From Nitrosopumilaceae archaeon (GTDB lineage Archaea > Thermoproteota > Nitrososphaeria > Nitrososphaerales > Nitrosopumilaceae): DNA of 64,000 nucleotides. The notes below the pieces were generated by a model. That model had not been told where the DNA came from. It saw only the letters and a list, made by a program, of their open reading frames with translations, and did no database searches. Positions 1 through 64,000 of this stretch are shown here, piece by piece (position 1 is the first letter of the stretch; each line of letters begins with the position of its first letter). Position numbers and translations under genes: made by a program. The stretch lies in contig JANQNN010000012.1 in assembly GCA_028279545.1 (NCBI GenBank), positions 62,001-126,000 on the forward strand, in the 5' to 3' direction.

Positions 1-936
1 TTGATTGTAGGTACGCCAACTTGGAAACTCAATGCATCCATCATAAGAAATACCGATGATGGGAAAAAAATCTATCCCTTTGAATTATCTAGTGATAATG
101 CCCAAGGACTTCTTAGTTCAACAATAGGTACAACCTATCAAAATATTGGTAATGCGGTAAATGACGATTATGTTTATGATAGTTCTACAGAAGCCGCATT
201 TGCAAAGAGATTCTCCCAATACTTTGACCAAAATGACAAATTTGGGTGGAAAATTTCCCGCGAACCAGACCCCTTGATTGCAGATGGCAAAGCCATGATT
301 CCTGATTTTTTATTTGAGCGATTTGGAAGAAAAGTATACTTTGAAATTGTTGGCTTTTGGACAAAAGAATACCTGGAACGAAAAGCAGCTAAACTCAAAG
401 CACTGTTTGATTCTAATGAGAAAAATACACACAACAAAAACATTGATTTGTTGGTGGCAGTAAATTCTGAATTATCCTGTTCGCAAATAGAGGCAATTTC
501 TAAAGATCGAATTTTTACTTTTAAAAAAGAAGTTCCTATCAAACCTATCTTAGAACATTTGAAGAAAATCGACGCCCAAATTACTAAGGAAAAAATCAAT
601 GAAACAAGAATTAAACTAGACAAAAATAACTTGGATTTGATTTCTGTAGAGGAAGTTGCTCAAAAATATGCCATTCCAAAAGAAGCAGCTTTGAAAATTA
701 TCAATGATGCTTATCCTGATGCTTATGTGCTGATTGGTTCCTATTTAATTTCAAAAGAAAAAACCAATGCTGTAGATGTTTCTCTTGATGGGATTTCTAA
801 ATTTGTTCCGGCATGTACGGTTTTAAATTCCCACAAAATCCCAGATTCATGTCATGCTGATTTGTTAGCCATGTTGGGATATGATGTAATCTGGAATGAT
901 TTGGATCCTAGCAATGCCACAATAGTTAAAAAATAA
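1..936 (+). CDS. Bax1/DUF790-type nuclease, C-terminal part (cut by window edge)
   Basis: The reading frame is open at the left edge, so the visible TTG is not necessarily the real start and the N-terminal part is missing. Residues about 95-125 carry the hallmark of the DUF790 family (PDFLFERFGRKVYFEIVGFW followed by TKEYLERKAAKL), a restriction-endonuclease-like fold in which the E and the D/E residues of the beta-strand core bind metal. The family includes archaeal Bax1, a nuclease that partners the XPB helicase in DNA repair. A helicase gene would be expected just upstream, outside this window. The C-terminal third (about 215-311) looks like a helical helix-turn-helix-like segment (EEVAQKYAIPKEAALKIIND). 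Family assignment is fairly firm; the role in repair is by analogy. Confidence 0.75.
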   Translation: MIVGTPTWKLNASIIRNTDDGKKIYPFELSSDNAQGLLSSTIGTTYQNIGNAVNDDYVYDSSTEAAFAKRFSQYFDQNDKFGWKISREPDPLIADGKAMIPDFLFERFGRKVYFEIVGFWTKEYLERKAAKLKALFDSNEKNTHNKNIDLLVAVNSELSCSQIEAISKDRIFTFKKEVPIKPILEHLKKIDAQITKEKINETRIKLDKNNLDLISVEEVAQKYAIPKEAALKIINDAYPDAYVLIGSYLISKEKTNAVDVSLDGISKFVPACTVLNSHKIPDSCHADLLAMLGYDVIWNDLDPSNATIVKK

Positions 937-1015
937 TTATTACTCTGAGTAGAACGTTTCATTTTATTGAGTTAGAGTTTCAACCTAAATTTGTAAACAT
1001 ATTAAAGATTAAAAA

Positions 1016-1291
1016 GTAATAATCACTCCAGAACAAGTCCAGAATCTAAAAGAACTCGTAAAGGCAGCAGATGAATATCGTCGCATGTCAGAAGGTGAAG
1101 ATGTTCTAGGACTTGCAGTTTCTGTAGGGCGTCCATAAATGCCAAAGCATACCCCACACATGGCAATGACAAGTGGAATAATGCATGCCAACTGTGCAGG
1201 AGCACCCTCGATTGAAAAATGGCCTTTCTTTACACTTTTTTGGGAAAAAATGTTGACGTTTTTTTTAAAGAATAACTTGTTTGACAAATAA
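1016..1291 (+). pseudogene. possible gene remnant or pair of tiny ORFs in a 685-bp gene-poor gap
   Basis: The gap from 937 to 1621 has no ordinary gene. Within it, frame 1016-1138 encodes a protein-like, charged amphipathic stretch (ITPEQVQNLKELVKAADEY, then SEGEDVLGLAVSVGRP and a stop), but an in-frame stop sits just upstream and no ATG, GTG or TTG is available. An ATG follows directly after its stop and opens a second 50-codon frame to 1291. The base composition is richer in G and C than the flanks. This fits the tail of a decayed gene; a small structured RNA is the alternative. The remainder of the gap, 1292-1621, shows only AT-rich sequence and the promoter region of the next gene. Confidence 0.3.
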
Positions 1292-1621
1292 GCATTGGTG
1301 TGCCGCTGCAAAGGTAATCAAACATGCATGTATCATTATCAAAAAAACAACCCAGATTCAGTAAAGAAGGCAGATTATAGTTTACAAGATTAACAACTGA
1401 ACAAAAAACCCACGAATTCTTTTATAGCCTAACGTGACCCTGTTGAATTTCTTGCACTTGGAAAATTATGTGTGTCTAGGTTTTCTAATGGTTTATAGAA
1501 ATGAGCAGAATTAGCCATTTTTTTTAAAAAATTTATGCCTGAATTCTAGAAAAATTTTCCAAAGTGTCTATAATGAAATAAACTGACACAACTCTATATG
1601 AGATAAAATCAACCCTAAAGT

Positions 1622-1978
1622 ATGAAAGTTCTCATAATTGATGATAATGAGAATATTACCAGTCTACTTTCAACATTTCTTCAATCAAAAGGGTTTGATA
1701 ATGTAATCACAAATGATTCAAAAGATGGGTTGGAACTAATTCAAGAAGAAAAGTACGACGTGGTTTTGTTAGACCTACAAATGCCTGAACTCAGTGGGTT
1801 GGATATTATCAAAAAACTTGAAGAACAAAAAATTTTAAAGGATCAAAAAATTGTTATTCTTTCTGCCTCAGCATATTCTACAAAAAAAATTGATGGTTTA
1901 TTGAAAAAAGACGGAGTTCAACAATACTTGAAAAAACCTGTCAAATTAAACCAACTTTTGACAGCTATGGCAAGCTAA
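1622..1978 (+). CDS. single-domain response regulator (CheY-like receiver)
   Basis: A 118-residue stand-alone receiver domain with the complete active site. The acidic pair is D7/D8 (VLIIDDNE), the phospho-acceptor is D51 (VVLLDLQMP), a conserved Ser lies at about 81 (ILSAS) and the conserved Lys is K105 (YLKKPV). No output domain follows, so it would act by protein-protein contact after phosphorylation by a histidine kinase. No kinase gene is visible in this window. It lies 75 bp from a convergent gene on the other strand, with a second, degenerate receiver nearby. Assignment is firm; the partner is unknown. Confidence 0.93.
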   Translation: MKVLIIDDNENITSLLSTFLQSKGFDNVITNDSKDGLELIQEEKYDVVLLDLQMPELSGLDIIKKLEEQKILKDQKIVILSASAYSTKKIDGLLKKDGVQQYLKKPVKLNQLLTAMAS

Positions 1979-2053
1979 AATAATTTTTCATCCTATTACT
2001 TTTATCAAATCAGGAATTTTCTAAACTAAGCATTTAACAACAATCCAAAAAAA

Positions 2054-2446
2054 TTATTTTTTAGCGGGTATGTCGACCAAAGGATCAAAAAAATCTTCCT
2101 TCATTTCAATAATCTCTTTCAATATTACTTCATGAAAACATTTTGGTTCCAAGGTAATCAATATGATTCCATTTTCCTCCAGAGGTATTGTAATGCGTTT
2201 TAGTTTTTCGTATTCAGCCATTGCATAGATTGGTTTTCCCAGCTTGTCTGTAAATTTTTTTCTAGACTCCCACCTGGTTAGCGAGTCATTTAGGGATTCA
2301 ATTGTTTCTAAGGGACCTAAAATAGAAACAAATCCAGGGGCTTTTTTGGTTACAGATTTTTCTTTTGTTACGATTTGCACAAACCGAACATTTCTATCAA
2401 GGCTCAATATTTTTTCTGCTAATGGCTCAAGCTTTTTTGAAATCAA
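2054..2446 (-). CDS. conserved small cytosolic protein, paralogue of the 11.4-kb gene
   Basis: 130 residues from a TTG start; no in-frame ATG precedes it. I do not know its function. It clearly matches the protein at 11408-11785: both have KIL.LD..(I/V)RFV, then SL.RWE.RK(K/R)F..KLGKP(I/L)YA..EYEK.KR(I/L)TIP, a GIILI/GLILV strand and a FHEVILKEI end. The length and the strand-helix pattern resemble small roadblock/LC7-like or DUF6659-like proteins, but that fold guess is inference. No signal peptide or membrane segment. It is followed upstream on the same strand by a degenerate receiver (2531-2968), so a signalling role is plausible. Confidence 0.7.
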   Translation of the reverse strand: MISKKLEPLAEKILSLDRNVRFVQIVTKEKSVTKKAPGFVSILGPLETIESLNDSLTRWESRKKFTDKLGKPIYAMAEYEKLKRITIPLEENGIILITLEPKCFHEVILKEIIEMKEDFFDPLVDIPAKK

Positions 2447-2530
2447 TTTAATTCCTCGAATTCTCCAGAAAATTCAAAAATTCTATTTTAGTAATCATGC
2501 TACAACCATTCATCAAAAACAAACAAGGGG

Positions 2531-2968
2531 TCATTTTCTTCCATTCCCCAAATTCGAATACCTCTTTTGGACTTGAGTTCTTAGTTTGTTGTTTATTTCA
2601 ATTGAAATCTGAATTTTTTCCATTACCTGCGGGATATTTTTTTCGGCAATAGGTTGGCTAATCACAGTGCAGATTCTCAAATCCTCCAAAAAGTTTTCCT
2701 GGGTATTGGAGGTGTTTGCCATCATCATAATTATGCTAGTCATGGGAGAAATTTTTTTTATTTTTCCAATGGCCTCTATTCCTTTGAATCTAGGCATGTT
2801 CTCACCTAAAAAAGCTAAATTTGGTCGATTTTCCTTAATTAACCGAATTACATCATTCTGGGTATGACACAACCCAACAACCTTAATTTTCATATTGTCT
2901 AGAATTTGAATCAGGGGATCTAAATTTTCAGGTTTATCATCAACAAGAACTGCTGTACCAATTGTCAT
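2531..2968 (-). CDS. degenerate (pseudo) receiver domain protein
   Basis: A receiver-fold protein of 145 residues. The ATG at 2968 gives MTIGTAVLVDD; a TTG two codons upstream is the alternative. The first acidic pair is kept (D10/D11, VLVDDKPEN) but the phospho-acceptor position is Gly (G55 in NLAFLGENMP, where active receivers have LLD.NMP), and the conserved Lys is replaced by Gln (VISQPI instead of ..KP.). It therefore cannot be phosphorylated in the normal way and probably acts as a phosphorylation-independent interaction module. A C-terminal extension (about 118-145) is basic and probably helical. It sits in the same direction as, and upstream of, the conserved gene at 2054-2446. The fold assignment is strong; the role is unknown. 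Confidence 0.85.
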   Translation of the reverse strand: MTIGTAVLVDDKPENLDPLIQILDNMKIKVVGLCHTQNDVIRLIKENRPNLAFLGENMPRFKGIEAIGKIKKISPMTSIIMMMANTSNTQENFLEDLRICTVISQPIAEKNIPQVMEKIQISIEINNKLRTQVQKRYSNLGNGRK

Positions 2969-3287
2969 TTCCAAATATGGAAATAAGGAAATCTTATTTA
3001 ACTTTAATTACAAAAAAATAACATAAGGTAATAAAAGATGAAAAAAATATTTTTTGAAAATTTTTGATTTTCTATAGAAATTTTTTGAATTTTTTTCCCT
3101 TTTACCCGATCAATGTTTTAAAAAGATGATTTTGTCGGATTATGGAATTACATTTTCCCCTTCCAATCAAACCGTTAATCAATTTTTTATTTTTTAATTC
3201 TTGCAAACTCTATTGTCTTTTATTTTTTATAATAAAGGCTGAAAATGCTATTTAAAAAAGTCGTTCTAATTGAAAAAAGATAGTGAA

Positions 3288-3863
3288 TTAAATCTTATCA
3301 TCAGAATTTTTTTTTAACCAATTCAAAATTACCAAAGGATGTTTATCAGGAGGAAAAACCGGATAAAATATTTTTACAATTTTTGAATCCTCTAGAACCA
3401 ACGTAAGTCTTTTGTAAAAAGTTTTGTTATCCAACTTAAAGATTGGAATCTGTAATTTTCTATGGAATTTCAAACCAGTATCTGATAGAAGATCTTGAGA
3501 AAACCCTCTGACTAAAGATAGTTTTATTAACTCATCAACAGGTTGAGTGGAAACGCCAACTGGCATGGCATTATATTTTTGAAAGCTCTTTTTTTGTTCG
3601 TTAATTTGTAGATTTTGAGGAGTACAGCCACGAGCGCCTGGGATTTGATCCCATCTATTTGGAAGTTTTTTTCCCGGAATAGCCATCATTGGAAAAAAAT
3701 AAAGAATCACATAGCGAGTGTTAATTAAATTTACGTCAAATAATCTGTTTTTTGTTGACTCTAAAGGTATTTTTGGTATGGTTATTCCTAAAAGATGATC
3801 ACATGCACCGTCATTTAGCGGCTTAACCAAGTCTTCTGGGAGCTTTGCAAAATCCTCATCCAT
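3288..3863 (-). CDS. peroxiredoxin-like protein (GCTPQ type)
   Basis: A thioredoxin-fold peroxiredoxin-family protein of 191 residues from an ATG. The strand YVILYFFPM is followed by PGKKLPNRWDQIPGARGCTPQ, in which the Cys of the GCTPQ motif sits at the peroxidatic position; this long insertion before the Cys typifies a known redoxin subfamily. Then come VGVSTQPVDEL and LLSDTGLKFHRKL, matching the usual 'GVS..' and 'LLSD' blocks. No signal peptide, so it would reduce peroxides in the cytoplasm. Upstream, 2969-3287 (about 320 bp) is very AT-rich and holds no gene I can support. Family confidence is good; substrate is unknown. Confidence 0.8.
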   Translation of the reverse strand: MDEDFAKLPEDLVKPLNDGACDHLLGITIPKIPLESTKNRLFDVNLINTRYVILYFFPMMAIPGKKLPNRWDQIPGARGCTPQNLQINEQKKSFQKYNAMPVGVSTQPVDELIKLSLVRGFSQDLLSDTGLKFHRKLQIPIFKLDNKTFYKRLTLVLEDSKIVKIFYPVFPPDKHPLVILNWLKKNSDDKI

Positions 3864-3941
3864 TAGGTGGTTTGATATCCCTCCTTTATCTATAGAATTG
3901 CATTTTCTTCAAAACACTACATAACTTTCCAAATACCTGCC

Positions 3942-4196
3942 TTAACAGCTACACAAAAATCCTAGATTGTTTGCCAAACCACTTTGTGGATCTGAGGTTA
4001 AAAACCAGCCAAAAAACATGGTCTTTTTGGCAAAAACGGGTAGTTTCTGACCATTTTTGAAGACGTAAAAATTGTATCTTTTATTTAATACCCAATGGAT
4101 AATAGTCTCTGAGTGAAGTTGTAATCCATTTACCTCTACATGGGTTATGTTCCCAAAAAAATCCTGTTTTACACAAGTAATTTCGTATTCTTCCAT
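3942..4196 (-). CDS. DUF3892-like small protein
   Basis: 84 residues beginning MEEYEITCVKQD. The layout fits the DUF3892 pattern as I remember it: an I.CV strand, a G.I..V.V turn, a segment resembling an Ile-rich helix with the basic (N)KRYNFYV, a gap, and a closing block with LTSDP....NNLGFLCSC in place of the usual LRT.PD....NNL..LP.C. Function of the family is unknown. It is cytosolic, short and stands alone, on the same strand as the peroxiredoxin-like gene about 80 bp downstream. Confidence 0.65.
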   Translation of the reverse strand: MEEYEITCVKQDFFGNITHVEVNGLQLHSETIIHWVLNKRYNFYVFKNGQKLPVFAKKTMFFGWFLTSDPQSGLANNLGFLCSC

Positions 4197-4351
4197 CTGA
4201 AATTAGGATGAAAATTAGTTATAAAAGCCCTCGTAACATAATTTTTGAAAAAATAATTACATAAACTGTTTACAACTATGTTTGAAAATCCTGTAAAATT
4301 TTTCTTTACGTTCGTTTTCTTTTCTTCCAAATTATTATTCTTATTGTTACT

Positions 4352-4546
4352 CTAGATCCTGCAAACCTGTTTTGGAATTCTAGTGCTTCTGGTGTTATGT
4401 CTTGTTGCACTTTTGCAACAGGGACACCTGACAAAACATTTTTTGAAATAATACTCGCAGTTCCTGCAAAAGCAGCCCTTTTCTGCATAGATTTTTGCTT
4501 TGTTACCTTGCTCAAACTTTTGACAAGTATTCTTGCAATGATTCAT
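4352..4546 (-). CDS. small zinc-finger protein (CxxC ... CPCC type)
   Basis: 64 residues starting MNHCKNTCQKFEQ. It carries CKNTC near the start, then GCFCRNCEYYF and a CPCC knuckle followed by RHN, with a basic tail. The same architecture occurs at 52808-53044 (CKELC, KRCQICDIF, CPCCGNKLRTRPR), which supports the frame and the start. A longer start at 4567 is possible, but a TATA-like TTTAAATA on the minus strand about 4585-4592 would place transcription start near 4560, inside the longer version. A second frame over the same DNA (4306-4515) lacks any family features. Likely a zinc-binding DNA/RNA or protein adaptor; function unknown. Confidence 0.7.
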   Translation of the reverse strand: MNHCKNTCQKFEQGNKAKIYAEKGCFCRNCEYYFKKCFVRCPCCKSATRHNTRSTRIPKQVCRI

Positions 4547-4651
4547 ATGAAAATGTACAAAATTCATGGGTACATAAGTGATGCTATTTAAAACAAGTTA
4601 GAAAATTTAAAAAATATTTTTTAAAATTGATCTTCAAAAAAATTTCGAGAA

Positions 4652-6097
4652 CTAATTCACATCAGGAAAGAAAAAGAATTCTGAATAATATTTTTCCAAT
4701 ATTGCTTCATCATTGTCACAAAAACCGCCTGGCCATGTTTGCTTTTCACTTGTAAAAGTTGATGTATTGTTACTAATATCTATATTTTTTAACGTGATGA
4801 GTGTAATTTCGCTTGAACCGTCAAAATTCAAACAATTTGAAATTAATTTCTCTCCTATTTCCATATGGCTTACAAGCTTTTTGTCTTGCTTTGAATGCAA
4901 AAGAATTGAATTTTTATTGTTTATCTCAAAAAATGAGAAATACTGCGTTGAAAAATCCCCTCCATGTCCTGAAGTAAAGGCATCAGCAGGGTTTTCCAGT
5001 ACCAGATTCCTTACAGGCATCCAACCTTTCTGCGCAAAAATCACCATGCTTTTGGAGTTAAAAAGACAAGCAGGTTTGTTGTTCTCAGGATTAATCATCA
5101 AGAACCGACCATCCCTGCAGTCAATTTTAATTGGTTCTAGTCCATTTTTCCATTGTTTAATAGGAGACATCCAAGGCATTTCAATTACTGGTCCCCCTAT
5201 TCCAGTTGAATTTTCTTCTGCATTGTTTTCGTGACCTACACAAAGTCCATCTTGCAACATTGCTCCTTTGTGGCAATTTTGATAGGGCAAATTATCTTGC
5301 TCAGGTTCTGGAACTAGAGATTCTGCAACAAGTACGGATTCGGCAACGATTTCCAAATTATCAGTAATTCTGAAGGGTTTTGGAAGGGTATAATCGTCAT
5401 ATTTCGCGTAAATACTATCTCCAGAAACTGCAAATAATCTATTTCCGCTAGAAGCCTGTTTTTGCGTAAACGAGACTGCTGTTTCAAAAACTCCCGATTT
5501 TTCATCTGATTCTATTGCATCAACCATAATTCCCGCGCTATCTGAATCAGAGAAAACATGGATTGTTGTCTTATCCAGGGATTCAGGATTCAAATTCATG
5601 TCTGCATCTATAACCTGAATTTTTGCCGATTCACCTGGAAGATATTTGGATTTATCCAAAACAATGCCCCCTTCATTCCAAAATATTTTGAAAGATTTGC
5701 TAATAATTCCTCCATCTCCAAACTCAACCCTTATTGTAACCGAATCATCTCGACTTGCCTCTAAGAAACCATTGTTAGAACCACTTCCTTTGGTTCTGGG
5801 ATTGGTATCTGGCTTTCCATCTCCCGTTACGTCATGTAAAAAACCTGTAAGAATTATCTCACCTGTATACAAACCATTTCCGGCTTTGGATAATTTGTAA
5901 TTGCTTAATTCATGATAATCAGTAAAAATATTTACAGATGATTTATCCGAATCAAGCCCATGTTCAGTGATTCTAATGTTAATCTTGTCAGTCCATGTGT
6001 ATGTCGCTTTATCAAGATATATGGAACCATATGCATTACTTACCCATATTCCTGAAAACAACACGGCAAATACAATAATCAAAATGGTCGTTTTCAA
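4652..6097 (-). CDS. secreted S-layer-like protein
   Basis: 481 residues from a TTG start with a clear signal peptide (hydrophobic to about residue 24, ending NAYGS). Residues about 25-255 resemble the paired Ig-like modules I associate with the thaumarchaeal S-layer protein: LDKATYTWTDKINIRI, LTGFLHDVTGDGKPDTNPRT, GSNNGFLEASRDDSVT, VIDADMNLNPESLD and ASSGNRLFAVSGDSI. The C-terminal half has Cys pairs (CHKGAMLQDGLC; C..NSKS) and no membrane anchor. It is far shorter than a full S-layer protein, so it is probably an S-layer-associated or processed surface protein. It stands alone with AT-rich flanks. Confidence 0.75.
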   Translation of the reverse strand: MKTTILIIVFAVLFSGIWVSNAYGSIYLDKATYTWTDKINIRITEHGLDSDKSSVNIFTDYHELSNYKLSKAGNGLYTGEIILTGFLHDVTGDGKPDTNPRTKGSGSNNGFLEASRDDSVTIRVEFGDGGIISKSFKIFWNEGGIVLDKSKYLPGESAKIQVIDADMNLNPESLDKTTIHVFSDSDSAGIMVDAIESDEKSGVFETAVSFTQKQASSGNRLFAVSGDSIYAKYDDYTLPKPFRITDNLEIVAESVLVAESLVPEPEQDNLPYQNCHKGAMLQDGLCVGHENNAEENSTGIGGPVIEMPWMSPIKQWKNGLEPIKIDCRDGRFLMINPENNKPACLFNSKSMVIFAQKGWMPVRNLVLENPADAFTSGHGGDFSTQYFSFFEINNKNSILLHSKQDKKLVSHMEIGEKLISNCLNFDGSSEITLITLKNIDISNNTSTFTSEKQTWPGGFCDNDEAILEKYYSEFFFFPDVN

Positions 6098-6303
6098 TTA
6101 TTCAAGTTGGTATGGTGATATTCTTAAACAATTCTAATCTGCTTATTTTACTTTGATCCCATTGATCATGTTTGAGCGTGATTTTTTTTACCGTAGTTAG
6201 AATTGTAACACAAAACGCTACAATGATTAGACTTTGGATATTATACATTGCTGCAATTGCATTTCTTCCTTTGTCCAAAACGGTAGAATCCCCTGATTAG
6301 AAA

Positions 6304-6507
6304 ATGAGATTTAGATACAAAATTATTATCCCAATTGCAGCTGCAATTTTCTTTTTTGTTGTCTGGACAATAACTGACACGGTTTGTAAACCATGTATAG
6401 TTCCTCAAGATGCACCTGACAATTATTATTGTCCAAGTGTTTGTAAATTGGAACATTGGTGGATATCATGGTTTAGAGATTTTACAACTTTTTTTGAATT
6501 TTCATAA
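6304..6507 (+). CDS. small membrane/secreted Cys-containing protein
   Basis: 67 residues: a basic start (MRFRYK), one hydrophobic segment (about 7-25), then a short outside part with CKPC and CPSVC. Four Cys in so short a tail suggest metal binding or disulfides. I do not recognise the family. The gene lies alone between the S-layer-like gene (divergent) and the motif-bearing membrane gene at 6592-6903 (convergent). The protein-like signal/Cys layout is the main reason to call it real. Confidence 0.5.
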   Translation: MRFRYKIIIPIAAAIFFFVVWTITDTVCKPCIVPQDAPDNYYCPSVCKLEHWWISWFRDFTTFFEFS

Positions 6508-6591
6508 ATTTGTATGAATTGCAAAGAAAAATGTGAATATGGAAACCAATTTTTTAAAATGCGATTTAAAAAATAAAAAGTGGAAGGATTT

Positions 6592-6903
6592 TTATCCTCT
6601 TCCCATCGCAGCATATTTTCCCTTTCTACCCTTTACAAAAAATGCTGCAGCAACTCCCCCAAATATTCCAGTAGACAGTAAAATTGCCCCAAGGGTTCCT
6701 TCTGCTGCAAATATTGGAGTGCCTGAGCCTTTGCCTGGGTTTTCCCTTACCAAATCAATTCTGTCTTCATAAAGATCGATTATTTCTCCTAGACCTGTCT
6801 CACCTTCCAGAGGCATATACTGTGCAAATGCCAGGCTGCTTGCAGAGGGTAATATCAAAAAACTCAATATTACTCCTGCAATTGAAATTTTTTTTCTACT
6901 CAT
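6592..6903 (-). CDS. small membrane protein with NPGxGSGTPxF motif
   Basis: 103 residues from the ATG at 6903 (MSRKKISIAG); an ATG at 6951 would leave only about 40 bp for two divergent promoters, so the shorter form is preferred. It has a signal peptide (ends near SLAFAQ), an acidic outside stretch (EIIDLYEDRIDLVREN), the motif NPGKGSGTPIF and a C-terminal membrane helix with a basic tail (VKGRKGKY). The same motif, also directly before a C-terminal membrane helix, is in the divergent neighbour (NPGEGSGTPLF). Function unknown; the shared motif suggests both are handled by, or bind, the same partner. Confidence 0.7.
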   Translation of the reverse strand: MSRKKISIAGVILSFLILPSASSLAFAQYMPLEGETGLGEIIDLYEDRIDLVRENPGKGSGTPIFAAEGTLGAILLSTGIFGGVAAAFFVKGRKGKYAAMGRG

Positions 6904-6993
6904 TGAATAAATTACGTAAATTTTGCATAAAGGCTTTGATGAAATTTTCATTTTACTAATCTTTACATACTTTGTTGCCGTATAGATATCATT

Positions 6994-7776
6994 ATGAATG
7001 ATAAAATTTCTTGCATTGATGATAATCTAGATATTTTTTCAATAGATGATGAAAAATTAAAAATTTTAGCAAAAATCATTTCAAACAAATCAAGCATAGA
7101 GATTTTAAATTTATTATTCCACAATGAGTTGACTGCAAATGAGATTGCACAAAAAAACAAAATGTCATTGCAGCTTGTAAAATATTATCTAGAAAAAATG
7201 CAAGAAATTGATTTGATACATGTCTCAAGAATCGGAAAAAACTCAAAAGCGCGAGACATGAATTATTACAAGACCTCCAAACTTGCAATTGTAATCACAC
7301 CTACAAAAATTACTGAAAAGGCAAAGCAAAGCAAAATGTTATCGCGTTCTTTTAATTCACTTTACAGATTTTTTGGAATGGGAGCAGTCGCATCATTGTC
7401 TGCCCTATCCTTGATCTTTGTAACGGCTGAGAGCAGCGTTCTTACCCCTATCAAAAATTGGTATTCGGAGTTTAGTTTGCCAATAGAAATTCCTGGAACG
7501 GGCATTGCAAATTCAATGGATGAATCGTTTTATTTGGCAAAAACCAAAGTCGAATCTGTAGCATCAAATCCCGGTGAGGGCTCAGGAACCCCCTTATTTG
7601 ATCCTTATGCCAATGTTTTGGGTTTTACCGAATTTGATTTCATAGTTGCAATGGTTTTGATTGGAGCTATGGGTGCAGCTATGTCGTTGCCATTTTATTT
7701 ATTGTCGTATCGACATTCAAAAAAAATTTCCAAAAAAGAACTAATTCAGTACATAAAAAAGAATTTCAAAAACTAG
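6994..7776 (+). CDS. winged-helix regulator fused to a membrane domain with NPGxGSGTPxF motif
   Basis: 260 residues. Residues about 25-105 form an ArsR-like winged helix (KLKILAKIISNKSSIEILNLL, ELTANEIAQKNKMSLQLVKYYLEKMQEI, GKNSKARDMNYY). A membrane helix follows (about 125-148), then an extracytoplasmic segment with NPGEGSGTPLF, a second helix (about 213-235) and a basic cytoplasmic tail. This is the layout of a one-component membrane sensor: the outside loop would sense, the N-terminal domain would bind DNA. The divergent gene carries the same motif and is a natural target. The next gene starts 4 bp downstream and encodes a secreted protein, so they form an operon. Confidence 0.8.
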   Translation: MNDKISCIDDNLDIFSIDDEKLKILAKIISNKSSIEILNLLFHNELTANEIAQKNKMSLQLVKYYLEKMQEIDLIHVSRIGKNSKARDMNYYKTSKLAIVITPTKITEKAKQSKMLSRSFNSLYRFFGMGAVASLSALSLIFVTAESSVLTPIKNWYSEFSLPIEIPGTGIANSMDESFYLAKTKVESVASNPGEGSGTPLFDPYANVLGFTEFDFIVAMVLIGAMGAAMSLPFYLLSYRHSKKISKKELIQYIKKNFKN

Positions 7777-7780
7777 CTCG

Positions 7781-8425
7781 ATGTTTGGCAAAAAATTCCT
7801 AGTACTTTTTGGAGTTTTCGCACTTTGTTTAATCCCAGTAATTGCAATTGACGTTTTTGGCCATGGGAATCCCGGGGTAGATAGAGCACCTGCAATTGAC
7901 TTTGAGAATAGAAATGTAACAGTAGAGGCAAGGATGAGTCCTTCTGATATGACTGTTGGGGATTTTTCAAACGCATTTTTGAGTCTAAAGTTCATTGACG
8001 ATGATACCGAAGAGATTTTCAAACAAGTTACATATGCAGTTGAAATTTACAAAAAAGGAGAATTATTAGCTAGGAAAAACTTCTATGCTGAAGAAGGGCA
8101 TTTAACAGTAGATATTAGGCCAAACAGTTCATGTGGAGAAATCCAATTATGGAAATGTGTAAAATACTATGGTTCGGTTCATCCTATTGCAGGAGCATTA
8201 TACACCTTGGGAGAAAATAATCCTGTAATAGAGGGGCCTATTTTTTCTAGTGGTGGTTTGTATAACATTAAAGCTTCAGTAATTGGTGCTGATAGTGTCC
8301 GTTCAAACCTCTTGGATCCATTAGAATTTGATTTGTATGTTACAATAGCTCAAGAGTATGTCTTCTACATTACCGTGCCCGATAGTTTGATAATCAAAGG
8401 TGATGTTTCAGAAAACCAATATTGA
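7781..8425 (+). CDS. secreted beta-rich protein, in operon with membrane regulator
   Basis: 214 residues with a signal peptide (about 1-25, ending IDVFGHG). The mature part has alternating beta-strand-like segments: VTVEARMSPSDMTVGDFSNAF, KQVTYAVEIYKKGELL, HLTVDIRPN, and one Cys pair region (SSCGEIQLWKC). Such layouts resemble thaumarchaeal exported Ig-like domain proteins, but I cannot name a function. It begins 4 bp after the membrane-bound winged-helix gene, so the two are almost certainly co-transcribed and this protein may be the outside partner of that sensor. Confidence 0.7.
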   Translation: MFGKKFLVLFGVFALCLIPVIAIDVFGHGNPGVDRAPAIDFENRNVTVEARMSPSDMTVGDFSNAFLSLKFIDDDTEEIFKQVTYAVEIYKKGELLARKNFYAEEGHLTVDIRPNSSCGEIQLWKCVKYYGSVHPIAGALYTLGENNPVIEGPIFSSGGLYNIKASVIGADSVRSNLLDPLEFDLYVTIAQEYVFYITVPDSLIIKGDVSENQY

Positions 8426-8464
8426 TAGGATTAAAAAGATGATTATGTCTTTTGGAAAATTAAA

Positions 8465-9355
8465 TCACCTAATGGTTGCAATCCATTTTTGAATTGTTAA
8501 GGAATATAATTTTAAAACAAAACGAGTAGATTTTACCGCATATCTGATCACAAATCTATTTTTAGCCTTTAATATTTTTCTTGATGTTTTATATTTTAAT
8601 GAAGTATTAAGATGTGCAACATCCGATTCATTCAAATCATGAGAAAAGATATCCTGCAAATGTTTAATTTCAGATTTTGCGTTTGATAAGGGTTGGTCCA
8701 TGGCAAATAAGACGTTATCACATGCCCAAAAGTTTGCCTTTACTGCATGTTGCATCGCAAATCGTGAATCAATTGGCATGACGAGAAAACTAATCATTAA
8801 AAGAATTATTGCATTAAGTGGTGCTTTTATTTTTTCAATAAATGGGATTCTGGTTGGAAATTCTTTTGTTACGTCCTTGCCGTAAAGTATTTTTCCGGTA
8901 CATTTTATTCTATGAAGAAACAAATCTGTTGATGCAATAACATGAGTTCCTACAAAAGTTTTAAAATCATCTTTTAACTTTGCGTTTTTTAAATCGATTT
9001 GGTCTTCTGATAACACATAAAATGGCCTACCAAACATTCCAAAGCTTTCAATTTTTAAAACAAGGTTTAGTGCATGGTTTTGTGTCTTTTTGTATGTGCT
9101 ACAAGTATCAGAAAGTTTTAGGTCATATTTTGAATCCAATTCCAATAAGGTTTGGTTTAAAAACAATTCTACTTGTTTCCGCATTTTTTTGTCTTTAATT
9201 AGGATTATACAATCAATATCCGATTTGCCCCTAACCCATTCACCTGTAGTGGCTGAACCAAATAAAACAATTGACACAACCTGATTAGGGAACCTGGTTG
9301 TAACTTGGCTTACAAGATCTTTCAAAAATAACTCTAACAGAAGGTTCCAGCCCAT
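8465..9355 (-). CDS. nucleotidyltransferase-fold protein (MNT-like domain)
   Basis: 296 residues from the ATG at 9355. Residues about 25-50 contain the Pol-beta-type signature VVSIVLFGSATTGEWVRGKS followed by DIDCIILI: the GS motif and the D-x-D metal-binding pair. The rest is mostly helical, with a hydrophobic stretch near residue 175 (LNAIILLMISFLVM) that is probably a buried helix. Stand-alone proteins of this class transfer a nucleotide to small molecules or to protein partners. Longer forms starting upstream would overlap the next gene heavily, so the short start is chosen. It lies about 40 bp downstream of the multi-pass membrane gene 9394-10167. Confidence 0.75.
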   Translation of the reverse strand: MGWNLLLELFLKDLVSQVTTRFPNQVVSIVLFGSATTGEWVRGKSDIDCIILIKDKKMRKQVELFLNQTLLELDSKYDLKLSDTCSTYKKTQNHALNLVLKIESFGMFGRPFYVLSEDQIDLKNAKLKDDFKTFVGTHVIASTDLFLHRIKCTGKILYGKDVTKEFPTRIPFIEKIKAPLNAIILLMISFLVMPIDSRFAMQHAVKANFWACDNVLFAMDQPLSNAKSEIKHLQDIFSHDLNESDVAHLNTSLKYKTSRKILKAKNRFVIRYAVKSTRFVLKLYSLTIQKWIATIR

Positions 9356-9393
9356 ATCTCTAGTGATATCTCTAGCGATATTTAATTTTTTTA

Positions 9394-10167
9394 TTACATT
9401 GACTTTTGATGCCTGTAAAGTCCGTAAACAATCAACAGGGGGGCCAAAATCCACAAAACATTTGAAATGTCTGCATAGCTGTAAAGCCCAAAAGTGTGGG
9501 TGTACCGATGAAAAACCGAGCCGATAGTATCTGAGAAAATTCCAAGCAATATAAAAAACCAAGCAGAAAGCAAAATGGTATATCGAAATATAGAAAATCC
9601 CACAATGGCCAATGCCAACATTACTGATGAAAAAACAACATACACCAGATTTGAGTAAAATATTGGAATAATTTCAGATGAAGTATTTATAACAATAATT
9701 GAAAAACTCAAGGTTATTCCGACTGGAACCACTACAAGAATTGTTTTTTGAAAGTTTTCAAGTTTTTCAGAAAAATATCTGATATTAATAAAAAGATGTG
9801 CAATTATTGCAGGATAAGAAACTAGGAAGAACCCATCAGCAACATATGAAAAGTCATAGTTTTGAATAGAGTCAAAATAAAAATACAAAAGTTCGGCAAA
9901 AAATACAGCAAAGTAACTTACTCCCAAAGCAAGAAAAGATTTTCCAAAAACTTTTGATCCACCATACTTTTTAGATACGACAAAGCTTGCAATTGAAGCT
10001 CCAAAGGGAAAAACTACTATTGCAACTCGTGTCACTAGATAGGATTCAAATACTTCTAAAGGGATTTGTGAGCTCAACTGGATTGAAATTGCACCTGCAA
10101 TGATTAATAGGATTATTTTGTAAGATTCTTTTATCTGGGTTGTAATCGTTTGAATAGAGTAGACCAA
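9394..10167 (-). CDS. multi-pass membrane protein (about 7-8 helices)
   Basis: 257 residues with seven to eight hydrophobic helices and few charged loops (for example IILLIIAGAISIQL, VAIVVFPFGASIASFVV, FFLVSYPAIIAHLFI, VLWILAPLLIVYGLY). I do not recognise a named family; the topology resembles small sensor-type membrane domains with no attached output domain. It starts with TTG immediately after the stop of the winged-helix gene 10168-10788, so the pair is translationally coupled, and the regulator may control or sense through this membrane protein. The nucleotidyltransferase follows downstream on the same strand. Confidence 0.7.
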   Translation of the reverse strand: MVYSIQTITTQIKESYKIILLIIAGAISIQLSSQIPLEVFESYLVTRVAIVVFPFGASIASFVVSKKYGGSKVFGKSFLALGVSYFAVFFAELLYFYFDSIQNYDFSYVADGFFLVSYPAIIAHLFINIRYFSEKLENFQKTILVVVPVGITLSFSIIVINTSSEIIPIFYSNLVYVVFSSVMLALAIVGFSIFRYTILLSAWFFILLGIFSDTIGSVFHRYTHTFGLYSYADISNVLWILAPLLIVYGLYRHQKSM

Positions 10168-10788
10168 TTATTTTTTCCTCCTCTCACTTATCGAATTAAA
10201 GGTAAAACTATCTTTTACAAACTTGTTGTAAACATTAACATTTACAAGCAATCCTCCGTCTTGAATTTCAAAAACTGCCTTATTGAAGGTAGGTGAATAT
10301 TGGATTACTTTTCGGCCATCGCTTGCCTTTGTATGACCTACAATTGTTAATAATCCGTCCTGGATCAGCTCTTTTATCCTGTTGTACGTTGAGGCTTTTG
10401 GTAATTTTGATTTGGTGATAGCTTCTGGAATTGATTTTGGCTCTTTTTGCAATAAATCAAGTATTGCTTTTTTTGCAGGATCCCCATATGATTCAAAGAC
10501 CGCTTTTGCAACATCAGGATCCTTTATGGTAATAACAGAATCGGTTTTTGTGGTGTTTTCAACTGACAAAATTTTCTTGAAAATCTTGGATTCAATATTT
10601 GTTGTATGCTTTCCAAAAAACTTTCGAAGAACCAAATCAAATTTTGAAAAATCAGATACTGCCTCTAGAATTGATATTTCATATACATCGTGCACCTCTT
10701 TTTCAATTTTCTTAAAGGTAGATTTGCCCAAATCTTCTTCTAACACTGACCTTACCCCTCTAGCGACAATTCTGTCCAGTGGATTCAT
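10168..10788 (-). CDS. winged-helix regulator with N-terminal NitrOD5-like domain
   Basis: 206 residues. The N-terminal part (about 1-85) has a helical layout (MNPLDRIVARGVRSVLEEDL, FKKIEKEVHDVYEISILEAV, FDLVLRKFFG) that resembles the thaumarchaeal output domain called NitrOD5, which I name from memory. Residues about 95-175 are a winged helix (DPAKKAILDLLQKEP, SIPEAITKSKLPKASTYNRI, DGLLTIVG). The gene at 20681-21298 has the same two-part plan, including A/TTAYRKIE in place of STYNRIKE. Probable transcription regulator; its coupled neighbour is the membrane protein 9394-10167. The target is unknown. Confidence 0.75.
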   Translation of the reverse strand: MNPLDRIVARGVRSVLEEDLGKSTFKKIEKEVHDVYEISILEAVSDFSKFDLVLRKFFGKHTTNIESKIFKKILSVENTTKTDSVITIKDPDVAKAVFESYGDPAKKAILDLLQKEPKSIPEAITKSKLPKASTYNRIKELIQDGLLTIVGHTKASDGRKVIQYSPTFNKAVFEIQDGGLLVNVNVYNKFVKDSFTFNSISERRKK

Positions 10789-10896
10789 CTACTATATTAT
10801 GGAGGAAACAAGATATAAAATCTCTTATTTATAGAATTATTATATTATTTCCAAATTTTTAGAAATAATAAATACTATGCCTGACTATAATAAGTA

Positions 10897-11142
10897 ATGA
10901 TTAGTAAATCAATCTTGGTTCTTGGATTGGCGGGAGTTCTTTTTGTGGGCCTGACTATTGGTGCTAGTTCCTTCATAATTGACGCATCAGGCCAAACTCC
11001 AATCAAGGACAAGCCAACAGTCCCAAGAAATTCAGAAACCTGCGCACATGGTCATAATGGATTTGATTGCAAGCCATCTTCACTACGTTCAGATATTAAC
11101 GAACTACAAAAGCGTGTAACGGAATTAGAACGACGAAGTTAA
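10897..11142 (+). CDS. small secreted/anchored protein with C-terminal coiled coil
   Basis: 81 residues: an N-terminal hydrophobic helix (about 5-28) that is a signal peptide or anchor, a short linker with CAHGHNGFDC, then an amphipathic coiled coil (LRSDINELQKRVTELERR). The Cys pair with a His between could bind metal or form a disulfide. An AT-rich promoter region separates it from the divergent regulator gene at 10788. I do not recognise the family; it looks like a small surface adaptor. Confidence 0.6.
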   Translation: MISKSILVLGLAGVLFVGLTIGASSFIIDASGQTPIKDKPTVPRNSETCAHGHNGFDCKPSSLRSDINELQKRVTELERRS

Positions 11143-11407
11143 TGACCAAATCCTATTTTTTTAAAAAATGCCTAGCTTTAAAGGATCCTGGCAAACTTGG
11201 GGTTGAATTACTCAGAAAACAAAATACATCCTAGAAAAAATTCAAAAATAAAACATGACCCAAATTAATTTTTACATTGTATACATTGTAAACGAATTGG
11301 TTAAATTCAAAAAAAATAAAAAAATAAAAAATGATGAAATTTTTTGGTTCCTTAACCAAAGACAATTTCAAAATGAATTAAGAAAAACTGGGAGGAAAGA
11401 AAACCCA

Positions 11408-11785
11408 ATGAAACCTGTTGATCTTGAAGAATTTTGCGGAAAAATATTAAATTTAGATAAAAAAATTCGTTTTGTAGGGATAGTAATTAGGTCAAACTCA
11501 ATCTCGAAAACGAGAGACGGCCTTGAAAGCTTGCTTTCTCCTTCTGAGACAGAAGAATCCATAGATGATTCACTTGCAAGATGGGAAACACGGAAGAGGT
11601 TTTCACAGAAGCTTGGAAAACCTCTTTATGCACTATCAGAATATGAGAAAGTAAAACGTCTTACAATACCAATACCAGATGATGGGTTAATTCTAGTTAG
11701 TATGGACACTGAGGGTTTTCACGAAGTAATACTCAAAGAAATTTGTGCATTTACAGATACAATAGATTGGACTGTGTCAAAATGA
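11408..11785 (+). CDS. conserved small cytosolic protein, paralogue of the 2.05-kb gene
   Basis: 125 residues from the ATG at 11408 (MKPVDLEEFCGKILNLDKK). The reading frame stays open upstream to 11255, but that extension is a low-complexity Lys/Asn stretch absent from the paralogue at 2054-2446. Matching blocks are KIL.LD..IRFVG, DDSLARWETRKRFSQKLGKP, LYALSEYEKVKRLTIP, GLILVSM and FHEVILKEI. The more distant protein at 35022-35435 may belong to the same superfamily. Function unknown; roadblock-like or DUF6659-like by shape only. No neighbour shares its strand closely. Confidence 0.75.
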   Translation: MKPVDLEEFCGKILNLDKKIRFVGIVIRSNSISKTRDGLESLLSPSETEESIDDSLARWETRKRFSQKLGKPLYALSEYEKVKRLTIPIPDDGLILVSMDTEGFHEVILKEICAFTDTIDWTVSK

Positions 11786-11985
11786 TATCAGTGATCTAAA
11801 ATAAAATGTCTGATTTGTGAAATATTCGGAGATTGGTTTTTGGTACTGGTGTTTTTTATTGCAAGAATTTCTACATAGATATTGAAAAAAAAGATGTAAA
11901 AAAACTTATAAAATATATTTCTTTTATTTTTTTAAAATTGGAAATTGAAGAGTGTTTTAAATAAAAATTTATGGCTTGCTAAATA

Positions 11986-12537
11986 ATGAAAACTAAAAAC
12001 CTGAATGAAAAAAATATAATTATAAGTTCCCGAATTTCTCAATCAACGAATAAAAAATTAGAAGAAATTTCTAAAAGAAAAAAAATTCCTATTAGCACAA
12101 CTGTAAACCAAATTTTAGAACGATACACGAAATTTGTAGATAAGAGATTAGATAGGGGGGACATTTTAATTCCCAAATTAATTTTTAATGAATTATTAAC
12201 AAATTCATCTGATGAAGAACTGTTAAAAATCGCTTCAAAATACATCCCTCAGCAAATTTCTTTTTTTAAAACACAGCATGAAGAATTGGATTTCAAAATT
12301 ATGGACGAAGAATACAGAAATTTCCATGAATATAATTTCTTGAATCTAACGGTTTTTGAGCATGAAAATTACAATATCTATAAATCACATCATAATTTTG
12401 GCAAAGGTTTTTCAAAACTGTTCTCGGTAATTGACAAGGGATTATTTGAAAGCCAAAATTGTTCTGTTCTTGATTTAGAAATTAATGAACATTATTATAG
12501 TTTTAAAGTAAAACATGGCCAGCACCCAAAACCATAG
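11986..12537 (+). CDS. ribbon-helix-helix-like regulator with unknown C-terminal domain
   Basis: 183 residues. The N-terminus (about 10-50) has the ribbon-helix-helix pattern: a short strand (NIIISSRISQSTN) followed by two helices (KKLEEISKRKKIP, STTVNQILERYTKF). The C-terminal two thirds (TNSSDEELLKIASKY, EYNFLNLTVFEHENYN, NCSVLDLEINEHYYSF) look like an alpha/beta domain I cannot name, possibly ligand- or partner-binding. No signal or membrane segment. It stands alone; 12538-12775 downstream (238 bp) shows no gene and is AT-rich. Confidence 0.65.
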   Translation: MKTKNLNEKNIIISSRISQSTNKKLEEISKRKKIPISTTVNQILERYTKFVDKRLDRGDILIPKLIFNELLTNSSDEELLKIASKYIPQQISFFKTQHEELDFKIMDEEYRNFHEYNFLNLTVFEHENYNIYKSHHNFGKGFSKLFSVIDKGLFESQNCSVLDLEINEHYYSFKVKHGQHPKP

Positions 12538-12775
12538 TGAATATGGGATAGGTGCTTATTGCCAGACTCTTTTTTAGCCTTTTTGATTTAGTTTTTTAGA
12601 GGTTTTTTTAATTTGAGACTGTCTTGGTATTCTAATGAATAGTGAAATTCTAGAAAGACATTTCAAATTTTGTTAAGGTGTTAAAGAAATTTCATAAATC
12701 TCTTTGAAGACTCTGGAATTAAAAATAAACTCTTTTTATAACGGATCTTGATAAATCCAAATCTTAAACACTAAA

Positions 12776-13393
12776 TTATTTTCTTGTATTGTAGATTGCA
12801 AAAATTGTTCTAACCCAACTGGTTTTAATTTCCTTTGAGTTTTTACCCATAATTCCATCAACTAGTATTCCTCTGTAAAGTGCAAGATAACCTCGTGAAA
12901 TATCAAGTAACTCTTCATCCGTATACCCATGAAGTAGATTCGAATGGTCTCGAATTTTTTTTAACCATTCAGCTCCCAGCTGTGTTTGTTGTCTTTCTAT
13001 CTTTGACATCATTTTTTTTAACCTAGAATTTTTAGGTGATTCCAGCATTCCTTCCAACCAAACTCGTTCAAAGCTGTTAATTTTTAAAATAATTTTATCG
13101 TAATATTCCACCAAGTTTTCATAAAGGTCACCCTTACCGCCAGTAAAAGCACCTTTTTCTTCCAAGAACTTTTTTGTCTTCATCATCGTCAAGTCCTTGC
13201 TGTGCGAGCAAACTGCAAGAAAGAGATCCTCCTTGGTGGGAAAGTGATGGTACAGGCCTCCTTTACTTACTTGGGCATCTGATGCTATGTCTCTTAATGA
13301 GGTATCAGAATACCCATTTTTGGAAAAATTCCTCAAAGCTGAATCAAGGATTTTTTTTCTTACGTTAACATGCCTTGAAACTCCTTTTACCAT
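12776..13393 (-). CDS. TetR/AcrR-family transcription repressor
   Basis: 205 residues with the classical TetR N-terminal helix-turn-helix: RKKILDSALRNFSKNGYSDT, SLRDIASDAQVSKGGLYHHF, PTKEDLF. The C-terminal helical ligand domain is divergent as usual. The gene is divergent from the small gene at 13560 and the FAD monooxygenase at 13769, the typical arrangement of a TetR repressor and the enzyme gene it controls. A dyad at 13502-13523 beside the TATA box of those genes is the likely operator. The inducer is probably the monooxygenase substrate or a related compound (inference). Confidence 0.92.
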   Translation of the reverse strand: MVKGVSRHVNVRKKILDSALRNFSKNGYSDTSLRDIASDAQVSKGGLYHHFPTKEDLFLAVCSHSKDLTMMKTKKFLEEKGAFTGGKGDLYENLVEYYDKIILKINSFERVWLEGMLESPKNSRLKKMMSKIERQQTQLGAEWLKKIRDHSNLLHGYTDEELLDISRGYLALYRGILVDGIMGKNSKEIKTSWVRTIFAIYNTRK

Positions 13394-13501
13394 CTCTTCT
13401 TTTGTAAATTTATGGTATATCTAAATTCTGTAGGCTCTTTATAATGAGATAAAACAAAGGAATTTTTTATGCGCAAAAATGATAATTTTACGCCTATTTT
13501 T

Positions 13502-13523
13502 ACAGGGCGGTCAGCCGGTTTGT
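13502..13523. promoter_or_regulatory. probable TetR operator next to TATA box
   Basis: An imperfect 22-bp palindrome of form ACAnnnCGGnnnnCCGnnnTGT abuts a TATA-like TTTATATG at 13523-13530. Binding here would block the archaeal TATA/TFB complex. Transcription would start about 25 bp after the TATA box (near 13550), just before the TTG at 13560. The spacing supports both the operator and that small gene. Confidence 0.55.
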
Positions 13524-13559
13524 TTATATGAATCTAAAGCCATTATAAATTGAAGAAAA

Positions 13560-13769
13560 TTGCCAAAGGATCTTCTTGTTCCACAAAACTCCAAGGTATA
13601 TTTTGTAAAATTGGGTGATATTTTAGAAAAATCAGCAGGTAAATCCTCAGGATATGTAATTAATTGGGAGAAGAAAAAATTGTTTGAACCAGAATCAATC
13701 AATAAAAAACATGTAAACCAATGTCTAACTTCTAAAGTTGTTTTCTATATAGATGCAGGGGAAAAATAA
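13560..13769 (+). CDS. small protein translationally coupled to FAD monooxygenase
   Basis: 69 residues from a TTG start; an in-frame stop lies three codons upstream, so no longer form exists. The predicted transcription start near 13550 leaves a very short leader. The stop overlaps the ATG of the next gene (TAATG), so the two are translationally coupled. The sequence (VYFVKLGDILEKSAGKSSG, YVINWEKKKLFEPESINKKH) is strand-rich and soluble, but I do not recognise it. It is probably a helper or substrate-handling partner of the monooxygenase, judged only from position. Confidence 0.6.
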   Translation: MPKDLLVPQNSKVYFVKLGDILEKSAGKSSGYVINWEKKKLFEPESINKKHVNQCLTSKVVFYIDAGEK

Positions 13770-14992
13770 TGGATAAAAAAAATAGAAAGGTGATAATTGT
13801 AGGAGGTGGAATTGCTGGATGTGTACTTGCTTTGGCATTGGATAAAATTGGAATGAAATCTGAAATTTTTGAAGCGCGGCAAATCCCAAAAGATGATGTT
13901 GGGCTGTTTCATTATCTATCATCAAATGCAATGAATGTGTACAAGGTTTTAGGAATAGATGACAAGCTTAAAGATTTAGGACATGAATGTAATGGTGTCA
14001 TTCATTATAATGAAAAAGGGAATCAAATGGCAAGGATCGACGAAAAAAATTCCCTAAAAGATTATGGTATAAAGAGTATCATGATCAAACGTGAATTTTT
14101 GACTAGAGTTTTAAGAGAAGAAGTGCAATCAAAACAAATCCCAATTCATTTTGGAAAAAAAATCCAAGACATCATCAATATCGGCAAGTCAAATGTAACT
14201 GCTTATTTTGAAGATGGGAAAAGTGCTGAAGGAAATTTACTTGTAGGATGTGATGGCGTTTATTCTAAAACTCGAAGAATAATCTTGCCAAATTCCCCAA
14301 AACCCTTCTATACCAAAATGGTATTTACTGGAGGATATACCCAAACAAAAATCACTGATAAAGAATTAAACATAATTCACAGCAACTATGGAAAAAAAGG
14401 ATTCCTGGCATATTTTGTTATTCCAAATAGTAATGAAGTCTGGTGGTGGAACGGAGTCTCATATCCCAAAGAAGAAACTAGGGAAGAAATGGAGAAACTA
14501 TCAAATGAAAAATGGCAACAGGCAATGATTGAAATGTATTCTGAAGATCCCCCATTAATTCAAAATATCATAAGGTCAAACGAAATTAATTTTATCAAGT
14601 ACCCAATATCAGACATGCCTTCAGTTGACAAATGGTATAAACAAAATGTATGTTTAATTGGAGATGCAGTACATGCAACTGTTCCTGCAAATGGACAGGG
14701 GGCAGCCATGGCAAGCGAAGATGGGCTGATGCTTGCAAAATGTCTTAGAGATATTGAAGATATTGAAGAGGCCTTTTCAAAATTTCAAAAATTACGCCAA
14801 AAACGAGTTGAAAAAATTGTAAAAATTGGACGAACTGCAGGGGAAGGATACCTAATCACAAATCCTATCAAAAAGTGGTTTAGGAATACTATGCTGATTC
14901 TAATGCTCAAATCCCCTTTTTTTGGCAGAATGAAGGATTTCTTTTTTGGTTATTCAGTAGAATGGGATAAAAATACAAATGAAATACAATAA
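13769..14992 (+). CDS. FAD-dependent monooxygenase (aromatic hydroxylase type)
   Basis: 407 residues with the group A flavoprotein monooxygenase motifs: the Rossmann GGGIAG (IIVGGGIAGCVLALAL, about 10-25), the central LLVGCDGVYSKTRR (about 154-167), and the second FAD motif LIGDAVHATVPANGQGAAMASEDG (about 295-318) that binds ribityl and phosphates. Family members hydroxylate aromatic or isoprenoid-like compounds with NAD(P)H and O2. A basic, hydrophobic stretch near residue 370-385 (WFRNTMLILMLKSPFFG) may touch the membrane. It is controlled, by position, by the divergent TetR. Substrate unknown; similar enzymes also modify tetracycline or geranylgeranyl groups. Confidence 0.9.
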   Translation: MDKKNRKVIIVGGGIAGCVLALALDKIGMKSEIFEARQIPKDDVGLFHYLSSNAMNVYKVLGIDDKLKDLGHECNGVIHYNEKGNQMARIDEKNSLKDYGIKSIMIKREFLTRVLREEVQSKQIPIHFGKKIQDIINIGKSNVTAYFEDGKSAEGNLLVGCDGVYSKTRRIILPNSPKPFYTKMVFTGGYTQTKITDKELNIIHSNYGKKGFLAYFVIPNSNEVWWWNGVSYPKEETREEMEKLSNEKWQQAMIEMYSEDPPLIQNIIRSNEINFIKYPISDMPSVDKWYKQNVCLIGDAVHATVPANGQGAAMASEDGLMLAKCLRDIEDIEEAFSKFQKLRQKRVEKIVKIGRTAGEGYLITNPIKKWFRNTMLILMLKSPFFGRMKDFFFGYSVEWDKNTNEIQ

Positions 14993-15037
14993 AATTAATT
15001 TAATTTCTTTTTTTAAAATACTCTTTTTGTCTGTAAG

Positions 15038-15060
15038 GGATAGTTACCCAAGGGTATCTA
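15038..15060. promoter_or_regulatory. probable HxlR-type operator upstream of ABC exporter operon
   Basis: The 23-bp segment matches the left half of the long dyad at 18925-18964 at 15 of 23 positions (shared pattern GGATAnnTACnnnnnGGTAnCTA), and contains the perfect inverted repeat TACCC-AA-GGGTA. It lies in the 239-bp gap before the ABC permease. The rest of the gap (15061-15231) has a short unconvincing ORF and no other signal. Confidence 0.4.
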
Positions 15061-15231
15061 TTGTTTTTATCTATTGCAGTTATCTCAAACAGTTTGGAGT
15101 GAAAATAAAAAATCAGAATCAAAACATGACGCCTATGATTCATCTGAAATTTACTGAAAGAATAGAAAACAATGATAACAAGTGTTCCCAATTCCAAATT
15201 AATTAAAAACAACAGATGAGTTTGGGAAAAA

Positions 15232-16419
15232 ATGGATTATAGAATCACAGTAGCAAAAAAGATGCTATTAAGTAAAAAAGGAAGTTTGCTAGGGGCAGTC
15301 CTGGCAATTGGTGTTGGGATTTTAGTGATTAGCATAATTACTGTAATATTTCTTGGATTACAAAATGCAATTATCAGAGATTTGAAAATTTACCAATTTG
15401 GAGATTTGATGGTCACTGATGAAACAGGACTAATAGACAAATCTGATCAATTGATAATAGGATGGTTTGAAAGCAATTCCCGCGTTATTGGGGCTACCCC
15501 AAGATTAACATCATCTACAGACATTGAGATTAGAAAAGATGGTGAACTGATAGAACTGTTTGGAGTGCCAATAATTGGAGTTGACCCATTACGTGACCCA
15601 ACAGTTTCAGAGTTGCACAAAACTGTAGCAGAAGGAGAGTTTGTAAACTCTAGAAATTCAATTGTTGTCGGGTCTGTTGTTGCTGAAGACCTTGGCGGAA
15701 TTCAAGTGGGTGAGACATTAAAATTAATAATTACAAACCGGGTGGATGAAGAGCAGACCGAATTTTTCGTAGTTAACGGAATTTCAAAAACACCAGGGGG
15801 AACAGGTCTTGATTCAAATCTTATTATGCCAATTGATACTCTTAGAGACTTGATAGATAGACCAGAAGAAACTGGGAATTTTATTGTAAAATTAACAGAC
15901 CCAGACTATTCTCAAGAAATTAAGGAATTATTTTTGCTTTCTTTTTCAAATGATGATTTTGAAGTTAAAACTACCCAGGAAGCTGGACGCGACATTATCC
16001 GAAATTTTAGTTCAGCATTAGGAATGTTCACGCTTATTGGTTATGTTGGACTAATGTCGTCTGCTTTTGCAATAATTACAATTCAAATGATGTTAATCTC
16101 CAGCAAAACAAGGGATATTGGAATTTTAAGATCAATAGGTACCAGAAGAAAAGATGTTTTGATTATTTTTATTATTCAGGGCCTGATAATTGGATTAATT
16201 GGCGCATCGGTAGGTACCGCGTTTGGTCTTGCCTTTACCACATATGCCAAAGTTACAAATATGTCATTTGCCGGAAGTCTGGAACTTGAAGTAGAGTATG
16301 ATTTTGCCTCTACCTTTTCTACAGCCCTTACTGCTTTTACCTTGGCAGTATTTGCATCGATATATCCTGCGTACAAGGCAACAAAATTACAACCTTTGGA
16401 GGCGATGAGAGGTGTCTAA
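15232..16419 (+). CDS. ABC transporter permease, FtsX/MacB type
   Basis: 395 residues. One N-terminal membrane helix (about 15-42), a large extracytoplasmic domain (MacB periplasmic core-like, about 45-250), then three helices near the C-terminus (about 260-290, 310-335, 360-385), the FtsX-family topology. The conserved loop TRDIGILRSIGTRRKDV is where the ATPase couples, and the end KATKLQPLEAMRG is typical of the family. It overlaps the ATPase gene by 8 bp. Such systems act mechanically on envelope or surface molecules rather than importing nutrients. Its outside partner is likely the next-but-one gene, 17140-18414. Confidence 0.92.
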   Translation: MDYRITVAKKMLLSKKGSLLGAVLAIGVGILVISIITVIFLGLQNAIIRDLKIYQFGDLMVTDETGLIDKSDQLIIGWFESNSRVIGATPRLTSSTDIEIRKDGELIELFGVPIIGVDPLRDPTVSELHKTVAEGEFVNSRNSIVVGSVVAEDLGGIQVGETLKLIITNRVDEEQTEFFVVNGISKTPGGTGLDSNLIMPIDTLRDLIDRPEETGNFIVKLTDPDYSQEIKELFLLSFSNDDFEVKTTQEAGRDIIRNFSSALGMFTLIGYVGLMSSAFAIITIQMMLISSKTRDIGILRSIGTRRKDVLIIFIIQGLIIGLIGASVGTAFGLAFTTYAKVTNMSFAGSLELEVEYDFASTFSTALTAFTLAVFASIYPAYKATKLQPLEAMRGV

Positions 16420-17116
16420 GGTTTTAGAAATAAAAAATCTCTATAAAGAATTTGGTGAAGGCGACACCAAAGTAGAGGCTCTAAAAGATGTCTCAATAGA
16501 AATTAAAAAAGGAGAATTTATTTTGATTGTTGGAAGTTCTGGTTCTGGCAAATCAACATTGCTAAACATGATTGGCCTTTTAGATAGACCAACTAGAGGC
16601 CAACTAGTAATAGATGGAATTGAAACATCTGACCTTGATGATAATCAAGTTTCTTTATTCCGAAATAAAAAACTTGGATTTATTTTCCAGTTCTCAAATC
16701 TTCTCTCTGATCTTAGCATACTCGAAAATACAATGTTGCCAAGAAAAATTGCAAAAAAAACTGAAAACTTGGTTTCAGAAGCAAAAGAATTGTTAAAAAT
16801 AATGGGATTGGAAGAACAACTTGACAAACTTCCAACTAAAATCTCAGGTGGACAGCTACAAAGAGCAGCTATTGCTAGGGGTTTGATCAACAACCCCTCA
16901 ATTGTTCTTGCAGATGAACCGACAGGTAATTTAGATTCTGAAACTGCAAAAACAATTGTTCAATTAATGAAAACCATGGCAAAAAAATTTGATCAGACCT
17001 TTATTGTAGTGACTCACGATAGAGACCAGTTTGGAGAAGTTGATAGAATTATTACAATTTCAGATGGCAGAGCCTTTGAGGCCGATAATACAGAAATGGA
17101 GGTAATGGTAAAATAA
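16412..17116 (+). CDS. ABC transporter ATP-binding protein, LolD/MacB type
   Basis: 234 residues from a GTG. Walker A GSSGSGKSTLLN (about 41-52), Q-loop FIFQFSNLL, ABC signature SGGQLQRAAIARGL, Walker B VLADEPTGNLDS and H-loop VVTHDRDQ are all intact. The DEPTGNLDS form is characteristic of the MacB/LolD/FtsE group, matching the FtsX-type permease with which it overlaps. It would power the permease at the cytoplasmic face. The gene ends 23 bp before the TTG of the secreted partner. Confidence 0.95.
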   Translation: MSKVLEIKNLYKEFGEGDTKVEALKDVSIEIKKGEFILIVGSSGSGKSTLLNMIGLLDRPTRGQLVIDGIETSDLDDNQVSLFRNKKLGFIFQFSNLLSDLSILENTMLPRKIAKKTENLVSEAKELLKIMGLEEQLDKLPTKISGGQLQRAAIARGLINNPSIVLADEPTGNLDSETAKTIVQLMKTMAKKFDQTFIVVTHDRDQFGEVDRIITISDGRAFEADNTEMEVMVK

Positions 17117-17139
17117 ATTCAAAAGTTGTTTTCGTCTTT

Positions 17140-18414
17140 TTGGGTTTTGTTTTGTGTGCAATAATTCCTAATGATTCATTTGGACAAACCTTTGAACTGG
17201 GGGAATCCCCTTATGGCAGAGAATTTATTGGAATTAAGGTTTTAGATGCCTACTTTGGTACCCAGGATGAAAAAATTGAAGTGAATTCCGGAGACCAAAA
17301 TGTCCCATTGACTGTAGTTATGACAAACGTTGGTTCCAATGATATTATTGGAATTCAGGGCCAACTTTCGCTACCATTTGGATTTTCTGACATCCACAAC
17401 AGGGGACTGCTGGTTGATGCTGACAGTGAGACTAATGCTAAAACTGGAGATGTTTTTTCATTAACATTTTTTGTAAATGTAGATGAAAACACTAAACCGG
17501 GAGTGTTTCCTGCATCATTACAAGTCGATTATTCTAGATTAAGAGAATCTGGTGGGAGAACCGATTTCTTTGAAGTTAAATTTCATTTGACTGGAGATAG
17601 CGTGATAAACGTTCGCGCAGTTGAACCATTTTTAAAATCCCTAAAAGAGAACCAGGTCCAAATTGAAATTGTAAATGATGGAACAGCACCAATTTCAGCA
17701 GTTGATATTGAACTGATAAATACACAAAGTGAGATTGCATCCACCACTACTTCAATAACTAATGTAGAAAACGTTGTAATATTAAGCACAAATTGGGATG
17801 TTGGTCAGATTAACCCAGGAGAAAAAAAAATTCTTGAGGCCTTGGTTTATGTCCCAGAATCACTAAAAGGTGAAACTCTACGGGCACCAATACAAATTAC
17901 CTATTACAATGTTCAAGGGGATAAGCACGTTATTTCCAGAATAGTTGATTTTTATGTAAACGGATTGGTGGATATTTCCATAAATCAAGTAAAGGTAAAG
18001 ACCATTTCAGAAAAAAGCTATATTGTAGGAAATGTCGTAAATGAAGGAAATGCAGATGGTCTGTTTGGATATGTTTCTTTCATTCCACAAGAGGGCTCCA
18101 ATCTTACATCCATTACAACCTTTATTGACGAAATAGAGACAGACTCGCCAGTCCCATTTAATATGCCAGTAGAGTTTGAGGGAGACCCCACCTATGGCGA
18201 CAATGAATTGGAAATTTCAGTACGATACAAAGATGCCCTGCGGGATGAATACTTTGTTAACAAGACATTTACTCTGTTCCTAGAAGAACCCAAGGAAAAT
18301 GAAGAATCTGATTTCTCCATAGGGGTTTTAGTTGCTCTTGTCGGAATTATCGGTGTTGGGATATTTCTAGGCAAGAAAGGAAACTTGCCATTTACAAAGT
18401 CTAGAAAAAAATAA
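17140..18414 (+). CDS. membrane-anchored secreted protein of the ABC operon (COG1361-like)
   Basis: About 424 residues with an N-terminal hydrophobic signal, several Ig-like repeats (VPLTVVMTNVGSNDIIGIQG, VQIEIVNDGTAPISAVDIEL, SYIVGNVVNEGNADGLFGYV) and a C-terminal membrane helix with basic tail (GVLVALVGIIGVGIF then KSRKK). These repeats resemble COG1361 S-layer-like domains that accompany archaeal ABC exporters. The start is doubtful: the TTG at 17140 gives a signal peptide without basic residues, while the frame is open upstream (reading INSKVVFVFL) but has no ATG, GTG or TTG until a stop. A rare ATA start near 17113, overlapping the ATPase stop, would give a better signal peptide. Confidence 0.75.
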   Translation: MGFVLCAIIPNDSFGQTFELGESPYGREFIGIKVLDAYFGTQDEKIEVNSGDQNVPLTVVMTNVGSNDIIGIQGQLSLPFGFSDIHNRGLLVDADSETNAKTGDVFSLTFFVNVDENTKPGVFPASLQVDYSRLRESGGRTDFFEVKFHLTGDSVINVRAVEPFLKSLKENQVQIEIVNDGTAPISAVDIELINTQSEIASTTTSITNVENVVILSTNWDVGQINPGEKKILEALVYVPESLKGETLRAPIQITYYNVQGDKHVISRIVDFYVNGLVDISINQVKVKTISEKSYIVGNVVNEGNADGLFGYVSFIPQEGSNLTSITTFIDEIETDSPVPFNMPVEFEGDPTYGDNELEISVRYKDALRDEYFVNKTFTLFLEEPKENEESDFSIGVLVALVGIIGVGIFLGKKGNLPFTKSRKK

Positions 18415-18469
18415 AAAATTAATTGTTCAAAAATTGCAGAATCATTTTTTGGTAACTCATTTTGAAAAA

Positions 18470-18883
18470 TCATTTTAGCAATTTTAGTATCTCTTTGCTA
18501 AACAAGTCTTCAATTTTTTTTGGTTTTTCATCAACTAGAACTTCCCTACTATAATTCTCCATCGCAAAATTGATAATATGCATGTATACCTGAAGCAGTG
18601 CCTTTCCTTTTTTTGTAATAAAGTATTTTGTAACCCGGGGAGTTTTTTGATAGATTTTTTTTCTAATCAACCCATTTTTCGTCATGTTCCTTAAGGTTAA
18701 CGTAAGGGTTTTGGAGTTCATTGTTTTGATTGTAATCAGTTCGCCAAACTTGTGTTGTTTTAAAAACCAAATGTGAATAAGGATGGTAAGTGTAAATTTT
18801 TTATTTATCATCTTTTTTACAAAACCCACAGGACTTTGTTTGAAACATTTTCCGATTTCCTCTAAATCCTTTGTTGTAATCAT
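18470..18883 (-). CDS. HxlR-type winged-helix transcription regulator
   Basis: 137 residues. The core matches the HxlR pattern: FTLTILIHIWFLKQHKFGEL, then IKTMNSKTLTLTLRNMTKNG, LIRKKIYQKTPRVTKYFITK and KGKALL. These regulators bind inverted repeats as dimers. The gene is convergent with the ABC operon and divergent from the small secreted protein at 18996; a 40-bp dyad lies between its start and that gene, and a similar half-site precedes the ABC permease. It probably autoregulates and controls both neighbours (inference from sites). Confidence 0.85.
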   Translation of the reverse strand: MITTKDLEEIGKCFKQSPVGFVKKMINKKFTLTILIHIWFLKQHKFGELITIKTMNSKTLTLTLRNMTKNGLIRKKIYQKTPRVTKYFITKKGKALLQVYMHIINFAMENYSREVLVDEKPKKIEDLFSKEILKLLK

Positions 18884-18924
18884 GCTTGATTTTTGAAATT
18901 TTGGTATAAAATTACATCTATTTT

Positions 18925-18964
18925 GGATACCTACTTTGAGGTAGCTACCATCAAGTATCTATCC
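18925..18964. promoter_or_regulatory. 40-bp inverted repeat, probable HxlR operator
   Basis: Two contiguous 20-bp half-sites, GGATACCTACTTTGAGGTAG and CTACCATCAAGTATCTATCC, are inverted copies matching at 15 of 20 positions with the centre at GTAG|CTAC (18944/18945). It lies in the 112-bp divergent promoter region between the HxlR gene (start 18883) and the secreted protein gene (start 18996). A GGATAC element recurs at about 18979. Confidence 0.65.
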
Positions 18965-18995
18965 TCCTTAAATTACTAGGATACTTAATCTAATT

Positions 18996-19277
18996 ATGAC
19001 TGGAAAGATTACAAAATCTGTAAAGTTATCTGCTATAGTAGCTCTTTTTGTCTTTATGGCAATAGGAATGGAAGAGTTTTATGGAGATAACCAAGCATAT
19101 GCAGATCTTAACGAGTTCGAAAGACTTCTAGATGAAATAGGTGCAGAAGTAGAATCAGCCAACAATGCTCCAGAAACCGTCGAAGCTCACCCACAAACAA
19201 TTCCAGTTGAAAATATTGATGCACAAATTGCATATCTAGAAGCTTTTGATGAAGTAATTCGAGCACAAATTCATTGA
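18996..19277 (+). CDS. small secreted acidic protein
   Basis: 93 residues with a basic N-terminus and hydrophobic helix (about 10-26), a possible cleavage near QAYADL, and a strongly acidic mature part (LNEFERLLDEIGAEVESANN, ending IDAQIAYLEAFDEVIRAQIH) that is probably helical. No family recognised. It is divergent from the HxlR-type regulator and shares the dyad between them, so it is likely regulated by it. A hairpin with downstream T-tracts follows 34 bp after its stop. Confidence 0.65.
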   Translation: MTGKITKSVKLSAIVALFVFMAIGMEEFYGDNQAYADLNEFERLLDEIGAEVESANNAPETVEAHPQTIPVENIDAQIAYLEAFDEVIRAQIH

Positions 19278-19310
19278 ATTACTAGAACTCTTCCCTAGTG
19301 GAAACTAATT

Positions 19311-19360
19311 GAGTTGCTGAGAATTTTTTTTCTTTGATATTAATCAACTTCTCAGCACTC
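19311..19360 (+). terminator. hairpin followed by T-tracts after the small secreted gene
   Basis: GAGTTGCTGAGAA at 19311-19323 pairs with TTCTCAGCACTC at 19349-19360 (12 bp with one bulged base) around a 25-nt T-rich loop. A run TTCTTTTTTTTT begins about 10 bp later. The T-tracts alone would terminate in archaea; the stem may stabilise the transcript end or be a small RNA element. Confidence 0.5.
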
Positions 19361-19536
19361 TGCCCTTCTTTTTTTTTGAATAATTTAAAAAAATAAATGA
19401 ATACTTTTCCCTCAATTGGCTAGGTGAAAAGATAATCATTTTTGGAGATGTCGTTATAATTGAAACTTGAGCATTGAATACAATCAATTATTAAAAAACA
19501 GAATAATTAATAGGAGACATTAGCATATAGTAAGAC

Positions 19537-20151
19537 ATGTCAGAGCAAGGCTCTGTCAAAAAGAGCTCCTTGTCAAGGCGTGACTTTCTAAGGCTCATGG
19601 CCGCAGGCGGTGTTGCAATTGCTTTTGCACCGATGATTCCTTTTGGAAATTACATGCCAAACCCAAAAAACGAAAATTTGGGAAGAGAAAAGGTGATTTT
19701 ACCTGATGGCACTCATGCAAACATCAATTCTTTTCCAGTAAATCATGCAGAAGTTATTACCTATCCTAGGACAGGTGATCCTGCCTTTGATGCTGAGGCA
19801 TTTAGAAAATGGCAGCTCATTAGGTTGCCAACAGAACTTGGAGGGGAGAAACTCTCTACAAGCGCATTTAGAGTTTACAGTAACATTTGTGTTCATTTGT
19901 GGTGTTTGTGGGAATACAAAACGATATCGGCTACCAGAACAAAAAATCAGATAGAGTGCCCATGTCATGGGAGTGCATACGATCCATTAACAGGAATTTC
20001 AACCAAGGGTCCCGCATCAGTACAGGCTGCACCTTCAAATGCATTGCCCAAGTTGGATTTAGAAGCTGATTCCGATGGATACTTGTTTATCCTTCCTCCC
20101 AAGTGGGGCGTAAATGAAAATGGAGTTGTGGGATATGGCCGATTCCTTTAG
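19537..20151 (+). CDS. Rieske [2Fe-2S] protein with twin-arginine signal
   Basis: 204 residues. The N-terminus has a Tat motif (SLSRRDFLRL) followed by a hydrophobic segment, so it is exported folded and probably stays anchored. The Rieske cluster boxes are CVHLWC (ligands C118 and H120, disulfide C123) and CPCHGS (ligand C141, disulfide C143, ligand H144), followed by the Pro-loop-like PASVQAAPSNALP. The usual Gly before the first disulfide Cys is Trp here. It would carry electrons outside the membrane in a bc1/complex III-like chain or with copper proteins; no cytochrome b gene is adjacent. Confidence 0.92.
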   Translation: MSEQGSVKKSSLSRRDFLRLMAAGGVAIAFAPMIPFGNYMPNPKNENLGREKVILPDGTHANINSFPVNHAEVITYPRTGDPAFDAEAFRKWQLIRLPTELGGEKLSTSAFRVYSNICVHLWCLWEYKTISATRTKNQIECPCHGSAYDPLTGISTKGPASVQAAPSNALPKLDLEADSDGYLFILPPKWGVNENGVVGYGRFL

Positions 20152-20217
20152 ACAAACAATTTGAAGTTCCAAATTTTTAATTTTTGATCTCTCTTTATTG
20201 CTACAATTTATTTTAAA

Positions 20218-20634
20218 TCATTCACATATCGTCATAACCTTTTCTTCAATTTCTCCTAAATTCAGGTCTGAAAGTATTTTCTTTAAACTAGGTCTGTCTT
20301 CTGAACCTGAAAAACTCCAACTTCCACCTATCCTTATAGTAATTGCGTTACTGTCCTTTTGTAATACAGTTACTTGTCTCTCTTGAAAATCATAATTTGT
20401 ACCCAATTTTCCAATCTCTTCTCTAACATATTCCTCAATTTGATTGGGCTCCATTGAAACTTGGTTTATACGAAAAGTAACTGAACAGAGCTTATCATTT
20501 TCAGGTAGACAAACATCACCATAACAATGCTTACTAGGAGAATTTTCAGGTTCTTGCCAAACTAAATAGAGAGTGATTACTGCCAAACTAATTACTGCAA
20601 TAGCGATGATTATTGCAAATTTTCCATTAACCAT
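20218..20634 (-). CDS. membrane-anchored small protein, unknown
   Basis: 138 residues with one N-terminal membrane helix (about 5-26) and an outside alpha/beta-like part containing Cys residues (KHCYGDVCLPENDKLCSV and the C-terminal MTICE). The segments EEYVREEIGKLG and LKKILSDLNLGEIEEK are helical. I do not recognise the family. It lies 46 bp downstream of a winged-helix regulator gene on the same strand and may be in its operon. Confidence 0.6.
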   Translation of the reverse strand: MVNGKFAIIIAIAVISLAVITLYLVWQEPENSPSKHCYGDVCLPENDKLCSVTFRINQVSMEPNQIEEYVREEIGKLGTNYDFQERQVTVLQKDSNAITIRIGGSWSFSGSEDRPSLKKILSDLNLGEIEEKVMTICE

Positions 20635-20680
20635 ATCAAATCTTTATTCAAATAATGCCATTAAGATTTTCAATTATAAC

Positions 20681-21298
20681 CTACATTAAATGGTTATATT
20701 TACCTAGAAAAAACAAATTTGTTTTAAATAATTTTTTAGGTCCATATTTGATACTAGCCTTTCCATTTTCATGTATAATTGCAAATGAGCTAAATGGAGA
20801 AGTGTATTTTACAATTTTTTTATTGTTATCTGAAAAAATAAAACCATCTTCAACTAACAGTCCTGCCTGTTTCATCCTTTCAATTTTTCTGTAGGCCGTT
20901 GTTTGTGGTACGTTGGCTTTATCTATAATGTCTTTGATGATTTTTGATTTTCTTAAAACTTGGTCAAGCATTTTTCCTACTTCAGGGTCTCCAATTATTT
21001 TGATAATTTCATTTTTTTTATTTTTTGGTTCAAAAGGGGTTTGACCATATTTCCAGTCTGTAGCTGTAATTTTAGCAAGAAATTTACTATTTATTTTGAT
21101 ATAACCATCGCCAAAATTTTCTTTTAGAATATCTTCTACTAGTTCCCATTTGTGAAAACTTTGCCTAATGGTTGTTCCATATTTTTCAAAAAGTCTATTT
21201 TTAACAACTTTTACTGCAGAGATTCCAAGTTCTTTTTTTATAACAGAAATTAAGGCATTTTCCCAAATTTCTGGATCATTTGAATTCAATTTAATCAT
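20681..21298 (-). CDS. winged-helix regulator with N-terminal NitrOD5-like domain (second copy)
   Basis: 205 residues from the ATG at 21298; a TTG two codons upstream is the alternative. The plan matches the regulator at 10168-10788: an N-terminal domain with DPEIWENALISVIKKELG and WELVEDILKENFGDGY, then a basic linker and a winged helix (IIKIIGDPEVGKMLDQVLRK, IIDKANVPQTTAYRKIERMK, AGLLVEDGF). The NitrOD5 name is from memory. It is divergent from the C2H2 mini-protein and the surface-protease module; control of either is possible but not shown. Confidence 0.75.
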   Translation of the reverse strand: MIKLNSNDPEIWENALISVIKKELGISAVKVVKNRLFEKYGTTIRQSFHKWELVEDILKENFGDGYIKINSKFLAKITATDWKYGQTPFEPKNKKNEIIKIIGDPEVGKMLDQVLRKSKIIKDIIDKANVPQTTAYRKIERMKQAGLLVEDGFIFSDNNKKIVKYTSPFSSFAIIHENGKASIKYGPKKLFKTNLFFLGKYNHLM

Positions 21299-21451
21299 GT
21301 TCAAATGTTTTAATTTAATAATCTATCTGTAGTTTTTTTAATCACTTTTATATTTCCATAATTGGGATTATTAAAAATAATAACCTAAGAACTTATGATA
21401 TTTAAAATTACAAAATAAAAGATTTAAAACCAATTAGATAAATGAGGTGCA

Positions 21452-21547
21452 ATGACTGTTCGGTTGTTTACTTGTAATTCATGCAAGAAAATTTTCCCTA
21501 TCAACAAAGTGGAAGAACATGTTATCGAGGGTCATAAATGGGATTAA
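21452..21547 (+). CDS. 31-residue C2H2 zinc-finger mini-protein
   Basis: A GAGGTG ribosome-binding-like sequence lies just before the ATG. The product is a single finger: CNSC, eleven residues later a helix ending in H-x5-H (EEHVIEGH). This is the size of one finger and nothing else. Such mini-fingers are known in archaea. The rest of the 21299-21773 gap is AT-rich, with TTTATATG near 21634-21648 as a probable promoter for the downstream module. Confidence 0.65.
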   Translation: MTVRLFTCNSCKKIFPINKVEEHVIEGHKWD

Positions 21548-21773
21548 ACATGGTTTGATTCTCCCTAGGGAAATTCCATTTAGCAGTTTGAGAAATTTCT
21601 AAAAATATGCGATAATTGAATTTAAATATGATACGATCTTTATATGTTCATTAATTATGGGATTCCTATTTAAATGAAATTTCCAATTTTGGAAATAATG
21701 ATAAAGTTTGTGTAGATTCTAGATCTAAAACAATCTAATAAACGACAAAATTAGGTTCAAAATACAAAAAAAC

Positions 21774-22253
21774 TTGTTGAAAAAGTGGAATTTAGTTCTA
21801 ATGGGTTTAATTGCAATGGGAGGAATTACAGTAGGAACTGCAATTGCGCAAGTTTATAATGAAAACGTAACAATAAATGGAAAGTTAACTGTTAATGATG
21901 CAGGATTACAATTTGAAAGAACTGACAATGTTCAAACTACGATGCGATTAATTAATGATGACAAACAAACCGTATTTCAATTTGAAGATCCTACCGAACT
22001 CCAGAAATATCTTATAAGAAGTACTGTAGGTACTTCAGGCGCCTTGGAATTTCTTGACTTCTCAGGTGCATCTCCAACTCCAAGAATCGATATGTCAATT
22101 GAAAGGTCTGACGGTAAAGTTGGAATTGGTACCGCTAATCCTACACAAGAATTAGATTTAGTTGGAAACTTTAAGCTTTCGGGTGATCTTATTGGGGTCT
22201 CGGGTTTGAAAATAACGCCAAACGGTGATTTGTGTTTGGGTGCAAACTGTTAA
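21774..22253 (+). CDS. secreted protein with tail-fibre-like VGIGTxxPxxxLDLxG motif
   Basis: 159 residues from a TTG; signal peptide about 1-25 (ends AIAQ). The mature part has beta-prism-like text: NVTINGKLTVNDAGLQFER, then near the end GKVGIGTANPTQELDLVGNF and a strand-rich close ending in CLGANC. The VGIGT.NP...L(D/L)V.G box is typical of phage tail fibres and bacterial adhesins, where it precedes a trimeric fold. Here it is on a short exported archaeal protein, so it may form surface fibres. The stop overlaps the next ATG (TAATG), coupling it to 22253. Confidence 0.7.
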   Translation: MLKKWNLVLMGLIAMGGITVGTAIAQVYNENVTINGKLTVNDAGLQFERTDNVQTTMRLINDDKQTVFQFEDPTELQKYLIRSTVGTSGALEFLDFSGASPTPRIDMSIERSDGKVGIGTANPTQELDLVGNFKLSGDLIGVSGLKITPNGDLCLGANC

Positions 22254-22756
22254 TGAAACAGAATAAAAGGATGACAAATGAAACGATAAATAACATGGAT
22301 GAAAACGGGAAAAAAGTTTCTTACACGGTTTTAATTTTGGGATTATTCTTTGCTACTTCTCAAAACTTTACAGATGATTTGTTTTTCCCAACTGTTCAGG
22401 CATCAGATAAAAATGAGAATTTATGCCAACAAAATAATGGGACGATTAATAATTCTTTTTTTCCATTGGAAAATTATAGGGATTACTGTCAAGGACTTGA
22501 TTCTTCTACTTGTGAACAAATTAATGGTACTTGGAAGTCTTGTTTAACGGAACAATATACTGGACAACCAAGCTACTCAGGAGTTTGTGTTTTATCAAAT
22601 ACATGTATCCTTTTTGATCAAGAGGTATATCAGAAGGAAATTGATCAGGAAAATCAAATTTTAATTCTTACTGTGATTATTACTTTGGGTTTACTTATCG
22701 CATTGTCAGTTTTTGTACTCAAGAAAATACGATCTCGTGGAGACATAATCAAATGA
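22253..22756 (+). CDS. Cys-rich membrane protein between fibre and subtilase genes
   Basis: 167 residues from the ATG overlapping the previous stop. It has an N-terminal hydrophobic segment (about 22-45), an outside domain with at least six Cys (NLCQQNNG, YRDYCQGLDSSTCEQ, WKSCL, GVCVLSNTC) and a C-terminal membrane helix (ILILTVIITLGLLIALSVFVL) with basic tail. The Cys pattern suggests disulfides. Its last 4 bp (ATGA) overlap the start of the subtilase gene, so all three genes are translated as a unit. It could anchor the fibre protein or the protease; no family recognised. Confidence 0.65.
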   Translation: MKQNKRMTNETINNMDENGKKVSYTVLILGLFFATSQNFTDDLFFPTVQASDKNENLCQQNNGTINNSFFPLENYRDYCQGLDSSTCEQINGTWKSCLTEQYTGQPSYSGVCVLSNTCILFDQEVYQKEIDQENQILILTVIITLGLLIALSVFVLKKIRSRGDIIK

Positions 22757-25155
22757 AAAAAAATTTTCTGTTAACGAGTTCCGGTTTAATTTTTCTTTTC
22801 TTTATTTCTATAGTTCCCTTTTCTTATTCTGAAGAAATAAAAGAATTTATAAAATCTGACATTCACCACTCCTCAAACACGGCAATAGAGGCTCTATTTG
22901 AAAAGAAAGAAAATTTTATGAATGAGTATAATCAAAAATATTCTAATTCTAGTTTTGAAAATTTAAATTTCAAAGAAATTCCAAACGATAGCCACGTAGA
23001 CGTTTCTATTTTAAATCTTAAAGAAATTTATCGGGATACTCCTTTATTGTGGCATGTTTATTTGAATGGAAATTATTCAAATAATTTACAATTTGGATCT
23101 GTAGACCTAAAGTTAAAATCAGAAAATTCTAATTATTTGTTAGCCGCAGGAACAATTGATGAAATTGAAGAATATTTTTTGAATAATTCCAAAGTAAAAA
23201 CAATTTTTCTTCCGCATTTAAAAACTTCCAAAGTTTCCTCTAACTCTATTTACGATCCATATGCCCTACATAATTCTAGGTATTCTGTAGTGCCTGAAAT
23301 CCCATTTAAATCAGAAACTTCAGTCTTTGAAACCAACTCCCAAAAAACCAAAAGGGAAATGTTAGTTCCTTCAATGAAAATTAATCCGTCCATACCAAAA
23401 TTGTTTAATTCAAACAACCAATCAGAAATATTTTTTTCAGATACTGATTCAAAGAATCGACTTCAATTATCAGTTTATGCCAAACCAGAATTTTTAAGTC
23501 AGATTCCAAGCTGGCTAAATGTTTCTTCAATTCACAATTACGAAAATTCAGAATTCCCTCATGTAAAAATTAATAGTTGGTTATCTATTTCGGATGTAAA
23601 TCTACTTGAGCGTGTTGAATCCGTAATTTTAATTGACTCAATACTTCGCCCAATTTCAAATAATCATGAATCCGGCCACACTACGGGCGATGGAATTACA
23701 ATAACACATGCAGATGACTTACATTTACAAGGAATAACAGGTGACAGCGTACGAGTTGCAGTTATTGATACGGGGTTCGATATGTTAGATCCTGTTTTAA
23801 ACGTCCCAAACGTTGTTGACACGAATTTCTTTGGATGTGCTGGGATAAATTGTTTCGGTGCGCCAGGTTATCATGGAAATTTAGTAGCGGAAATAGTTCT
23901 TGATATGGCACCTGATTCTGAATTGCTTTTATATGCAGCATTTGGAAATGATGATTTTGTTGATGCAGTAGATGAAGCAAGAAATAACAACGCAGACATT
24001 ATCATTAGTTCTATTGGTTGGTTTACTGATGGGGGAAAAACTAAACAGTATTTGGATGGAACCAGCAAAACCGCAGATGCTTATACTAGAGCTTCAAATG
24101 AGGATGGAATTTTAACTATTAATGCAGCCGCAAATCAAGGTAATCTACACACTTTTAGAACATATACGGAAGTTCCAATTGGGTTGATTCCTGATTTACC
24201 TCTTGGATTTCATCATGGAGCATTGGAATTTGACCCAACAGAAACTGGTGCAATGCGAGCCTGTTTGCCACTTACTGCCACTGAAGGCACCAATACATTA
24301 TTTGTTACATGGGATGATTGGTCTTGGGATCCAAATGGTCGTTTTGATGATTATAACGTTTTTGTATATGATGATACAATGAGCAATCGACTTTTTAGTA
24401 CAGGAGGAACAGACTCTCAGATAATTAATTATCCAAAAGAGTTAGTATTATTTGGTGTGGCACAAGGAGTCGAATCTGTATGTATTGTAATTACCAAGGG
24501 TGGGGCTTTCCCAACAGAAACGATTTATGATTTTCATATTCATAGCAGACAAAATTTTGAATTTCCTACAAACCATATTGTTTCTGCAGGGAGCCTCTTT
24601 ACTCCAGCCGATGGTCCAGAAACAATAGCTGTTGGAGCAATTGATTCCGTTTCGTTAACTTGGTGGGATGACTCCTCGCAAGGTCCAACTGATGATGGTA
24701 GAATAAAACCAGAAATATGTGCTCCAACAAATGTTGAACTTGACAGTAGCAAAGCCTTAGGACCTTTTGGAGGAACTTCAGCGGCAACTCCCCATGTTGC
24801 AGGTGCTGCAGCTTTATTACTTGAACAAGACCCTACTTTGTCAGTGAATGATTTACGTCAAATATTAATAGACAAGGCAACTTTTGATTCAAGTTATTCT
24901 ATAAACAACATTTGTGGAGCTGATTCAGGATTACTTTCCCTTGCTTGTTCTCCACCACAGTCAGGAGATTGGATTATCAATTTTGATTGTATCCTGCCAG
25001 AAAACACTGTAGCTCCTGGAAACGTAATTGTTGAAAATAATGCTGTACTTACAATCCCAAATGGACTTGTTTTAGATATAGATTTCCTTACTAGTCATCT
25101 TGAAATCAAAACGGGCAGCCAGGTTATGATTAAACAAGGTGGGCAAATTACATAG
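22753..25155 (+). CDS. large secreted subtilisin-like serine protease (S8)
   Basis: 800 residues with a signal peptide (about 1-26). After a long pro-region (about 27-320) comes the catalytic domain with D339 (VAVIDTGFD), H374 (GYHGNLVAE), the oxyanion N461 (AAANQGN) and S676 (GGTSAATPHVAG). The 215-residue gap between N and S holds an inserted beta-rich domain (DDYNVFVYDDTMSNRLFSTG), like the P/PPC-type domains seen in other exported subtilases. A short C-terminal part (ENTVAPGNVIVENNAVLTIPNG) looks like a beta-helix turn. It probably matures itself outside the cell. Coupled to the two genes upstream. Confidence 0.92.
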   Translation: MKKNFLLTSSGLIFLFFISIVPFSYSEEIKEFIKSDIHHSSNTAIEALFEKKENFMNEYNQKYSNSSFENLNFKEIPNDSHVDVSILNLKEIYRDTPLLWHVYLNGNYSNNLQFGSVDLKLKSENSNYLLAAGTIDEIEEYFLNNSKVKTIFLPHLKTSKVSSNSIYDPYALHNSRYSVVPEIPFKSETSVFETNSQKTKREMLVPSMKINPSIPKLFNSNNQSEIFFSDTDSKNRLQLSVYAKPEFLSQIPSWLNVSSIHNYENSEFPHVKINSWLSISDVNLLERVESVILIDSILRPISNNHESGHTTGDGITITHADDLHLQGITGDSVRVAVIDTGFDMLDPVLNVPNVVDTNFFGCAGINCFGAPGYHGNLVAEIVLDMAPDSELLLYAAFGNDDFVDAVDEARNNNADIIISSIGWFTDGGKTKQYLDGTSKTADAYTRASNEDGILTINAAANQGNLHTFRTYTEVPIGLIPDLPLGFHHGALEFDPTETGAMRACLPLTATEGTNTLFVTWDDWSWDPNGRFDDYNVFVYDDTMSNRLFSTGGTDSQIINYPKELVLFGVAQGVESVCIVITKGGAFPTETIYDFHIHSRQNFEFPTNHIVSAGSLFTPADGPETIAVGAIDSVSLTWWDDSSQGPTDDGRIKPEICAPTNVELDSSKALGPFGGTSAATPHVAGAAALLLEQDPTLSVNDLRQILIDKATFDSSYSINNICGADSGLLSLACSPPQSGDWIINFDCILPENTVAPGNVIVENNAVLTIPNGLVLDIDFLTSHLEIKTGSQVMIKQGGQIT

Positions 25156-25264
25156 AATCTAGTTGTTCTTGTGACTAGAAAATTATTACAAAAATGAACC
25201 CAAACCCCTAAACATTCAGTCTAAAACCTTAAGTGGGTTTTTGTAGATTTAGAGGATATTAACT

Positions 25265-27934
25265 ATGCATATTGATAAGGTCTTGCTTTTGGGAATTCTT
25301 TCAATTTTCATAGCCGAATCTGCGTACGCCCAATCAGAAAATATTCCAGATTTTTTCAACTCTTATCCCGTTATACTTTCTTCTGATGGAGATTTAGAGG
25401 AAAATCCTGAATTTTTTAATAATAATACATCTGAAGACTTTGCTCAGGATCATTTTGCTCAAAACCAAGAGCCTTTTGATTTTGATTCTGCCTTTGTTTC
25501 TTCTCATTCTGGTACTGGCTCTGTTGTTTTGGAAGGAATAATTCGTGACAGTGATTCAAATCCAGTATCTGATCTAAACATTAACCTATTTGGAACTATG
25601 AACCCTTCAAGAACCTTTTCAAACTCTGAGGGATATTACTCTCTAAAAAATGAACCCGAAACATATGGCCTATTTTTGCAATCCCTTTCACACAATAATT
25701 TTCCAAATTTCCCCAACCATTTTAACTTGCTTTCATCAAGTTTGCACCTTACAAGCAACACTGTCCAAGATTTAACAATTCCAAACATTTCACTTGATGT
25801 AACCGTAATAGATCAAAAAGGAAATCCAATTAACGACTCGACAATCACAGCAGTTGGAAAAGAATATAGTTCCAAGGAGGTAGCTGAAAATTTGGATTTT
25901 TATTATTATTTTAGAGAAACTGCTCAAACAGACCAATTTGGAAAAACTTCTCTCAATCTTTTTCCATCATCAGAAGTTAAATTTGTGATAATGCCACCTG
26001 ATAGTAGCAAATTATCCCCATTCCTTGTTTTCTTACCTGTTTACAATGACTCAGAAATTATCATTAAATACCCAACTCCTGTAAAGTTTGAAGGAACTAT
26101 AGATAATAAACAAGGTTCAAAAATTTCCGATCTTTTAGTTTTTCTTTATAGCGATTTGAACAAATTCTATGACTTAACAGATTCAAATGGGAACTATTTT
26201 GTCGATGTTGTCCCTGGAAATCATAACTTGTATTTGCTTGGATACCCTGATTATGATTATCCAAATTTGCCAGCGGTATTTGGGTTTCATTCCACTGACT
26301 TCGTAAAATTTTCAAAAGATAAAATTCTGGATTTAACTTTGCCAACAGTTTCACTAGATGTGACTGTTTTAGATTTTGAAGGAAACCCAGTAATCGGTTC
26401 ATCAATTACTGCAAGTGGGGAGGAATTAAAATCAAAAAATTTATCACCAGAAATTGAATTTAATTATCATTTCAGTGATAGTTCCCTAACAAATGATTCT
26501 GGAAAAACCTCGCTTGATTTACTTCAGTCCGGGGAAATAACCGTAACGATAATTCCTCCTAACGGAAGCAATCTAAAACCTTTACATCAAAATGGATTGT
26601 CTCTTTTTGAAAACGATGAAAGAGCCTTTGTTTTAGAATCAAATAGCATCGAAAATATTTCCAACAACCCAATTGTTAGAATACCATTGGGATCTGGAAT
26701 TCCTGGATGTGAGACTCTTTCTATATGCTTTATTCCCTATGATTTACAGGTTTATAGAGGTTCCACTGTAATTTGGTCCAATGACGATACATCAACTCAT
26801 ACCGTAACTGCTGGAACCGCATCAGGTGGCCCTTCGGGAAAGTTTGATAGTAGTTTGTTTTTGACAGGAACAACTTTTTCACATACTTTTGAAAATATTG
26901 GTGTGTTTGAGTATTTCTGCATGATTCATCCCTGGATGAATGGCAAAGTAACAGTCTCTGAAAAACCTTTCAAAGAATCTTCAGGCGGAAACGAATGGGA
27001 TACAAGGCCTACCTTTGGAGAAAGCCACGAGACAGAAAACCAACTAATTGTTGAAAACGGTTTTACCTTTAATTCAAATCAGTTTACACTTACTGATAAC
27101 CACCATACTGACTTTGACCAACAATCCATTCTTGTTGGTACTACAAACTCGTTTTCTGCAAAAGTCTATGCTGATAAGAAATTAAAAGTCCAAGAGTTTC
27201 TGTTTGGGATTCCAAATGTAGGTGAATCTCACTTGGCAGAATTAGGAGTAGAGGTATGGTATGACAATGATGGAAATATTGAGGACATTAGGGTAAATCA
27301 AAAATCAAATGTAATCGATGAAACTTCATTAATAGTAAGTCATGACAAGACCAAATGTGCATCATCTGACATAGAATCAAAATGTGACACAACCAAGGTA
27401 TCTATGACCTTTTTGGAACCGCTAAAGGATAATGTTATGGCAATAAAGGCAATTGATTTCAAGAATCGTGACCAGCGAACATATCTTAATGACGGGTTTG
27501 ATGTTTCTGGTGAATCACTAAATCCAATGAAGATAAAGATGATTCCATCTACAATTAAAAATGAAGGACTGCTCAAGGTAACCCAAGTTGAAAAATACAG
27601 TACATATTGGATTACTGAAGATGGACGAATATTTGAGATGAACAGCTTTGGTTCATTCAAGCAAGTAAATCCAAAGTTTGAACGTTTCTCAGATTCTGGA
27701 AATGCCTTTACAAGAATGCATTCTGATTTTGATAAAATAGTTGATTATGAAAAAGAAAGAGCACAAGATGTATTTGACTCTACCAAAATAATCTCAGAAT
27801 TGCCGGATAGCTTTGATTATCATTTTGAAATTACTGAGAGAATGAATGATGAGATAAAACGAGAAATGACTAAACAAGAAAATATTGCAAAAAAGATTCT
27901 GGATAGGATGGATATGCAGACACGGCATCATTAG
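25265..27934 (+). CDS. large secreted protein with Cna-B-like repeats and plastocyanin domain
   Basis: 889 residues, signal peptide about 1-22 (ends AYAQS). Repeated beta domains follow: two carboxypeptidase-regulatory-like units (LEGIIRDSDSNPVSDLNINL; FEGTIDNKQGSKISDLLVFL) each followed by a Cna-B-like unit (SLDVTVIDQKGNPINDSTIT; SLDVTVLDFEGNPVIGSSIT). Near residues 480-570 is a type I copper domain with the ligand set H (STHTVTAG) and C-x4-H-x4-M (EYFCMIHPWMNG). The C-terminal 320 residues are a further domain ending in a coiled helix. It sits 109 bp after the subtilase and likely binds copper at the surface; a substrate of the protease is possible. Confidence 0.85.
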   Translation: MHIDKVLLLGILSIFIAESAYAQSENIPDFFNSYPVILSSDGDLEENPEFFNNNTSEDFAQDHFAQNQEPFDFDSAFVSSHSGTGSVVLEGIIRDSDSNPVSDLNINLFGTMNPSRTFSNSEGYYSLKNEPETYGLFLQSLSHNNFPNFPNHFNLLSSSLHLTSNTVQDLTIPNISLDVTVIDQKGNPINDSTITAVGKEYSSKEVAENLDFYYYFRETAQTDQFGKTSLNLFPSSEVKFVIMPPDSSKLSPFLVFLPVYNDSEIIIKYPTPVKFEGTIDNKQGSKISDLLVFLYSDLNKFYDLTDSNGNYFVDVVPGNHNLYLLGYPDYDYPNLPAVFGFHSTDFVKFSKDKILDLTLPTVSLDVTVLDFEGNPVIGSSITASGEELKSKNLSPEIEFNYHFSDSSLTNDSGKTSLDLLQSGEITVTIIPPNGSNLKPLHQNGLSLFENDERAFVLESNSIENISNNPIVRIPLGSGIPGCETLSICFIPYDLQVYRGSTVIWSNDDTSTHTVTAGTASGGPSGKFDSSLFLTGTTFSHTFENIGVFEYFCMIHPWMNGKVTVSEKPFKESSGGNEWDTRPTFGESHETENQLIVENGFTFNSNQFTLTDNHHTDFDQQSILVGTTNSFSAKVYADKKLKVQEFLFGIPNVGESHLAELGVEVWYDNDGNIEDIRVNQKSNVIDETSLIVSHDKTKCASSDIESKCDTTKVSMTFLEPLKDNVMAIKAIDFKNRDQRTYLNDGFDVSGESLNPMKIKMIPSTIKNEGLLKVTQVEKYSTYWITEDGRIFEMNSFGSFKQVNPKFERFSDSGNAFTRMHSDFDKIVDYEKERAQDVFDSTKIISELPDSFDYHFEITERMNDEIKREMTKQENIAKKILDRMDMQTRHH

Positions 27935-27990
27935 GAAATTTAATATGAATTTTTATTCATAAATTTACCATGGATTACTAAGATTCTTTG

Positions 27991-28027
27991 GATACAATGA
28001 AAAATACTCTGAATTTTTCATTGTATC
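27991..28027. repeat. perfect 15-bp stem-loop after the plastocyanin-domain gene
   Basis: GATACAATGAAAAAT, a 7-nt loop and its exact inverse ATTTTTCATTGTATC. The stem extends further outward with one mismatch. It lies 57 bp after the stop of the 889-residue gene. Perfect stems of this length are unusual in this AT-rich intergenic DNA; it may end the transcript, stabilise it or mark a small mobile remnant. Confidence 0.7.
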
Positions 28028-28173
28028 TAAATTTTGGAATTAAAATAATCACCAAAAAACTTCAAATCCTGTGGATTCACGCCTAGTCTTTTGAGGGTGT
28101 TAAACTAATTTCACAAATCCCGCCGAGGAGGGCCAATCAAAATAGATAAAAAATTTCAAGCGTAAAGACTCCA

Positions 28174-28308
28174 ATGAAAGAATTAATTTCATTTTTAGAA
28201 GAGATTGGAAATTCTGGAAATCATTGGATGGATTATCATATCATAATGGGAAAAATTAATTCTTACCAGAAAAAGTATAAAATCAAAATTAGTCTTTTTG
28301 TAGAATGA
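28174..28308 (+). CDS. possible 44-residue protein
   Basis: An ATG-started frame in the 517-bp gap between 27934 and 28452, encoding an amphipathic helix (MKELISFLEEIGNSGNHW) and a basic tail (INSYQKKYKIKISLFVE). I do not recognise it and the ribosome-binding region is unremarkable, so this is a weak call. Just upstream, 28096-28135 contains a G/C-richer stretch (CCGCCGAGGAGGGCC) that also resembles no known gene. Confidence 0.35.
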   Translation: MKELISFLEEIGNSGNHWMDYHIIMGKINSYQKKYKIKISLFVE

Positions 28309-28360
28309 TTTTTCAGCTTTGATAAATTAGATAAATTCAAAAATAATAATAAAAATTGGT

Positions 28361-28430
28361 TTTTCAGGCTTATCTGCGTCTCATTTTATCCCCAATTTAG
28401 TGGGTGAATCCCCGTGGGCCCATTTTTATC
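28361..28430 (+). repeat. dispersed intergenic repeat, copy A
   Basis: About 70 bp beginning TTTTCAGGCTTATCTGCGTC and containing GAATCCCCGTGGGCCCAT near its end, ending 21 bp before the start of the secreted deiminase gene. Related copies lie at 29595-29689 and 30531-30598 in the same orientation. The GGGCCC core stands out in AT-rich surroundings. Confidence 0.75.
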
Positions 28431-28451
28431 TTTGAATGTTTTTTCTAAGCT

Positions 28452-29594
28452 ATGAGAATCCCATTTTTTTTATTTTTTAGCGTATTGTTTTTTGGCACTT
28501 TTGGTATTTCAGATGCTTTTGCTGCTGAAAATGACAAGATCTGTGTTGATAAAGTGTTTATGGAAAGTAAAAATGGTAGACTTGCCTGTGTAACTCCATC
28601 AACTGCTGAAAAACTTGTAGAACGTGGATGGGGAATTATGTTAGATAAACCCATGAAAAATAATGACAAATCAGTTGTAGTGATGGTTGCACCATCAATT
28701 AATGAAGAATATTATAAAGACGTATTTTCAGAAATTATCGAATATGATATCAATACCGTCAATACTATCTATGGAAAAGATAATGTTGTCTTACTTGTAG
28801 ATGAGGCAACAAAGCATTTGTTTGAAGGACAAATTCCAGATGATGTTATTCGTGTATCTAATGTTGCTGATATTTGGATTCGTGATTTTGGAACAGTATC
28901 TACTATAACTGAGGTAAAGTTTGATTACAAACCTCAATATCTAGAAAATGATGATTCTGTCTGGATTGATACTAGCTATAGAGATTGGTTTGTTGCAAAG
29001 AATCTTTCTAGTAAAAAATCTAATTTAATTTTGGATGGTGGTAATCTTGTCTTTAATGGAGAAGATAAAGCAATTACAACTGTTAGAGTTTTTGAAGATA
29101 ATCCGCGATATTCTGAATCAGAAATTGATTCAATGCTAAAAGAACTTCTAGAGGTAACTGAAATTGCATATCTTCCTGAAGAAGAAGGTGACATCACGGG
29201 ACATTCAGATGGAATGGCTATGTGGACAGAATCTGATAAATTGCTAGTTAATGAATATCAAGAACCATTTAGAAGTCAAGTTTTATTGGAACTTGAAAAT
29301 TCTTTTTCTGATATTGAGATAGTTGAGATTCCCTATGATCTTCAGACCGAATTTTGGAGAGAATGGCCTTCTGCATGTGGTTATTATCTCAATTCACTAG
29401 TAACTGAGGATTACATCTATGTTCCAGTTTATGGTTTGGATAAAGATCAACAAATCTTAGAGTTGATACAGTCACATGCTAGCAAACAAGTTGTTAGTAT
29501 TGATGCCTCTAATGTTTGTTTTATGGGTGGAAGTGTTAGATGTCTAACCTGGACTACAGATGGAATCAATGCTGAAAAAATTCTTGAAAAATAA
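28452..29594 (+). CDS. secreted agmatine/peptidylarginine deiminase-family enzyme
   Basis: 380 residues with a signal peptide (about 1-24, ends DAFAAE). A short N-terminal domain (DKICVDKVFMESKNGRLACV, TPSTAEKLVERGWG) of the type I associate with thaumarchaeal exported proteins precedes the catalytic domain. The deiminase residues are present: D145 (WIRDFG), H251 (GHSDGM) and the nucleophile C364 (GGSVRCLTW), plus LDGGNLV. Family members hydrolyse agmatine or protein/peptide arginine to citrulline-type products and ammonia. An exported version could release ammonia outside the cell, a useful product for an ammonia oxidiser (inference). It lies between repeats A and B. Confidence 0.88.
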   Translation: MRIPFFLFFSVLFFGTFGISDAFAAENDKICVDKVFMESKNGRLACVTPSTAEKLVERGWGIMLDKPMKNNDKSVVVMVAPSINEEYYKDVFSEIIEYDINTVNTIYGKDNVVLLVDEATKHLFEGQIPDDVIRVSNVADIWIRDFGTVSTITEVKFDYKPQYLENDDSVWIDTSYRDWFVAKNLSSKKSNLILDGGNLVFNGEDKAITTVRVFEDNPRYSESEIDSMLKELLEVTEIAYLPEEEGDITGHSDGMAMWTESDKLLVNEYQEPFRSQVLLELENSFSDIEIVEIPYDLQTEFWREWPSACGYYLNSLVTEDYIYVPVYGLDKDQQILELIQSHASKQVVSIDASNVCFMGGSVRCLTWTTDGINAEKILEK

Positions 29595-29689
29595 TTTTCA
29601 AACCTACCTGCGTCCATTATTTTCCCCAATTTGATAGGTAAGTCCCGTGGGCCCATTTTTGTACCCAATTTGGTGGGTGAATCCCCATG
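29595..29689 (+). repeat. dispersed intergenic repeat, copy B (one and a half units)
   Basis: Begins TTTTCAAACCTACCTGCGTC right at the stop of the deiminase gene, with CCCGTGGGCCCATTTTTGTA, then a partial second unit (CCCAATTTGGTGGGTGAATC) to 29689. It parallels copy A base for base over most of its length; the second partial unit suggests local tandem duplication. Confidence 0.75.
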
Positions 29690-29740
29690 AAGTTGAATTA
29701 TGCACATTTTTGTTAAATGAATTAAGACTCAAAATTTGTT

Positions 29741-30496
29741 TTAATCACTGTTTTCTTCGTTTTTCTTTTTATTGAATTTGTTGTATCCTTCTTGGTTGTA
29801 TCCATCTTTGTCGTAACCTAGGTGATTATATCCTAGTCTATCATACCCCCTACTATCAAATCCATCTTCGTCAAATCCGTCTAAATCATACCCATTTTCA
29901 TCGTATCCATTTTCATCATACCCTTTCCTATCATACCCATTTTCATCAAATCCGTCTTTGTTATAACCGCCTTTGTCGTATCCTTTTTTGTCATACCCGT
30001 CTATGTCATAACCGTCTTTGTTAAACCCGTTTTTGTTATAACCGTCTTTGTTAAACCCGTTTTTGTTAAAACCATCTATGTTAAAACCATCTTTGTCGTA
30101 TCCTTTTTTGTTAAACCCATCTTTATCAAAAGCAATCTTTGTATCGATGTGAATTCCATCTAGAGAAAAACCTCGGATATCATACCCATTTCTGTCGTAT
30201 CCTTTTTTGTCGTATCCTTTTTTGTTAAAACCATCTTTGTTGTAACCCTTGATATCAAATCCATCTTCGTCATACCCTTCTTTGTACCCGTTTTTGTCGT
30301 ATCCTTTTTTATCAAATCCTTTTTTGTTAAACCCTTTTTTGTTAAACCCTTTTCTGTCGTATCCTTTTTTGTTGTATCCATTCCTATCGTATCCATCTTT
30401 ATCATAGCCCTCTCTGTCGAACCCTTTTTTGTCATACCCATCTAGGTCATATCCATGCTCATCAAACGTATGAGTAAATCTATCAAACAACCCCAT
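29741..30496 (-). CDS. pentapeptide-repeat protein, ([YF][DN]xxG)n
   Basis: 251 residues, about 45 repeats of a five-residue unit of form [Y/F][D/N]-x-x-G (for example YDKDG, FNKKG, YDENG), interrupted once near the middle by a non-repeat block (IHIDTKIA) and with one four-residue unit (YKEG). The start (MGLFDRFTHTFDEHG) has no signal peptide. Such YDxxG proteins are known from scattered bacteria, archaea and eukaryotes, but I know no function. Regular Gly with alternating aromatic and Asp/Lys residues suggests a solenoid or a charged self-assembling fibre, perhaps calcium-binding through the Asp residues (inference). It lies between repeats B and C. Confidence 0.8.
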   Translation of the reverse strand: MGLFDRFTHTFDEHGYDLDGYDKKGFDREGYDKDGYDRNGYNKKGYDRKGFNKKGFNKKGFDKKGYDKNGYKEGYDEDGFDIKGYNKDGFNKKGYDKKGYDRNGYDIRGFSLDGIHIDTKIAFDKDGFNKKGYDKDGFNIDGFNKNGFNKDGYNKNGFNKDGYDIDGYDKKGYDKGGYNKDGFDENGYDRKGYDENGYDENGYDLDGFDEDGFDSRGYDRLGYNHLGYDKDGYNQEGYNKFNKKKNEENSD

Positions 30497-30530
30497 GACA
30501 GAATTTTATAAATTCAAATCAGATAAGCAT

Positions 30531-30598
30531 TTTCACGCCTAACTACATCTCATTTCATTCCTATAACAGTAGCTGAATCCCCGTGAGCCCATATTTCT
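30531..30598 (+). repeat. dispersed intergenic repeat, copy C (most diverged)
   Basis: Begins TTTCACGCCTAACTACATCT and contains GAATCCCCGTGAGCCCAT. It sits between the starts of the pentapeptide-repeat gene and the dehydrogenase gene. A short related TTCACGCCTA also occurs near 28076, about 285 bp before copy A. Confidence 0.65.
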
Positions 30599-30694
30599 TC
30601 AACTTTGATTTTTTTCAGGAGTTTTCAAAGTTTATAGATAAAAAAATCATTTATGAGCCAAAAAATTCTAGTTGTTTAAAGGGTAAGAATTAGA

Positions 30695-31645
30695 ATGAAG
30701 GCAACAAATTTTGATGGAGAAAAACTCCAATACATTACTGATTATCCAAAACCAAAATCCGAAGAAACATTAGTGAAGGTTAGTTTGGCAGGAATTTGTG
30801 GAACGGATCTTGAAATTCTACAAGGATATATGAATTACGACGGAATTTTGGGACATGAATTTGTCGGAGTAGTTGAAGATTCACAGAATAAAGAATTAAT
30901 CGGCAAGAGAGTAGTTGGTGAAATTAATGTTGGATGCGGTAAATGTTCTTCATGCAAAACCGGCTTAGAAAGGCATTGTCCAGACCGCACAGTTCTTGGA
31001 ATTCTGAATAGAAATGGTGCATTTGCTGAATACTTGTCATTACCTGAAAAAAATTTACATGTGATTCCTGATTCAATTTCTGATGAACAAGCAGTTTTTA
31101 TCGAGCCCTTAGCTGCTGCCTTTGAAATCAAAGAACAAGTAAAAATCAAATCTGATTGGAATATAGCAATAATTGGCGATGGTCGTCTTGCTCAGCTCAT
31201 AGCTGCAGTGTTATCGCTTTCTTCAAAAAAAATTATTTGTTTTGGAAAGCATCAAAACAAGCTTTCAAAATTACAAAAGCTTGGCTTGCAGACAAAAATT
31301 GGAATAGATGAAATTGATGAAAAAAAATTTGATCTAGTTATAGAGGCAACTGGAAGCAATTCAGGATTTGATGATGCAATGAGACTGATAAGACCCCGTG
31401 GAACGGTGGTTTTAAAATCCACCATTGCTTCAAAAAAGAATCTAGACCTAACTTTAACTATTATTAATGAAATAACTTTGGTCGGTTCTAGATGTGGTCT
31501 ATTTTCGCCAGCAATCAATGCATTAGCAACAGGAGTAATCTCAGTAGAAAATCTAATTGATTCGACATTTGCTTTGGAACAATATGAGAAAGCATTTGAA
31601 AAGGCCAAAAAATCAGATAGTCTTAAGGTATTACTAAAACCTTGA
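30695..31645 (+). CDS. zinc-type medium-chain alcohol dehydrogenase
   Basis: 316 residues. The catalytic zinc site is visible as GICGTD (Cys about 32), the GHEF (His about 53) and EP (Glu about 127); the structural zinc loop is CGKCSSCKTGLERHC (about 76-90). The Rossmann part is IAIIGDGRLAQLIAAVLSLS (about 146-165). The length is normal. It would oxidise an alcohol or polyol with NAD(P); the acidic or basic specificity residue is not clear. Promoter region lies downstream of repeat C. The next gene starts 24 bp later and may be co-transcribed. Confidence 0.9.
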   Translation: MKATNFDGEKLQYITDYPKPKSEETLVKVSLAGICGTDLEILQGYMNYDGILGHEFVGVVEDSQNKELIGKRVVGEINVGCGKCSSCKTGLERHCPDRTVLGILNRNGAFAEYLSLPEKNLHVIPDSISDEQAVFIEPLAAAFEIKEQVKIKSDWNIAIIGDGRLAQLIAAVLSLSSKKIICFGKHQNKLSKLQKLGLQTKIGIDEIDEKKFDLVIEATGSNSGFDDAMRLIRPRGTVVLKSTIASKKNLDLTLTIINEITLVGSRCGLFSPAINALATGVISVENLIDSTFALEQYEKAFEKAKKSDSLKVLLKP

Positions 31646-31669
31646 ATATTAGTTTAAAATCTATTTGGT

Positions 31670-32023
31670 GTGGGTTTAAAGGAAAAATTTTCCATTAAAG
31701 AAAAACAAGAATCAATTACAAAGGCAGTCAAAAAAGAAGCAAAATCTGAATACCGTGAAGACAAAAAACAAGTCCTAGGACAGGCAAAACGAATCAAAAA
31801 ATTATGGCAAAGTAAAGAAGTCGTTCAACTAAAAACAGATGCAATTGCTGTTCTATACAAGAAAAGAGGATATGAGGACAAATTTTTTGAAGAATTTGAA
31901 AAAATTACAAAAGAAGGATATCAATTAGTCCTAATGGAACCAGTAAAAGCTCTAAATGCTGGATCTATTGATATTCAAATTGGTATCTATTATTACTTCC
32001 AACACAGTAAATTCATCAATTGA
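31670..32023 (+). CDS. small cytosolic basic protein, unknown
   Basis: 117 residues from a GTG. The first half is a strongly basic helix (KEKQESITKAVKKEAKSEYR, KKQVLGQAKRIKKLWQSKE); the second half is an alpha/beta domain (GYEDKFFEEFEKITKEGYQL, VLMEPVKALNAGSIDIQIGI, YYYF). I do not recognise the family. It follows the dehydrogenase gene closely, so is probably in its operon. A fold related to nucleic-acid binding is possible because of the basic helix, but not shown. Confidence 0.6.
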   Translation: MGLKEKFSIKEKQESITKAVKKEAKSEYREDKKQVLGQAKRIKKLWQSKEVVQLKTDAIAVLYKKRGYEDKFFEEFEKITKEGYQLVLMEPVKALNAGSIDIQIGIYYYFQHSKFIN

Positions 32024-32064
32024 TATTCAGAGTTTTAATTGGAAGACTATTTGACTAAAATAAA

Positions 32065-32166
32065 TTATTCTGGATCATCCTGTTCTCTATCTTTTCCACA
32101 ATGAGGACAAATTCTCTGACTTTGCCATAATTCCTTTCCACAATTTCTACATGATTGGGGTTTCAT
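32065..32166 (-). CDS. 33-residue zinc-ribbon mini-protein
   Basis: An ATG-started frame with two knuckles: CRNCGKEL and CPHCGKDR, ten residues apart, ending in an acidic tail (EQDDPE). This is a single zinc ribbon with nothing added. It is transcribed opposite to its neighbours. Zinc-ribbon minis are common in archaea as adaptors for RNA or ribosome factors. Confidence 0.7.
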   Translation of the reverse strand: MKPQSCRNCGKELWQSQRICPHCGKDREQDDPE

Positions 32167-32268
32167 GAATTGGTTACGGCAAATTTGGATTTAAGACGTT
32201 TTATCCCATAGTAATTCAAAAATTTTTTCAAGATATTCTTTTATTTTATTAATATCTGAACTGATTTG

Positions 32269-33246
32269 ATGAAATTCACCAAAGTTGAGCCTGCATATAC
32301 CACAAAAGATGGCTGCAGGTTGGTTTGGGAAGGTGAAAATGAAGATGATACTGATACTGTAATTCTCAATAAAAACGAGCTCGAATCGCTTGTTGAGATT
32401 CTAAAAAAAGATGTTTCAGGAAAAATTCACTTGGAAGATTTGGCTAGCTCTATTATGGTAAATTCTGATGTTACTCAATTTGATTTACAAGGACATAGGC
32501 CTCTGGAGGCAGATACTTTTGATTTACAAAAAAAAGTTTTAGAATTTGCTAAAATTCCACATCAGCCAAAATATGTGCATATTAGTTCTAAGGAATTTTA
32601 TCCCTCAGTCTGGATTAGAAAGGAACAAAAAGACGAACGCTCTGATTTTTCTCCAAAAAGAACTCCACAAAAACCATCACTTTTACAAGCTATTTTATCA
32701 TCAAAACCTGAAAAGACTTCCAAGACCCAATCTGAAACTGATATTTTTAGAATATTCTCAACAAGGCGCTCCACTAGAAAATTTAAGAAAAGTAAGGTAG
32801 AGGATTGGAAGATAGATAAAATTCTAGCAGCTGCAGATACTGCTCCTACTGCGGGAAACTTTCAAGGCTTGAAGATTTTTTATGTAAAAAATTCTTCCAC
32901 CAAAGAAGCACTCGTTGAGGCTGCAAACAAGCAACCTTATGTAAATGCCCCGTTGGTTTTGGTTTTTTGTATGGATCCTGAACGAGTCAAGCTAAAATTC
33001 CCTCAAGATATTTTGGACAAGTTTTCCCTTCAAGATGCTACTTTAGCAGCAGCCTATGCACAAATCGCAGCAGCTGGGTTGGGATTAAGTTCAATATGGA
33101 TTGGAATGCTTGATGAAAAAAAGGTTCAAACAATTTTAGGAACAGAATTGAAACCTTCATCCATTCTTTGCATAGGATATCCTGAAAAGAAAAGACCTCC
33201 TAAATCAAGAAGAAAACTCAAAGAGCTAATTGAGGTAATTGAATAA
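32269..33246 (+). CDS. nitroreductase-family protein with N-terminal extension
   Basis: 325 residues from the ATG at 32269. The C-terminal half (about 158-315) is a nitroreductase domain: FSTRRSTRKFKKSKV (FMN-phosphate site), APTAGNFQ, VNAPLVLVFC, DATLAAAYAQIAAAGLGLSS (dimer helix), ILCIGYPEKKRPP. These FMN enzymes reduce nitro groups, quinones or related compounds. The N-terminal 155 residues are unusual: a beta-rich piece (VEPAYTTKDGCRLVWEGEN, VILNKNELESLVEIL) of unknown fold, followed by a linker. Typical nitroreductases lack it. Confidence 0.85.
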   Translation: MKFTKVEPAYTTKDGCRLVWEGENEDDTDTVILNKNELESLVEILKKDVSGKIHLEDLASSIMVNSDVTQFDLQGHRPLEADTFDLQKKVLEFAKIPHQPKYVHISSKEFYPSVWIRKEQKDERSDFSPKRTPQKPSLLQAILSSKPEKTSKTQSETDIFRIFSTRRSTRKFKKSKVEDWKIDKILAAADTAPTAGNFQGLKIFYVKNSSTKEALVEAANKQPYVNAPLVLVFCMDPERVKLKFPQDILDKFSLQDATLAAAYAQIAAAGLGLSSIWIGMLDEKKVQTILGTELKPSSILCIGYPEKKRPPKSRRKLKELIEVIE

Positions 33247-33288
33247 CAATTTTGGATTAACAGATTGTACCTTGCAAAAAATGGAATT

Positions 33289-33885
33289 TTAATTTAAAAT
33301 TATTTTATTTATCCCATCTATCCATTTTTGACTTTCTTCAGATTCTAAAACTATTCTATCAAACTCATGATTCTTTAATTCTATGGTAATAATTCCATTT
33401 TCTCCATTTTTTGTAAACCAGAATTCCTTGTTTTCACCCTCTGTATGATAAGTTCCAGCCTTTATGGTATTAGGAACAAATGTTCCAGGATTTCTAATGT
33501 CAGATGCGGATTGTTTTGGAAGTTGATCATTAACGCCATTGATATTTTCTAGAGGAATAGAAATTGGATCCCATCTAAAGGCTAAAAAATTAGCAGAATC
33601 ATTTAGATTAATTTCTAAAGAATCTTCTATAATTTCCAGGTTAATCTGGCTTTGATTTGTAGGATTTGTAAAAATATTTTCAGGATTCGAAAATGATTCC
33701 ATTAAGGCAAATCCAACGATTAGATTGATTCCAAACAAAATCCCGCCTAAAATTAAACATCTTTTTGCTTTTTGGGGGTCGTCTTTTCTAATTGCAAAAA
33801 AGGCTATGGCCCCACCAATTAGATGCAAAAATATTGGAAGAAGATACCATGTTTTGCTGCGTGTTTTTAGGTTTTGAGATGACAA
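33289..33885 (-). CDS. membrane protein with two N-terminal helices and outside domain
   Basis: 198 residues from a TTG. Two hydrophobic helices (about 12-32 and 42-63) separated by a basic turn (RKDDPQKAKR), then an outside or inside beta-rich domain (INLEIIEDSLEINLNDSANF, NGENGIITIELKNHEFDRIV). The helix-turn-helix membrane unit with DDPxKAK resembles a common archaeal zinc-ribbon/membrane hairpin unit. I cannot name a function. Convergent with the nitroreductase gene. Confidence 0.65.
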   Translation of the reverse strand: MSSQNLKTRSKTWYLLPIFLHLIGGAIAFFAIRKDDPQKAKRCLILGGILFGINLIVGFALMESFSNPENIFTNPTNQSQINLEIIEDSLEINLNDSANFLAFRWDPISIPLENINGVNDQLPKQSASDIRNPGTFVPNTIKAGTYHTEGENKEFWFTKNGENGIITIELKNHEFDRIVLESEESQKWIDGINKIILN

Positions 33886-33965
33886 TTACGTGTAATTTTT
33901 AATTTCTCAAGTAAAAAACTTACGAACAAAAGAGAAGCTTCTAGAAAGAAATTATTTTTAATTCG

Positions 33966-34535
33966 TTAACTCGAAGATTTTCTTAAAATCACGTAAATTG
34001 AATCGTCTTTTTCCATTTCAGTATAGTGATTAATTTTCAAGATATCAAAACTGTTTCCAATAATTTTTTTTAAACCATCAATCTGATATTTAGTAAATAA
34101 CATTCCTTCAATGTTTTCATCTTTATCTCCTCTCCAAAAAGAATGAAAAGCTATTCCATTAGAGTTTAGGATTTCATTTTGCCTCTGAAAGGATTTTTTT
34201 AATTCTTGGCCTGTTATGTGGTGTAATACTTTGTTTGAATAAACACAATCAAATTTCCTATCAGTTTGAAGAGTTACTGCATCTAATTTTAATAAATCAG
34301 CATCAGGATTTTGCTTTTCGTATCTGTCTAGAAATATCTGTGAAGAATCTGAACCTGTAACTAAGTACTTTTTTCTTAAAATATCTAAATCCTTTCCAGG
34401 ACCCATTCCTAACTCAAAAACTGAGGATTTTTCAGGTAAGAAATCTTGTAAAATTTTGATTAATTCTTTTCCATCATAGCCTTCAGCAATTTTGATGTAC
34501 TGGTCAACTCCTTTTTCAGAATCATAAAACTCCAT
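33966..34535 (-). CDS. SAM-dependent methyltransferase (class I)
   Basis: 189 residues. Motif I is VFELGMGPGKDLDILRKK (GxGxG variant GMGPG), motif II around VTGSDSSQIFLDRYE (acidic residue D), and motif IV FDCVYSNKVLHHITG. The fold is class I methyltransferase. The Asn and His in the post-motif region fit a small-molecule enzyme such as a Trm9- or UbiE-like one; substrate unknown. A palindromic CTATATAG 72 bp upstream on the minus strand is the probable TATA box. Confidence 0.88.
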   Translation of the reverse strand: MEFYDSEKGVDQYIKIAEGYDGKELIKILQDFLPEKSSVFELGMGPGKDLDILRKKYLVTGSDSSQIFLDRYEKQNPDADLLKLDAVTLQTDRKFDCVYSNKVLHHITGQELKKSFQRQNEILNSNGIAFHSFWRGDKDENIEGMLFTKYQIDGLKKIIGNSFDILKINHYTEMEKDDSIYVILRKSSS

Positions 34536-34606
34536 ATTGAACCTGTATTCTTTTCTAATTTATTTTCATTGAGAGGGTCTTGTATTTTTTAATAAATCTC
34601 AGTTTT

Positions 34607-34614
34607 CTATATAG
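34607..34614. promoter_or_regulatory. CTATATAG palindromic TATA-like box
   Basis: CTATATAG lies 72 bp before the methyltransferase ATG (34535, minus strand), so transcription could start near 34580 with a leader of about 45 nt. As the box is palindromic, a plus-strand transcript is equally possible, but nothing convincing is encoded downstream: 34615-35015 (about 400 bp) is AT-rich with no gene I can support. Confidence 0.45.
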
Positions 34615-35021
34615 TGATTAATGCCGCAGCATCACAACTTGCTGACCCAACTAAACTACCAAATTTTGCACTAAGCCAGACATATGCATTAGCTACAGTA
34701 GATGAGTCTATTACCCCACTTTGTTTCCAACACAAAACTTGCGTGAACCATTCAAACATTTCACAAATAATTAAAAAAAATAGTATAATTGACCTTGTGT
34801 GTAATAAATGAGCAAACAATTTAATTTTTTAAACAAATATCAGTAGATTTTTTTAATTTCGAACTCAATTATTCCCAAAATTTTCAATTTCTTAAAATAA
34901 AGAATAAATGTAAAAAACCCAACTTTGAGAAATTAGTAGATTTACTAAATCTCCGTAAAGCACCATAATTTACCGATTCTAAGGTCGACTTGTTTTAGTA
35001 TTCAAATTGTAAAGTGTGACT

Positions 35022-35435
35022 ATGCAAACCTACAATCTTGAACGAACTTCGGGGATTTCACTTCTTTGTGATAATATTTTGGGTGTAAATGAGGATATTT
35101 TTTTGGTATCATCTTTGAACAAAAATGGAAAAGCAAGAGAGTTTAAAATTTCTAACGATAGAATAATTTCAAAAATGACAAAACAAGAAACTGAAATGCT
35201 TTTCATGCAAAGATCCTTACAAACCTCTCTAGGTATGGAATTTGATGATCTAATTGGACCCCTTAATTTTATTACTGTACAAAGAGAAACATTACTGGAA
35301 TTTATTTTTCCTTATTCACACGGAACAATTCTTGTTATGTGTAATTTGGGAGTTGTGCCTAATTTTCTTGCAAAAAAAATTTCATATTTGATTAGGGATT
35401 TTGAATGGCAAGTAACTAATTCCATTTGTGATTAA
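35022..35435 (+). CDS. small cytosolic protein, possibly distant member of the 2.05/11.4-kb family
   Basis: 137 residues from the ATG at 35022 (a GTG lies two codons upstream). It has a CDNILGVNEDIFLVSSL start, a helix (QRSLQTSLGMEFDDLIGPLN) and a closing strand-helix block (GTILVMCNLGVVPNFLAKKI). The placement of ILG..EDI, the SL..SLGM.F..L.G.L segment and the GTILV strand resembles the two paralogues elsewhere in the window, but identity is low. The stop overlaps the next ATG (TAATG), coupling it to a zinc-finger mini-protein. Confidence 0.65.
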   Translation: MQTYNLERTSGISLLCDNILGVNEDIFLVSSLNKNGKAREFKISNDRIISKMTKQETEMLFMQRSLQTSLGMEFDDLIGPLNFITVQRETLLEFIFPYSHGTILVMCNLGVVPNFLAKKISYLIRDFEWQVTNSICD

Positions 35436-35587
35436 TGCCTGATGAAAACTGTCGTCATTGTGGTAAGCATCTAAAAAAATACTTGAAATGTGCAAATTGT
35501 AATATTTTATTCCAAGAAATTTGTTCTGGTTGTGGAAGAACAACTTTGCCAAAGTATCACAAATGTATTAATTCACTAGTGGTTTGA
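35435..35587 (+). CDS. 50-residue double zinc-finger protein
   Basis: The ATG overlaps the previous stop. Three Cys pairs are visible: CRHCGKHL, CANCNILF, CSGCGRTT, with a final YHKC. The protein at 52666-52818 has the same order (CRICGCE, CPDCSLI, CKCCKN, HNHLKC), so the two are a family. It is coupled to the preceding small protein. A zinc-mediated adaptor is likely; function unknown. Confidence 0.7.
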   Translation: MPDENCRHCGKHLKKYLKCANCNILFQEICSGCGRTTLPKYHKCINSLVV

Positions 35588-35680
35588 TTCTATTTAGTTT
35601 TAGTAATCTTTTAGCAAATTACTTAGGGTTGGTAAACTATCAAGGATATTTTTTTAGATCAAATTTTAATCTCCATACTA

Positions 35681-35803
35681 ATGCAGAAAGTAAAATGTCC
35701 AAAATGTGGAAACTCTAAGACTGAAATTTTACGACAAGGGAAATTTTCAAATGATGTTTTGTTTTGTCCTTCTTGTGATGATATTTGTAAAAGAGGTGAA
35801 TAA
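35681..35803 (+). CDS. 40-residue zinc-ribbon protein
   Basis: ATG-started frame with CPKCGNSKTEI, a strand, then CPSCDDICKR: a classical zinc ribbon with a charged tail. The TFIIS-like or RPB9-like ribbon fold is suggested by the spacing. It sits 94 bp after the double-finger gene on the same strand. Confidence 0.7.
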   Translation: MQKVKCPKCGNSKTEILRQGKFSNDVLFCPSCDDICKRGE

Positions 35804-35810
35804 TTTTATT

Positions 35811-35818
35811 CTATATAG
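35811..35818 (+). promoter_or_regulatory. CTATATAG TATA-like box
   Basis: CTATATAG directly after the zinc-ribbon gene stop; transcription would begin about 27 bp later, near 35845, upstream of the ATG at 35891. It is the fourth of five such boxes between 34.6 and 40.6 kb counting in order of position only as listed here. Confidence 0.4.
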
Positions 35819-35890
35819 ATTACAAAAATTTTGGTTATTACAGGAAATAACTACGATTATGTTTTAAGTGGTTATGCATCAAATGATTTA

Positions 35891-36022
35891 ATGACTGCTC
35901 CACACTTCCCTGAGCAAGAAGATTACTCATTTTCGCAAATTCTAAGGTCAAAAGAGATAGCAGCCATTCTCAAGCAGGTTGTCAAAGAGTCAAGAGTCGA
36001 TTATTCATCAAAAGTGCGATGA
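35891..36022 (+). CDS. possible 43-residue protein
   Basis: From the ATG at 35891: MTAPHFPEQEDYSFSQILRS followed by a helix (KEIAAILKQVVKESR) and a basic end. The frame is open back to a TTG at 35831, but the TATA-like box at 35811 would start transcription near 35845, so the short form is preferred. No family recognised. The next gene is pstS, 325 bp downstream. Confidence 0.45.
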   Translation: MTAPHFPEQEDYSFSQILRSKEIAAILKQVVKESRVDYSSKVR

Positions 36023-36266
36023 TGGGAAGAACAAAAAATTTTAAAAAAATTTTAATTTTTTAACAAAATTAATGGGAATATTCTAGGTGAATTTTAAGAA
36101 TTTTGGCTAATTGGCCTCAAGATATAATCATCTTAAAAGCATCAAAAAAATTTCTAATTAAAATTTGAATTTCAATATCATTTGGTTTACAAATAATTTT
36201 TGGTGCGATCTTGTCTATTACAGAAAAAAAGATTCTCTAATGATTAATAGATCTTTAATCTATAAA

Positions 36267-36274
36267 CTATATAG
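36267..36274 (+). promoter_or_regulatory. pstS promoter (CTATATAG) in the 325-bp upstream gap
   Basis: CTATATAG lies 74 bp before the pstS ATG, giving a leader of about 45 nt. AGATAATAGATC follows and TAATCTATAA precedes it, so AGAT-type sequences flank the box. The remainder of the gap (36023-36250) is A/T tracts with no gene. Similar boxes precede 37841 and 40612. Confidence 0.55.
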
Positions 36275-36347
36275 ATAATAGATCAACCAAGTATTTCCGT
36301 AATCTATTATTGTTATCTGTAAATATGATACTAAGAGCATTTTTTCA

Positions 36348-37604
36348 ATGAAAGCAATAACGACATCAATACTGATGATTGCAGTTTTAGTTGCAATTGC
36401 CACACCATTTGCCGCAAATGCCGAATCAAAACCAGCCATACCAGATCCAAATTTACAATTTAATCTGGATGGTGCAGGTGCTACATTTCCGTTTCCTCTA
36501 ATTGATTTATGGAGAGTAGAATATGGTAAAGACTTTCCAAATGTAAATCTAAACTATCAATCAATTGGAAGTGGTGGCGGAGTTAAACAACACATTGAAA
36601 AAACTGTTAACTTTGCAGCCTCAGATAAACCAATGAGTGATGCCGAAAGAGAACTAGCACCAGGTACACTTCATATTCCTGAAGCTATTGGAGGAGTAGT
36701 AGTTGTATACAATATTCCAGAGGTTCCTGACAAAGGATTAAAATTAACTGGAGATGAAGTAGCTGATATCTTTTTGGGCAAGATTACAAAGTGGAATGAT
36801 CCCAGAATTGCATCACACAATCCAGGTGTAAATCTTCCAGATAGGGAAATTGTTACAGCACATCGTTCTGATGGATCTGGAACTACTTTCGTATTCACTG
36901 AATACTTAACTAGAATTAGTCCAGAGTGGGACGAGCAAGTAGGGAAAGGAAAATCTGTTCCATGGCCTACAGGTTTAGCAGCTGCAGGTAATGAAGGGGT
37001 AGCAGGAATTGTAAAATCAACTCCTTATTCGGTGGGTTACATTGAATTAGCATATGCATTCCAAACAGGAATTGCTTACGCCTCAATTCAAAACCATGAT
37101 GGTACAGCATTTATCGAACCAACATTAAAGAGCCTTGCTGCTGCCTCAAGTGGAGTTGCAGATAGCCTTCCAAAAGCAGAGGAGAGTTGGGTTCCAGTAT
37201 CTTTAACAGATGCACCAGGACCAGATTCATATCCAATTGCAACATTCACATATCTTCTAGTATATGATGACCTAAAGCCAGTAACTAAAAACAAACAACA
37301 AGCTCAAGCAGTGATTCACATGATTCATTGGATGATAACAGAAGGACAGGAGTTCTCACCTGATCTACTTTATGTTCCTTTAGCTGACAAAGTTGTAGAA
37401 ATTGGCAAACGAGGCTTATCTCAGGTAACCTATGGAGGTGAACCTCTTTGGGAATATTCAGGGGATGCTATGGACACCTCAGAGTATGAAATACCAAAAT
37501 GGATTAGAGATAACGCCAAATGGTGGGCAGAAGGATTGATCACAGATCAAGACTACATAAATGGACTACAATACCTAATTTCACAGGGTATTCTTAAAGT
37601 CTAA
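36348..37604 (+). CDS. pstS: phosphate ABC transporter substrate-binding protein with C-terminal surface domain
   Basis: 418 residues, signal peptide about 1-24 (ANAE). Phosphate-binding blocks are GAGATFPFPLIDLW (about 42-55), YQSIGSGGGVKQ (about 70-81), AASDKPMSD, and HRSDGSGTTFVFTEYL. The middle TKWNDPRI is a family hallmark. The C-terminal 40 residues (IPKWIRDNAKWWAEGLITDQ then DYINGLQYLISQGILKV) are the WAEGLI-type thaumarchaeal surface domain, so this protein is probably held at the cell surface through that domain rather than by a lipid or membrane helix. It binds phosphate outside the cell for the PstCAB importer, encoded from 40612. Confidence 0.95.
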   Translation: MKAITTSILMIAVLVAIATPFAANAESKPAIPDPNLQFNLDGAGATFPFPLIDLWRVEYGKDFPNVNLNYQSIGSGGGVKQHIEKTVNFAASDKPMSDAERELAPGTLHIPEAIGGVVVVYNIPEVPDKGLKLTGDEVADIFLGKITKWNDPRIASHNPGVNLPDREIVTAHRSDGSGTTFVFTEYLTRISPEWDEQVGKGKSVPWPTGLAAAGNEGVAGIVKSTPYSVGYIELAYAFQTGIAYASIQNHDGTAFIEPTLKSLAAASSGVADSLPKAEESWVPVSLTDAPGPDSYPIATFTYLLVYDDLKPVTKNKQQAQAVIHMIHWMITEGQEFSPDLLYVPLADKVVEIGKRGLSQVTYGGEPLWEYSGDAMDTSEYEIPKWIRDNAKWWAEGLITDQDYINGLQYLISQGILKV

Positions 37605-37749
37605 CCTTTTTCCTTTTTTAACTCGATCAATTTTTTCCAATCTTTAAAGTCTTAACAAACTTACAATCATGTTTTATTTTTTCAATTCATCTTAAAAAAT
37701 AATTTTTGATTTAATCTACAAATAGAATATTTTTAATTTTGAAAATTTT

Positions 37750-37757
37750 CTATATAG
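37750..37757 (+). promoter_or_regulatory. CTATATAG promoter of the three-repeat secreted gene
   Basis: CTATATAG lies 91 bp before the ATG at 37841; predicted transcription start about 37780 leaves a leader of about 60 nt. This argues against the longer frame that opens at 37739, because it would begin upstream of the transcript. Confidence 0.5.
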
Positions 37758-37840
37758 TATTACGAGAACTATCTACCATTATGTTCTATCCGCATAGAAT
37801 ATGTGTAGATCTTATAATCAAAAAGAGAAACTTTCAATCA

Positions 37841-39415
37841 ATGATTACACATAACGCAAAAATGACGACAACACTTGGTTTAATTGCAGTAATTGCAGTT
37901 GCATCCATGACAGGACTTTCCCAGGCATTTGCTGAGGGGGAAACCAAATACAAAATGGCAGACGATGTTCAAGCAATTTTTACCTTCGAGTTTAGAGACG
38001 GGGTAGAAGTTATTGAATTTCCTGTGTTTAAAATGGCTGAAGGTTATGTAAACAAGAATATTTCACCATCATTTTCCGTGGAAGGAGTAGTTGGACCATC
38101 ATCACCTCATTTGCATAAAGCTTTAGATGATGCCTTCAAGTACAAACAGAATCCGGGTTTTGAGTGGAACTATAAGCTGTTTAAAGTAAATGTTGATTTT
38201 GTAAAAAATGGAACAAGTGTAAAGACATTACCATACCATGATTGCTATGTTGTTGATTACAAAGTAAAAACCCTTACTGATGACTATGAATCATATATGT
38301 CATCTAAGACTGGTTTTTCAATCATCGATGATATAGACTTTACATGTGGAGGACTAAAAACAGTGGCTAACCTTAAAGACCTTCGACAAATAAGTACAAA
38401 CGCAGCATATGTTGAAACTCCTTTCGATTTTGCTGGGGATGTACGAGCATTTGTTACATTTGAGTTTGATGAAGGAATTGAAGTAATTGAATTCCCATAC
38501 TTTCAAACAAATGATGGATTTGAAGAATCAACAGGTAATGTAGTACCTGGATTTTCAGTAGAATCAACCATCAAAGAACATCCTCTTTTAGACAAAGCAA
38601 TTCAAAAAGCTAGAAGCAATGGTGGCCTAAAATTTGGTGCCAATACAGACTTTGAAGCTACGGTAGACTTTAAAAAAGGTGATCAGGTTTTAAGAACTCT
38701 TGAATACCGAGACTGTCGCGTTGCTGATGGTAAAATTACTACTTTAGTTGACAAAGAAGAAGGCTTTACCGGAAAAAGTGGATTCGCTATAGTAGAAGAG
38801 GTTGAATTCTTATGTATAGGTCTACATACTGTAAACCATTCCTTCTATGACTTTCCTCGCATAACCAAAACTTCATTGATAGAAACAACATTTCCATCTC
38901 ATGAGTACCCATTAGGTAAAGATGGTCCAAGAGCCGTTGCTACTTTTACATATGATCATGGGGTTGAAGTGATTGATTTTCCAATCTTTGATCAAGGTGA
39001 TGTATTGGTAAAGTCAGGTCCAACCTTTGAATTGGAAGGAGTTGTTGGTGATTATCCAATGCTTTATGAGCATGTTGAAGATAATTTGACTCTAGTAAAT
39101 ACCACTGGTGCGAACAACTTCCTAAATCTATTCCAAGTGGATATAGAATTAATCAATGATGGTAAGGTCGTTAGAGGTTTCAACTATGTGGATTGTAGAG
39201 TGACAGATTATGATGTAAAAACCCAAAGAGACAAAGAAGAAAGTTACTTCAAAGGTTTTGCACATTCCAATACATTTGACTTTACATGTCAGGGATACCA
39301 CCCAAACAGTCCAATATATGATGCATTGTTTACAGGATTTGAAAAAGCCCAAACAATCAACACAACAGACCTCAGAGATACCCATGATTGGGATATAGGT
39401 TTCTACGTACAGTAG
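37841..39415 (+). CDS. secreted three-repeat protein of the phosphate locus
   Basis: 524 residues, signal peptide about 1-31 (SQAFAEG). Three copies of a domain of about 160-170 residues follow, each opening with a matching strand: QAIFTFEFRDGVEVIEFPVF, RAFVTFEFDEGIEVIEFPYF, RAVATFTYDHGVEVIDFPIF, and each holding two Cys in matched places (YHDCYVVDYK ... DFTCGG; YRDCRVADGK ... EFLCIG; YVDCRVTDYD ... DFTCQG), likely a disulfide per repeat. I know no function. Position between pstS and the PhoU/pst genes, with the same promoter box, suggests it acts in phosphate capture at the surface. Confidence 0.75.
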   Translation: MITHNAKMTTTLGLIAVIAVASMTGLSQAFAEGETKYKMADDVQAIFTFEFRDGVEVIEFPVFKMAEGYVNKNISPSFSVEGVVGPSSPHLHKALDDAFKYKQNPGFEWNYKLFKVNVDFVKNGTSVKTLPYHDCYVVDYKVKTLTDDYESYMSSKTGFSIIDDIDFTCGGLKTVANLKDLRQISTNAAYVETPFDFAGDVRAFVTFEFDEGIEVIEFPYFQTNDGFEESTGNVVPGFSVESTIKEHPLLDKAIQKARSNGGLKFGANTDFEATVDFKKGDQVLRTLEYRDCRVADGKITTLVDKEEGFTGKSGFAIVEEVEFLCIGLHTVNHSFYDFPRITKTSLIETTFPSHEYPLGKDGPRAVATFTYDHGVEVIDFPIFDQGDVLVKSGPTFELEGVVGDYPMLYEHVEDNLTLVNTTGANNFLNLFQVDIELINDGKVVRGFNYVDCRVTDYDVKTQRDKEESYFKGFAHSNTFDFTCQGYHPNSPIYDALFTGFEKAQTINTTDLRDTHDWDIGFYVQ

Positions 39416-39448
39416 AACTATTTTCTTTTTATTTTTTATTTTTTAAAA

Positions 39449-40492
39449 TTATTCTTGAGAAATAATACTCTGAATATTTTCATCAATTGCTACTTCCGAT
39501 ATATCAATTGAATATTCTGCAATTCTTCTTAAATCCTCAAGAACAAATCGTATGATAGTAGAGTTTTTTTCGGATTCTTTAAGATTGCTCATGATTTTTT
39601 TCTCTTCTTCAATAACAAGATTAACTTTTTCAGCAACCCTTTCTCCTTTTTCAAAATCATGAGTTTGGACTGCTGTAATTGATTCCTCAAAAACTTCTAC
39701 TGATTTCTCAGAGATGTTTTTTATTTTATTCATTATTTTTGGCTCAATCTTTCCATCAATGAATTTAATTCTTTTTGCAATAAGACTTGCATGATCAGCT
39801 ATTCTTTCTATTCTACTTACAATTGTATTATATCCAAGACAGTCTGATGGTTTACGTAATCCCATGTCTTGCAAAATACTTGCATTGGAAACAGCTAAAA
39901 CTAAGTTACGTCTCATATAGAGTCCAAATCTATCTACCTCATCATCCATATCTATTACTCCATTTCCATGTTCAATGTCTACTTCAGATAATGATTCGAT
40001 TGCTTCTTGAACCATATTGTTTGCCATTAAGTACATTCTCTTTAATGCAGTGTCAAAGGAAAGTTCAGGAAGTCTTGTTAGAACTTGGATTGTAATTAAT
40101 TCTGAACTAGATTCAACTATTTCTGTTCCAATCATTGATACACGAACTAACTCTCGTATAATGTTAAATTGTTCAATTGGAATTCTTATTCCTTTTGTTT
40201 TTATTTTTATTATTTTATAACCTGCAAGATAAGCTGCAATTATTTTTCTTTTGATAGAATCCCCTGAATCTTTTTGACTTGATGTAATTATTGCAGTATG
40301 TTTTTTTCCTTGTTCTTGTTTTTCTTGTGGATATAAAGTAAGAGAGTGATTTAGATTTTTTACGATAGTAACATTTTCTCCAGATTTAATTTTAAATTCA
40401 TCAATCCAATTTTTGGGAATTGAAATAATATATGTAGAACCTCCACTTAATTGCATTTTTCTTGTTTGGATATTGTTTTCAAATCGTTCCAT
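39449..40492 (-). CDS. AbrB-type DNA-binding domain fused to PhoU domain
   Basis: 347 residues. Residues about 10-58 form a swapped-hairpin AbrB domain (RKMQLSGGSTYIISIPKNWI, DEFKIKSGENVTIVKN). The rest is two PhoU-type three-helix bundles (RMYLMANNMVQEAIESLSEV, DRFGLYMRRNLVLAVSNASI, GYNTIVSRIERIADHASLIA, SVEVFEESITAVQTHDFEKG, EDLRRIAEYSIDISEVAID). Such fusions are common in archaea and are taken as phosphate-responsive transcription regulators. It is divergent from pstCAB across a 119-bp gap with a palindromic TATA box, so it probably controls them and itself. Confidence 0.9.
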   Translation of the reverse strand: MERFENNIQTRKMQLSGGSTYIISIPKNWIDEFKIKSGENVTIVKNLNHSLTLYPQEKQEQGKKHTAIITSSQKDSGDSIKRKIIAAYLAGYKIIKIKTKGIRIPIEQFNIIRELVRVSMIGTEIVESSSELITIQVLTRLPELSFDTALKRMYLMANNMVQEAIESLSEVDIEHGNGVIDMDDEVDRFGLYMRRNLVLAVSNASILQDMGLRKPSDCLGYNTIVSRIERIADHASLIAKRIKFIDGKIEPKIMNKIKNISEKSVEVFEESITAVQTHDFEKGERVAEKVNLVIEEEKKIMSNLKESEKNSTIIRFVLEDLRRIAEYSIDISEVAIDENIQSIISQE

Positions 40493-40539
40493 TATGTCAA
40501 ATATAGATAAAATCTCTTAATTACCCTATTGTGTACGAT

Positions 40540-40547
40540 CTATATAG
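40540..40547. promoter_or_regulatory. palindromic TATA box, possible bidirectional promoter of pstC and AbrB-PhoU
   Basis: CTATATAG is its own reverse complement and lies 48 bp from the AbrB-PhoU ATG and 65 bp from the pstC GTG. With a 25-30 bp spacing, starts would fall near 40515 (minus) and 40571 (plus), leaving short leaders on both sides. Confidence 0.5.
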
Positions 40548-40586
40548 TTCTATGATCATCAAATAAAATATGGGAGGATCCTAGAT

Positions 40587-40664
40587 ATGCTAACCAATAT
40601 TGTGAAAGTTTGTGGTAAAAGTAGAATTGCCTTCCCCCAAGTTTGGGCGTGGGCCACTATCTGA
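40587..40664 (+). CDS. possible upstream leader ORF overlapping pstC start
   Basis: GGGAGG at 40572-40577 is well spaced for the ATG at 40587, which opens a 25-codon frame overlapping the pstC GTG (40612) in another frame and ending at 40664. The strong ribosome site belongs to this frame, not to pstC. It might regulate pstC translation by coupling, or be chance. Confidence 0.35.
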   Translation: MLTNIVKVCGKSRIAFPQVWAWATI

Positions 40665-41589
40665 TAAAATTTTTAAAATAGCTGCCACCGTGGCGGGGGT
40701 TTATGTATTAGCCATGATTCTAATTATTTTCTTACAATTAACTACTGAATCCCTTCCTGTTTGGGAAGAAGAAGGTCTTGGTTTTATTACTGGGACTGAT
40801 TGGAACGCAGTTGAAGGAAGGGAATCTTTTGGAGTCTTACCATACATAATCGGTACTTTATTGACCTCTGCAATAGCCATGATAATTGGGGTTCCATTGG
40901 CTATTGGAATAGCAATGTTCGTAATCATAGCCCCTAAAAAAATTGGTAACCCATTAGGATATCTTGTGGAGTTAATTGAGGCAGTTCCAAGTGTAGTTTT
41001 TGGTTTATGGGGACTTTTTATTTTTAGACCAATTTTTGTGGATTGGTTTGAACGACCACTTTATGAGACCTTTGGGGATTCCATTTTCTTATTTGGCTCT
41101 GCCCCCTTTGGATTAGATGTTCTTTCTGCTAGCATTATTCTTGCAATTATGATTATTCCTACAATCTCTGCTATTTCAAGAGAAGTAATGATGGCAGTTC
41201 CCCAACAACAAAAAGAGGCAGCCTATATGCTAGGTTCTACAACTTGGGAAATGTTTAGGATAGCAGTATTTCCTTACTCGAAGGCTGGTTTAATGGGAGC
41301 TTCAATTCTTGGATTAGGTAGGGCTGTAGGAGAAACTATGGCAGTTACTATGCTTATTGGAAATGCTACGGGAATAGGGGCAATTCCCGAAACTTTGTTT
41401 GATCCTGCTCAAACTATGGCAAGCATAATGGCAAATGAATTCATTGAAGCTTCTCCTGCATCAATACATTTACCTGCTCTAATAGGAGTTGGTCTTGTCC
41501 TTCTAGGAATATCTATTGCTATCAATATGACTGCTCATTTCCTTGTTAGACGAATGATAAGGGTTAGAGAGGGGGCAATTAACAATTGA
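40612..41589 (+). CDS. pstC: phosphate ABC transporter permease PstC
   Basis: 325 residues from a GTG; an in-frame stop just upstream excludes a longer form. Six membrane helices, with the PstC blocks GTDWNAVEGRESFGVLPYI, LIEAVPSVVFGLWGLF, ISREVMMAVPQQQKEAAYML (ATPase contact loop) and GLGRAVGETMAVTMLIGN. The protein forms half the membrane channel for phosphate import. It overlaps pstA by 4 bp. Expression is likely from the palindromic box at 40540. Confidence 0.95.
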   Translation: MVKVELPSPKFGRGPLSDKIFKIAATVAGVYVLAMILIIFLQLTTESLPVWEEEGLGFITGTDWNAVEGRESFGVLPYIIGTLLTSAIAMIIGVPLAIGIAMFVIIAPKKIGNPLGYLVELIEAVPSVVFGLWGLFIFRPIFVDWFERPLYETFGDSIFLFGSAPFGLDVLSASIILAIMIIPTISAISREVMMAVPQQQKEAAYMLGSTTWEMFRIAVFPYSKAGLMGASILGLGRAVGETMAVTMLIGNATGIGAIPETLFDPAQTMASIMANEFIEASPASIHLPALIGVGLVLLGISIAINMTAHFLVRRMIRVREGAINN

Positions 41590-42524
41590 GCATTACTGTT
41601 GATAACCGCAGAGACAAGCGGGCTGAATATAGAGCAATGTTCAAGGCAAATGTTAGAGGAAGATTGTGGGTTGACAAAATAATGGTTGGTGTAATTTTAA
41701 CTTGTGCTTTAATTGCAATTACTCCTTTGATGTGGATTTTATTTGAATTATTTGTTCAAGGTGGTCAGGCTTTGAGTTGGGAATTTTTAACTCAAGAACC
41801 AGGAGCCATTGGACAAGGTACCATTGCAATTGGACCTGCCATTCAAGGAACACTGATAATAATTGGATTATCATGCATAATTGGACTACCCATTGGTATA
41901 ATGTCAGGAGTTTACCTGTCTGAATTTGGAGGAAATTGGCTAGCAACGCAGATTAGATTTTTCTTGGATGTTTTCATGCAATTTCCCTCCATAGTTTTGG
42001 GGGTATTTGCTTTTCTTGCTATTGTTTTAGTGTTAGGCCATTTTTCATTGTGGGCGGGGGCTGTTGCACTGTCATTGATTATGTTCCCAATTGTAGCAAG
42101 ATCTACTGAGGAGGCGTTAAAAATGGTTCCTTGGTCAATAAGAGAGGCAGGAGCCGCACTAGGGTTAAGAAAGTGGATTGTTACTCTAAGAATAATTATT
42201 CCCGGAGCAAAAAAAGGGATTCTAACTGGCGCCCTACTTTCAATTTCAAGAGTAGGGGGAGAAACTGCTCCACTAATTATGACAGTCTTGGGAAGTAGTG
42301 TATTCTTCCAAGGTCTTGACTCACCTATGGACGCATTACCGCTGAGAATATGGAGAATGTCTCTTCTTCCATATGATGATGCCAGATTAGCAGGTTGGGG
42401 AGCTGCACTTGTTTTAGTTTTAGTTATTTTAGCAATACATGTTGGTGTTAGATACTTCTTCTTAAATCGAGATAACGGAAAAGGTATTATTGCCAAATTA
42501 CTAAATGGAGGTAAGAGAAATTGA
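41586..42524 (+). CDS. pstA: phosphate ABC transporter permease PstA
   Basis: 312 residues from a TTG overlapping the pstC stop. Six membrane helices with [59 protein letters not shown] (ATPase contact loop) and [18 protein letters not shown]. The second half of the phosphate channel. It overlaps pstB by 4 bp, so C, A and B are translated in series. Confidence 0.95.
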
Positions 42525-43348
42525 CAGCGGTTTCCGTAAAAGGCGAAGTTAGTTCAAGCCCACTGGGTGCTCCTCCAAGTTTTGCAGGTAAAAAATACAA
42601 GATGATTACCGAAAATGTGAATATTTTTTATGGAAAAATATGTGCTGCTAAAAACATATCAATGAAATTTCCAGAAAAATCAGTAACAGCTTTGATTGGT
42701 CCTTCTGGTTGTGGAAAAACAACTTTCCTTCGTTGTTTAAATCGAATGCATGATATGACTGCGCAAGCGCGTGTTGAAGGAAAGGTAATGATTGATGATA
42801 TTGATTTGTATGATAAAAGCATAGATCCAATTTACCATCGAAGAAAAGTAGGAATGGTTTTTCAAAAACCGAATCCATTTCCAACAATGTCAATTTATGA
42901 TAATGTCACAGCAGGTGTTCGACTAAATGGTATAAGGGATAGAAAAATTCTTGATGAGATTGTAGAAGATTCTTTGAAGATGTCATATTTGTGGGATGAG
43001 GTAAAAAATGACTTGAAAAAACCAGCTATTGAATTATCTGGTGGTCAACAACAAAGACTTTGTATTGCAAGAGCACTTGCGATACAACCTGAAGTTCTTT
43101 TAATGGATGAACCCGCATCAGCCCTAGATCCAATTGCAACTCAAAAAATTGAAGAAACAATAACTGAACTCAAAAAGGATTATTGCATAATAATTGTCAC
43201 CCATAACATGCAACAAGCCATACGTTGTTCTGATTATACTGGATTTATGTATCTAGGGAAACTAATTGAGTTTGGTGACACAAAACAAATTTTCACACAA
43301 CCAAAAAATGAATTGACCTCAAAATATGTTCAAGGCCAATTTGGTTAA
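42521..43348 (+). CDS. pstB: phosphate ABC transporter ATP-binding protein PstB
   Basis: 275 residues from a TTG. Walker [14 protein letters not shown] (about 65-77), Q-loop [10 protein letters not shown], signature [15 protein letters not shown], Walker [13 protein letters not shown] and H-loop IVTHNMQQA are all intact, with CLNRMHDM typical of PstB. It powers PstCA. The phoU gene starts on the next base after its stop. Confidence 0.97.
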
Positions 43349-43990
43349 ATGACACGTCTTATCGATCCCTCTATCAAAAATCTTTCAAATTTGATGTCTG
43401 ATATGGGTCATAAAGCAATTCAATGTACAACCTTTGCAATCGATTCTTACCTTGAGGGAAAAAATACTGCCAATGAAGTAAAAAAAATGTCTGATGAAAT
43501 AAGACAAGGATACTTCGATTTAGAAGATTTGATTTTTGAGATGATTTTAAAATATCAGCCAGCTGCAGAAGAATTTAGATTAATTCGAGCCTCTACTGAG
43601 ATTGCATTTTCTTTTTCTAGGTTTGGTCGATACTCATTTGATATTGCCCTTGTTAGGGATAAGTTTGGAGACCTTTCAAGTTGTGATAAACAGTGGTTAT
43701 ATGAAATTGCAAATGAGGTAAAAAGTATGATTTCAGATGCTGTCTACTCTTTTGCAGAACTTGATATTAGCCGCTCAGAAAAAATTAAAGAAAAAGAAGA
43801 TTTTGTTGATAAAGTATTTCGAGAAAGAATACCTCTATTGCTTGAGGTAAATAATACCAAATGTGCACTTGCAGAGGCATTAGTTTTAAGATATTTGGAA
43901 AGAATTGGTGATCATGCGGTGTTTATGAGTAATTCTGTGAATTATATTGTAACTGGAAAGCATGGCAATCGGCAAAGTAATACTAGATAA
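43349..43990 (+). CDS. phoU: PhoU-family phosphate regulator (first copy)
   Basis: 213 residues, starts immediately after pstB. Two PhoU three-helix bundles (NLMSDMGHKAIQCTTFAIDS, FEMILKYQPAAEEFRLIRAS, EIANEVKSMISDAVYSFAEL, CALAEALVLRYLERIGDHAV). The RYLERIGDHA block includes the residues that bind the metal cluster in the family. It probably links PstB activity to phosphate status. Confidence 0.93.
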   Translation: MTRLIDPSIKNLSNLMSDMGHKAIQCTTFAIDSYLEGKNTANEVKKMSDEIRQGYFDLEDLIFEMILKYQPAAEEFRLIRASTEIAFSFSRFGRYSFDIALVRDKFGDLSSCDKQWLYEIANEVKSMISDAVYSFAELDISRSEKIKEKEDFVDKVFRERIPLLLEVNNTKCALAEALVLRYLERIGDHAVFMSNSVNYIVTGKHGNRQSNTR

Positions 43991-44069
43991 AAAATTAGCG
44001 AACTATCAATCTGAAAATTACTTTGTTAATTCAAAAAAAATTTAAACAGAATAAAAATCAAATTAATGG

Positions 44070-44726
44070 ATGACTCGTTTAATTGATCCTTCTTTGGAAA
44101 AACTTTCTTCTTCTTTAACTGAAATGGGTGATATGGCATTGCAAAGTATTAGCTTAGCAATTGAATCTTATCTAAAAGGAAAAAACACAATAAATGAAGT
44201 TCACCAATTATCTGATGAAATAAAAAAGAAATATTTTGAATTGGCTGATTTAACTTTCGAAATGATGTTAAAATACCAACCTGTTGCTGATGATTTTAGA
44301 TTAATTCGTTCTTCTATTGAGGTATCTTATGCATACTCTAGATTTGGACGGTATGCTTATGATATTACACTTGTTAGAGACAAGTTTGGAGATATTTCAG
44401 AATGTAAAACTGATGCTCTTTATGAAATTTCTGATAAGGTAAAGACTATGATTAAAGATGCAATATTATCATTTACTAATTTAGATATTAGAAAGGCCAT
44501 TAATATTCAAGAAAATGAAGAATATGTAGATAAAATTTATCGTGAAAGAATTCCTGACATTATAAAATCATCTAATACCAAATGTGCACTTGCAGAGGCT
44601 TTACTTTTAAGATATTTAGAGCGAATTGGCGATCATGCAGTCTTTATGAGTGATGCCATAAACTATATTGTTACAGGAAAGCATCGACCAAGTAAAAAAC
44701 GAATAGAATCTCACACCGAAAATTAG
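44070..44726 (+). CDS. phoU: PhoU-family phosphate regulator (tandem copy)
   Basis: 218 residues, about 80 bp after the first copy and clearly its paralogue (both begin MTRLIDPS, both contain LKYQP.A..FRLIR.S and TKCALAEAL.LRYLERIGDHAVFMS). The tandem pair presumably arose by duplication and may act as a heteromer. The gap between contains an AT-rich promoter-like TTTAAA near 44041, so the second copy may have its own promoter. Confidence 0.93.
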   Translation: MTRLIDPSLEKLSSSLTEMGDMALQSISLAIESYLKGKNTINEVHQLSDEIKKKYFELADLTFEMMLKYQPVADDFRLIRSSIEVSYAYSRFGRYAYDITLVRDKFGDISECKTDALYEISDKVKTMIKDAILSFTNLDIRKAINIQENEEYVDKIYRERIPDIIKSSNTKCALAEALLLRYLERIGDHAVFMSDAINYIVTGKHRPSKKRIESHTEN

Positions 44727-44851
44727 AGAATTGATTTTTCTATTGATTACCTTTTTCAACTATTAATGTAGTTAAATTATTTCTTAGATATTTTCATTAT
44801 TTAAAATTAATTTGTAAAACAGACTAATACTAGAACAACTTTAGAAATTGT

Positions 44852-45247
44852 ATGAATGATTTCCTAAAAGCTACTTCAATGGATCATGTAAACTTGAGTG
44901 TTAAAAATTTAGAGAAGAGTATTTCTTTTTACAAAAATCTTTTTGGCTTTGAAGTAAGAAAAGAAGATAATTCACCAAACAAATTTGATGTTCCATCAAA
45001 AATTATTGGAAATGACTCAATTAAACTCTGTATGTATGAAGACCCTAACATGTCTCCAGAGGGTGGAATAGCTCATTTTGGTTTTCATATTTCAAATTTT
45101 GATCAAATCATTAACAAGTGCAAAGAATTGAATGTTGAAGTTCTTTATGGAGGCCCTGTAGAATTTGAAAAATCAAAATCTGTTTACATTAAAGATCCAA
45201 ATGGTTATGATATAGAATTAAGTGAAATTCCTGGAGGGGGATTGTAG
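44852..45247 (+). CDS. glyoxalase/VOC-superfamily protein
   Basis: 131 residues with the paired beta-alpha-beta-beta-beta units of the superfamily: MDHVNLSVKNLEKSISFYKN (with metal His), GIAHFGFHISNFDQIINKC (second His), and SVYIKDPNGYDIELSE (final metal Glu). The layout fits a small lyase, epimerase or dioxygenase-type protein. No adjacent pathway gene indicates a substrate. Stands alone between phoU and the convergent formate dehydrogenase. Confidence 0.88.
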   Translation: MNDFLKATSMDHVNLSVKNLEKSISFYKNLFGFEVRKEDNSPNKFDVPSKIIGNDSIKLCMYEDPNMSPEGGIAHFGFHISNFDQIINKCKELNVEVLYGGPVEFEKSKSVYIKDPNGYDIELSEIPGGGL

Positions 45248-45295
45248 ATTTTTTATTTTAAAAAAATGAATTTCTAAAAAATCAAACTAGATAGA

Positions 45296-46510
45296 TTAAC
45301 TTTCTTTGAATCTTGCAGCCTCATCAGAACCGCCAGTTGCATTTCCTTTGCTGTAAGAATGTGCACCGGTCCCTGCCAAGCTTCCACCTTTGACAATAAG
45401 ATACTCATCCCGGATTGGTTTTTCATCTAACCAACATTCTAAAATCTCTCGTACACCTGAGGCATATCTTGTTTGTGCAGAAAGCGAAGTCCCCGATGTA
45501 TGGGGTGTCATTCCGTGATTAGGCATGGATCTCCATGGATGATCCTTTGGAGGAGGTTGTGGGAACCAAACATCTCCCGCATATCCTGCAAGTTGTCCCG
45601 TTTCAAGTGCTTTTGCTACTGCATTTCTATCACAAATCTTTCCTCTTGCAGTATTTACTAAATAAGCTCCACGTTTCATCTTGCTGATTAGTTCTGTATC
45701 AAACAGGTTTTCAGTTTCAGGATGGAGGGGGGCATTAATTGTAATAACATCGCACACCTTTACCATTTCTTCTACGCTTTCATGAAAAGTCAATCCAAGC
45801 TCCTCTTCAGTCTCTTTTGGTAGTCTATGTTTATCATAATAGTGAAGTTTTACATCAAAGGGTTTCATTCTTCTTAAAACTGCCAATCCAATTCTTCCAG
45901 CCGCTACTGTTCCAACATTCATTCCCTCTACATCATAGGATCTTGAAACACAGTCGGCAATATTCCATCCATTTTTAATCACCCAATCATATGATGGAAT
46001 ATAGTTTCTAACTAAACTTAGAATCATCATTACAACATGCTCGGATACACTAATGCTATTGGAATATGTTACCTCAGCTATGGTAATGTCACGTTCCATT
46101 GCTGCTTGCAAATCAACATGGTCTGAACCAATACCTGCGGTAATTGCTAGTTTTAGCTTTGGTGCTTTTGCAATTCGCTCAGATGTTAGATACGCAGGCC
46201 AGAATGGCTGAGAAATTACAACATCAGAATCTACTAACTCTTTTTCAAAAACTGAATCTGGCCCATCTTTATCAGAAGTTACAATAAATGTATGTCCTCT
46301 TTCTTCTAAAAATTTTCTTAAACCAAGTTCACCTGAAACGCATCCAAGAAGTTCTCCTGGATTAAAATCAATTTTTTCAGGAGTAGGTGCACTTTGTCCT
46401 CCGGGATAATTAGAAATTTTTGGAACCTCATCTCTTGCATATTTAGGTGGAAATCCATCAACAGGATCATCGTACAAAACACATAAGATCTTTAGATTTT
46501 CTTTGGACAT
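45296..46510 (-). CDS. fdh: NAD-dependent formate dehydrogenase (D-hydroxyacid dehydrogenase family)
   Basis: 404 residues. All hallmarks of the metal-free bacterial/plant enzyme are present: PFWP at 102-105, GIGSDH at 126-131, N151, D226 in the HYYDKHRLP loop (choosing NAD over NADP), NTARG with R289, GDVWFPQP (D313, Q318) and H337 in MTPHTSGTS. The end GAHSYSKGNATGG is also characteristic. It oxidises formate to CO2 with NAD. The sequence is far closer to bacterial FDH, as I remember it, than to ordinary archaeal hydroxyacid dehydrogenases, so lateral transfer is likely. It stands alone on the minus strand. Confidence 0.93.
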   Translation of the reverse strand: MSKENLKILCVLYDDPVDGFPPKYARDEVPKISNYPGGQSAPTPEKIDFNPGELLGCVSGELGLRKFLEERGHTFIVTSDKDGPDSVFEKELVDSDVVISQPFWPAYLTSERIAKAPKLKLAITAGIGSDHVDLQAAMERDITIAEVTYSNSISVSEHVVMMILSLVRNYIPSYDWVIKNGWNIADCVSRSYDVEGMNVGTVAAGRIGLAVLRRMKPFDVKLHYYDKHRLPKETEEELGLTFHESVEEMVKVCDVITINAPLHPETENLFDTELISKMKRGAYLVNTARGKICDRNAVAKALETGQLAGYAGDVWFPQPPPKDHPWRSMPNHGMTPHTSGTSLSAQTRYASGVREILECWLDEKPIRDEYLIVKGGSLAGTGAHSYSKGNATGGSDEAARFKES

Positions 46511-46597
46511 TTTCTTTCGGAATTTATTTTGTAAAACTTGTAATTAAGACTGTTGGATTTTTTTAAATTAATTTAGTAAACTTAAAGAATTTTCAAG

Positions 46598-46665
46598 CGA
46601 GAACGTCTTGGTCGGACATTATGAACCTAGGAAGGCAGAGCATAAAGGTCAACGTCCCCACTTGT
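46598..46665 (+). ncRNA. possible small RNA in a 296-bp gap
   Basis: The segment starting GCGAGAACGTCTTGGTCGGA is much richer in G and C than the flanks, encodes nothing, and contains a possible helix (GAC-A-TTATG against CATAA-AG-GTC) closing a CCTAGG-containing loop. A TTTTAAATTA about 30 bp upstream would place transcription start close to its left end. No tRNA cloverleaf or box C/D elements fit. The rest of the gap is AT-rich. Confidence 0.3.
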
Positions 46666-46806
46666 ATTGTTTATAATACGTTTTATGACTAAAAAAAGAA
46701 CTTATTATTATCATTCTTGATTTTAACAATTCATTTTCAGAAATTCTCAGTATATCCTTCCCCAAACGTAGAATAATTTAAAATGTTTAATTTTTAGAGT
46801 TAGAGC

Positions 46807-47169
46807 ATGAAGGCAATAACCCCTGCAAATGGGCCAGTTAACGTGAAAAGATTTACGATTTATGCTATGATTCCTGGGCTGGATACCTATGCAGTATCAA
46901 AACTTGACAAGAAAAAACCTGCCACAATAATTACAATAGTTTCAATTATTGGAATTTTGATAGTTACGGGAATTATTATGTACCAAATGTCGACTGATCC
47001 AGAAATAGCCCTTGATTTAGAAGAGGAAGTCAGAAAAGAAATGATTTTTGCAAAATACATGCCTCAAATTATCTGGGTAATTCTGGGATTTTCGGCAATA
47101 TATCTTCCCTTTATTGCTTTTCTTGTAAATAAGTGGGCTAAAGAATGGAATTCAAAGTTTGAAATATGA
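46807..47169 (+). CDS. small membrane protein with two helices
   Basis: 120 residues with two hydrophobic helices (about 40-60 and 90-112) separated by an acidic loop (TDPEIALDLEEEVRKEMIFA). It has a cytosolic basic start (MKAITPANGPVNVKRF). No family recognised. The stop overlaps the next gene start by 4 bp, so it is coupled to the membrane zinc-ribbon protein 47166-47603. Confidence 0.65.
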   Translation: MKAITPANGPVNVKRFTIYAMIPGLDTYAVSKLDKKKPATIITIVSIIGILIVTGIIMYQMSTDPEIALDLEEEVRKEMIFAKYMPQIIWVILGFSAIYLPFIAFLVNKWAKEWNSKFEI

Positions 47170-47603
47170 AAAGTAGCATTCCAGCTATAATTTTTGGGAT
47201 TGTAATTTTCTTTGCCTTTCAAATGGTACTTCCGTTCCCATATGGGATTTTTCTAGGTATTTTATTTGGAGGATTGGTAATCTGGTACGGAAAAAAAAAT
47301 GCATCAAAACAAAAAGACTCGTTACTAAACTATAGACGGAAAGACCCCATTAACGAAAAAGAAAGAGCTCAAAACGATGAGGCTTTGCGAATTTTAGAAA
47401 AAAAGTACATTGAAGAAAAAATATCTAAACAAGAATATCAGAAAAGAAAAAAAGAATTTGAAGATACCGAATATAATCCAAGAAAATGCAAGGTATGCGG
47501 TTCAGAGGATTTTGAGTTTATTGTGGATAAACGAATCGAGAAACTAGGAGAGCCTTTGTCTGATGAAGGATATTACAAATGCAAAAAATGTGGTGCAAAA
47601 TAA
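47166..47603 (+). CDS. membrane protein with SHOCT-like segment and C-terminal zinc ribbon
   Basis: 145 residues: two short membrane helices (about 5-40), a SHOCT-like helix pair (EALRILEKKYIEEKISKQEY, QKRKKEF), then a zinc ribbon (CKVCGSEDFEF and CKKCGAK). The SHOCT-like piece is a known oligomerisation module; with the ribbon it suggests an adaptor at the inner side of the membrane. Coupled to the preceding small membrane protein. Confidence 0.7.
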   Translation: MKSSIPAIIFGIVIFFAFQMVLPFPYGIFLGILFGGLVIWYGKKNASKQKDSLLNYRRKDPINEKERAQNDEALRILEKKYIEEKISKQEYQKRKKEFEDTEYNPRKCKVCGSEDFEFIVDKRIEKLGEPLSDEGYYKCKKCGAK

Positions 47604-47660
47604 CAATTGTGTTTTAGATTTATGATTAACTTTATCTAGTGCCTTTGCAGAGCCACCATA

Positions 47661-50039
47661 TTGAATTTTAAATTATTATTTTTTCTTGGAATAATTTTAT
47701 CTCTAACTTTACCAGTTTCTCAAATACCTGCACATGCTCAGCAGAGTTTTTCTGAAACCTCCGGACCGTTAGAATGTAGGGAAGACATTTCAGGTCTTAA
47801 ATTTGAAAGTGCAACATATCAGCAATCAGGAGGATTTATCGATGTTATTTCATGTGTTTATGAACAAGGAATAGCAGCAGTTTACTATGCTCCAACTGGC
47901 TCTGGAATACCATGTGATAATATTCAACAAACCATAGATGCTCAGGTAAATGCTGCAGGAAATGAGGCGTGGTTTGAACATAGCAGTGAAACACATTTTG
48001 CTTTTTCAATTTTCACACCAGTAGAATTGTCTGGTGTAGCGGAGAATTTAGTTTGGCAATTGGAGAATAAAAACTTGGCAGAAAAATGCTCTCAGGAAAA
48101 TATTGAAGATGAACCAGTCCAAGAAGAATTTGAAGAACTGGAAATTCCTTACCCCGTAATTTTCCTTCCTGGAGTAGCAGGTTCTGAACTTTCAACTCCT
48201 GATGCATGGGTTGATGGCAATGTCTGGCCAATAAATTCGGGATTTAATGGAGAACCTATGCTTTTACAGAATACAGAGGGTGTTCCATTGACGGAACTTG
48301 TACCAAATGACATTATTCGAGAGTTGGTAGGACTTGGGCAAGTATTTGATTCAGCCGATATTTATGGAAGTTTTATTATTTTTCTAAAAAATGAAATTCA
48401 TTATCTTGATGATGATCTAGAACCTGTAAACTATAAAGAAGGAACAACCCTTTTCACTTTTCCTTATGATTGGAGAATGCCACTAGTGGCAACGACTAGA
48501 AATCTAGATTCATTAGTTGAAAATGTACTTTTAACTTCAGGTTCTGATAAGGTTATTTTAATTGGACATAGTATGGGAGGATTGATTGCAAGAAATTATG
48601 CCGTAGGGATTGGCAATGAAAAAGTTGATACTATAATTTCTATTGGAAGTCCCTTTAAGGGTGCCGGGAAACCGTTCTTTGCTCTAACAAATGGATATAA
48701 TTTTGAAGCTAAAACTTTTGATTCTGATGAGATGAAACCGGTTTCTCAAAATACTCCTACAGTATATCATTTACTTCCACAATATCCGTTTATTTATGAA
48801 GAGATAGGAGAATCGGAAAAATTTAAAGAAAATAATTGGGTCTATGATAACTTGTACTATTCTGCTGCTGATGATTTGGATGATGTTAATGATGTGGATA
48901 CAGTACCCGAAGCTTTTGGTTATTACTGGACCCCAAATAAACACATGGTAAATCTATCCTCCCAATTTTACGATGGATTGGGAAATGTAGATAGCAAATC
49001 TCCATTAAAAGGAGTAAAACATTATGCAATTATTGGAACAGGTTTATCCACTATAAGTCATTATAGAATTATTACTTCGGATGCAATTCAAAAAGGAGAA
49101 ACATTAGTTGAACTACCGTTAGGTGACAAAGTATTCTTAATCCCCAAGGCAATAAATGGCGATAGTACTGTACCTATGATCTCTTCGGATATTGAAGGTG
49201 TTACCAAGAAATATTATATTCAAGAAGGAAATGGTGGAACTTCTTCTCACGGATCTTTAACTAAAAATAGCGAAGTGCAAAAAATAGTTTCTTATCTAAT
49301 AAAAGACCGGCCAGAAGAAATTAATGACTCGAAGTATAGATATATCGAAAACATTACTGATTTGAAAAAATTAGATAAATTGATTGATGATTTTAGTATC
49401 CCTACTGCTTTGTCTGAAGAGTTAGAGAACTCTTTAGCTCCAAGGCCTGAAATTCCTTCAGAACCTGCTGAGCCTCCTGAAGCAACTGGTACCTCTGAAA
49501 GTATTGATGATAGATTAGATGAACTTGAAGGAAAGGTGGGTGAGCTTGGAAGTCAAATTGGTGAAGACATCGGTCAAGGAATCGAAGGATTATCTGATGC
49601 AGTTGATGATATTCCATTAGGAGAAATGGAAGATAAAGCAAAAGAGGTAATCGAGCAGATTCCTGATGGTGGAGGTTGTCTTATTGCTACTGCCACATAT
49701 GGCTCAGAACTAGCACCACAAGTTCAACAACTGCGAGAACTTCGTGATAACCAACTACTTCAAACACAATCAGGACAGTCTTTTATGACCTCGTTCAACG
49801 AATTTTACTACTCCTTTAGCCCTGAAATAGCAGATTTTGAGCGTAAAAACCCCCTATTCAAAGAAACTGTAAAGATTGCCATCACACCAATGATTTCAAG
49901 CTTATCGCTATTGAACCATGTAGATTTGGAGACTGAATCTCAGGTTTTAGGTTATGGAATTAGTTTGATTCTTCTAAATCTTGGAATGTATGTTGGAATA
50001 CCTGCCATGGCAATTGTTGCAATAAGACGTAAAATCTGA
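47661..50039 (+). CDS. secreted LCAT-like lipase/acyltransferase with CFI-box C-terminus
   Basis: 792 residues from a TTG; signal peptide about 1-27 (AHAQQ). The alpha/beta-hydrolase domain (about 160-570) has PVIFLPGVAGSELSTPDAWV, FTFPYDWRMP, the nucleophile S304 in LIGHSMGGLIARNYA, an acid in NGDSTVPM and a His in SSHGSLTKN, the pattern of lecithin:cholesterol acyltransferase-like enzymes acting on lipids. After an acidic coiled linker (DELEGKVGELGSQIGED) comes a CFI-box region (GGCLIATATYGSELAPQVQQ) and a final membrane helix (YGISLILLNLGMYVGIPAMA), as in other surface proteins of this group. It may process lipid or ester bonds at the cell surface. Confidence 0.82.
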   Translation: MNFKLLFFLGIILSLTLPVSQIPAHAQQSFSETSGPLECREDISGLKFESATYQQSGGFIDVISCVYEQGIAAVYYAPTGSGIPCDNIQQTIDAQVNAAGNEAWFEHSSETHFAFSIFTPVELSGVAENLVWQLENKNLAEKCSQENIEDEPVQEEFEELEIPYPVIFLPGVAGSELSTPDAWVDGNVWPINSGFNGEPMLLQNTEGVPLTELVPNDIIRELVGLGQVFDSADIYGSFIIFLKNEIHYLDDDLEPVNYKEGTTLFTFPYDWRMPLVATTRNLDSLVENVLLTSGSDKVILIGHSMGGLIARNYAVGIGNEKVDTIISIGSPFKGAGKPFFALTNGYNFEAKTFDSDEMKPVSQNTPTVYHLLPQYPFIYEEIGESEKFKENNWVYDNLYYSAADDLDDVNDVDTVPEAFGYYWTPNKHMVNLSSQFYDGLGNVDSKSPLKGVKHYAIIGTGLSTISHYRIITSDAIQKGETLVELPLGDKVFLIPKAINGDSTVPMISSDIEGVTKKYYIQEGNGGTSSHGSLTKNSEVQKIVSYLIKDRPEEINDSKYRYIENITDLKKLDKLIDDFSIPTALSEELENSLAPRPEIPSEPAEPPEATGTSESIDDRLDELEGKVGELGSQIGEDIGQGIEGLSDAVDDIPLGEMEDKAKEVIEQIPDGGGCLIATATYGSELAPQVQQLRELRDNQLLQTQSGQSFMTSFNEFYYSFSPEIADFERKNPLFKETVKIAITPMISSLSLLNHVDLETESQVLGYGISLILLNLGMYVGIPAMAIVAIRRKI

Positions 50040-50109
50040 ACCTAAAATTTTTGATCGGGGTATTCTGTTCTAACCTGCCCTATTAAGCCAGATTCACGCA
50101 TAAAATAAA

Positions 50110-50946
50110 GTGAAAAAAGCACTACAGTATTATTGTGGACATTGCAATAACGATCTTAAAAAACTAGATTCTGAGGTTCATCTAGTTCATAGTATTGAGC
50201 CATGTCCATTTTGTGGCACACTTTTGAGTGATTCATTACAACACAGGCAAGTACGATACAAATCACACTCTCCTACAGTTGTATTTCAAAAAGCATCACA
50301 GTTACCAAAGATTACATTTGATATTGACAAGATTGATTCAGTTTTACATTTTCTTACACCTGATCAAAAAATCTGTCTTGCTGGAATCCACACTCAAAAA
50401 CTAGTAGAACGGTTATGCGTTAGAGCACAACTTCCATGCAGATATGGTGGTCTTGATTCCAAAGTATTGTTAATTGATGGTGCTAATAGTTCTGACTTGT
50501 ATCAATGTGTTGATTTTGCACAACAATATGGACTAGATATAAAAAAAATTCTGTCTGGAATAATTTCATGTAGAATATTTACCGTATATCAGCTTGCAAA
50601 TCTAATTGTAAATGAATTACATAATGCAATAAAACAATACAACACAAAAATTGTTATAATAACGCATCTACTTCACTTTTTTACAAACGATCCTTATCTT
50701 AATCCAAATGAAATGCAACAAATACTAAAAACAGTAATACATTCTCTAAAAAAAATTCAGAATTGTCTAGTTGTTGTATCATTAGGAATGCCAACTGCAT
50801 TTGATCAAATATTATTACAGCTATTTTCAAAGACTATTACAATAAAGCAAAGCTACGATGCATTATCTGCTCATATTGATAACTCAGGACAAACCCAATC
50901 AATATTGCTAGATAATGATACACTTGAAACTATTCCACAACACTAG
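50110..50946 (+). CDS. RecA/RadA-like paralogue with zinc finger and no P-loop
   Basis: 278 residues from a GTG. An N-terminal zinc finger (C9, C12, C32, C35: YCGHC, CPFC) precedes a RadA-like core: KVLLIDGANSSDLYQCVDFA corresponds to the IDTE....Ri...A block, DIKKILSGIISCRIFTVYQL to the 'vaRa.t..hQ' block, KIVIITHLLHFFTNDPYLNP to the Walker B region, and NCLVVVSLGMPTAF to the strand after it. Where RadA has the P-loop, this protein reads ICLAGIHTQKLVERL, so no G-x-x-x-x-G-K-T is present. It is most likely a non-ATPase recombination mediator paralogue. The next gene is on its heels. Confidence 0.75.
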   Translation: MKKALQYYCGHCNNDLKKLDSEVHLVHSIEPCPFCGTLLSDSLQHRQVRYKSHSPTVVFQKASQLPKITFDIDKIDSVLHFLTPDQKICLAGIHTQKLVERLCVRAQLPCRYGGLDSKVLLIDGANSSDLYQCVDFAQQYGLDIKKILSGIISCRIFTVYQLANLIVNELHNAIKQYNTKIVIITHLLHFFTNDPYLNPNEMQQILKTVIHSLKKIQNCLVVVSLGMPTAFDQILLQLFSKTITIKQSYDALSAHIDNSGQTQSILLDNDTLETIPQH

Positions 50947-51132
50947 GTGATATTATGGGAAGGACGTGACATTGCACCAGAACAAAAAATTCGTTATGTG
51001 ATAAATGATTACTCTAGAAAAATCTCAAAACGTGTTGTACCAATAGAGTTTGCAGCAAAATATGATGCAAAAAAATATTCTCAACTACTTGATGAGTGTT
51101 GCAAGTCTATACTAGAACCATTTGAGAATTAA
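50947..51132 (+). CDS. small partner protein of the RadA paralogue
   Basis: 61 residues from a GTG that begins on the base after the stop of the RadA-like gene. The product is charged and helical (QKIRYVINDYSRKISKRVVP, AAKYDAKKYSQLLDECCKSI). No family recognised. The exact adjacency suggests joint translation and a shared complex. Its last 4 bp overlap the convergent DUF72 gene. Confidence 0.6.
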   Translation: MILWEGRDIAPEQKIRYVINDYSRKISKRVVPIEFAAKYDAKKYSQLLDECCKSILEPFEN

Positions 51133-51920
51133 AATTCCAGTTTTGTTTGTTTTTCTTCTTCCCAAATCAATTGACTTAATCCAAGTTTCATCCTTAGGGT
51201 GTTTGCAGTAGATGGGGCAAATCCTTCAAAGTGATTATTTGTCATGATCGTCGCAGATTTTACTTTAAGGTCTAATTTTTGAATTTTTTGTGCCCATTTT
51301 TCAATAATTTGGGTTTTATTGATGCTAACTTTTCCAAACTCTGAGTCCGGAATTGATCTGTCTCCAATTAACCGTAAATAGACATAATCTGAGGTGATTT
51401 TGGCTGGATTTTGTATGCCCTGAATTTCGTTCCATACTAGACAATGGTTGTTATCTTTTAGATACTCCAAGGCCTCATCTGTAAACCATGAGGTATGGCG
51501 TCCTTCGATTGGATATTTGAAATCAGGAGGTAAATATGAAAACAGTTCTTCGAGTCTAGGTTTTGCTTCTTGAAATGTAAGTGATGGAGGAAGTTGTAAA
51601 ACAAGGGCAAGAACTTTTTCAACTAGAGGAGAAAAAGCCGATAAAAAGTGAAAAACATGCTCTTTTACATTTTTTAATTTGTTTTCATGTGTTATTACTG
51701 CGGGAAATTTTGCAGTAAATTTAAAAGAATCAGGAGTATCAGAGTCCCATTTTTTGGTAGTGCTTTGGTTCGGTATTTTGTAATAGGTAGAATTAATCTC
51801 AGTTATGGGAAAAATCTCTGAATAGTACTGCAACCATTGGGATTTTGGTAGCTTTTTTGGGTAAAAGGTACCTGACCAGCCATCATAACTCCATCCAGTA
51901 CAACCAATCTTTTGGTCCAC
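51129..51920 (-). CDS. DUF72-family protein
   Basis: 263 residues from a GTG. The TIM-barrel DUF72 motifs are visible: IGCTGWSYDGWSGTFYP at the start, ITEINSTYYKIPN, FKFTAKFPAVITH, VLALVLQLPPSLTF, YVYLRLIGDRSI and TIMTNNHFEGFAPSTANTLR at the end. Family function is unknown (possibly nuclease or isomerase). It meets the RadA-like operon tail to tail with a 4-bp overlap. Downstream of its start, 51921-52336 has only weak short frames. Confidence 0.92.
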   Translation of the reverse strand: MDQKIGCTGWSYDGWSGTFYPKKLPKSQWLQYYSEIFPITEINSTYYKIPNQSTTKKWDSDTPDSFKFTAKFPAVITHENKLKNVKEHVFHFLSAFSPLVEKVLALVLQLPPSLTFQEAKPRLEELFSYLPPDFKYPIEGRHTSWFTDEALEYLKDNNHCLVWNEIQGIQNPAKITSDYVYLRLIGDRSIPDSEFGKVSINKTQIIEKWAQKIQKLDLKVKSATIMTNNHFEGFAPSTANTLRMKLGLSQLIWEEEKQTKLEF

Positions 51921-52336
51921 ATTTCAGAAAACATTTGCATACAAATTAAGGTCGCTAACTATATTATTCCAGATTTAGTCTTGCATCAAAAAAATGACCA
52001 AAACGGAAATGAACTTTACAAATCAGAAAAAATTCATTGGAAAAATTGGTTGATGACCCTAAATGCCAATAGCAATTCTTCCATGGTCAGGGATGAATAC
52101 CTATTAGAGATTCCAATTTTTCCAATGACTGAGGCCTTGAAAGACTTGTAATTATGACAGATACCAAAGCAAGACCAAAAACCAAAAGACATTCTTTGTA
52201 ATTAAGACTGACTAATTTTTTACAATGTTATTCTATGATTTTAAAACATGTAGATTATCGGTTTTTGTTTTAAATTTTTGTAACAAGAAAATAAAATTAA
52301 CCTTATGTTTAAAATCAAAATTGTGAATGCTCTATC

Positions 52337-52639
52337 ATGAGCCAACAAGAAACAAATCCTTGGGTACTTGTAACTAACACTAAAGAAAATACAAATCCTC
52401 AAGACCTAGAACAAATTATTCCTAGCGTATCAGCTCTTGTAGATGAATGGCAATCTAAAGGAAAAATAATGTGGTCTGGTCCATTGGATAACGAGACTGG
52501 TGCTATGACTGTATTTGAAGCAACTGAGAATGAAGCAAAAGAGTTTTTTGAAAAATACAACAACGTATGCACCAAAGTACTAACTAGTTATTTGTATCGG
52601 TGGGATGCAATGCCACTTCTTTCAGTTATTTCAAAATAA
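52337..52639 (+). CDS. small cytosolic protein, YCII-like fold suggested
   Basis: 100 residues with a ferredoxin-like (dimeric alpha-beta barrel) outline: WVLVTNTKENTNPQDLEQII, SALVDEWQSKGKIMWSGPLD, MTVFEATENEAKEFFEKYN and LTSYLYRWDAMPLL. The strand-helix-strand order matches YCII or similar small barrels, but residues are too few for certainty. It precedes two zinc mini-proteins by 26 bp and may be co-transcribed with them. Confidence 0.6.
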   Translation: MSQQETNPWVLVTNTKENTNPQDLEQIIPSVSALVDEWQSKGKIMWSGPLDNETGAMTVFEATENEAKEFFEKYNNVCTKVLTSYLYRWDAMPLLSVISK

Positions 52640-52665
52640 CTGATTTTTTATTTTTTAAAAACGAA

Positions 52666-52818
52666 ATGAAAGACGAACTTTGTCGTATTTGCGGCTGTGA
52701 AAAAACAGAATACAAAAAATGTCCCGATTGTAGTTTGATAGTATCTACAATCTGTAAATGTTGTAAAAATATTGAAAATTCACAAACTCATAATCATTTG
52801 AAATGCAATGACTTGTAA
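52666..52818 (+). CDS. 50-residue zinc-finger protein, paralogue of the 35.4-kb gene
   Basis: From the ATG at 52666: CRICGCEK, CPDCSLIV, CKCCKN and a final HNHLKC. The order and spacing match the 35435-35587 protein. It overlaps the start of the next gene by 11 bp. The zinc-rich pair here repeats the arrangement of tiny fingers after small proteins seen near 35 kb. Confidence 0.7.
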   Translation: MKDELCRICGCEKTEYKKCPDCSLIVSTICKCCKNIENSQTHNHLKCNDL

Positions 52819-53044
52819 AGAACTATGTGAACAGCACAAGGCTAAAAAGAATGGACCGTCATCCCGTTATGGAAATGGTCAGAAGAGATGTCAGATTTGT
52901 GATATTTTTTTGAATTGGACTGGCATATTTTGTCCTTGTTGTGGAAACAAATTGCGAACAAGACCTAGAAAACAAGATTACAAAATTAAACTTGACCTAA
53001 AAAAATCAAGAAATTTTGGAAAATTTGAAAATCATACTGATTAA
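52808..53044 (+). CDS. small zinc-finger protein (CPCC type), paralogue of the 4.4-kb gene
   Basis: 78 residues: MTCKELCEQHKAK, then KRCQICDIF, CPCCGNKLRTRPRKQ and a basic tail (KIKLDLKKSRNFGKF). The CxxxC-start, CxxC and CPCC knuckles followed by an RTRPR basic patch match 4352-4546. Likely nucleic-acid-binding zinc protein. Overlaps the preceding finger gene. Confidence 0.75.
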   Translation: MTCKELCEQHKAKKNGPSSRYGNGQKRCQICDIFLNWTGIFCPCCGNKLRTRPRKQDYKIKLDLKKSRNFGKFENHTD

Positions 53045-53153
53045 TACTATTAGCTTGAAAAAATCATAAATTCATAAACATATTCTAGAGAATTATTCTA
53101 AAACAATAGAATTTGGATCCCAATTAAGTAAGGACCCATCACCGATATTTTCA

Positions 53154-54497
53154 ATGACAAACTCAAAAACCAACCTGGTTGTATTTTTGACTGCGATATT
53201 ATTCACAGGTGCATTTAGCTTTTCAGCTACAATACCAAATGCTGAAGCTTCCACTGATATCTGTGGCTTAATGTTTTGTTCTGAATACCCAGGTGGTAAA
53301 GAAGCTTATGAGGCAAATTGGGTTTCATCTTTCCTATCACAAGTTGGTGGATCATCAAGTGAAGAACATCATGAAAAACATGAAGTAAAATCTGTTTACG
53401 TTTCTTCCCATAATGTTGATGAAGAATTTCCAGCACAGCTAGATGTTTTTATTCACAAGTATGAGTTAGGTAAAATCTCTGCAGAAGAAGCACTAGATGA
53501 AATTGTTGAAATTCATAAGGCATACGAAATGGCAAGGATTTCTTCAGAATTAGTTTCTGGTGTTGGTGAAAAAATCAGTTTGTACAATTCAGGAATGCTA
53601 AATGTAGAAGAAGCAGTTGAGGCAGTTCACTTGACTGCTGAGCCACAAAATGTTAATCCTGAATACCAAGCAGCATTAGATGAGGTCATCCACAAGTTCG
53701 AGTTGGATAAGATTTCAGCTGATGAAGCAATTGATGGAATCAAGGAAACACACATGGGTTTTGTTGACCTCTACATTACCTCTGATCTAATCGAGGCAGT
53801 AGATGAGACAATCAGCTTAATCAACGCTGGTAAACTATCAGGAGCAGATGCAGTTGAAGCAGTTCACTTGACTGCTGAGCCACAAAATGTTAATCCTGAA
53901 TTTATTAGTGCTGTGGAAGAATACACATACCAGTTTGAACTGAATGATATCTCTTCTGATGAAACAATTAATGGAATCACAGGGGTACATGATGGCTTTG
54001 TTGACCTCTACGTTTCCTCTGATCTAATTGAAGATGTTGGTGTACAGCTAATCATATATGAAACTGGAAATGTCTCAGCAGAACATGCAATTCATGAAAT
54101 TCAAGAAGTTGTTGAAGAAGCAGAACTTGCAGCCCTAGCCGAAATGTCTGACAATGGTGGTGTTCCCGTAATGAAAGATCTACCACCAAACACTATTGAC
54201 ATGCCAAAAGGTACGGCAGTTCCTGGATGTGAAGTAGAAGATTGGTGCTACATGCCAGGTGATATCACAGTAGGTGCTGGAACAACGGTAACTTGGTTGA
54301 ATTCTGATACTTTGCCTCATACTGTAACTTCTGGAAGTGCAGACGCTGATGCAATTGGAGTAGATGCTCCAAATGGATTTGACAGCGGCTTCATGTCGGG
54401 TGGTGATGAATATGAGCATACATTTGATGTTGCAGGAGTGTATGACTACTATTGTCAGTTGCATCCATGGATGGAAGGAACAATAACAGTAGAATAA
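53154..54497 (+). CDS. secreted protein with three helical repeats and plastocyanin domain
   Basis: 447 residues, signal peptide about 1-33 (NAEAST). Three helical repeats of about 79 residues follow (AQLDVFIHKYELGKISAEEA, AALDEVIHKFELDKISADEA, SAVEEYTYQFELNDISSDET). The last 110 residues are a type I copper domain: GCEVEDWCYMPGDITVGAGT, H ligand in LPHTVTSG, and C-x4-H-x4-M in YYCQLHPWMEG. Such plastocyanin-like proteins are abundant in ammonia-oxidising archaea and carry electrons outside the membrane. The repeats may form a stalk. It resembles the copper domain of 25265-27934. Confidence 0.9.
   Translation: MTNSKTNLVVFLTAILFTGAFSFSATIPNAEASTDICGLMFCSEYPGGKEAYEANWVSSFLSQVGGSSSEEHHEKHEVKSVYVSSHNVDEEFPAQLDVFIHKYELGKISAEEALDEIVEIHKAYEMARISSELVSGVGEKISLYNSGMLNVEEAVEAVHLTAEPQNVNPEYQAALDEVIHKFELDKISADEAIDGIKETHMGFVDLYITSDLIEAVDETISLINAGKLSGADAVEAVHLTAEPQNVNPEFISAVEEYTYQFELNDISSDETINGITGVHDGFVDLYVSSDLIEDVGVQLIIYETGNVSAEHAIHEIQEVVEEAELAALAEMSDNGGVPVMKDLPPNTIDMPKGTAVPGCEVEDWCYMPGDITVGAGTTVTWLNSDTLPHTVTSGSADADAIGVDAPNGFDSGFMSGGDEYEHTFDVAGVYDYYCQLHPWMEGTITVE
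53622..53901 (+). repeat. 43-bp exact direct repeat inside the plastocyanin-protein gene
   Basis: A 43-bp stretch beginning GCAGTTCACTTGACTGCTGA occurs identically at 53622-53664 and 53859-53901, 237 bp (79 codons) apart, marking the repeat unit. Third bases are also unchanged, so the duplication or a conversion is recent. Confidence 0.9.
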
Positions 54498-54519
54498 TCT
54501 CTACTTATTTCTTATTTTT

Positions 54520-55275
54520 TTAATCAAGGACACAAACTGAATTATTGTGTCCTGTAATTCTCATTGTTTCTTGTTCTCCTGCCTTGCCTTCTCCTGTATA
54601 GACATCAATATGTTTTCCTTTAATGGCTCCACCAACATCCTCTGCCTGTAGTACAATCTCATTCCAAGGCTCAACAAGTGATGGAATAACAACTTTGCTT
54701 TCAAACTCTATGATTCTTGGATCAACAGCAATTTTTCCAACTACTAGTTCTTTTCCAAAAGCATCTAATGGAATTTCACTTAAATGAAAACTTTGAGAAT
54801 GCCATCCTAAATAATCTCCATCATTAGTTCTACCCCATCCTTCTATTCTTACATCATTCACAAATTCCAAGGAATATTGTTTGGTTTGTCCCTCTACATG
54901 AATCATTATTTCCCTATCGTTATAATCTGATTCTACTGGTAGGAAATATCCAGTAATGTACCAATTATCTTCACAATAATCCTCTTTGGCCTGAAGATAA
55001 TCTTGATTTAATAAAGTTAAGATGAAATTGGATTTAAAGTCATAATCTCCATGTAATGACAAGTGGATAACATCTTTTTCAATTAGATAATTAAGTGCAT
55101 CAATTAGTTCAGTATCTGATATTTCCTTATCATACCAGAATTCATACACAACAAAAACCCAATTTGGTAATTTTGTTTCTGCTGCAAAGGAACTGTTAGT
55201 TGGAATAAATATTATTGATAAAAGTATTAATCCAAAAAAAACTCGAGTAAACATTGGAAATTTTATTTTTATCAT
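54520..55275 (-). CDS. secreted 3D-domain protein with WAEGLI-like N-terminal domain
   Basis: 251 residues, signal peptide about 1-29 (SFAAE). Residues about 34-70 are the surface domain (LPNWVFVVYEFWYDKEISDT, ELIDALNYLIEKDVIHLS). The C-terminal part is a 3D (Asp-Asp-Asp) barrel: VVGKIAVDPRIIEFESKVVI, ILQAEDVGGAIKGKHIDVYT, with the three conserved acidic residues. In bacteria this fold cuts or binds cell-wall glycans; archaea lack murein, so a surface-glycan role is inferred. It lies on the minus strand before the Cache-like protein. Confidence 0.75.
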   Translation of the reverse strand: MIKIKFPMFTRVFFGLILLSIIFIPTNSSFAAETKLPNWVFVVYEFWYDKEISDTELIDALNYLIEKDVIHLSLHGDYDFKSNFILTLLNQDYLQAKEDYCEDNWYITGYFLPVESDYNDREIMIHVEGQTKQYSLEFVNDVRIEGWGRTNDGDYLGWHSQSFHLSEIPLDAFGKELVVGKIAVDPRIIEFESKVVIPSLVEPWNEIVLQAEDVGGAIKGKHIDVYTGEGKAGEQETMRITGHNNSVCVLD

Positions 55276-55418
55276 TTTTTTCTTACCTTTTTGAATTCTT
55301 AGCGTAAAACAAAATGAATTTTATAGAATTTATGCATTAGAGAGTGTCATAAACCAATATGACAGTTGGAACGAATCATTTCTTTGGATAGAATAATTTA
55401 ATGATAAAAATTTGGGTT

Positions 55419-56201
55419 TTAGGGTGATTCTTTTGTTATTGATTCAACATTTATCACTGCTTTAAGGACTCCAACAAAATTACCGTCCTCATCTAATATT
55501 CTAATTGCAATATCACTTGCATAAACACCAGCACTTTCATCAAATCCTCCTTCAGATAAAAATAAACCATTTTGCATTGCTTTTTGCCACCATAGCTCAT
55601 CGTCTTGTCGATAATCAGAAGTTTTGTGTGATTGAGCTACATTTGCTCCAAATTGATTTGTAACAAAAATTTCAGCATACTTGAATTGACTTTCTGATTT
55701 TTGGTCAGCATCCATTATTGAACGAAGCAAATTTGCTGCTGAGTTGTGAATTAAATTATATGCAATTGAATTTGGCACCTCAGGATCACTTGATTGCCAT
55801 CTCTTATCGACTTGTTGGATTATCTCTTCTGGAAAATCAGTGTTTGAAAAGGCAGCGTTTGATTCAGCAAGTGTTTCTTGGATTTGAGGAAGGTTAACTA
55901 CCTCACGAGATTGTTCAATTTTCATATTAATCTCGGATTGCAGTGTTTGTAAGTTTTCAATTAAGACCTTATCATCTGAGTTTTGAGAAGGAACCTTTAT
56001 CATTTCATTTTCAACAAAATATTGGATAGCATCAAGGAATTCTTTATCAGAAATTTGATCGTTTACCCAAAAACCTACGGCAGTTTTTATCCAGGCTGGA
56101 ATTTGAGATTCTTCTTGAGCCGAAACATAGGTTGCCAAAGCCAGCCCTGATACTATTAAAATTAAAAAGGAAAAAAATACCGTTTGTTTGCTTTTTGCCA
56201 A
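55419..56201 (-). CDS. secreted protein with WAEGLI-like domain and Cache-like sensor domain
   Basis: 260 residues from a TTG; signal peptide about 1-28. Next is the surface domain (IPAWIKTAVGFWVNDQISDK, EFLDAIQYFVENEMIKVP), a helical linker (about 80-130) and a domain resembling Cache/PAS-type sensors: KYAEIFVTNQFGANVAQSHK, DELWWQKAMQNGLFLSEGGF, AIRILDEDGNFVGVLKAVIN. In Cache domains this fold binds small ligands. There is no kinase or methyl-accepting part, so it may be an extracellular ligand-binding or anchoring protein. Confidence 0.75.
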   Translation of the reverse strand: MAKSKQTVFFSFLILIVSGLALATYVSAQEESQIPAWIKTAVGFWVNDQISDKEFLDAIQYFVENEMIKVPSQNSDDKVLIENLQTLQSEINMKIEQSREVVNLPQIQETLAESNAAFSNTDFPEEIIQQVDKRWQSSDPEVPNSIAYNLIHNSAANLLRSIMDADQKSESQFKYAEIFVTNQFGANVAQSHKTSDYRQDDELWWQKAMQNGLFLSEGGFDESAGVYASDIAIRILDEDGNFVGVLKAVINVESITKESP

Positions 56202-56297
56202 CCCTCTAAAAGTTGATTTGCAGGTAATTAAATTATTATTTTCAAATCTTCCCTTTTTACAATAATATAATTATGGCATTTGCAAATAAAAAGTAAA

Positions 56298-57161
56298 ATG
56301 TCCAGATTTAGAAGCCAACAGAGAAATGTTAATCTAAATGTTGGTAAAGGCATTGTTCTTGGAATTATAGTGCTAATTGTTATAGGAGTTTTAGTTGCAG
56401 CATCTGTCCAAATAGTAGATGCTGGATTTAGAGGAGTATTACGTCATTGGAATGCAGTTGATACTAATGTTCCACCATTAGAAGAGGGACTCCATTTTGT
56501 GGTTCCATTTCAGGATTCTGTAGTAAGTATGGAAGTTAGAACTTTGAAATATGTAAAAGAGACATCATCTGCATCAAAAGACCTTCAAACTGTTTCAACA
56601 GAAGTAACGGTAAACTATAGACCATCACCCAATTCAGTTCACACACTTTTCAAAGAAGTTGGATTAGAATATGAAAGTAGAATTATTCAACCCGCCGTAG
56701 AAGAAGTTGTAAAACAAGTTACGGCAAGGTATAATGCTGAAGAATTAATCACCAAAAGGTCTCAGGTAAAATCAGACATTGAACAAGAAATAACATCACG
56801 ACTTGCAGAGTATAACATCAATACTGATGTTGTTTCAATTACTAATTTTCAGTTCTCTCAACTATTCGATAGAGCAATTGAAGCAAAAGTAGAAGCAGAA
56901 CAAAAAGCCAAAAAAGCAGAGAATGATCTCTTAAGAATTGAAGTTGAAGCAAAACAGCTTGAAGCAAGAGCTGAAGGTCTTGCTGCAGCAAACATTGCCG
57001 AAGCTTCCGGTGAAGCTGAAGCAATAAACATTATCAACCAAGCCTTGTCAGAAAATCCATTTTATTTAGAGTGGCTTAAAACACAAGCTTGGAATGGAAA
57101 ACTACCAGTTGTTGTAGGAGAAGGCGGAACACCATTTATCCAAATTCCTACAGAACCTTAA
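56298..57161 (+). CDS. SPFH/prohibitin-family membrane protein
   Basis: 287 residues from the ATG at 56298. One N-terminal membrane helix (about 19-43), then the SPFH domain: AGFRGVLRHWNAVDTNVPPL, EEGLHFVVPFQDSVVSMEVR, TEVTVNYRPSPNSVHTLFKE, VGLEYESRIIQPAVEEVVKQ, VTARYNAEELITKRSQVKSD, and a long coiled helix (AKVEAEQKAKKAENDLLRIE). It forms large rings that organise membranes and modulate proteases; the downstream target is unknown. Genes adjacent to it do not obviously belong to the same unit. Confidence 0.92.
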   Translation: MSRFRSQQRNVNLNVGKGIVLGIIVLIVIGVLVAASVQIVDAGFRGVLRHWNAVDTNVPPLEEGLHFVVPFQDSVVSMEVRTLKYVKETSSASKDLQTVSTEVTVNYRPSPNSVHTLFKEVGLEYESRIIQPAVEEVVKQVTARYNAEELITKRSQVKSDIEQEITSRLAEYNINTDVVSITNFQFSQLFDRAIEAKVEAEQKAKKAENDLLRIEVEAKQLEARAEGLAAANIAEASGEAEAINIINQALSENPFYLEWLKTQAWNGKLPVVVGEGGTPFIQIPTEP

Positions 57162-57197
57162 ATTTTGTAAATCTAAAACTGGTTGAAAATAAAAAAA

Positions 57198-57668
57198 TTA
57201 TTGCTTTGCCATATTAGCAAAGGCTTCTTCACCTGCTTTTCTCATTTCTTCTGGTGATACATCTTTTTGATGTGTTGCTATTGCCCATGAATGACCAAAA
57301 GGATCAATTATGGAACCAAATCTATCACCCCAAAAAGCATCCATTATTGGCATAGCCACTGTAGCTCCTGCTTCAACTGCTTGGTTGAAAATCTTGTCTG
57401 CATCATCTACATACAGATGAAGTGTAACAGCTGTCCCACCTAATGTTGAAGGTGATTTAGAGCCCATGTTTGGGAATTCATCAGACATCATAACAAAAGA
57501 ATCTCCAATCTGCACCATTGCATGCATGGTTTTTCCATCTGGAGCAGGCATCTGGTAAATTTCATGTGCATTAAAGGCTTTTTTGTAAAATTCTATCGCT
57601 TCTTTTGAATTACTTACCACTAACGAAGGTGTAGTAGTATGAAATCCATCTGGAATTGGTTTTGTCAT
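57198..57668 (-). CDS. glyoxalase/VOC-superfamily protein (PhnB-like)
   Basis: 156 residues from the ATG at 57668. Typical PhnB-type VOC text: TPSLVVSNSKEAIEFYKKAF, GKTMHAMVQIGDSFVMMSDE, AVTLHLYVDDADKIFNQAVE, and FWGDRFGSIIDPFGHSWAIA. These proteins have a metal-binding barrel fold with low-specificity or unknown activity. It meets the SPFH gene tail to tail. Confidence 0.9.
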   Translation of the reverse strand: MTKPIPDGFHTTTPSLVVSNSKEAIEFYKKAFNAHEIYQMPAPDGKTMHAMVQIGDSFVMMSDEFPNMGSKSPSTLGGTAVTLHLYVDDADKIFNQAVEAGATVAMPIMDAFWGDRFGSIIDPFGHSWAIATHQKDVSPEEMRKAGEEAFANMAKQ

Positions 57669-57762
57669 TAAGAGTCTCACTTTTTTCAAGTAGATAAATC
57701 ATTTTACAAATTTGTATGGATACCTCTAAAAGAAGGAAGAAAAAATTTTCAAAATTAAAAAA

Positions 57763-57909
57763 TTATTTTTTAAGACTATTTCGTAATACTTTGTTAAGCG
57801 TGCCTGAATAGCTGACTGAACTAGAGGTATTTTGAATTTCTTTTGCCTGGATTAATCTCAACTTTTTGTCCAAGTCATCATCGATCATTATGGTAATTCT
57901 TTTTGCCAT
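57763..57909 (-). CDS. 48-residue ribbon-helix-helix regulator
   Basis: ATG-started frame: AKRITIMIDDDLDKKLRLIQ, then AKEIQNTSSSVSYSGTLNKV and LRNSLKK. The short strand KRITIMID followed by two helices is the ribbon-helix-helix DNA-binding fold. It is small enough to be overlooked. Its target is unknown; the gap 57910-58036 after it holds the promoter region of the divergent gene. Confidence 0.75.
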   Translation of the reverse strand: MAKRITIMIDDDLDKKLRLIQAKEIQNTSSSVSYSGTLNKVLRNSLKK

Positions 57910-58036
57910 TAAATGATATTGTATGATTTTCATATTTAAAGAATTCGACTTTGTCTTATGCTTTACATTACAATTGAAATTTTTTGACCAAATTTACTTC
58001 AGGTAGACATTTCAACTGGAAAAATCTAGAAGTTAT

Positions 58037-58741
58037 ATGGATTTACAAGAATTATCTTCATTTCAAAAAATATGTATTGCAATTAGCGAGCTAAAGCAAC
58101 AACTTGTTGAAGAATTACCTCATTATGGTAACCAGTCACTCTATTTTAAAAATGACGAAATTACAACTGGTCTAATAAACAACAAAACGGAAATAAAAAT
58201 TCATTTGTTAACGGGACAGCTTCTGTACTTTCATGACGAGAAAGGTTACTTTATTGATCTTTTTAACGAGAATATTGAGGAAAAATTTGAAAAAATTGTA
58301 AAAAATTTTGGTCTAAAAATACCACAGACAAACCTTGAAAACACAACTGCAGAATTTCTTTCTTCGTATAGAGATTTTGCAAAAATTTCAATAGAAATTT
58401 TGGAATTGTTTAGAATGACTCTGCGAGAGGATTTTACACAAATTCATCTTTGGCCACATCATTTTGATTTTTCACTAGAGTGGTTTACGGGAAATGCTGA
58501 TGAACAAATTGGCACTGGAATTTCTCCAGGTGACAAGGACAATTTAGAACCTTATGTTTACATGAATCCGTATCCTTTCAATGAAAAAATTTTAGAAGAA
58601 AACCTACCAATAGGAAGATGGAATACTTTGGGTTGGAAAGGAGTTAAAATTCAATGGAATGATTTATTGAAATTTTCTCCCCAGGAGGCATCTGAAAAAC
58701 TAAAACAAATTTTTGATATTTCAAAAAAAAATTTTTCATAA
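58037..58741 (+). CDS. DUF5996-like protein
   Basis: 234 residues. The blocks IHLWPHHFDFSLEWFTGNAD, IGTGISPGDKD and PYVYMNPYPFNEK resemble what I recall of DUF5996, which has conserved His residues and may bind metal. The N-terminal half is helical. No signal or membrane segment. The frame overlaps an upstream extension of the next gene, which starts at 58779, so they are likely co-transcribed. Confidence 0.65.
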   Translation: MDLQELSSFQKICIAISELKQQLVEELPHYGNQSLYFKNDEITTGLINNKTEIKIHLLTGQLLYFHDEKGYFIDLFNENIEEKFEKIVKNFGLKIPQTNLENTTAEFLSSYRDFAKISIEILELFRMTLREDFTQIHLWPHHFDFSLEWFTGNADEQIGTGISPGDKDNLEPYVYMNPYPFNEKILEENLPIGRWNTLGWKGVKIQWNDLLKFSPQEASEKLKQIFDISKKNFS

Positions 58742-58778
58742 CCCAAAGGATTTTAGAATAGTTTTTTCCCCTTATTTT

Positions 58779-59402
58779 ATGCCTGAATCAAAAATTAATT
58801 CAGTATTAGAAAGAATAGAAAAACAAGAAAAATTTGAACAAGAAAACCCACGAGAAATTTTAAATTCTGAAAAAGTTTTAGCTATTGGAAGAAACACAGG
58901 TATTTTTTATAATATACTCTTGCAAAATATGAAAGCAAAAAAAATCCTTGAGATTGGCATGTCTGTTGGGTATTCAGGTATTTGGTTTGCCGATGCAATA
59001 TCCAATCAAAAAGATGGAAAAATAATTACTATTGATCAAGATATAAAAAAAATTGAAAGGGCTAAACGGAATTTTGAGGATGCAGGTGTTTATAATTTAG
59101 TTGAAATAAGACATGGAGATGCTTTACAAATTTTATCAGAAATGGCAGATAATTCTAGTTTTGAAGAATTCTTTGATTTTGTTTTTATTGATGCAGACAA
59201 AGAAAGGTATATCCAGTATTTTGATACGGTTCTTCCTATGCTAAGGCCTGGAGGAATTATTGGAGCCGATAATATTTTATTTCCAGAAAGATTTCAAAAA
59301 TTTAGCACTCCTTATCTGGAACACGTAAGAAAAAACCCAAACATTAGATCAGTTACAATTCCCATCGACAATGGGGAGGAATTAAGCCTAAAACTATCAT
59401 AA
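58779..59402 (+). CDS. O-methyltransferase-type SAM enzyme
   Basis: 207 residues from the ATG at 58779; a longer frame starting at 58713 would overlap the previous gene. Motifs: AKKILEIGMSVGYSGIWFAD (motif I), KIITIDQDIKKIERAKRNFE (acidic post-I), DFVFIDADKERYIQYFDTVL (motif with the metal-binding D), GGIIGADNILFPERF. This is the catechol-O-methyltransferase-like class with a metal site. It follows the DUF5996-like gene and may modify a product shared with it. Confidence 0.88.
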   Translation: MPESKINSVLERIEKQEKFEQENPREILNSEKVLAIGRNTGIFYNILLQNMKAKKILEIGMSVGYSGIWFADAISNQKDGKIITIDQDIKKIERAKRNFEDAGVYNLVEIRHGDALQILSEMADNSSFEEFFDFVFIDADKERYIQYFDTVLPMLRPGGIIGADNILFPERFQKFSTPYLEHVRKNPNIRSVTIPIDNGEELSLKLS

Positions 59403-59493
59403 TTCGAAGTTACAATAAACTATTTTTCTTATTTTTTCATCTTTGGAATTAAACGAATGGTCAGATTAAATATTTGAAGAAATCATTCAACAT

Positions 59494-60480
59494 GTGTCAA
59501 GTACAATTGAAGTGAAAAAGACCCTTGTTTTTGTAATTTTTATTTTATTTTCATTAATTTTTGTTGGAGGAATATTGGGAGTTACTTTTGATGTAGCAGT
59601 TGGTGCTGGACAGGAATTGTCATATCCATCTTGGTTAGTTATTTCCTATCTTGCTGGACTTTCAATGATAGTTTTGCCTTGTACGCTTCCCCTTGTTTTC
59701 ATTATTGTTCCCTTGAGCATGGGTAAAGGTGGAAAAAAAGGACTTTCTATGGCCGCTTTGTTTGGTGCAGGTCTTACCATAACAATAATGTTTTATGGAT
59801 TAGGAATTGGGGTTTTAGGCCAAACTACAGAACTTGATCAAATCTCCATGTACATGTTTTTGGTTGCAGGAATAGCAGCATTTCTTTTTGGACTATCACA
59901 AATTAAATTATTGGATTTAAAACTTCCATCATACTCTGGAACGCCAAAATTTATTCAAGAAAGAGGTGATTATTCAAAATCCTTCTTCATGGGTCTTTTA
60001 TTAGGAAATGCCGGAGTTGGTTGCCCAAACCCGATGTTTTACTGGCTTTTAATTTATGTTGCAGGTACTGGAAGTGCTGAGGTAGGTGCAAGTCTTGGTT
60101 TGGTCCATGGGGTTGGAAGAGCCATTCCGTTAATTTTGTTATCAGTCCTTGCCATTGTGGGAATAAATTCAACAAAAAGTCTGACCTCAAAACGAGAGAA
60201 TATTGAAAAAATAACTGGATGGATGTTAATTGTAATTGGATCATTTTTAATAATTCAAGGAATTCCTGGGGGCCATGAATGGTATGAATCAACCATCATC
60301 CATCTGGCATGGAATAATTTAGTTTCAATTTCGCCAATCCCACCTGAATTCCATATGGGTGAGCATCTTCATGATTATGATACAATAATTCCACAAGAAA
60401 TAGTTCCCATTTTTCTAGCAGGTTTGATAATATTTCCCATCATATGGTATTTTACCAAGAAAAGAGAACAGCTATTATGA
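59494..60480 (+). CDS. CcdA/DsbD-type thiol transporter membrane protein
   Basis: 328 residues from a GTG. Six to eight membrane helices with the two conserved Cys of the CcdA/DsbD core, IVLPCTLPLVFII (about 66-78) and NAGVGCPNPMFYWLL (about 172-186). The protein carries electrons across the membrane by a dithiol relay. A long outside loop after helix six holds several His and Glu (PPEFHMGEHLHDYD), possibly metal-binding. It overlaps the YHS gene by 4 bp, which overlaps a redoxin gene by 4 bp. Confidence 0.88.
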   Translation: MSSTIEVKKTLVFVIFILFSLIFVGGILGVTFDVAVGAGQELSYPSWLVISYLAGLSMIVLPCTLPLVFIIVPLSMGKGGKKGLSMAALFGAGLTITIMFYGLGIGVLGQTTELDQISMYMFLVAGIAAFLFGLSQIKLLDLKLPSYSGTPKFIQERGDYSKSFFMGLLLGNAGVGCPNPMFYWLLIYVAGTGSAEVGASLGLVHGVGRAIPLILLSVLAIVGINSTKSLTSKRENIEKITGWMLIVIGSFLIIQGIPGGHEWYESTIIHLAWNNLVSISPIPPEFHMGEHLHDYDTIIPQEIVPIFLAGLIIFPIIWYFTKKREQLL

Positions 60481-60611
60481 AAGATCCTGTTTGTGGGATG
60501 GAAATAGACAAAGGTGATACACTTTTCCACAAAGGAAAGCAATATCATTTTTGTTGTGCAACATGCAAATGGGCTTTTGAAAAAAATCCAGAACAGTTCA
60601 TAGAATCATGA
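60477..60611 (+). CDS. YHS-domain metal-binding mini-protein
   Basis: 44 residues, almost exactly one YHS domain: KDPVCGMEIDKGDTLFHKGK, then QYHFCCATCKWAFEKNPEQF. Its Cys set (C at the start, CCxxC in the middle) is the heavy-metal-binding type found in copper and mercury resistance proteins. It overlaps both neighbours (ATGA at each end), placing it physically between the thiol transporter and the redoxin. It is short enough to be easily missed. Confidence 0.88.
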   Translation: MKDPVCGMEIDKGDTLFHKGKQYHFCCATCKWAFEKNPEQFIES

Positions 60612-60829
60612 AAATAGAAATTCTTACTACTCTTGGTTGTTTAAATTGCAACAAGCTTGAAAAAATGTTGGATAAACTTGGGGTATCTTACGATTTGATA
60701 GACGTTTCCATAAAACCTGATTATTTAAAAAAATATCCAATATTTACCGCACCAGGATTGGTGATAAATGATAAATTGGAATTTTCAGGAATTCCAAATT
60801 TTAAAGATTTAAAGAAGATTTTCAATTAA
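60608..60829 (+). CDS. small thioredoxin/glutaredoxin-like protein
   Basis: 73 residues: KIEILTTLGCLNCNKLEKML with a CxxC at C11 and C14, then SYDLIDVSIKPDY and the cis-Pro region FTAPGLVINDKLEFSGIPN. It is a minimal thioredoxin fold, cytosolic with no signal. As the third gene of the overlapping set it probably feeds electrons to the CcdA-like protein. Confidence 0.88.
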   Translation: MKIEILTTLGCLNCNKLEKMLDKLGVSYDLIDVSIKPDYLKKYPIFTAPGLVINDKLEFSGIPNFKDLKKIFN

Positions 60830-60870
60830 TCTGGTAATGTTTTTTATAATGAAAGGATTGGAAATTAAAC

Positions 60871-61122
60871 ATGACAGATTATTCAATGGATGAAAAGATG
60901 ATACTTGTTCAATATGCCATAAAAAAATATGAAAAAGAAGAAGTTCTTTTTGAAAAATTAAAATCAATTTTATCAGAAAAAGATATTCAAAGAAATATTG
61001 ACACATTAATTGGAACGCAAAAAGTCCGCAGGATTGGACCAGAAATCCTCCAAAACAATGAAAGTCATACTGAATTACCAGACTTGCCAGAAAATCTAAA
61101 ACAAGTTATCAACCAACTTTAG
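60871..61122 (+). CDS. small helical protein downstream of redoxin operon
   Basis: 83 residues: MTDYSMDEKMILVQYAIKKY, then EKEEVLFEKLKSILSEKDIQ, RNIDTLIGTQKVRRIGPEIL and an acidic Pro-rich tail (ELPDLPENLKQVINQL). The first 60 residues look like a winged helix or helical adaptor. No family recognised. It is 41 bp after the redoxin gene on the same strand and may be part of the operon. Confidence 0.6.
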   Translation: MTDYSMDEKMILVQYAIKKYEKEEVLFEKLKSILSEKDIQRNIDTLIGTQKVRRIGPEILQNNESHTELPDLPENLKQVINQL

Positions 61123-61160
61123 TAGTAATTATTAAATCACTTCAAAAATTTAATTAAAAT

Positions 61161-61613
61161 ATGACATACTCCAAATTTTATGCAATAATTTTTCTTAGTC
61201 TAATTGTAGTTTTTTCCACAACAGCTATAAGTTTTGCACACCCTCATCTTGGCCAAGTTCTAATAAATGATCACCTCCATAACTCAGAAACCGAATATAC
61301 TCCAATAAACGGAATAATGGGTTTGGAGAAAACTACGCTCTTATTCCATGCACCTGAGGACAATTCCTTGCCTTGGGGTTTTGTAGAGGGTAAAATAGGA
61401 AATTTTGTTCCAGGATATCCTGTAATTATTCAAATTTATAAAAATGATGAGGCAGTACACTTTGCCCAGACAGATGTAAAAGATGACGGAAGTTACACTT
61501 ACAAATTTAGAGTTTTGAATGTAGAAAACAATCAAAAAACAAAAATTTTTGACGGAGATTATTTTGTGACTATTTTCAAGGTAGTATATCTAAATCAAAA
61601 TAATTTAATTTAA
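61161..61613 (+). CDS. secreted His-containing protein near redoxin operon
   Basis: 150 residues, signal peptide about 1-25 (ISFAHP). The mature part begins HPHLGQVLINDHLHNSETEY, unusually His-rich, then a beta-sandwich-like domain (LPWGFVEGKIGNFVPGYPVI, VKDDGSYTYKFRVLNVENNQ, GDYFVTIFKVVYLNQN). The His cluster suggests metal binding. With the YHS and CcdA genes upstream, a role in metal or copper handling outside the cell is plausible. It overlaps the convergent radical SAM gene by 4 bp. Confidence 0.65.
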   Translation: MTYSKFYAIIFLSLIVVFSTTAISFAHPHLGQVLINDHLHNSETEYTPINGIMGLEKTTLLFHAPEDNSLPWGFVEGKIGNFVPGYPVIIQIYKNDEAVHFAQTDVKDDGSYTYKFRVLNVENNQKTKIFDGDYFVTIFKVVYLNQNNLI

Positions 61614-62488
61614 AATCCTCTTAAACCCTGAGGCCTTGCAACTTCTGGATGTTCTTTAATCCATCTAATTTGATTAAGCATTTGTTCTTTATCTTGTGGG
61701 AAAGTACCCTTTATTGTATAAGCATTTGAACCATGGTTTGCTCTAAAAACAATTTCTTCTTTTGTTTCTATATTAGTTAGTAGGTCTTCCAACTCCTTTA
61801 ATGCCTCATCATCATTTAATCTTATAAATTCACCATTATATTTTTGCAAAAATTCGTCTTTTATTCCATTTTCAAGATACAAAGTTAGTGCTCCCACGTA
61901 CTGAGGTGAGCATGCATTAATTACTTCAGCAGTTCCTTGAATGTGTTCTTTTGAATATTTCTTTCCACCAAGTCCTAAGATAATCATACAAGACATAGTG
62001 TATCCTGCTTCTTTTGCCTTGTTTACAGCTTTGATTATGGTTTTCGATGTTGCACCTTTGGTTACTTTTTTTAATACAATATCTGAGCCAGTTTCAATTC
62101 CTAGATACAGCATTGTTAATCCTGCCTTGTACATTTTTTCCAACTCTTCTGGAGTTTTCTTTAGAAGGTTCATTGGCATTGCATAACAAGAAATTCTCTC
62201 AAGGTTTGGAAATTTTTCATAGATATATTTCACGATTTTTACCATATAGTCTGCATCAAGATTTATTGCATCTCCATCTGCTAAAAATACTCTAGTAGTG
62301 TCTGGGAGCTGTTTTGCCATCATATCAATTTCTAATTTAATTTCTTCCCAAGGTCTCTCAGAGTATTCTTTTGACCTATACATATCACAAAATGAGCATT
62401 CATTAAATGAACATCCTAAAGTTACTTGAAAAATTAGAGACCTAGCTTCTGAAGGAGGCCTATATAATGGAGCATCATAGTTTAACAT
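61610..62488 (-). CDS. radical SAM protein
   Basis: 292 residues from the ATG at 62488. The iron-sulfur motif is GCSFNECSFCDMYR (C-x4-C-x2-C, as in a known subgroup with GCSHNKCTFC), followed by FLADGDAINLDADYMVKIVK, LERISCYAMPMNLLKKTPEE and MLYLGIETGSDIVLKKVTKG. The barrel and SAM-binding segments are complete. Substrate unknown; subgroup members occur widely in archaea and bacteria. It stands alone on the minus strand. Confidence 0.92.
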   Translation of the reverse strand: MLNYDAPLYRPPSEARSLIFQVTLGCSFNECSFCDMYRSKEYSERPWEEIKLEIDMMAKQLPDTTRVFLADGDAINLDADYMVKIVKYIYEKFPNLERISCYAMPMNLLKKTPEELEKMYKAGLTMLYLGIETGSDIVLKKVTKGATSKTIIKAVNKAKEAGYTMSCMIILGLGGKKYSKEHIQGTAEVINACSPQYVGALTLYLENGIKDEFLQKYNGEFIRLNDDEALKELEDLLTNIETKEEIVFRANHGSNAYTIKGTFPQDKEQMLNQIRWIKEHPEVARPQGLRGF

Positions 62489-62600
62489 CAAAGGTCTTTA
62501 CCACATAAAATTACTCAATTATCTATTTTATACTTTCTAGGAGATTTTTGTATTTATCAAACAATACATTTTAGTCTAAAATTACAGGGTAAGGTAACGA

Positions 62601-62903
62601 ATGGCAAATGATCCAGACGCAAAAAGGCTTCTTTGGTTTGTTTTTGCAGGTTCACGAGGTGGATTAAATCGATTGAAAATCATTTTTTCCTTAAGGGAAA
62701 ACCCCTTAAACATAAATCAGTTAGCCAAAGAACTAGATTTAGATTATAAAGCAATTCAGCATCACATAAAGATTTTAGAGAAAAATAATTTGATTACAAA
62801 GTTTGGAGAAAAATATGGAGTTACTTACTTCATTTCTACGTTTTTAGAAGTTAACATGGAGACATTTAATGAAATTGCAACAAAATTGGACAAAAGTAAA
62901 TAA
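62601..62903 (+). CDS. small winged-helix regulator
   Basis: 100 residues. ArsR-like winged helix: RGGLNRLKIIFSLRENPLNI, NQLAKELDLDYKAIQHHIKI, LEKNNLITKFGEKYGVTYFI. There is no ligand domain, so it may respond through a partner. Followed by two membrane proteins on the same strand (26 and 345 bp away), which it may regulate. A ribosome-binding-like AGGAGGT follows its stop and belongs to the next gene. Confidence 0.85.
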   Translation: MANDPDAKRLLWFVFAGSRGGLNRLKIIFSLRENPLNINQLAKELDLDYKAIQHHIKILEKNNLITKFGEKYGVTYFISTFLEVNMETFNEIATKLDKSK

Positions 62904-62928
62904 ACACTCAGGAGGTTTCTCTCTCTAA

Positions 62929-63213
62929 ATGGAATCTACCTCCCTAGTGTTATCTATTGTATCAATTGCAAATATGGCAGTCCTTGGAGTTTTAATTTTC
63001 ATTTTTGGAAAAATGTACGGAAAAACAAAGGCACAGCTTCCACTTGGAATGATAGTAGTAACAAGTATGTTGTTTTTGCATAACATTATTGGAGGATTAG
63101 CTTATTTCTCACATGACCAGCTCTTCTCACACGAAATATTTCCATACATGTTAGGAGTAGGAATTGCCGAGTTGGTAGGGTTATTAATTTTCCTAAAAAT
63201 TACTTTGGATTAA
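62929..63213 (+). CDS. three-helix membrane protein
   Basis: 94 residues with three membrane helices (about 7-27, 40-60, 74-92). GGAGGT 18 bp before the ATG is a ribosome site at a rather long distance. No family recognised, but small three-helix proteins following a winged-helix gene are common in this lineage. Between the last two helices lies an acidic/His loop (SHDQLFSHEIF). Confidence 0.65.
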   Translation: MESTSLVLSIVSIANMAVLGVLIFIFGKMYGKTKAQLPLGMIVVTSMLFLHNIIGGLAYFSHDQLFSHEIFPYMLGVGIAELVGLLIFLKITLD

Positions 63214-63248
63214 TCTTAGTTTAATTGTAGTAATACTTTAGACAACTA

Positions 63249-63692
63249 GTGGTATCAGAATTTTTAAAATTAAATAAAAATATTCTAATCGCATTTGCAG
63301 TATCAATTACTTTTTCAGCAGTCATAGCTCAAATTTTAGAGGAACAAGAAGATTACCTAAACACCACTTATACTTTGATTGGTGATTATGCATTTTATTT
63401 TTCGACTTTTGGAATTTTATTTTATTTAGATAATAGAAAGAAATACTATCTTGAATCTGGAAAGTTAGATAAGGAAAAGCTCAGACATGATTTAATTAAA
63501 ATAGTTACCTCCCTTGGAATTGCTGAAGTTGTATATACTATCGCTCGATGGATTTTACAATATTACTTTTTGACCATAAATTATGATCCTTATTTGGCTT
63601 CTATAGTATCACAAGTTATATCTACAATTATCTATATGATAGTAGTAAATTTGAGTGTGAAATTGACAAGAGTGTATAGAAATGACAATTAA
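63249..63692 (+). CDS. four-helix membrane protein
   Basis: 147 residues from a GTG with four membrane helices (about 11-29, 42-62, 83-104, 115-138) and a basic loop (NRKKYYLESGKLDKEKLRHD). No family recognised; it may be a partner of the preceding small membrane protein. Its stop lies 11 bp inside the start of the RNase HI gene. Confidence 0.65.
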   Translation: MVSEFLKLNKNILIAFAVSITFSAVIAQILEEQEDYLNTTYTLIGDYAFYFSTFGILFYLDNRKKYYLESGKLDKEKLRHDLIKIVTSLGIAEVVYTIARWILQYYFLTINYDPYLASIVSQVISTIIYMIVVNLSVKLTRVYRNDN

Positions 63693-64000
63693 TGTATATG
63701 TTGATGGATCGGGAGGAGAAAATAGCGGGTATGGCTATTTTGTAAATGAAACAGGTGAATCTTCTTATGAGAAAAAACCAAATCTTACAAATAATCAAGC
63801 TGAATACCTGGCAATAATTAGCGTTCTAAAAAAATTTGAAAATTCTCAAGAAGAAATTGTTATTTTTAGTGATTCAAAAAATACTGTATCTCAATTAAAT
63901 CATGAATTTGCTATAAACAACGAACAACTTCGAACTCTTGCCCAAGAGGCTTGGCTTCTTATAGGAAAATTTTCAAATCTAACTCTTACTTGGGTTCCAA
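63682..64000 (+). CDS. RNase HI, N-terminal part (cut by window edge)
   Basis: Starts at the ATG at 63682, overlapping the previous gene by 11 bp, and runs off the end. Visible motifs: NVYVDGSGG (first catalytic D), NNQAEYLAIISVL (catalytic E), and VIFSDSKNT (second D). These three carboxylates match type 1 RNase H. The enzyme degrades the RNA strand of RNA-DNA hybrids. The C-terminal part with the remaining conserved residues is not in this window. Confidence 0.88.
   Translation, partial: MTINVYVDGSGGENSGYGYFVNETGESSYEKKPNLTNNQAEYLAIISVLKKFENSQEEIVIFSDSKNTVSQLNHEFAINNEQLRTLAQEAWLLIGKFSNLTLTWVP

Follow-up and report, generated by a model that had tools for sequence, protein, structure and literature searches.

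The closest described relatives of the fibre reported here are the mosaic adhesive trimer (MAT) fibres of Bdellovibrio bacteriovorus, which this predator displays on its surface as intertwined trimeric beta-prisms (PMC10769870). Like the MAT fibres, the proteins of our family are secreted, carry a homologous VGIGT shaft, and vary in length with the number of shaft repeats. In contrast to the MAT fibres, they are far shorter, have neither an S74 chaperone nor a folded tip domain, end in a 10-residue tip containing Cys, and are paired with enzymes that bear a second module, here called the dock.

Other known systems resemble this pairing in arrangement. In the cohesin-dockerin pairs of cellulosomes, as in our case, a small module sits at either end of varied secreted hydrolases and its structural partner is encoded nearby. 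However, no sequence relation was found: the dock is a predicted beta-helix, and Pfam gave no dockerin match in docks or cargo and no cohesin match in the fibre. Sorting domains of the PGF-CTERM type and the CTDs of type IX secretion likewise are terminal domains common to varied secreted cargo, whereas the dock can be N-terminal, internal, or free-standing, and the dock of the subtilase described below has no NCBIfam match. Expanded secreted subtilases in ammonia-oxidising archaea have a precedent in sponge-associated thaumarchaea. There, extracellular S08A subtilases are expanded, with serpins nearby in some, and the passages considered here contain no pairing of these enzymes with a fibre or dock (PMC6790972); the term "tail fiber" is absent from its text.

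Literature searches for a pairing of fibre and dock found no description of one. The recurrence of this pairing with other enzymes suggests an undescribed way to put enzymes on cell-surface stalks.

Gene content of the locus

The window, which is the whole stretch of DNA that was analysed (64,000 nucleotides), comes from an ammonia-oxidising archaeon, whose genome of 1.92 Mb in 57 contigs is 99% complete. The features of interest are as follows.

21774..22253, + strand: short secreted fibre protein (159 aa, TTG start) with an N-terminal hydrophobic or signal segment, a VGIGT-type shaft, and a C-terminal Cys tip
22113..22169, + strand: VGIGT...LDLVGN shaft motif (residues 114-132), homologous to the Bdellovibrio MAT fibre shaft
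22221..22250, + strand: C-terminal tip NGDLCLGANC (residues 150-159) with the invariant C[IL]Gx1-2C signature
22253..22756, + strand: small membrane protein (167 aa, 6 Cys, C-terminal hydrophobic segment at residues 132-161), ATG inside TAATG
22753..25155, + strand: subtilase (peptidase S8, 800 aa; Pfam S8 E=1.3e-24; D339/H374/S676), the cargo enzyme
24940..25152, + strand: dock domain (residues 730-800 of the subtilase, ~71 residues), a predicted small beta-helix with a C-x-PP-xx-GDW-x-I-xxx-C head
25265..27934, + strand: 889-aa copper protein with CarboxypepD_reg repeats, an amicyanin-like domain, and a 320-aa C-terminal domain
26723-26956, + strand: amicyanin/plastocyanin domain of the copper protein (H512, C552, H555, M558)
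26972-27931, + strand: 320-aa C-terminal domain of the copper protein, also present in several further secreted proteins that the genome encodes

A previous sequence-only reading had described three overlapping genes for a VGIGT-type fibre protein, a membrane protein with six or more Cys, and an 800-residue protease with an intact catalytic set, followed by an 889-residue protein with Cna-B-like repeats and a type I copper site. The gene structure was borne out. The three genes overlap on the + strand, through TAATG between the fibre and membrane protein genes and through ATGA at the subtilase start, and the copper protein gene lies 3' of them. The 159-aa ORF contains GKVGIGTANP...GNFKLSG, the membrane protein has exactly six Cys, and the Asp/His/Ser triad of the S8 fold is present in the subtilase, with N461 as the probable oxyanion residue. 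The "Cna-B-like" part of the last protein corresponds to the CarboxypepD_reg repeats, and its copper site to the amicyanin/plastocyanin domain. For the membrane protein, the listed ORF begins with GTG at 22232, and we adopted the ATG start at 22253. Two features had gone unnoticed in the sequence-only reading: the domain at residues 730-800 of the subtilase, which other proteins share, and the conserved Cys at the tip of the fibre.

The exact four-gene order is not conserved across ammonia-oxidising archaea. Of nine further genomes in the genus, one encodes a relative of the subtilase (38% identity over query residues 196-730). The membrane protein has no relative across 249 other Nitrosopumilaceae genomes, which rules it out as a conserved module partner; its sole relative is a weak one (33%) in the same genome at C13:47375.

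The copper protein is probably a neighbour and not a core part of the module. The 109-nt gap 5' of its gene folds no better than shuffled sequence and therefore gives no support for a terminator or for a shared transcript with the copper gene. Its 320-residue C-terminal domain, for which there is no Pfam match, is also found in a protein with a subtilase domain on contig C30, and a fragment of it lies after a metallopeptidase on contig C7. These two occurrences hint at a connection with proteases rather than with the fibre.

The fibre family and its cysteine tip

Five fibre genes are encoded at four sites of the genome. Because the window fibre has paralogues at the three other sites as well as homologues elsewhere, it is more than a chance resemblance. 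A single-protein search of genome contigs with the window fibre retrieved no relatives. The family is rare: the first profile recovered it in 12 of 250 Nitrosopumilaceae genomes and a wider profile added one (13/250), and outside the Nitrosopumilaceae a 400-genome sample of the class gave only two weak matches.

When 14 archaeal fibres from ten genomes were aligned, they had in common an N-terminal hydrophobic segment and at least one VGIGTxxPxxxLDVxGNI unit. The motif C[IL]GxC or C[IL]GxxC was invariant (14/14) and lay no more than four residues from the stop. No Pfam match to an S74 chaperone or a folded adhesive tip domain was found in these 14 members; the window fibre simply ends in the tip listed above. 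Four bacterial genomes together have 12 more fibre genes with the tip, which is there even when no VGIGT shaft motif is obvious.

The family profile matches MAT fibre structures through the shaft (8ond, E=1.5e-15; 8oml, 7e-10; 8ol4, 8e-10; 8ojn, 7e-8) and, again through the shaft, the myelin regulatory factor structure 7dc3. The earlier proposal of a surface fibre is thus supported as regards its fibre nature, since the shaft is homologous to that of solved trimeric fibres, and the same homology makes it plausible that the window fibre would trimerise. An AF2 monomer model of this protein was of poor quality, with a pLDDT of 67.6. Collagens have C-terminal cystine knots in which closely spaced Cys residues lie at the end of the trimer. 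By analogy, the closely spaced Cys of the fibre tip could tie three chains together.

A protein of ~90 residues with a single TM segment and two conserved Cys adjoins the fibre in 8 of the 14 members (eight genomes), with a ninth case at L153, and often lies inside glycan-synthesis clusters (loci L038, L059-L063, L065, L066, and L153). It is likely a partner or anchor of the fibre. The window locus lacks this protein.

The dock and its linkage to the fibre

The dock recurs in 17 secreted proteins of the genome, including the window subtilase, with the consensus C-x-PP-xx-GDW-x-I-xxx-CTL...NVxVxxxxxLTIPxGxxLxIDF...LxVKSGSGVLIKxGGxI. AF2 predicts the small beta-helix with a pLDDT of 98. Pfam has no family for the dock, and Foldseek matched it to nothing in the PDB or among viral folds at E<0.001; its best PDB matches, which have E of ~1 or more, include tapirin-type adhesins and ice-binding beta-helices. 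No dock was found in plasmids. The domain is often C-terminal on its cargo, but it also directly follows the signal peptide (L123, L149, L150, and L154), is internal in G236 and G018, and in a Desulfobacterales genome forms a free-standing secreted protein of 112 residues.

Where the function of the cargo is recognisable, it is mostly predicted to be hydrolytic. Peptidases are represented by the S8 subtilase of the window and by M12 reprolysins (contig C7 of the same genome and Pontiellaceae), and phosphoesterases by calcineurin-type metallophosphoesterases (CPR3 and Desulfobacterales). Other cargo includes GH43, glucose/sorbosone dehydrogenase, NHL propeller, right-handed beta-helix, PKD, and Ig-like proteins.

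At three of the four fibre loci of the genome, a dock gene follows directly or one gene downstream, with frames that overlap or nearly abut. We estimate the chance of this arrangement roughly at 1.5e-5, assuming ~2,200 genes. In the window (21774-25155), a tip-bearing fibre and a dock-bearing cargo protein are encoded in one gene run. The run on contig C7 consists of two fibres and then a reprolysin-like metallopeptidase with a dock, and that on contig C42 of a fibre followed by a 672-residue dock protein. The fourth site, on contig C17, has no linked dock gene. The fibre-protease combination that the sequence-only reading considered undescribed therefore recurs at a second site with a different protease, and we found no prior description of it; the copper protein does not appear to belong to it.

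Linkage extends to other archaea. Dock genes lie within one gene of a fibre in four further genomes (G246, G150, G144, and G122) and a few genes away in G129. Among 250 Nitrosopumilaceae genomes, 13 carry the fibre, 15 the dock, and 12 both (Fisher 6e-17, a value that ignores the relatedness of the genomes). With only tip-bearing fibres counted, the dock co-occurs in 9 of 10 cases (Fisher 5e-12, likewise ignoring relatedness). Most archaeal dock genes do not adjoin a fibre. Three dock-bearing genomes have no profile-detected fibre (G018, with 12 docks, G063, and G236), nor did the stretches examined near their docks show a tip. Conversely, G077 has a fibre and no detected dock. The fibre loci on contig C17 and in G077, G067, and G214 lie in groups of glycan or nucleotide-sugar genes, and none of the nearest genes examined encodes a dock. 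Unlinked archaeal docks may act in trans, pair with fibres that the profile missed, or have a role independent of the fibre. The Cys-W-Cys head is kept in all 23 fibre-linked docks and in 38 of 52 unlinked ones (p=0.004, from a comparison made post hoc).

For a test that does not depend on the dock, a DNA pattern for the tip alone was run over GTDB genome contigs. It returned 22 stretches, 11 of which have an ORF that matches the tip, and in 10 of these 11 no more than one residue separates the tip from the stop. Bacteria account for four of the ten ORFs, which come from the CPR3 bacterium GWF2_35_18, Pontiellaceae, a Desulfobacterales bacterium, and bacterium Gpa_12. In each of these four genomes the fibre-led run continues with a dock-bearing gene. 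Searches of the whole genomes revealed 15 docks, every one of them in a run with tip-bearing fibres. One arrangement in the Desulfobacterales genome, for example, is dock-dock-dock-fibre-fibre-fibre-dock-dock-dock. Only 1 of 390 genomes sampled from the class of the Desulfobacterales bacterium carries a dock, namely that genome itself, so the dock is not a common background. Fibre and dock are the only gene families common to the archaeal and bacterial runs examined. The tip-bearing fibre and the dock are two unnamed families whose pairing is rare and cross-domain.

Interpretation of the fibre-dock pairing

The coupling of fibre and dock is well supported. We infer from it a two-component surface module in which trimeric stalks display enzymes through an interaction between tip and dock, and we assign this reading a probability of about 0.5. 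One component would be a short secreted trimeric fibre with a MAT-like shaft and a Cys tip at its extreme C-terminus. The other would be a set of secreted cargo proteins, each with a ~71-residue beta-helix dock that usually has a Cys pair of its own. Fibre and cargo would be co-produced and exported, the fibre would stand on the cell surface, and the dock would attach to the Cys tip, possibly via disulfides, and the stalks would in this way carry the enzymes. The simplest reading has stalk and enzyme meet at tip and dock, because shaft and cargo vary while tip and dock are constant, and both constant parts carry paired Cys. The physical docking, the disulfide chemistry, the anchoring, and the substrates are each proposed by inference. 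The broader form of this reading, a display system spread between archaea and bacteria in which the Cys-tipped trimeric fibre is the receptor for a dock on interchangeable secreted enzymes, unrelated in sequence to the cellulosome, is one that we advance tentatively, at slightly less than even odds.

If stalk display is correct, some ammonia-oxidising archaea, a CPR bacterium, and others would alike present proteases, phosphoesterases, and glycosidases on surface stalks. This would bear on how mostly autotrophic archaea gain access to organic nitrogen or phosphorus, or on interactions with neighbours. Tip and dock could also provide a new protein-coupling pair for biotechnology.

The many unlinked archaeal docks, the three genomes with docks and no detected fibre, and the four archaeal fibre loci without a dock in the nearest genes would all fit a reading in which the two are surface or adhesion proteins that are independent of each other and make no contact, being carried along in the same accessory surface-protein islands, the dock serving only as a beta-helical cap or adhesive patch. 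We regard this as the strongest of the rival readings, but rather unlikely. All 15 bacterial docks lie in fibre clusters of four unrelated genomes, the genes overlap and co-occur at genome level, and no families other than these two are common to the archaeal and bacterial runs. It is more doubtful that tip and dock are sorting signals for one common export or anchoring machine and cluster as substrates of one pathway. Such signals would account for the frequent C-terminal position of the dock on varied cargo and for the conserved Cys usual in both tip and dock, but docks that follow a signal peptide, lie internally, or stand free are hard to accommodate, and a common third gene was not seen in the clusters examined. 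A strictly C-terminal sorting signal is disfavoured by the N-terminal copies.

The sequence-only reading had raised the possibility of a self-processing appendage or a competition system, in which the protease would process the fibre. The subtilase and fibre do overlap in one gene run and a metallopeptidase follows a second fibre locus, but partners elsewhere are a metallophosphoesterase, GH43, or proteins without a peptidase match. Proteolysis is therefore not the common feature, and because the protease is only one of several interchangeable enzymes, self-processing is unsupported. With no immunity or toxin gene recognised in the window run, we consider this explanation very improbable. The least credible reading is that the locus is the remnant of a virus or provirus tail. 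The VGIGT motif does resemble tail fibres (PHROG 9942, E=0.028), but the run has cellular neighbours (a Rieske protein and a peptidyl-arginine deiminase family protein), searches of viral contigs with the tip pattern and of phages with a bacterial fibre found no match, and the fibres have hydrophobic, signal-like N-termini.

Several other genes were observed in the course of this analysis. A protein of the peptidyl-arginine deiminase family (PF04371, E=5e-30), predicted to be secreted, is encoded 3' of the module at 28452-29594 of the window, and a 251-residue protein made almost entirely of G[YF][DN]xxG repeats at 29741-30496 on the - strand. Elsewhere in the genome, a gene whose product resembles serpin-type protease inhibitors (L034:317-1513; G000:C13, ~33 kb before the fibre) has genes for a copper-domain protein and a dock protein nearby. 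L037 (G000:C56) encodes two secreted proteins of very large size, both composed of TNNGTITNNG-type repeats and ending in a dock.

Follow-up and report, generated by a model that had tools for sequence, protein, structure and literature searches.

A linked CcdA-type, YHS and redoxin gene trio in Nitrosopumilaceae, candidate components of a copper-linked thiol relay

Genes and proteins of the locus

The DNA analysed here is a stretch of 64,000 nucleotides (the window) from contig C13 of a Nitrosopumilaceae genome (G000) that encodes archaeal AmoA, the organism thus being an ammonia-oxidising archaeon. Three overlapping genes are found on its forward strand. The first (59494..60480) starts with GTG and codes a CcdA/DsbD_TM-type membrane protein of 328 amino acids, which matches Pfam DsbD_TM with 33.9 bits (cut-off 27.1). 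It is followed by the gene of a YHS/TRASH-type mini-protein of 44 amino acids (60477..60611; Pfam YHS PF04945, 51.4 bits, cut-off 30.3) and by that of a Thioredoxin_3/glutaredoxin-like protein of 73 amino acids carrying a CxxC motif (60608..60829; Pfam Thioredoxin_3 PF13192, 47.5 bits, cut-off 24.8), named redoxin hereafter. The overlaps reported in the initial annotation were confirmed: exactly 4 nucleotides are shared at each junction, the stop codon of the CcdA gene overlapping the YHS start in an ATGA sequence (60477..60480) and the YHS stop codon overlapping the redoxin start in the same manner (60608..60611). A second YHS mini-protein, of a kind that almost every genome of the family has, is encoded elsewhere in the genome, unlinked to the trio (L002; G000:C43:13975-14100). 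Another ORF of the window (29741-30496, minus strand) codes 251 amino acids composed of repeated units like GYDKKGFDKDGYDRNGYN.

Cysteines C63 and C177 of CcdA are invariant in 47 of 47 aligned sequences and each lies in a different transmembrane (TM) segment. Hydropathy analysis detected seven TM segments and missed the one bearing Cys177, whose addition would bring the number to eight. Positive charges in the loops towards the N- and C-terminus predict a cytosolic location for both ends of the chain. The predicted extracytoplasmic loop 259-302 has five histidines, seven acidic residues and neither lysine nor arginine; H270 is invariant while H261 is conserved at 94%. A sequence search against solved structures gave none for the CcdA subfamily to which the protein belongs. 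In the YHS protein C6, C26 and C30 are invariant and C27 is present in 95% of the relatives; its matches to solved structures were weak and limited to phenol/toluene monooxygenase chains. The redoxin has an invariant CxxC (C11 and C14) and no apparent signal peptide.

The database name of the DsbD_TM family in Pfam would assign CcdA to cytochrome c biogenesis. We consider this assignment extremely unlikely because the partner machinery for haem attachment is absent: a search of the 99% complete genome for Cytochrom_C_asm proteins (PF01578; CcsA/CcmC/CcmF family) gave no match while nine of 14 controls were positive. An ArsE/ArsG arsenic system was also rejected, as the scores are far under the curated cut-offs (28.8 vs 62 bits for ArsE; 26.7 vs 200 bits for ArsG).

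Two further ORFs on the same strand are neighbours of the trio and not part of it. The distal one (61161..61613) codes an exported protein of 150 amino acids that had been described as His-rich and as directly following the redoxin gene. An 83 amino acid-long ORF (60871..61122), overlooked in the initial annotation and without any Pfam or NCBIfam match, intervenes between the two. The protein is exported and four of its histidines, within an N-terminal HPH...HLH motif, cluster at residues 27-40 after the signal peptide; however, with only six histidines in 150 residues the label His-rich is generous. These two ORFs, a radical-SAM gene and an ArsR-type gene constitute a neighbourhood separate from the trio.

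Conservation and distribution of the trio

Relatives were analysed in a set of 151 genomes from the same family as the genome of the window (96 of them counted as good genomes), which yielded 78 CcdA-type and 66 redoxin places. A CcdA gene is found within 5 kb of 59 of the 66 redoxins, and within 1.5 kb of 57. Linkage of the genes in other ammonia oxidisers, suggested as a check when the locus was first described, is thus strong. The seven redoxin places without CcdA within 5 kb are mostly near contig ends or beside a partial CcdA; two belong to G142 (see below). The spacing between the CcdA and YHS genes is −4 nucleotides in 37 of the 41 loci compared, and the YHS and redoxin genes overlap (−1 to −11 nucleotides) in 38 of the 39 loci having both. 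Such recurrence across relatives indicates that the 4-nucleotide overlap is not due to chance and, as judged from gene arrangement, CcdA, YHS and redoxin form a real, conserved linked unit. YHS domains as such occur in nearly all genomes of the family (140 of the 151), and it is therefore their position, not their presence by itself, that is informative.

Genome G067 has CcdA and YHS in a single ORF at two loci (L072 5977-7101 and L073 5695-6873 (minus)), both adjoining a P1B ATPase gene that itself begins with a YHS domain. Since the C-terminus of CcdA is predicted to be cytosolic, the fused YHS domain would lie on this side of the membrane. YHS and redoxin occupy one frame in L105, although this is a single MAG and could reflect a sequencing frameshift. 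CcdA and YHS are missing in G142 from the upstream side of the 83-aa ORF, and the remaining redoxin of this genome has CxxC changed to CxxY (L179, G142:C45, 5995-6219, minus strand), as expected for a protein after loss of its partners. Some CcdA loci are devoid of redoxin (eight good genomes) and some of YHS. No plasmid-borne relatives were found. When profile A1 was run on genomes sampled across the phylum, matches outside the family at E<=1e-10 were limited to three genomes; of the two that were read, one has CcdA and redoxin, the other CcdA with neither redoxin nor YHS.

Several loci show additional particularities. The CcdA variants of L075 (132-1523, minus strand) and L163 (5001 onward) have an outer loop longer by more than 100 residues, with an insert lacking Pfam matches, and adjoin HMA-CopA, YHS and redoxin being on the far side. 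In L051 (6941-8032) and L074 (2423-3517) a protein with cupredoxin and ethylbenzene-dehydrogenase-type domains is encoded between CcdA and YHS; its domains were scanned in L051 and assigned by similarity in L074. Three contigs deposited under bacterial MAGs (L134, L144 and L153; Amylibacter, Planctomycetota and Saprospiraceae) carry loci that are clearly Nitrosopumilaceae-like and are probably binning errors.

The neighbouring block behaves differently. In L067 its orientation relative to the trio is reversed, many trios have no such block beside them, and G142 has kept it; the 83-aa ORF stays next to the exported protein gene both where the trio is inverted and where CcdA and YHS are lost. 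Of the 96 good genomes, 86 encode a relative of the exported protein, and 42 of these 86 have no CcdA. Closed genome G046, which has the trio, carries its best relative at 180 kb and CcdA at 1,047 kb (~867 kb apart). Many of the matches span only residues ~40-150, which excludes the His motif. The exported protein, whose gene in many genomes is distant from the trio or occurs where CcdA is lacking, was thus ruled out as a component of the thiol/metal device in which it had initially been included.

Among the 96 good genomes, CcdA of the trio kind is present in 47 and absent from 49; redoxin is found in 40. The trio is therefore not needed for ammonia oxidation, and a role central to that process was rejected; contigs labelled as DPANN also carry the module. 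It is probably a copper-handling redox unit that is not required for ammonia oxidation itself.

Copper context and function of the trio

Regulators combining an Lrp/AsnC-HTH with a TRASH domain (CopT/CopR-like) are encoded within 5 kb of 24 of the 78 CcdA loci where about 0.3 (0.32) would be expected from their genomic density; the significance suggested by the corresponding Poisson probability (P = 2e-36) is overstated because the loci share ancestry and are not independent. Their placement relative to CcdA varies (divergent upstream, downstream on the same strand, or downstream on the opposite strand). Such regulators occupy 68 places, of which 29 have a Cu-type P1B ATPase and 24 a CcdA at a distance of up to 5 kb. 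Cu-type designates here the ATPases that score best for E1-E2; YHS or HMA domains are present in those that were scanned. Genes for a plastocyanin and a DsbA-like protein are directly upstream of CcdA in L064, L065, L066, L068 and others, and divergent versions of the trio are flanked by plastocyanins, DsbA-like proteins and P1B ATPases. The 20 kb around the trio of closed genome G046 (L176, G046:C1:1036000-1055999) code four DsbA-like proteins, a plastocyanin, a multicopper oxidase, an Lrp-TRASH regulator, Met-rich proteins, a ferric-reductase-like protein and an HtrA-type protease. A DPANN-labelled contig (L168) groups CcdA, redoxin and YHS with a P1B ATPase, and one labelled Woesearchaeota (L173) has the three trio genes in the vicinity of a YHS-HMA-HMA ATPase. 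In an unplaced contig (L174) the gene of a CsoR-type repressor comes after those of CcdA and redoxin.

The tentative mention of copper in the initial annotation is supported by these regulators, Cu ATPases and cupredoxins near relatives, but not by the trio of the window itself: no Lrp-TRASH regulator was found near it, no copper gene is adjacent to it in the window, and no E1-E2/P1B ATPase was found in the genome. Copper is the likeliest metal, the link being one of association in relatives; TRASH/YHS domains may also bind other metals. Experimental background is available for some of these families. In Pyrococcus copA is under the control of CopR, a regulator with the Lrp-TRASH architecture, and in many archaea CopM, a TRASH protein, serves as a chaperone (PMC7830388). 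A dsbD-family gene of Nitrososphaera viennensis is among those most raised under copper limitation; its authors proposed an ScsB-like copper binding for DsbD and remarked that the redox counterparts were missing (PMC7785015). For N. maritimus, copper limitation is reported to have left the DsbD-family genes unchanged (PMC7785015), which counts against the copper link only if the gene concerned is the CcdA of the trio.

We favour, with moderate confidence, the view that the trio is a copper-linked thiol electron relay across the membrane. In such a relay the cytosolic redoxin would draw electrons from the thiol pool of the cell through its CxxC and reduce the C63/C177 pair of CcdA. CcdA would then pass the electrons on to thiol or copper proteins outside the cytoplasm, for which DsbA-like proteins and cupredoxins are candidates; five DsbA-like proteins encoded in the genome of the window are available acceptors. 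On the cytosolic side of CcdA, Cu(I) or a different thiophilic metal would be bound by the YHS protein, which would tie the relay to the copper status by serving as a chaperone, buffer or sensor of the TRASH type. The direction of electron flow and the identity of the metal are those that seem most plausible to us, and copper binding by YHS is suggested by its TRASH family and by the neighbours in relatives. The compact cross-membrane device linked to a metal that had initially been envisaged is thus retained in its main lines, on account of the linkage of the trio, its fusions and the copper and DsbA neighbours in relatives, but without the exported protein and without a central role in ammonia oxidation. 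That the device maintains a metal site in the reduced state across the membrane, as was also suggested, is possible; nevertheless, the CcdA-YHS fusion places YHS on the predicted cytosolic side, where it would stay reduced without the help of a transmembrane relay.

Envelope thiol homeostasis is a function typical of the CcdA family. The trio could accordingly serve general thiol homeostasis or disulfide isomerisation in the envelope, with no specificity for copper and with a zinc or iron ion bound structurally by YHS. The DsbA-like neighbours, together with the HtrA-type protease in one locus, would fit such a role, but the TRASH regulators and copper ATPases recur in several arrangements and make this explanation quite improbable.

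A different proposal, rather doubtful in our opinion, is that CcdA itself carries Cu+ across the membrane, or links such transport to electron transfer, independently of a P1B ATPase. Cu+ would be brought by YHS to the two buried cysteines and received by the acidic outer loop with its histidines, and the redoxin would keep the thiols reduced, the trio replacing CopA in the archaeal cop cluster (CopT-CopM-CopA). The succession of a CopT-like regulator, a TRASH mini-protein and a membrane protein resembles the layout of that cluster (PMC7830388), YHS is found fused to the predicted cytosolic tail of CcdA, and the outer loop combines five histidines, among which the invariant H270, with the absence of Lys and Arg. 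Furthermore, Cu-type ATPases are somewhat less frequent in good genomes with CcdA (11/47) than in those without (22/49; Fisher p=0.03, phylogeny uncorrected); conversely, CcdA is somewhat rarer in genomes with a Cu-type ATPase (11/33 vs 36/63). The redoxin-based test gave p=0.28, also uncorrected for phylogeny. Against this proposal, the two proteins coexist in 11 good genomes and 27 have neither, an electron-carrying CcdA/DsbD would be expected to have just these conserved cysteines in the membrane, the score to the ArsG efflux permease family (NF040495) is far under its cut-off, and the DsbA neighbours favour electron export. If true, it would provide a P1B-ATPase-independent archaeal Cu+ translocator in the place of CopA, loaded from a YHS chaperone.

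Relation to known systems

Ammonia-oxidising archaea rely heavily on copper enzymes. The trio proteins are candidates for copper handling in those of their genomes that, like that of the window, lack P1B copper ATPases. With the CopT-type regulator, DsbA or cupredoxin neighbours that sometimes accompany it, the trio offers candidate redox counterparts and a small set of proteins amenable to testing.

The protein shares with the CcdA/DsbD TM family (PF02683, PF13386) the DsbD_TM match above cut-off and the two invariant membrane cysteines. It differs by an extra first TM segment, by a C-terminal extension (the acidic, His-containing outer loop and the last TM segment), by its partnership with YHS and a dedicated redoxin, and by residing in a genome without a cytochrome c assembly protein. 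The redoxin has the fold family and CxxC of the small thioredoxins MTH895/ArsE and MJ0307, but remains under the NCBIfam cut-offs of both (TIGR00412, 28.8 vs 62 bits; MJ0307, 27.5 vs 92.75 bits).

To our knowledge no YHS protein belongs to the bacterial Scs system. ScsB of that system (cited in PMC7785015) is, like the relay proposed here, a DsbD-type electron carrier connected with copper. In contrast to ScsB, the CcdA chain matches only the TM domain and has no extracytoplasmic thioredoxin-like domains, the redoxin of 73 amino acids being separate. DsbD_a of N. viennensis (NVIE_014160), up under copper limitation, provides a case of a DsbD-family protein of an ammonia-oxidising archaeon responding to copper (PMC7785015); it is likened to the CcdA of the trio at the level of the DsbD family only, given the few sampled out-of-family genomes matched by profile A1. 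The archaeal cop cluster (CopT/CopR, the TRASH chaperone CopM and the P1B ATPase CopA; PMC7830388) has in common with the trio the TRASH/YHS mini-protein and, beside many relatives, the Lrp-TRASH regulator. CcdA and redoxin stand in the place of CopA, and the locus of the window has neither regulator nor ATPase; a CopA-type P1B ATPase next to a TRASH chaperone is present beside some divergent relatives and was not found in the genome of the window. No paper treating the YHS domain and CcdA together was found in a literature search. While CcdA-type relays as such are already known, the novelty lies in the combination of a probable relay of this type with a TRASH mini-protein and a private redoxin in a copper setting.
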